A stretch of 11,193 nt of DNA from Candidatus Aerophobetes bacterium Ae_b3b (GTDB taxonomy: Bacteria; Aerophobota; Aerophobia; Aerophobales; AE-B3A), in assembly GCA_005223085.1 (NCBI GenBank), contig NJBP01000062.1, positions 1-11,193 on the forward strand. The letters are read 5' to 3'. This document shows positions 1-11,193 of the stretch, piece after piece; positions within the stretch are counted from its first letter, which is position 1, and each line of letters begins with the position of its first letter. The notes beneath the pieces were generated by a model. The model saw only the letters and a list, made by a program, of their open reading frames with translations. It did not search any database and was not told the DNA's origin. The position numbers were made by a program, and so were the translations under genes.

Positions 1-431
1 CAGACCCCTTCTTTGAGGTTTTCTGCCTCTACTACTTTTCCTACAAAGATAGTGTGGGTCCCCGCATCCACCTCTTTGGTCACTCGAGCCTCCAGATAGG
101 CCAAAGTGTGGTCCAGAACTATGGGAGCTCCGGTTACACCGATTTTGTAATGTACCTGGCTGAATTTATCTATGTCTCTACCTGACTTGAAACCAAAGTG
201 ACCGATAAAGTTTAAAGGTGTATCCTCGCAGAGCACAGAGGCACTAAAGATTCGGCTTTTCTCAATAAATTGGTGAGTGAGATTTTCTTTGTTGATGCTC
301 ACAGCAACGGCCGGAGGTTCGGCGGTGACTTGAAAGAGGGTATTGGCAATCTGTCCGTTTAGTCGGTCTTCCTTTCTTGAACTGATTACATACAAACCAT
401 AACTTATCTTGTACAAAGCCTTAAGATCCAC
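1..431 (-). CDS. Flavin reductase domain protein, partial (Hrb-like)
   Basis: The FMN-binding split-barrel flavin reductase family passes electrons from NAD(P)H to FMN and on to partner proteins. The first 143 residues are visible and the 3' end lies beyond the left edge. The N-terminus reads VDLKALYKISYGLYVISS, followed by the NGQIANTLFQVT segment and AVSINKENLTH, the usual FMN-phosphate-binding region of this family, then GHFGFKSGRDIDKF. The GTG start at 431 is chosen because a near-perfect AAAGGAGG site lies just upstream (about 438-445 on the minus strand). In Moorella-type anaerobes this domain is the N-terminal half of high-molecular-weight rubredoxin (Hrb), the electron donor to FprA, and an fprA-like gene lies at 8313-9530. 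Whether a rubredoxin domain follows cannot be seen. It is probably co-transcribed with the glycosyltransferase upstream of it. The family call is secure; the Hrb assignment is inference. Confidence 0.85.
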   Translation of the reverse strand, partial: MDLKALYKISYGLYVISSRKEDRLNGQIANTLFQVTAEPPAVAVSINKENLTHQFIEKSRIFSASVLCEDTPLNFIGHFGFKSGRDIDKFSQVHYKIGVTGAPIVLDHTLAYLEARVTKEVDAGTHTIFVGKVVEAENLKEGV

Positions 432-489
432 CTATAGCCTCCTTTTGTCTATTACCAATGCTTAATATCTTCCTTTTCCCACACACTCT

Positions 490-636
490 TCAGTAATGGG
501 GCACCAATCGAGAAAGAAAGACGGTTTTTCTCGTATCTTGCCAATACACTTCATCGACTTTGCCCAATTTTTGGTTCTCTTTAAACAACGAGAGCAAAAT
601 CCTATAATAAATTAAATCAGCAGCGACTTTCTTCAT
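490..636 (-). CDS. Small ORF of 48 aa, unknown; reading frame uncertain
   Basis: An ATG at 636 lies 23 bases after the stop of the glycosyltransferase gene and behind a purine-rich AAAGGAGAGG site, so a translated small gene here is plausible. This frame gives a basic 48-residue peptide beginning MKKVAADLIYYRILLSLF, with no recognised family. The stretch is open in other frames too. The +1 frame (462-611) has no standard start before its internal ATG at 554 but encodes a cysteine-rich peptide with CSRC near its beginning and DWCPITEECVGKGRY at its end (five Cys in 49 codons). The third frame ends in SVWEKEDIKHW. Either the ATG frame is a true small gene, or a single indel has split a small Cys-rich gene. 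I do not assign a function. Confidence 0.35.
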   Translation of the reverse strand: MKKVAADLIYYRILLSLFKENQKLGKVDEVYWQDTRKTVFLSRLVPHY

Positions 637-659
637 AGAACCCTTATCCTCTCCTTTAC

Positions 660-1916
660 TCAACTAACTAATTCCTTCAGGTAATTTTCATAGATGGCTT
701 CCCAGCTATAAGTTTTCATAATTTTCTTAAACAGCTGATACGTTGGCTGACTATTAAGAAAATCAATGATGCGTTGGGCAATTTCGTAGGGATCATCCTT
801 AAGATCAAAAAGAAGGGTATACTCTTTGGTAACTTCCGTGAAAGAGGCAATATTTGAACAGGCAATGGGCAGTTTTTTACTGGCTGCTTCCAAAAGAGGA
901 ATGCCAAATCCTTCCTGGGAAGAGGGAAGGAGAAGAATATCAGAGAGACTGTAAAGAGCCTGAAGGTGGGAGTAGCCAATTTTAAAATCCTGTCCGTATT
1001 TTTCTTTTAAATTATGGATAAAGATAACCTCTTTTTCGCAATCAAGCTTTTTAATCAAAGCACAGAGTTCACTAAGATATTCTGTAGTTTTAGAATTATG
1101 GGGATCAGGCGGACCTGTGAGCAAAAGCAGACTTTTTTCTCCTAGTCGATTGAGGGCATGAGTGATATGTATTGCCAATTCGTAGTTTTTTCTTCTCAGT
1201 ATTCGTGAAGGAAAAAAGAGAACAATCTCCTGGTGAAAAAGGTCCAAATCCTGAGCTATCTGCCAGATGAAGTCGGTGACTCCTAAGAAAGACCTCAAGT
1301 CTACTCCATTGGGAACGATTTGAACAGAGGAAGAATCCATCCCGAAAAGTTCGCTCAACTGTTTTTTTCGCCATGAGGAGATAGTAATGTATCGGCCGTG
1401 AGGTTGAACTTCTTGCAATAGTTTCCAGGGGTATTTACCTCGGTTGGGAATCTGATAATCAGGATTATTGAAAGTAGTATCATGACACCAGATATAAAAA
1501 TCTTTTTCTTCTCCCCACTCTTTGATGATTTCAGAAAAGGCGGCTGTCAAGGCCATATTAAAATGCATGGTGAGGACGTTGTGGACAAAGCAGACAGAGA
1601 TGTCACCAAGGGCCTTTTGAATCTCTTTTTTAAGCTTATTCTTCAATTTTCCAAAACGCTCTGTGAGAAATCCATTTCTGAGTTCTTCCTGAACAATCTC
1701 TGTCTCTTCTGAATCTGTAGAAAAGTCTTTAATGCGGTGAATCGAAATGTTCGCCTCAACGCTCCTACCAACTCCGGTGATGATTTTCACCTGATGTCCT
1801 GCCTGAGCGAATTGCTTGGCATGAGCCTCCATGATGAATTCAACACCGCCAATGACAGGAGGATAGGAATAGTGAACCAGCGCTATATTCTTCTTTTTTG
1901 TTTTATTGGAGTTCAT
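660..1916 (-). CDS. GT4 glycosyltransferase, possible mannosylglucosyl-3-phosphoglycerate synthase
   Basis: A retaining GT-B glycosyltransferase of 418 residues, a normal length for family GT4. The N-terminal acceptor domain opens with IALVHYSYPPVIGGVEFIME (residues 11-30), including the glycine-rich GGVE loop. VPNGVD at 201-206 and SRILRRKN at 237-244 supply the usual start of the donor domain and its phosphate-contacting Arg/Lys. The E-x7-E signature is EGFGIPLLE at 335-343, followed by SNIASFTEV. It is soluble, with no signal peptide or membrane span. The ATG at 1916 has no obvious Shine-Dalgarno site and no better start lies nearby. A remnant of a glucosyl-3-phosphoglycerate synthase lies immediately upstream. 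MggA enzymes, which mannosylate glucosyl-3-phosphoglycerate, are as I recall GT4 proteins encoded with gpgS, so MggA is a reasonable guess. Another sugar transferase of envelope synthesis is the alternative. Confidence 0.85.
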   Translation of the reverse strand: MNSNKTKKKNIALVHYSYPPVIGGVEFIMEAHAKQFAQAGHQVKIITGVGRSVEANISIHRIKDFSTDSEETEIVQEELRNGFLTERFGKLKNKLKKEIQKALGDISVCFVHNVLTMHFNMALTAAFSEIIKEWGEEKDFYIWCHDTTFNNPDYQIPNRGKYPWKLLQEVQPHGRYITISSWRKKQLSELFGMDSSSVQIVPNGVDLRSFLGVTDFIWQIAQDLDLFHQEIVLFFPSRILRRKNYELAIHITHALNRLGEKSLLLLTGPPDPHNSKTTEYLSELCALIKKLDCEKEVIFIHNLKEKYGQDFKIGYSHLQALYSLSDILLLPSSQEGFGIPLLEAASKKLPIACSNIASFTEVTKEYTLLFDLKDDPYEIAQRIIDFLNSQPTYQLFKKIMKTYSWEAIYENYLKELVS

Positions 1917-1979
1917 AAGTGAAGACTGATCTCATCAACTCATTTATTTTTGATGACCTCTTTCCCAGGAACTTGGCCA

Positions 1980-2090
1980 TTATTTCAAAAGATCTCCAAT
2001 CTCAGCGCCATAGCCTACTCGGAAGGGAATGCTTTCCAGAATTTCACGTCTTCGGGTATTATTCTCCAAAATCCCTCTTTCTATTTTAAC
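1980..2090 (-). pseudogene. gpgS: Remnant of glucosyl-3-phosphoglycerate synthase (C-terminal part)
   Basis: Between the TusA gene and the GT4 gene an open minus-strand frame reads RREILESIPFRVGYGAEIG and stops at 1980. This closely matches the C-terminal region of GpgS, where the mycobacterial-type sequence has RE-L--(L/I)PF--GYG-EIG-L. GpgS transfers glucose from an NDP-glucose to 3-phosphoglycerate. The rest of the roughly 300-residue enzyme is missing upstream, where the frame runs into tusA. After the stop, another frame reads AKFLGKRSSKINELMRS, which loosely resembles the following LG-R-HRN--L-EL part of GpgS with a deletion before it. There is no start codon with a ribosome site, so this is a decayed fragment. 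The identification rests on memory of the family motif, but the match is long and unlikely by chance. Confidence 0.6.
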
Positions 2091-2311
2091 TTCCTGACGT
2101 AGACCCGGTATTCTCCTTCCCCCTCTTCTATTCTCAGGAATTCGTTTCCAGTGCGCCTACACCAGGCAGGCATATCTTCTTTTATCCCTTCATCATCAGA
2201 GATGACCTCCAGTACCTGCCCAATTTTAAGATCCTTGATTTTTTTTGCTGTCTTCACAATAGGCATGGGGCAATATAGTCCCAGGGTATCTAAAATCGCA
2301 TCTGCCTTCAT
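2081..2311 (-). CDS. tusA: TusA/SirA-family sulfur carrier protein
   Basis: A small (76 aa) sulfur-carrier protein of the TusA/SirA/YeeD family. The family signature sits at the N-terminus as LDTLGLYCPMPIVKTAKKI, with the persulfide-carrying Cys14 in the CPxP motif. A second cysteine, Cys51 in PAWCRRTGN, is at a position often occupied in TusA-like proteins. TusA proteins take a sulfane sulfur from a cysteine desulfurase or rhodanese and hand it to DsrE-type partners or to tRNA thiolation and molybdenum-cofactor assembly. The ATG at 2311 has an AAGGA site about six bases upstream and lies 18 bases after the DsrE2-family gene, so the two are surely co-transcribed. No selU-type or YeeE membrane partner is visible. 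The family call is firm, but the physiological acceptor is unknown. Confidence 0.93.
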   Translation of the reverse strand: MKADAILDTLGLYCPMPIVKTAKKIKDLKIGQVLEVISDDEGIKEDMPAWCRRTGNEFLRIEEGEGEYRVYVRKLK

Positions 2312-2329
2312 TTTTTCCTTACCCTATTT

Positions 2330-2806
2330 TTAAATGAAGAGGTTGATTTTCCCCTCTGTGGCCTCCCCCAGATAAGTAGCGACGCCGGCTAATCTACCTA
2401 CTTCGGGGATAAGATCCTCACGGGAAATCCCCATCATCCCCATGGTGGTAGTACAGGCAACAAATTCTACTCCCATTTGTTGGGCCATCTTGATCGTTTC
2501 CTCCAAAGAAGGTATTTTGGAATCCTCCATTAGTTTCTTCATCATCGATCTTCCGAGACCTCCCATATTCAATCGGGATAGAGGAAGTCTCCTCACCCCA
2601 CCTCGGTTAACTAAACTAAGGATCTTGCGCATTATGCCCCTGGTCCTACTCACCTTTTTATCTTTTCTGATCACGTTTAATCCCCAGAAGGTAAAAAATA
2701 GGGTAACTTTCATCTCCATGGCCGCGGCGCCGAGTGCCAGGTTAAAGGCAGCTAGGACCTTATCTAGATCTCCACTAAAAACGATAATATTTACCTTTTC
2801 CGCCAT
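2330..2806 (-). CDS. DsrE2-family (DsrE/DsrF-like) sulfur-trafficking protein
   Basis: A 158-residue protein of the DsrE/DsrF-like superfamily, DsrE2 subgroup. It starts with the Rossmann-like strand KVNIIVFSGDLDKVLAAF, continues with MKVTLFFTFWGLNVIRKD, then the subgroup's LPLSRLNMGGLGRSMMKKLM segment (residues 74-93). The late FVACTTTMGMMGIS region carries Cys118, the position that bears the persulfide in this family. Several DsrE2 proteins are membrane-anchored; here the FTFW region is hydrophobic, but I see no clear transmembrane helix. The start at 2806 has an AAAGGG site about six bases upstream. In sulfur-metabolising bacteria dsrE2 commonly sits beside tusA and a rhodanese, and here tusA follows by 18 bases with a NifS homologue upstream. 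The likely role is shuttling sulfane sulfur between these partners. Confidence 0.9.
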   Translation of the reverse strand: MAEKVNIIVFSGDLDKVLAAFNLALGAAAMEMKVTLFFTFWGLNVIRKDKKVSRTRGIMRKILSLVNRGGVRRLPLSRLNMGGLGRSMMKKLMEDSKIPSLEETIKMAQQMGVEFVACTTTMGMMGISREDLIPEVGRLAGVATYLGEATEGKINLFI

Positions 2807-2823
2807 CTTTATCCCTTTAAAAG

Positions 2824-2930
2824 CTATTCTTTTTTAAGCTTTGCTCCACATTGTGGGCAAAAAGGGGGCCTCCCAATACAATTTTCCCACACTGCGTGCA
2901 AAATCACAACTTCTTGCTACAGACGCGGCA
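2824..2930 (-). pseudogene. Broken zinc-ribbon gene
   Basis: The 137-base gap between the NifS homologue and the DsrE2 gene holds a degraded small zinc-ribbon gene. One minus-strand frame gives FCRVCSKKL, a TGA at 2904-2906, then FCTQCGKIVLGGP. The next frame (-1) picks up as PFCPQCGAKLKKE and stops at 2824-2826. Joined across the C5T5 run near 2859-2868, the two halves make a standard pair of zinc knuckles, C-x2-C-G...C-x2-C-G, ending in the KL tail typical of small zinc-ribbon proteins. No start codon with a ribosome site precedes it in frame. It is best read as a pseudogene with at least one indel and one stop; a sequencing indel in the homopolymer could explain the second break but not the TGA. 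The original role may have been in the sulfur cluster, but this is a guess. Confidence 0.5.
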
Positions 2931-2943
2931 AAAAGGAAAAATG

Positions 2944-4104
2944 TTACTTTTTGTATAAGGGGGACATTTCTCTTAACCTTTGCACTACAGAAGGAAGAGT
3001 CTCCAGTAGATAATCTATGTCTTCCTCGCTATTATCCGTGCCCAGACTGAAGAGAAGAGATCCCTGGGCTACTGCTGCCGGGACCCCAATGGCCGTCAAA
3101 ACATGAGAGACCTTCAACGCCCTGGAAGTGCAGGCAGAACCACTGGATGTGGCAATTCCCTGGCTGTCGAGAAGCATGAGCATCGATTCTCCCTCAATGA
3201 ATTCGATGCAAACGTGCACATTATTAGGAAGGCGGAGTTTTGGATGGCCATTAATACGAAGGTGTTCGATTCTTCGAGGAAGCTCATTGATCAATTTTTT
3301 TCGCAGGAAGAACAGGTGTCGCCGGCGCTTTTCCATCTCTTTTTTTGCCAGCTCGGCCGCCTTGCCTAATCCCACGATCCCGGGTACATTCTCCGTACCG
3401 GCTCTCCTCCCGTCTTCCTGTATTCCCCCTTCCAGATAAGGCATAATTCTCGTTCCCTTACGAAGAAAGAGAGCCCCCACTCCCTTAGGACCATAGAATT
3501 GATCAGCCGAAAGGCTCAGGCAATCTACTCCCAGTTCACCCACATCTAAAGGGATAATTCCGGTGGTGGCTATGGCATCGGTGTGGAAGTAGACCTTCCT
3601 TTTTCTAACGACCCTGCTGATCTCCTCTATGGGCTCGATGGTACCTATCTCATTATTGGCATGCATAATGGAAACCAGGATGGTCTCCTCGGTCATGGCC
3701 CTGGCCACTTTAAGAGGATCCACCAATCCATACTGGTCCACGGGAAGGTAAGTAACCTTAAAGCCCCATTTTTCCAAGGTTTTAGCAGAATGAAGAACCG
3801 AGAAATGCTCAATTGAGGAAACGATGAGGTGTTTTCCTCTTTTTTGATGGGCCAGGGCTATTCCTTTGAGGGCAAAATTATTGGCTTCGCTTCCATTGCC
3901 CGTAAAAATGATCTCCTCGGGTTCGGCTCCGATTAACCCGGCTACTCTTTGCCGCGCTTTCTCTATGGCGCTGGCGGATTCCTGTCCAAATTGATGCAAG
4001 CTAGAGGGGTTGCCAAAGATTTCTTTTAGATAGGGAAGCATCTCTTCTCTTACCTGGGGATGAATGGGAGTGCCAGAAGCATGGTCAAGATAGACTTTTC
4101 TCAT
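2944..4104 (-). CDS. NifS/IscS-family class V aminotransferase lacking the PLP lysine
   Basis: Full-length (386 aa) member of the cysteine desulfurase family, which normally uses PLP to remove sulfur from cysteine as an enzyme persulfide. Conserved features are YLDHASGTP at the N-terminus, His100 in [16 protein letters not shown] (147-155), Asp176 in [18 protein letters not shown], and the sulfur-accepting Cys325 in [11 protein letters not shown]. The lysine motif, SGHK-YGPKG in E. coli IscS, reads [10 protein letters not shown] here, so the Schiff-base lysine is Gln202 and the preceding His is Asp201. By my alignment the PLP-contacting Gln is Ala179 and the substrate-carboxylate Arg (IRFSLG) is Leu351. 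Otherwise the fold and length look intact, so this is not a decayed copy. The start at 4104 follows an AGAGGT site. It leads the operon with the DsrE2 and TusA genes. Cysteine desulfurase activity is doubtful, and a sulfur-relay or scaffold role is possible. Confidence 0.88.
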
Positions 4105-4178
4105 TTTTTACCTCTGGTCCTGGTAAGCTACCTGAGTACCTTCTTTTTTCCAGCAGAAACCTGGACTCATGCGGCTAT

Positions 4179-4206
4179 ATTCTACAGTAAAAGCGAAGAT
4201 CGTCAA
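4179..4206 (-). promoter_or_regulatory. Sigma-70-like promoter of the NifS-like/DsrE2/TusA operon
   Basis: On the minus strand, TTGACG (4201-4206) is followed after exactly 16 bases by TAGAAT (4179-4184). Each hexamer matches five of six consensus positions. Transcription would begin near 4172, giving a leader of about 68 bases to the ATG at 4104. No terminator hairpin is visible between the genes downstream, so the transcript may run as far as the flavin reductase. Confidence 0.6.
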
Positions 4207-4342
4207 GGAGATGAAGCCTCGCTAGATTCGTTTGTGAGATGAAGTATCAGCAGTTGACAAATATTGCATTTTTGTTAGCTTAAAATGCGACATACTTAGC
4301 TGATTTACCAGAAAGCTCGAAGCTTACCACTCTGAATGAAGA

Positions 4343-4404
4343 GACACTGAGGGAGGTCGAGCCGAAAAGAGCTCTCCCAGGAAAGAAGAGACTCCCTTAG
4401 TGTC
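4343..4404. promoter_or_regulatory. Long inverted repeat with competing inner hairpin
   Basis: The arm gacactgagggag (4343-4355) pairs with ctcccttagtgtc (4392-4404) over 13 positions, with one G-U wobble in RNA. Inside the 36-base loop, ctccc at 4374-4378 can also pair with gggag at 4351-4355, and gagc (4359-4362) can pair with gctc (4371-4374) around an eight-base loop. The inner hairpin and the long stem therefore use the same gggag bases and exclude each other. No T-run follows, so it is not a rho-independent terminator. It lies about 215 bases before korA and may belong to its leader. I recognise no riboswitch class. Confidence 0.45.
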
Positions 4405-4479
4405 AACCACTTGCCAAAGAACCAACCAAGGTAGCTTTCCCTGCGTATAGTTGCATCAAAGAAAAAACTAGCTGCAAAA

Positions 4480-4605
4480 ATGAATCGGGGAACTGTGGAA
4501 ACCCAAAGAAGATATAACCGGATTGGCAGATTCTATGATTTTTTGAATCACCGATGGAAAAAAGGTACTTCAGTAGTTGGAGAAGAACACTATTTAAGGG
4601 TATAA
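4480..4605 (+). pseudogene. Probable 5' remnant of a SAM methyltransferase (UbiE/MenG-like)
   Basis: A 41-codon ORF contains ETQRRYNRIGRFYDFLNHRW, which resembles the N-terminus of UbiE/MenG-type class I methyltransferases (typically T+R+YdrIApfYDlme...RW+). The glycine-rich SAM-binding motif I that should come 20 to 30 residues later is absent: the frame continues KKGTSVVGEEHYLRV and stops 13 bases before korA. There is no Shine-Dalgarno site ahead of the ATG. I take it as a truncated gene; a chance ORF or a leader peptide for korA is possible. Confidence 0.35.
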
Positions 4606-4618
4606 AGGGAGACAGAAT

Positions 4619-6340
4619 GTGTCTGTTGATCTTACTCTAAAGATCGGGGGGGAGGCAGGACAGGGCATGCAGACCATTGGCTATGTTTTGTCTAAAACCC
4701 TCGCTCGAGGTGGCTTTCACCTATTTGCCAATCAAGACTATATGTCACGCATAAGGGGAGGACATAACTTTTTTCAGATAAGAGTTAAAGAGGAACCGGT
4801 GTATGCCCTGTCGGAAGAGGTAGATATATTGATTGCCTTAGATAAAGCTACGGTCAAGATCCACCGCCCTGAACTAAAAGAAAAAGGGGTGATAATTTTT
4901 GATGGTGAGCAGATCGATATTTCCCCCAAAAAGCCTCATCTTCTGAGCGTTCCTCTCGAGCGTCTGGCCAGAGAAGAAGGGGGAAATAAGCTATTCAGTA
5001 ATTCAGTAGCGGTGGGGGCCGCCCTAGGAGTTCTTGATTATAGATTCGATATTTTGGCCCAGGTATTGAAGGAGGTATTTGGCAGGCGAGGAGAGGAAAC
5101 TGTCCAGAATAACGTTAAAGCAGCCAGAGCAGGATACGATTTTACCCGGGAAAACTATAAGGATTCTCAGGTTTCCCCGCTTCAATCCGGGAAAGGCAAT
5201 AAAAAAATGCTCATCAGTGGTAATGAAGCCCTGAGCCTGGGAGCCATGGCCGCCGGTTGCAAATTTATGGCTGCCTATCCTATGACCCCTTCCACCGGAA
5301 TCATTACCTACCTGGCGGGGAAGGCCAGAGAATTTGGTTTGGTGGCCGAACAGGCTGAGGACGAGATTGCCGCCATCAATATGGCCATCGGAGCCTCCTT
5401 TGCCGGGGTGAGGGCGATGGTAGCCACCTCGGGCGGAGGATTCTCCCTGATGGTGGAGGCCCTGGGTCTAGTGGGTATGACCGAGACTCCCCTGGTTATC
5501 ATAGAGGCTCAGCGTCCTGGTCCCAGTACCGGACTTCCTACCCGAACCGCCCAGGCTGACCTGGAGTTTGTACTCCATGCTTCTCAAGGCGAGTTCCCCC
5601 GGGCCATTTTCGCGCCGGCTACTGCGGAAGATGCCTTTTGGTCAGTGGTCAAAGCCTTCAATTTGGCGGAGAAATATCAGGTGCCGGTAATCATCATGAG
5701 TGATCAGCACCTGGCCGACTCTTACTCTACCTGCCACAAATTCGATCTTAGGAAAGTGAAGATTGAGAGAGGAATCATTTCTGATACGGAACTGACAAAA
5801 ATCAAAGATTATAAACGTCATCGATTTACTCCATCCGGGATTTCCCCGAGGGCTTTTCCTTCCCAGAAAGGTAGAATTGTCATTACCGATAGTGATGAAC
5901 ACGATGAGGATGGGCATCTTACCGAGGATCTGGAGATGGGAAAGAAGATGGTTCAAAAGCGTCTGAAAAAGATAGAAGCTCTAGCCACCGAGATTGAGCC
6001 TCCTCAAGTTTATCCCCATGAGAATGCTCAAATAATCCTCATTGGATGGGGATCAACTTATGGAGCTTTGAGAGAAGCGGTGGATATTCTAATCGATCAG
6101 GGCGTGGACGTTAGTTTGATGCATTTTCAGGAGATCTGGCCTTTTCCTACTCAGTTGGTAACCTCTATTCTTAGTAAGGCAAAGCAGAGCTTCTGTGTAG
6201 AAAATAATGCTACCGGACAACTGGCTCGTATTATTCGAGCTGAGACCGGCAGGAAGGTGACGGGAAAGATCCTTAAATTCGATGGACGTCCCTTTAGCTC
6301 CCAATACATCATTAAGGAATTAAAGAAAAAGAAGGGATAA
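4619..6340 (+). CDS. korA: 2-oxoacid:ferredoxin oxidoreductase, fused gamma-alpha subunit
   Basis: With KorB it oxidatively decarboxylates a 2-oxoacid (2-oxoglutarate or a related acid) to the acyl-CoA, reducing ferredoxin, in the cytoplasm. The 573-residue chain has the gamma domain first, with GGEAGQGMQT at 10-19 and NQDYMSRIRGGHNFFQIRV at 38-56. The alpha domain follows from about residue 197, with AYPMTPST (219-226), EQAEDEIAAINMAIGASFAG and TSGGGFSLM. The DSDEHDEDGH segment at 424-433 is typical of KorA-type enzymes, and the C-terminal CoA-interacting domain (from about 468) contains GWGSTYGALREA. The GTG start at 4619 follows GGGAG at seven bases' spacing; the ATG overlapping it is out of frame. 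korB follows after three bases. No delta (ferredoxin) or separate gamma gene is present, as in two-subunit KorAB enzymes. The exact 2-oxoacid cannot be read from the sequence. Confidence 0.93.
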   Translation: MSVDLTLKIGGEAGQGMQTIGYVLSKTLARGGFHLFANQDYMSRIRGGHNFFQIRVKEEPVYALSEEVDILIALDKATVKIHRPELKEKGVIIFDGEQIDISPKKPHLLSVPLERLAREEGGNKLFSNSVAVGAALGVLDYRFDILAQVLKEVFGRRGEETVQNNVKAARAGYDFTRENYKDSQVSPLQSGKGNKKMLISGNEALSLGAMAAGCKFMAAYPMTPSTGIITYLAGKAREFGLVAEQAEDEIAAINMAIGASFAGVRAMVATSGGGFSLMVEALGLVGMTETPLVIIEAQRPGPSTGLPTRTAQADLEFVLHASQGEFPRAIFAPATAEDAFWSVVKAFNLAEKYQVPVIIMSDQHLADSYSTCHKFDLRKVKIERGIISDTELTKIKDYKRHRFTPSGISPRAFPSQKGRIVITDSDEHDEDGHLTEDLEMGKKMVQKRLKKIEALATEIEPPQVYPHENAQIILIGWGSTYGALREAVDILIDQGVDVSLMHFQEIWPFPTQLVTSILSKAKQSFCVENNATGQLARIIRAETGRKVTGKILKFDGRPFSSQYIIKELKKKKG

Positions 6341-6343
6341 ACT

Positions 6344-7195
6344 ATGGTCACTATAGATGATTACCAGGGTCAGGTTACTGCCTGGTGTCCAGGCTGTGGT
6401 GATTTCGGGATTCTTCAGGCGCTAAAGAAAGCCCTGGTGAACCTTAAGCTAGAACCTCATCAAGTATTAATCGTCTCAGGAATTGGTCAGGCTTCTAAGC
6501 TGCCTCACTATATGCGATGCAATACCTTCAACGGTCTTCATGGAAGAATCCTTCCGGTGGCCACCGGGGCCAAGGTAGCTAACCAGGAGTTAGTGGTCAT
6601 CGGCGTGGGAGGAGATGGAGACAATTACGGAGAAGGAGGTAACCATTTCCTTCACGCCATTCGTCGGAACATAGATATAACGCTGCTGGTTCACAACAAC
6701 AAGGTCTATGGGTTAACCAAGGGACAAGCCTCTCCTACCAGTGATCCTGCCTTTGTCACCAAGGTGCAACCGGGAGGAGTCGTTTCATCTTCTTTTAACC
6801 CTCTTTCTCTGGCTATTTCCCAGGATGCTGGTTTCGTCAGTAGAGGCTGGTCTGGCGATATAGATCATCTTTCCTGGCTCATAAAGCAGGCCATTCAACA
6901 TAAGGGATTTTCTTTGGTAGACACTTTGCAGCCCTGTGTAACTTTTAATAAAAAGAACACCTACCGCTGGTATAAAGAGAGAGTCTATAAACTAGCTGAA
7001 GAATATGATCCCACTGACAGATTAGCTGCTTTTGAAAGGGCTCAGGAGTGGGGAGATAGAATACCAATTGGTATTTTTTACCGAAAGCAAAAACCAACTT
7101 TCGAGGACCAACTGGCAGGTCTCAAAAAAGGTCCCTTATTCAGGCAAAAACTGGATCCTTCTCAGCTCAAGCCTTTGCTGGAAACTTTATCCTGA
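6344..7195 (+). CDS. korB: 2-oxoacid:ferredoxin oxidoreductase, beta subunit
   Basis: The TPP- and iron-sulfur-binding subunit of the KorAB enzyme, 283 residues, normal length. WCPGCGDFGILQALKKAL (14-31) opens the protein. The TPP/Mg motif is GDGDNYGEGGNHFLHAIRRN (90-109), ending at the HNNKVYGLTKGQASPTS loop (117-133). Cys15, Cys18, Cys59 and Cys198 are the four expected ligands of the [4Fe-4S] cluster next to TPP. The GIGQASKLPHYMRCNTFNGLHGR segment is characteristic of this family. The ribosome site AAGGGA lies within the last codons of korA, so the two are translationally linked. The protein has no ferredoxin-like domain; electrons must pass to free ferredoxin. Confidence 0.94.
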   Translation: MVTIDDYQGQVTAWCPGCGDFGILQALKKALVNLKLEPHQVLIVSGIGQASKLPHYMRCNTFNGLHGRILPVATGAKVANQELVVIGVGGDGDNYGEGGNHFLHAIRRNIDITLLVHNNKVYGLTKGQASPTSDPAFVTKVQPGGVVSSSFNPLSLAISQDAGFVSRGWSGDIDHLSWLIKQAIQHKGFSLVDTLQPCVTFNKKNTYRWYKERVYKLAEEYDPTDRLAAFERAQEWGDRIPIGIFYRKQKPTFEDQLAGLKKGPLFRQKLDPSQLKPLLETLS

Positions 7196-7313
7196 GAGAA
7201 ATTTTGGCCATGGAACAGGAACATGCCATGGATCTTGAGCAGGCACTGGGAAAATGAGGGGATGAAAAATTTAAAGCCAATAGGAATCTACATAGGACCC
7301 AGGGAGATGACCG

Positions 7314-8069
7314 ATGCCTCCAAGCGCAGAGCTCATAAGAATAGGTTTTTTAGCCAGTCTGGTGGCCGGCCTTGCCACCGGGGCGGGGGCTTTGCCCGTT
7401 TTATTCACCAAGCAGGTTTCGGATAGAATACTGGATGTCATGCTCGGATTTGCCGCCGGGGTGATGTTAGCGGCTACTGCCTTCAGTCTCCTTATTCCGG
7501 CAATTGAACTGGGCGGGATCTGGATAGCTGTTCTGGGGACCGTAATTGGAGGCTTGTTCCTTCATCTGGTTGATCGCTTTACCCCTCATCTTCATTTCAT
7601 ATCCGGACCAGAAGGACCCTCTTCAAACCTTAGGGGTATTTGGCTCTTAATTATAGCTATAACCATTCACAATTTTCCCGAAGGACTGGCGGTAGGAGTG
7701 AGTTTTGGTAGTGGAGATATGGGGGCCGGGACGGCCCTAGCTACCGGAATCGGACTTCAAAATATGCCCGAGGGCCTGGCGGTGGCCTTACCATTGGTGC
7801 GGGAAAAATATCACCGAAGAAAGGCTCTGTGGTACGCCACCCTCACCGGTTTGGTGGAACCCGTCGGAGGTCTTTTGGGAGTGTCCATTGTCAGTTTGGC
7901 ACGGCCCCTTCTTCCCCTGGGTCTTGCCTTTGCTGCCGGAGCGATGTTATTTGTCGTCTGTGACGAAATGATTCCTGAAAGCCATCGAAAGGGCCACGAA
8001 AGAGATGCCACTTTTGGATTGATGGCTGGCTTCGTCATCATGATGGTGCTCGACACTATCTTTGGCTAG
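7314..8069 (+). CDS. ZIP-family metal transporter (GufA/ZupT-like)
   Basis: A 251-residue polytopic inner-membrane protein of the ZIP family, which imports divalent metals such as Zn2+, Fe2+ or Mn2+. The N-terminal hydrophobic segments include IGFLASLVAGLATGAGALP and DVMLGFAAGVMLAATAF. The metal-path signatures are HNFPEG (119-124, transmembrane helix IV) and QNMPEG (149-154, helix V); the Q in place of the first His of the second motif is usual for the GufA branch. EPVGG at 182-186 and CDEMIPESH at 216-224 are also typical. The cytosolic loop 88-106 contains PHLHF, a weak His-rich metal loop. The ATG at 7314 has GGGAG seven bases upstream. It follows korB by 118 bases with no terminator and may be co-transcribed. 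The metal cannot be predicted. Confidence 0.92.
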   Translation: MPPSAELIRIGFLASLVAGLATGAGALPVLFTKQVSDRILDVMLGFAAGVMLAATAFSLLIPAIELGGIWIAVLGTVIGGLFLHLVDRFTPHLHFISGPEGPSSNLRGIWLLIIAITIHNFPEGLAVGVSFGSGDMGAGTALATGIGLQNMPEGLAVALPLVREKYHRRKALWYATLTGLVEPVGGLLGVSIVSLARPLLPLGLAFAAGAMLFVVCDEMIPESHRKGHERDATFGLMAGFVIMMVLDTIFG

Positions 8070-8312
8070 AATAATGGCCATTGATGGGCAAAATGAGGCC
8101 GTGCTGGTAGATGTGATAGCCATGTGAGCAACCAGAGTATAGCTGAATAGTGTAGTATCAAACAGCAAAGAAAGTGAAGACCAAAACTAGTTCAGCCACG
8201 GGGATAAATCCGAAATACTTTGGCATATCACCAATTTCCAAGGGTATCCGAGCCAGGTCAGATATGAACGAGTTAAGCGACATTGCAAAAAAAAAGTTGT
8301 GAGGTGATAAAA

Positions 8313-9530
8313 ATGAAAAAGTATAGTGTGCCAGAAATATCTGAAGGTGTATACTGGGTAGGAGTAAAGGACTGGAACCGCACAATGTTCGATGCTCTTA
8401 TTCCCCTTCCTCAGGGAACAACATACAACGCCTATCTGGTGAAGGGAAAAGAAAAAACTGTTCTTATTGATACTGTAAATCCAGGATTCGAAAAAGAATT
8501 GGGTGAGAAAATTGGTCAGGTAATAGATCTAGCCGATCTAGATTACATTGTGATGAATCATGCTGAGCCAGATCATGCTGGTACGATTCCGTATATAATC
8601 AAGGTAAGTAAAGAAGCATCGCTTATTACCACAGAAAAAGGTGCAAAGATGGCGAAAATCTACTATAACGTGCCAGAAAAAAGAATAAAAACAGTTAAAG
8701 ATGGAGATATCATTGAACTTGGTGGTAAAACCTTAAAATTCATCGAGGCTCCCTGGCTCCACTGGCCAGAAACGATGTTCACCTATCTTGTCGACAATAA
8801 AATTCTATTCTCCTGTGATTTCTTTGGGTCTCATACTGCTTTTGGACTCTACGATGAGGATGTTGAAGAATTAATTCCCTTGGCCAAGAGATATTTTGGT
8901 GAAATAATGATGCCCTTCAAAAATATGGGTAAGAAAGCCCTGGAGAAAGTAAAGGAGCTGGAGATTGAAATTATTGCACCGAGCCACGGTCCTGTTCATA
9001 AAAACCCTGAAAGAATTCTTGAGGCTTATCGTACATGGACTGCTGGAGAAACAAGGGAAAAGGTAATCATCGTTTATGTAAGCATGTGGAACTCCACCCA
9101 GGCAATGATAAAAACGATGGTTGAAACGCTACTATCTGAAGGCATTGAGGTAAGTCTATACAACCTTCCCACTGCGGACATAGGCGATATAGCCAGGGAC
9201 CTTGTTGATTCGCGAGCAATTGTTCTGGGGACGCCAACAGTGTTGGCAGGGATGCACCCTCTGGCTATATACGCATCATATCTGGTAAAGGCGCTGCGCC
9301 CACCCTTAAAATATGGCGCTGTTCTCAGCTCTTATGGTTGGGGTGGAGGGGCCCCACGACAAGCGCTGGAAATTCTAGGCCCGACAAAAATCGAAGTGGT
9401 TGGAACACTTGAGATAAATGGTCCTCCATCAGCCGATGATCACCAAAAAGTAATTGAGATAGGGAAACAGCTTTCTAATAAAATAAAGGAAATGGGCAAT
9501 GCGGCCGACAGAACAGTTAAAAGGTTTTGA
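8313..9530 (+). CDS. fprA: Flavodiiron protein (FprA-type)
   Basis: A cytoplasmic flavodiiron protein of 405 residues that reduces O2 to water and/or NO to N2O using electrons from a rubredoxin or a flavin reductase-rubredoxin. The N-terminal metallo-beta-lactamase-like domain carries the full diiron ligand set: His83, Glu85, Asp87 and His88 in NHAEPDHAG, His150 in WLHWPETM, Asp169 in FSCDFFGSH, and His225 in APSHGPVHKNP. The C-terminal flavodoxin domain starts at about residue 250, with VYVSMWNSTQAM as the FMN phosphate loop, GTPTVLAGMHP (306-316) and SSYGWGGGAP (339-348). No extra rubredoxin domain is fused. The ATG at 8313 is chosen over an upstream in-frame TTG because GAGGTGAT lies a few bases before it. 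The C-terminus NAADRTVKRF abuts a thiol peroxidase remnant, so the last residues may be a deletion junction. The gene is AT-richer than the downstream aldo/keto reductase. Confidence 0.95.
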   Translation: MKKYSVPEISEGVYWVGVKDWNRTMFDALIPLPQGTTYNAYLVKGKEKTVLIDTVNPGFEKELGEKIGQVIDLADLDYIVMNHAEPDHAGTIPYIIKVSKEASLITTEKGAKMAKIYYNVPEKRIKTVKDGDIIELGGKTLKFIEAPWLHWPETMFTYLVDNKILFSCDFFGSHTAFGLYDEDVEELIPLAKRYFGEIMMPFKNMGKKALEKVKELEIEIIAPSHGPVHKNPERILEAYRTWTAGETREKVIIVYVSMWNSTQAMIKTMVETLLSEGIEVSLYNLPTADIGDIARDLVDSRAIVLGTPTVLAGMHPLAIYASYLVKALRPPLKYGAVLSSYGWGGGAPRQALEILGPTKIEVVGTLEINGPPSADDHQKVIEIGKQLSNKIKEMGNAADRTVKRF

Positions 9531-9673
9531 TTAAAGAACTGAAGCTGCTTGCTCGTTCTATCTTCATTATCGATAAAGATGATAGGACAAGGTATATAGA
9601 GATTGTGCCTGAAATAACACGTCATCCTGATTATGATAAGGCGGCTAGGATGGTGAAACAATTAATTACTTAG
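9521..9673 (+). pseudogene. tpx: Truncated thiol peroxidase (C-terminal fragment)
   Basis: Overlapping the fprA stop, an open frame reads KVLIKELKLLARSIFIIDKD, then YIEIVPEITRHPDYD, and ends at TAG 9671-9673. This closely matches the last quarter of atypical 2-Cys thiol peroxidases (yGVLIkE-rLLARsvFviDk-G---YvElVpEit-ePdYdaAl). The peroxidatic and resolving cysteines and the first two thirds of the protein are missing. The frame has a stop at 9518-9520 just before the homology starts, and there is no ribosome site except possibly via coupling from fprA. It is a 5'-deleted relic, and its homology begins exactly in the last four codons of fprA, which suggests a deletion between an ancestral fprA and tpx pair. 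Confidence 0.65.
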
Positions 9674-9845
9674 AGGAGAGGAAAGTATATGAAAACTTTG
9701 ATTATCATTACTTCAAGGTAGCCATTTAACCTCCCCGCTTTTGTACGAGAGACAATGAATATACTCAAAAAGAAGTGAGTAAAATCTATGAGAAAAATAT
9801 CGCCGCATTCCTAGAGCATTATGCTTGTTAAAAAGGAGAAAACAG
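9674..9845 (+). pseudogene. Gene scraps between tpx remnant and aldo/keto reductase
   Basis: A strong GAGGAGAGGAA site (9673-9683) is followed by ATG at 9689, but the frame gives only MKTLIIITSR before TAG at 9719-9721; reading through it continues PFNLPAFVRETMNILKKK to a TGA at 9776-9778. In another frame, 9730-9831 is open and reads KEVSKIYEKNIAAFLEHYAC at its end, which looks like the natural C-terminus of a lost gene that I cannot identify. The aldo/keto reductase ribosome site follows at once. With the tpx relic, the 315 bases from 9531 to 9845 hold no intact gene. Confidence 0.4.
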
Positions 9846-10709
9846 ATGGAGACTGTAGAGCGCATCAATGGTATCCCCGCTCGCGTCTTGGGTAAGACGG
9901 GAGTGAGGCTGACGGTTCTTGGTATAGGCGGCTATCATATCGGTAAACCGTCCGATTCTCAGGTGGGCGTTGGCATCATCCGCACTGCTATTGACGAGGG
10001 AGTTAACTTCCTTGATAATGCCTGGTGTTATCATGACGGCAGAAGTGAGCAAATCATGGGGCGCGCTCTCAAGAATGGTTACCGGGAGAAAGTTTTCCTC
10101 ATGACCAAGAACCACGGACGTGATGGAGTAGCGTTTCGGGAACAACTGGATGAGAGTCTCAGAAGACTTCGGACCGACCAGATCGACCTGCTCCAATTCC
10201 ATGAAATCATCCATGAGGGAGAGCCTGACCGGATCTTCTCCGAAGGTGCGATAGAGGAGGCAGTTAAAGCACGGGAGGCTGACAAGATCAGGTTTATCGG
10301 CTTCACCGGACACCGCTGGCCCCGCCTGCTGGGTCAGATGTTAGATAAGGATTTTCCCTGGGATACGATCCAGTTTCCCACCAACCTGCTCGATGGGCAC
10401 TACCGCAGTTTCGCCAACGAGATCTTGCCCCAAGTGGCCGAGCGGGGCATGGGGATCATCGGCATGAAAAGCCTCGCTGGTGGTCAGATCCTCAAGGCTG
10501 GAGTGTCACCCCAGGAGGCAATCAACTATGCCCTCTCCTTGTCTATCGATACCCTGGTGAGTGGGATAGACTCGCTTAAGGTCCTCGGTCAGAACCTTAC
10601 CATTGTCCGGAACTGGAAGCCGCTCTCAGAGGAGGGACAGAAGCATCTCCTGGAGCGGGTTGCCTCCTTTGCACGTGATGGCCATCTTGAAGACTACAAG
10701 AGGACCTGA
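9846..10709 (+). CDS. Aldo/keto reductase
   Basis: A soluble NAD(P)H-dependent TIM-barrel oxidoreductase of 287 residues. RVLGKTGVRLTVLGIGGYHI is the family's N-terminal beta-hairpin and first strand. The catalytic tetrad is visible as Asp57 and Tyr62 in FLDNAWCYHDGRSE, Lys88 in FLMTKNHG and His119 in LLQFHEI. The late GMKSLAGG (206-213) and TLVSGIDSLKVLGQN (236-250) segments form the cofactor-binding C-terminal part. Unlike many relatives in anaerobes, it has no C-terminal cysteine cluster for iron-sulfur binding. The ATG at 9846 has AAGGAG seven bases upstream; an in-frame TTG at 9825 would place that site inside the gene and is rejected. The coding sequence is clearly GC-richer than fprA (several rows 53-62% by hand count), so it may have a different origin. 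The substrate is unknown. Confidence 0.92.
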   Translation: METVERINGIPARVLGKTGVRLTVLGIGGYHIGKPSDSQVGVGIIRTAIDEGVNFLDNAWCYHDGRSEQIMGRALKNGYREKVFLMTKNHGRDGVAFREQLDESLRRLRTDQIDLLQFHEIIHEGEPDRIFSEGAIEEAVKAREADKIRFIGFTGHRWPRLLGQMLDKDFPWDTIQFPTNLLDGHYRSFANEILPQVAERGMGIIGMKSLAGGQILKAGVSPQEAINYALSLSIDTLVSGIDSLKVLGQNLTIVRNWKPLSEEGQKHLLERVASFARDGHLEDYKRT

Positions 10710-10818
10710 GAGAGGATCACTCTCTCCAAGAAGATGAGCAGATTTAAAGAGGCAGCGGTAAATTCCATCAAAAAGAATCTCTACTAGAGCCTTGCAAACT
10801 TCTCTAAACTACGAGAGG

Positions 10819-10846
10819 TTGACAACCACCGGGCTCTACGTAAAAT
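10819..10846 (+). promoter_or_regulatory. Sigma-70-like promoter of the glutaredoxin-like gene
   Basis: TTGACA (10819-10824, six of six) and TAAAAT (10841-10846, five of six) are separated by 16 bases. The start point would be near 10853, leaving a leader of about 64 bases before the ATG at 10917. A six-base-pair hairpin (10880-10885 with 10892-10897) sits directly before the ribosome site. The rest of 10710-10818 holds no gene that I can support. Confidence 0.65.
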
Positions 10847-10916
10847 TATGCCCAGAGAAAGCTATCCTCTAACTTTGAAACGAAGCCTGATCTTCGTAAA
10901 GGAGGTGTAAGAGCTT

Positions 10917-11193
10917 ATGATGCAGCATGTACCCGGGGAAAATAGGGGAAAAATTACTCTTTATGCTTTGAGTACCTGTGGGTGGTGTGAGAAAACTAAG
11001 AACTTTCTGGATAAGCTTGGAGTCGAGTACTCCTACGTATACGTGGACCTTCTGGAAGGCGAGGAACAAGAATCTGTTATGAATGAAGTTCGGCGTTGGA
11101 ATCCCCATTCCTCTTTCCCCACTGTGGTTGCCAATGAACAGACATGCATAGTAGGATACGATAAACAAAAGATCAAGGAGGCAATAGGGCTAT
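10917..11193 (+). CDS. Glutaredoxin-like protein, partial at the 3' end
   Basis: The first 92 residues of a thioredoxin-fold protein that continues past the window edge. After a ten-residue leader the first strand KITLYALSTCGWCEKTKNFL carries a CGWC redox motif at 21-24, followed by VEYSYVYVDL and EVRRWNPHSSFPTVV, which contains the cis-proline that contacts the substrate. It then reads CIVGYDKQKIKEAIGL. This is the NrdH/glutaredoxin pattern. In several anaerobes such glutaredoxins are encoded beside, or fused to, a ferredoxin:thioredoxin reductase catalytic subunit, which could lie beyond the right edge. The first of two adjacent ATGs is preferred because AAAGGAGGTG lies about nine bases upstream. 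It has its own promoter. Role: thiol-disulfide reduction; the reductant is unknown. Confidence 0.88.
   Translation, partial: MMQHVPGENRGKITLYALSTCGWCEKTKNFLDKLGVEYSYVYVDLLEGEEQESVMNEVRRWNPHSSFPTVVANEQTCIVGYDKQKIKEAIGL

Follow-up and report, generated by a model that had tools for sequence, protein, structure and literature searches.

An IscS-like protein without the catalytic residues of cysteine desulfurases, encoded beside tusA and dsrE2 in Candidatus Aerophobetes, belongs to a family that may feed Fe-S cluster assembly from inorganic sulfur

Introduction

Assembly of iron-sulfur (Fe-S) clusters is taught as beginning with a cysteine desulfurase, and genes such as the one described here are annotated NifS or IscS. 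The closest described protein is the IscS of Archaeoglobus fulgidus (IscS2; PDB 4EB5, 4EB7, 4HVK, 4R5F), which has Asp for the PLP-binding Lys, Ala at the Gln site and Leu at the Arg site, and keeps the Cys. In the sections of PMC7585200 that deal with it, with reference to Marinoni 2012, Yamanaka 2013 and Pagnier 2014, this protein reportedly shows no desulfurase activity and contributes a Cys that ligates the IscU-bound cluster. The same sections describe IscS1 of Methanosarcina acetivorans as also without the lysine, paired with IscU1, uncharacterised and found in inclusion bodies if expressed alone, and they mention no link to TusA. That IscS can lack the lysine is already known for A. fulgidus and has been noted for M. 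acetivorans; the first-pass annotation of the DNA analysed here had named the former, and correctly so (PDB 4EB5; PMC7585200).

Other systems share parts of this picture. E. coli IscS, whose fold, Cys loop and both partner types (IscU and TusA; 3LVJ, 3LVL) are common to the protein studied here, is catalytically active with PLP and donates sulfur to TusA, whereas the flow that we propose runs in the opposite direction. MIS (MisS-MisU; Garcia et al. 2022) is presented in the relevant passages of PMC12442378 and PMC11559095 as an IscS/IscU homologue pair without the rest of ISC. These describe MisS as a cysteine desulfurase, whereas the proteins considered below lack the catalytic residues and add TusA/DsrE; the adjacent IscS-IscU pair that resembles MIS is present in relatives and absent from the operon analysed here. 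In the DsrE-TusA relays of Metallosphaera cuprina, homologues of DsrE and TusA pass sulfur compounds (thiosulfate) between cysteines, and the section of PMC4175335 that describes them mentions no IscS or IscU partner.

We analysed a stretch of 11,193 nucleotides from a Candidatus Aerophobetes genome (hereafter the window), which encodes an IscS/NifS homologue without the PLP lysine. Judged by residue patterns and gene order, the gene belongs to a large, overlooked IscS-like family that lacks the catalytic residues and lies beside sulfur-carrier genes in many anaerobes. This suggests that such organisms might feed Fe-S cluster assembly from inorganic sulfur, not from cysteine. In a literature search, outside which most subscription papers lay, we met no account of the bacterial clade, of a combined loss of Lys, Arg and Gln that spares the Cys, or of the linkage with TusA/DsrE, and no proposal of a TusA-fed lysine-less IscS, which is no proof of novelty.

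Results and discussion

A full-length IscS homologue with an altered active site

The features of the locus are collected in Table 1. The first-pass annotation had called the IscS gene full length, and the intact minus-strand frame confirmed this, the plus-strand frame at the same coordinates being rich in stops. The residue changes that it had listed were borne out by the alignment columns: Q202, preceded by D201, stands at the site of the Schiff-base lysine, A179 at that of the Gln for the PLP phenolate oxygen and L351 at that of the Arg for the substrate carboxylate, while H100, D176 and C325, the last at the persulfide-cysteine position on the mobile loop, are retained. With Lys, Arg and Gln absent, desulfurase activity would be lost, in agreement with the earlier suggestion that the protein is probably no cysteine desulfurase. 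In E. coli IscS, either of the substitutions K206A and Q183E abolishes desulfurase activity (PMC9978102).

Table 1. Positions of the sulfur-related features in the window.
Feature	Coordinates	Strand	Evidence	Remark
TusA, 76 aa, CPMP motif	2081..2311	minus	PF01206, 95 bits	only TusA found in genome
DsrE2-like protein, 158 aa	2330..2806	minus	PF13686, 180 bits	
Decayed zinc-ribbon remnant: FPFCRVCSKKL, stop, FCTQCGKIVLGG, frameshift, PPFCPQCGAKLKKE, stop	2824..2939	minus		probable scar of lost iscU-zinc ribbon segment
IscS/NifS homologue, 386 aa	2944..4104	minus	ATG at 4104, stop at 2944	full length; PLP Lys, substrate Arg and PLP Gln absent
L351 codon	3052..3054	minus	alignment	Arg354 of E. coli IscS
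C325 codon, persulfide/ligand Cys	3130..3132	minus	invariant in 169/169 homologues	
D201-Q202 codons	3499..3504	minus	alignment	His-Lys in true desulfurases
A179 codon	3568..3570	minus	alignment	Gln183 of E. coli IscS
Promoter-like site TTGACG-16-TAGAAT, sigma-70-like	4179..4206	minus	consensus scan, 10/12	upstream of the IscS gene; alone no proof of function

The protein scored 524.6 bits against the NifS equivalog TIGR03402 of NCBIfam, just below the curated cut-off of 530.75. Its AF2 model had a pLDDT of 92.9 and a pTM of 0.91, with values below 50 solely in the Cys loop (326-329), and showed the IscS fold, with an rmsd of 1.0-1.4 and Z of 55-57 to human NFS1, E. coli IscS and A. fulgidus IscS. 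A sequencing error at codon 202 was rejected, since the change is found across the clade and is joined by the loss of Arg and Gln.

Residue patterns among homologues

We compared 169 distinct homologues, obtained from a scan of species genomes and from relatives, Nitrospirota and Desulfobacterota. Lys, Arg and Gln were all present in 92. The Arg was absent from 77, among which 71 also lacked the Lys and 75 the Gln, 69 having lost all three jointly, and no Arg-bearing homologue was without the Lys. On the contrary, C325, H100 and D176 were invariant across the whole set. Because the three residues are lost together while the latter three never change, we consider, from the alignment, that the substitutions are not decay.

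Two other explanations were also considered. The window as an isolated oddity was rejected, considering that the same substitutions recur in 77 of the 169 homologues, nearly always in concert and far above chance; a pseudogene was rejected at the level of the family.

Within the Arg-less set, position 202 is occupied by Q, S, P, K, T, R, D, A or M and position 351 by L, V, T, M, I or E; these sites are therefore free to vary, unlike the Cys. The relaxation is centred on PLP and substrate contacts (positions 151, 179, 199, 201, 202 and 351), and newly conserved residues are N75, S102, K331 and R/K328, beside the Cys. A Ser-Pro near the C-terminus is invariant; in E. coli IscS it belongs to the end that binds IscU.

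A Nitrospirota subgroup (L127, L128, L129, L131, L135 and L138), basal to the lysine-less clade, keeps the Lys and has Leu for Arg, Met for Gln and GSTC instead of GSAC at the Cys loop. As this subgroup lacks Arg and Gln yet still carries the Lys, its position suggests that the substrate site would have been lost before the lysine.

All 77 Arg-less proteins keep H100 and D176, two residues that contact PLP in active enzymes, and such invariance would be surprising had PLP simply been lost. H174, E152 and E99 are likewise invariant in the 77. H100 and D176 may form a new site with N75 and S102, and their invariance therefore makes a non-covalent cofactor or a different substrate conceivable. 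The protein might, then, still hold PLP without a covalent bond, or hold another cofactor, and act through H100, D176, S102 and C325 on cysteine persulfide, cystine, thiosulfonate or selenocysteine, a reading that can also draw on the fixation of N75 and S102, on the Lys of the Nitrospirota subgroup and on the finding that E. coli K206A holds some PLP (PMC9978102). We nevertheless judge it unlikely, considering that the contacts to the PLP phosphate and ring (72, 151, 179, 199 and 201) relax along with the Lys, that the Arg for the substrate carboxylate has become Leu or Val, and that at least eight residues occur at position 202, unlike what a conserved new catalyst would show.

Phylogeny

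In a careful tree with the active-site columns masked, the clade that holds the window protein comprises 23 lysine-less proteins and PDB 9WEP (support 98/86). A larger quick tree gave a clade of 53 rows (SH-aLRT 99), of which 46 lack the lysine. The members that carry a name belong to Nitrospirota, Thermodesulfobacteriota, Myxococcota, Planctomycetota (Scalindua), Nitrospinota, Chloroflexota, Actinomycetota, Caldifarciminota (WOR-3) and Aminicenantes.

A separate group, beside normal ANME-2 enzymes, was formed by A. fulgidus IscS together with one protein of Methanophagales and one of G002, a genome of the same family as the window. The trees place the two types apart, although their union in a single clade was not rejected (AU p 0.38). 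A. fulgidus IscS has the same fold as the window protein (rmsd 1.0-1.2, 48% identity over 369-378 residues), and its close archaeal relatives sit in operons of the order TusA-(DsrE)-lysine-less IscS-IscU. It differs by its separate branch, by Asn-Asp or Asn-Glu where the window clade has variable residues, and by the Cys loop (SKTLQ against SRALK); moreover, the window operon lacks IscU.

PDB 9WEP is a cysteine desulfurase with Lys and Arg, deposited in several variants, and forms a long branch inside the lysine-less clade. The archaeal protein of locus L207 (1357-2649), outside the 77, carries Glu (NE) where its relatives have Asp in place of the lysine, and the otherwise invariant Asp176 is Asn in it.

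Gene neighbourhoods in relatives

TusA was encoded within 2 kb of 48 of the 77 Arg-less genes versus 1 of the 92 normal ones (p 1.2e-20, a value that ignores shared descent). The genome-scan set gave the same picture within 3 kb, with 13 of 22 lysine-less against 1 of 59 normal genes (Fisher p 1.6e-8, again ignoring shared descent), and the sole normal gene with TusA nearby (L059) has a lysine-less neighbour. Together with the masked-column trees, these counts answered the question raised in the first-pass annotation: homologues without the Lys form a clade that co-occurs with TusA/DsrE. A phylogenetic pairs test of the Lys-TusA link found only 1-2 independent pairs and hence had no power; the link is largely one clade-wide trait with few independent origins. 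In 29 of the 77 Arg-less genes TusA was absent within 2 kb, some of the contigs ending there.

About a dozen gene orders were seen. Writing S for the lysine-less IscS, the most frequent were S-IscU-TusA (20), TusA-S-IscU (12) and S-IscU-DsrE-TusA (6), followed by S-IscU-TusA-DsrE (2), TusA-DsrE-S-IscU (2), DsrE-S-IscU-TusA (1) and others. This shuffling speaks for a linkage between the lysine-less IscS and TusA that is kept by selection. The archaeal group with Asp or Glu for Lys had TusA, often with DsrE, just upstream in 24 of 26 cases and in none of 4 normal sisters (p 5e-4); IscU lay in the neighbouring stretch in all 26, and the 4 normal sisters had IscU only.

IscU is the most constant neighbour of lysine-less IscS in relatives, usually directly after it. 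Normal IscS genes also often adjoin IscU (34 of 59 in the genome-scan set), so that IscU alone is no marker of the family. We asked whether the sulfur might instead pass through TusA to tRNA thiolation or molybdenum cofactor synthesis, the lysine-less IscS having given up persulfide formation and acting as a docking hub. The relevant part of PMC2854127 has E. coli TusA serving tRNA thiolation and binding IscS (3LVJ), in line with such a role, but the neighbour in relatives is mostly IscU and no gene of either pathway is prominent in the annotated part of the recurrent neighbour clusters, which makes this quite improbable.

DsrE alone is a weaker marker than TusA, and its type differs between loci: PF13686-type proteins occur in L008 and L039, short DsrE in L059, L089 and L182. 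TusA and DsrE are also found together in the YTD clusters of sulfur-disproportionating bacteria (PMC12998232), and the module could accordingly be dissimilatory, with lysine-less IscS, TusA and DsrE handling sulfane sulfur for energy metabolism by sulfur disproportionation or reduction. This we hold to be very improbable: the YTD cluster is described as YedE, TusA, DsrE and hypothetical proteins, NifS or a desulfurase being unmentioned (PMC12998232), whereas here IscU points to Fe-S assembly and genes of Fe-S enzymes (NadA, oxoacid:ferredoxin oxidoreductase) lie near some members.

The operon of the window and the other sulfur genes of its genome

In the window, the dsrE2-like gene and then tusA lie downstream of the IscS gene, all on the same strand, and the proposed operon with DsrE2 and TusA was thus recovered by the Pfam matches. 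The DsrE2-like protein reached 180 bits with Pfam DrsE_2 and, with NCBIfam NF047629 (SulfCarrDsrE2), 69 of 210 bits, below the cut-off; TusA combined its Pfam match (95 bits) with the CPxP cysteine, here CPMP. The claim of a good promoter stood in part: a 10/12 site is indeed present, while the class is no commoner in the window than chance (5 sites found against 3.8 expected from shuffles).

Among the arrangements tallied, the window alone had the order S-DsrE-TusA without an intervening IscU. The gap of 137 bases between the IscS and dsrE2 genes encodes a zinc-ribbon remnant with one stop and one frameshift. Against the intact zinc-ribbon gene that this genome carries 3' of iscU on contig C77, its DNA gave a local score of 67, the best of 500 shuffles reaching 40, and in the relatives L039, L061 and L089 a zinc ribbon is fused to IscU or follows it directly. 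Because relatives carry IscU and the zinc ribbon at the very place of the remnant, iscU has most likely been deleted from the window operon.

The intact iscU and zinc-ribbon pair on C77 (locus L113, 4437-5028, minus strand) contains the only IscU found in the window's genome, with no NifS beside it. This IscU is 77% identical to that of L039 and groups with the IscU partners of lysine-less IscS (96*; set of 30 partners of Arg-less proteins and 2 of normal ones). A normal NifS is encoded on contig C70 beside an Nfu-like gene. We found no SufB/D and no second TusA in the genome, which is 88.6% complete.

The loss of iscU, with its remnant left behind, and the presence of a normal NifS would also be expected if the lysine-less gene were a functionless paralogue of an ordinary NifS undergoing decay. 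Such decay is scarcely credible for a 386-aa frame that is intact, is modelled with high confidence and keeps the catalytic Cys and the signature residues of the family; dsrE2 and tusA are intact too, and the substitutions are shared throughout the clade.

Proposed role

As no neighbour is more constant in relatives than IscU, which the window operon has lost, Fe-S assembly is the likelier task of the protein. We think it fairly probable, from the residues and gene order, that this is a desulfurase-dead IscS serving IscU as a cluster scaffold or persulfide relay, with sulfur coming from TusA/DsrE and not from cysteine. Having lost cysteine desulfurase chemistry, the IscS-fold protein would keep the structural half of the function, binding IscU and presenting a cysteine. 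C325, on its mobile loop, would act as persulfide carrier or, as has been reported for the A. fulgidus pair of IscS and IscU, ligate the cluster where the protein meets IscU. The persulfide would be handed over by the TusA-DsrE(2) carriers, as the gene linkage suggests, with sulfide or sulfane sulfur as its ultimate source. The distant C77 IscU, of the matching type, is presumably the partner in the window's genome. In E. coli without iscS, clusters are built anaerobically on IscU from H2S (PMC13015791).

The first-pass annotation had proposed a relay or scaffold passing persulfide to DsrE2 and TusA. The linkage with TusA/DsrE supports this in part, but the IscU partner had been missed and the flow may be the reverse, from TusA/DsrE as donors to the lysine-less IscS and IscU as acceptors. 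The lysine-less IscS is, moreover, not confined to the window.

Some observations go against the role that we favour: besides the invariance of H100 and D176, these are the 29 Arg-less genes without TusA within 2 kb, the few independent origins of the TusA link, the Lys of the Nitrospirota subgroup, the Lys and Arg of PDB 9WEP inside the clade and the missing iscU of the window operon. More tentatively, and falling a little short of what we would call probable, many bacterial phyla and Halobacteriota could possess a cysteine-independent ISC machinery, in which a PLP-free dead IscS and IscU receive inorganic sulfur as persulfide via TusA/DsrE.

If the family indeed cannot use cysteine, many anaerobes would have a hidden assembly route fed by sulfide or sulfane sulfur, and their annotations would be wrong. 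Delivery by TusA/DsrE would then replace the step thought to start nearly all Fe-S assembly, and sulfur supply to IscU in sulfide-rich anaerobes would become testable with a defined four-gene module.

Other genes at lysine-less IscS loci

Alpha/beta genes of a 2-oxoacid:ferredoxin oxidoreductase adjoin the lysine-less IscS in the window (4619-7195) and, as judged from sequence clustering, in an Aminicenantes locus (L037, 3111-5707). The G002 locus (L118, 1191-3182) encodes the A. fulgidus-type protein, with Asn-Asp and with Glu for Arg, followed by an IscU frame with an extra C-terminal region; further on lie desulfoferrodoxin-like, ferritin-like and 2-oxoacid:ferredoxin oxidoreductase genes, the last also present in the window. 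At L060 and L074 (labelled Desulfobacterota/Myxococcota), the order lysine-less IscS-(Rrf2-like regulator)-IscU precedes a gene for a NadA-like protein; NadA is the Fe-S enzyme quinolinate synthase. On a WOR-3 contig (L039, 3431-5998), five tandem paralogous genes of 151-173 aa lie directly upstream of the lysine-less IscS.
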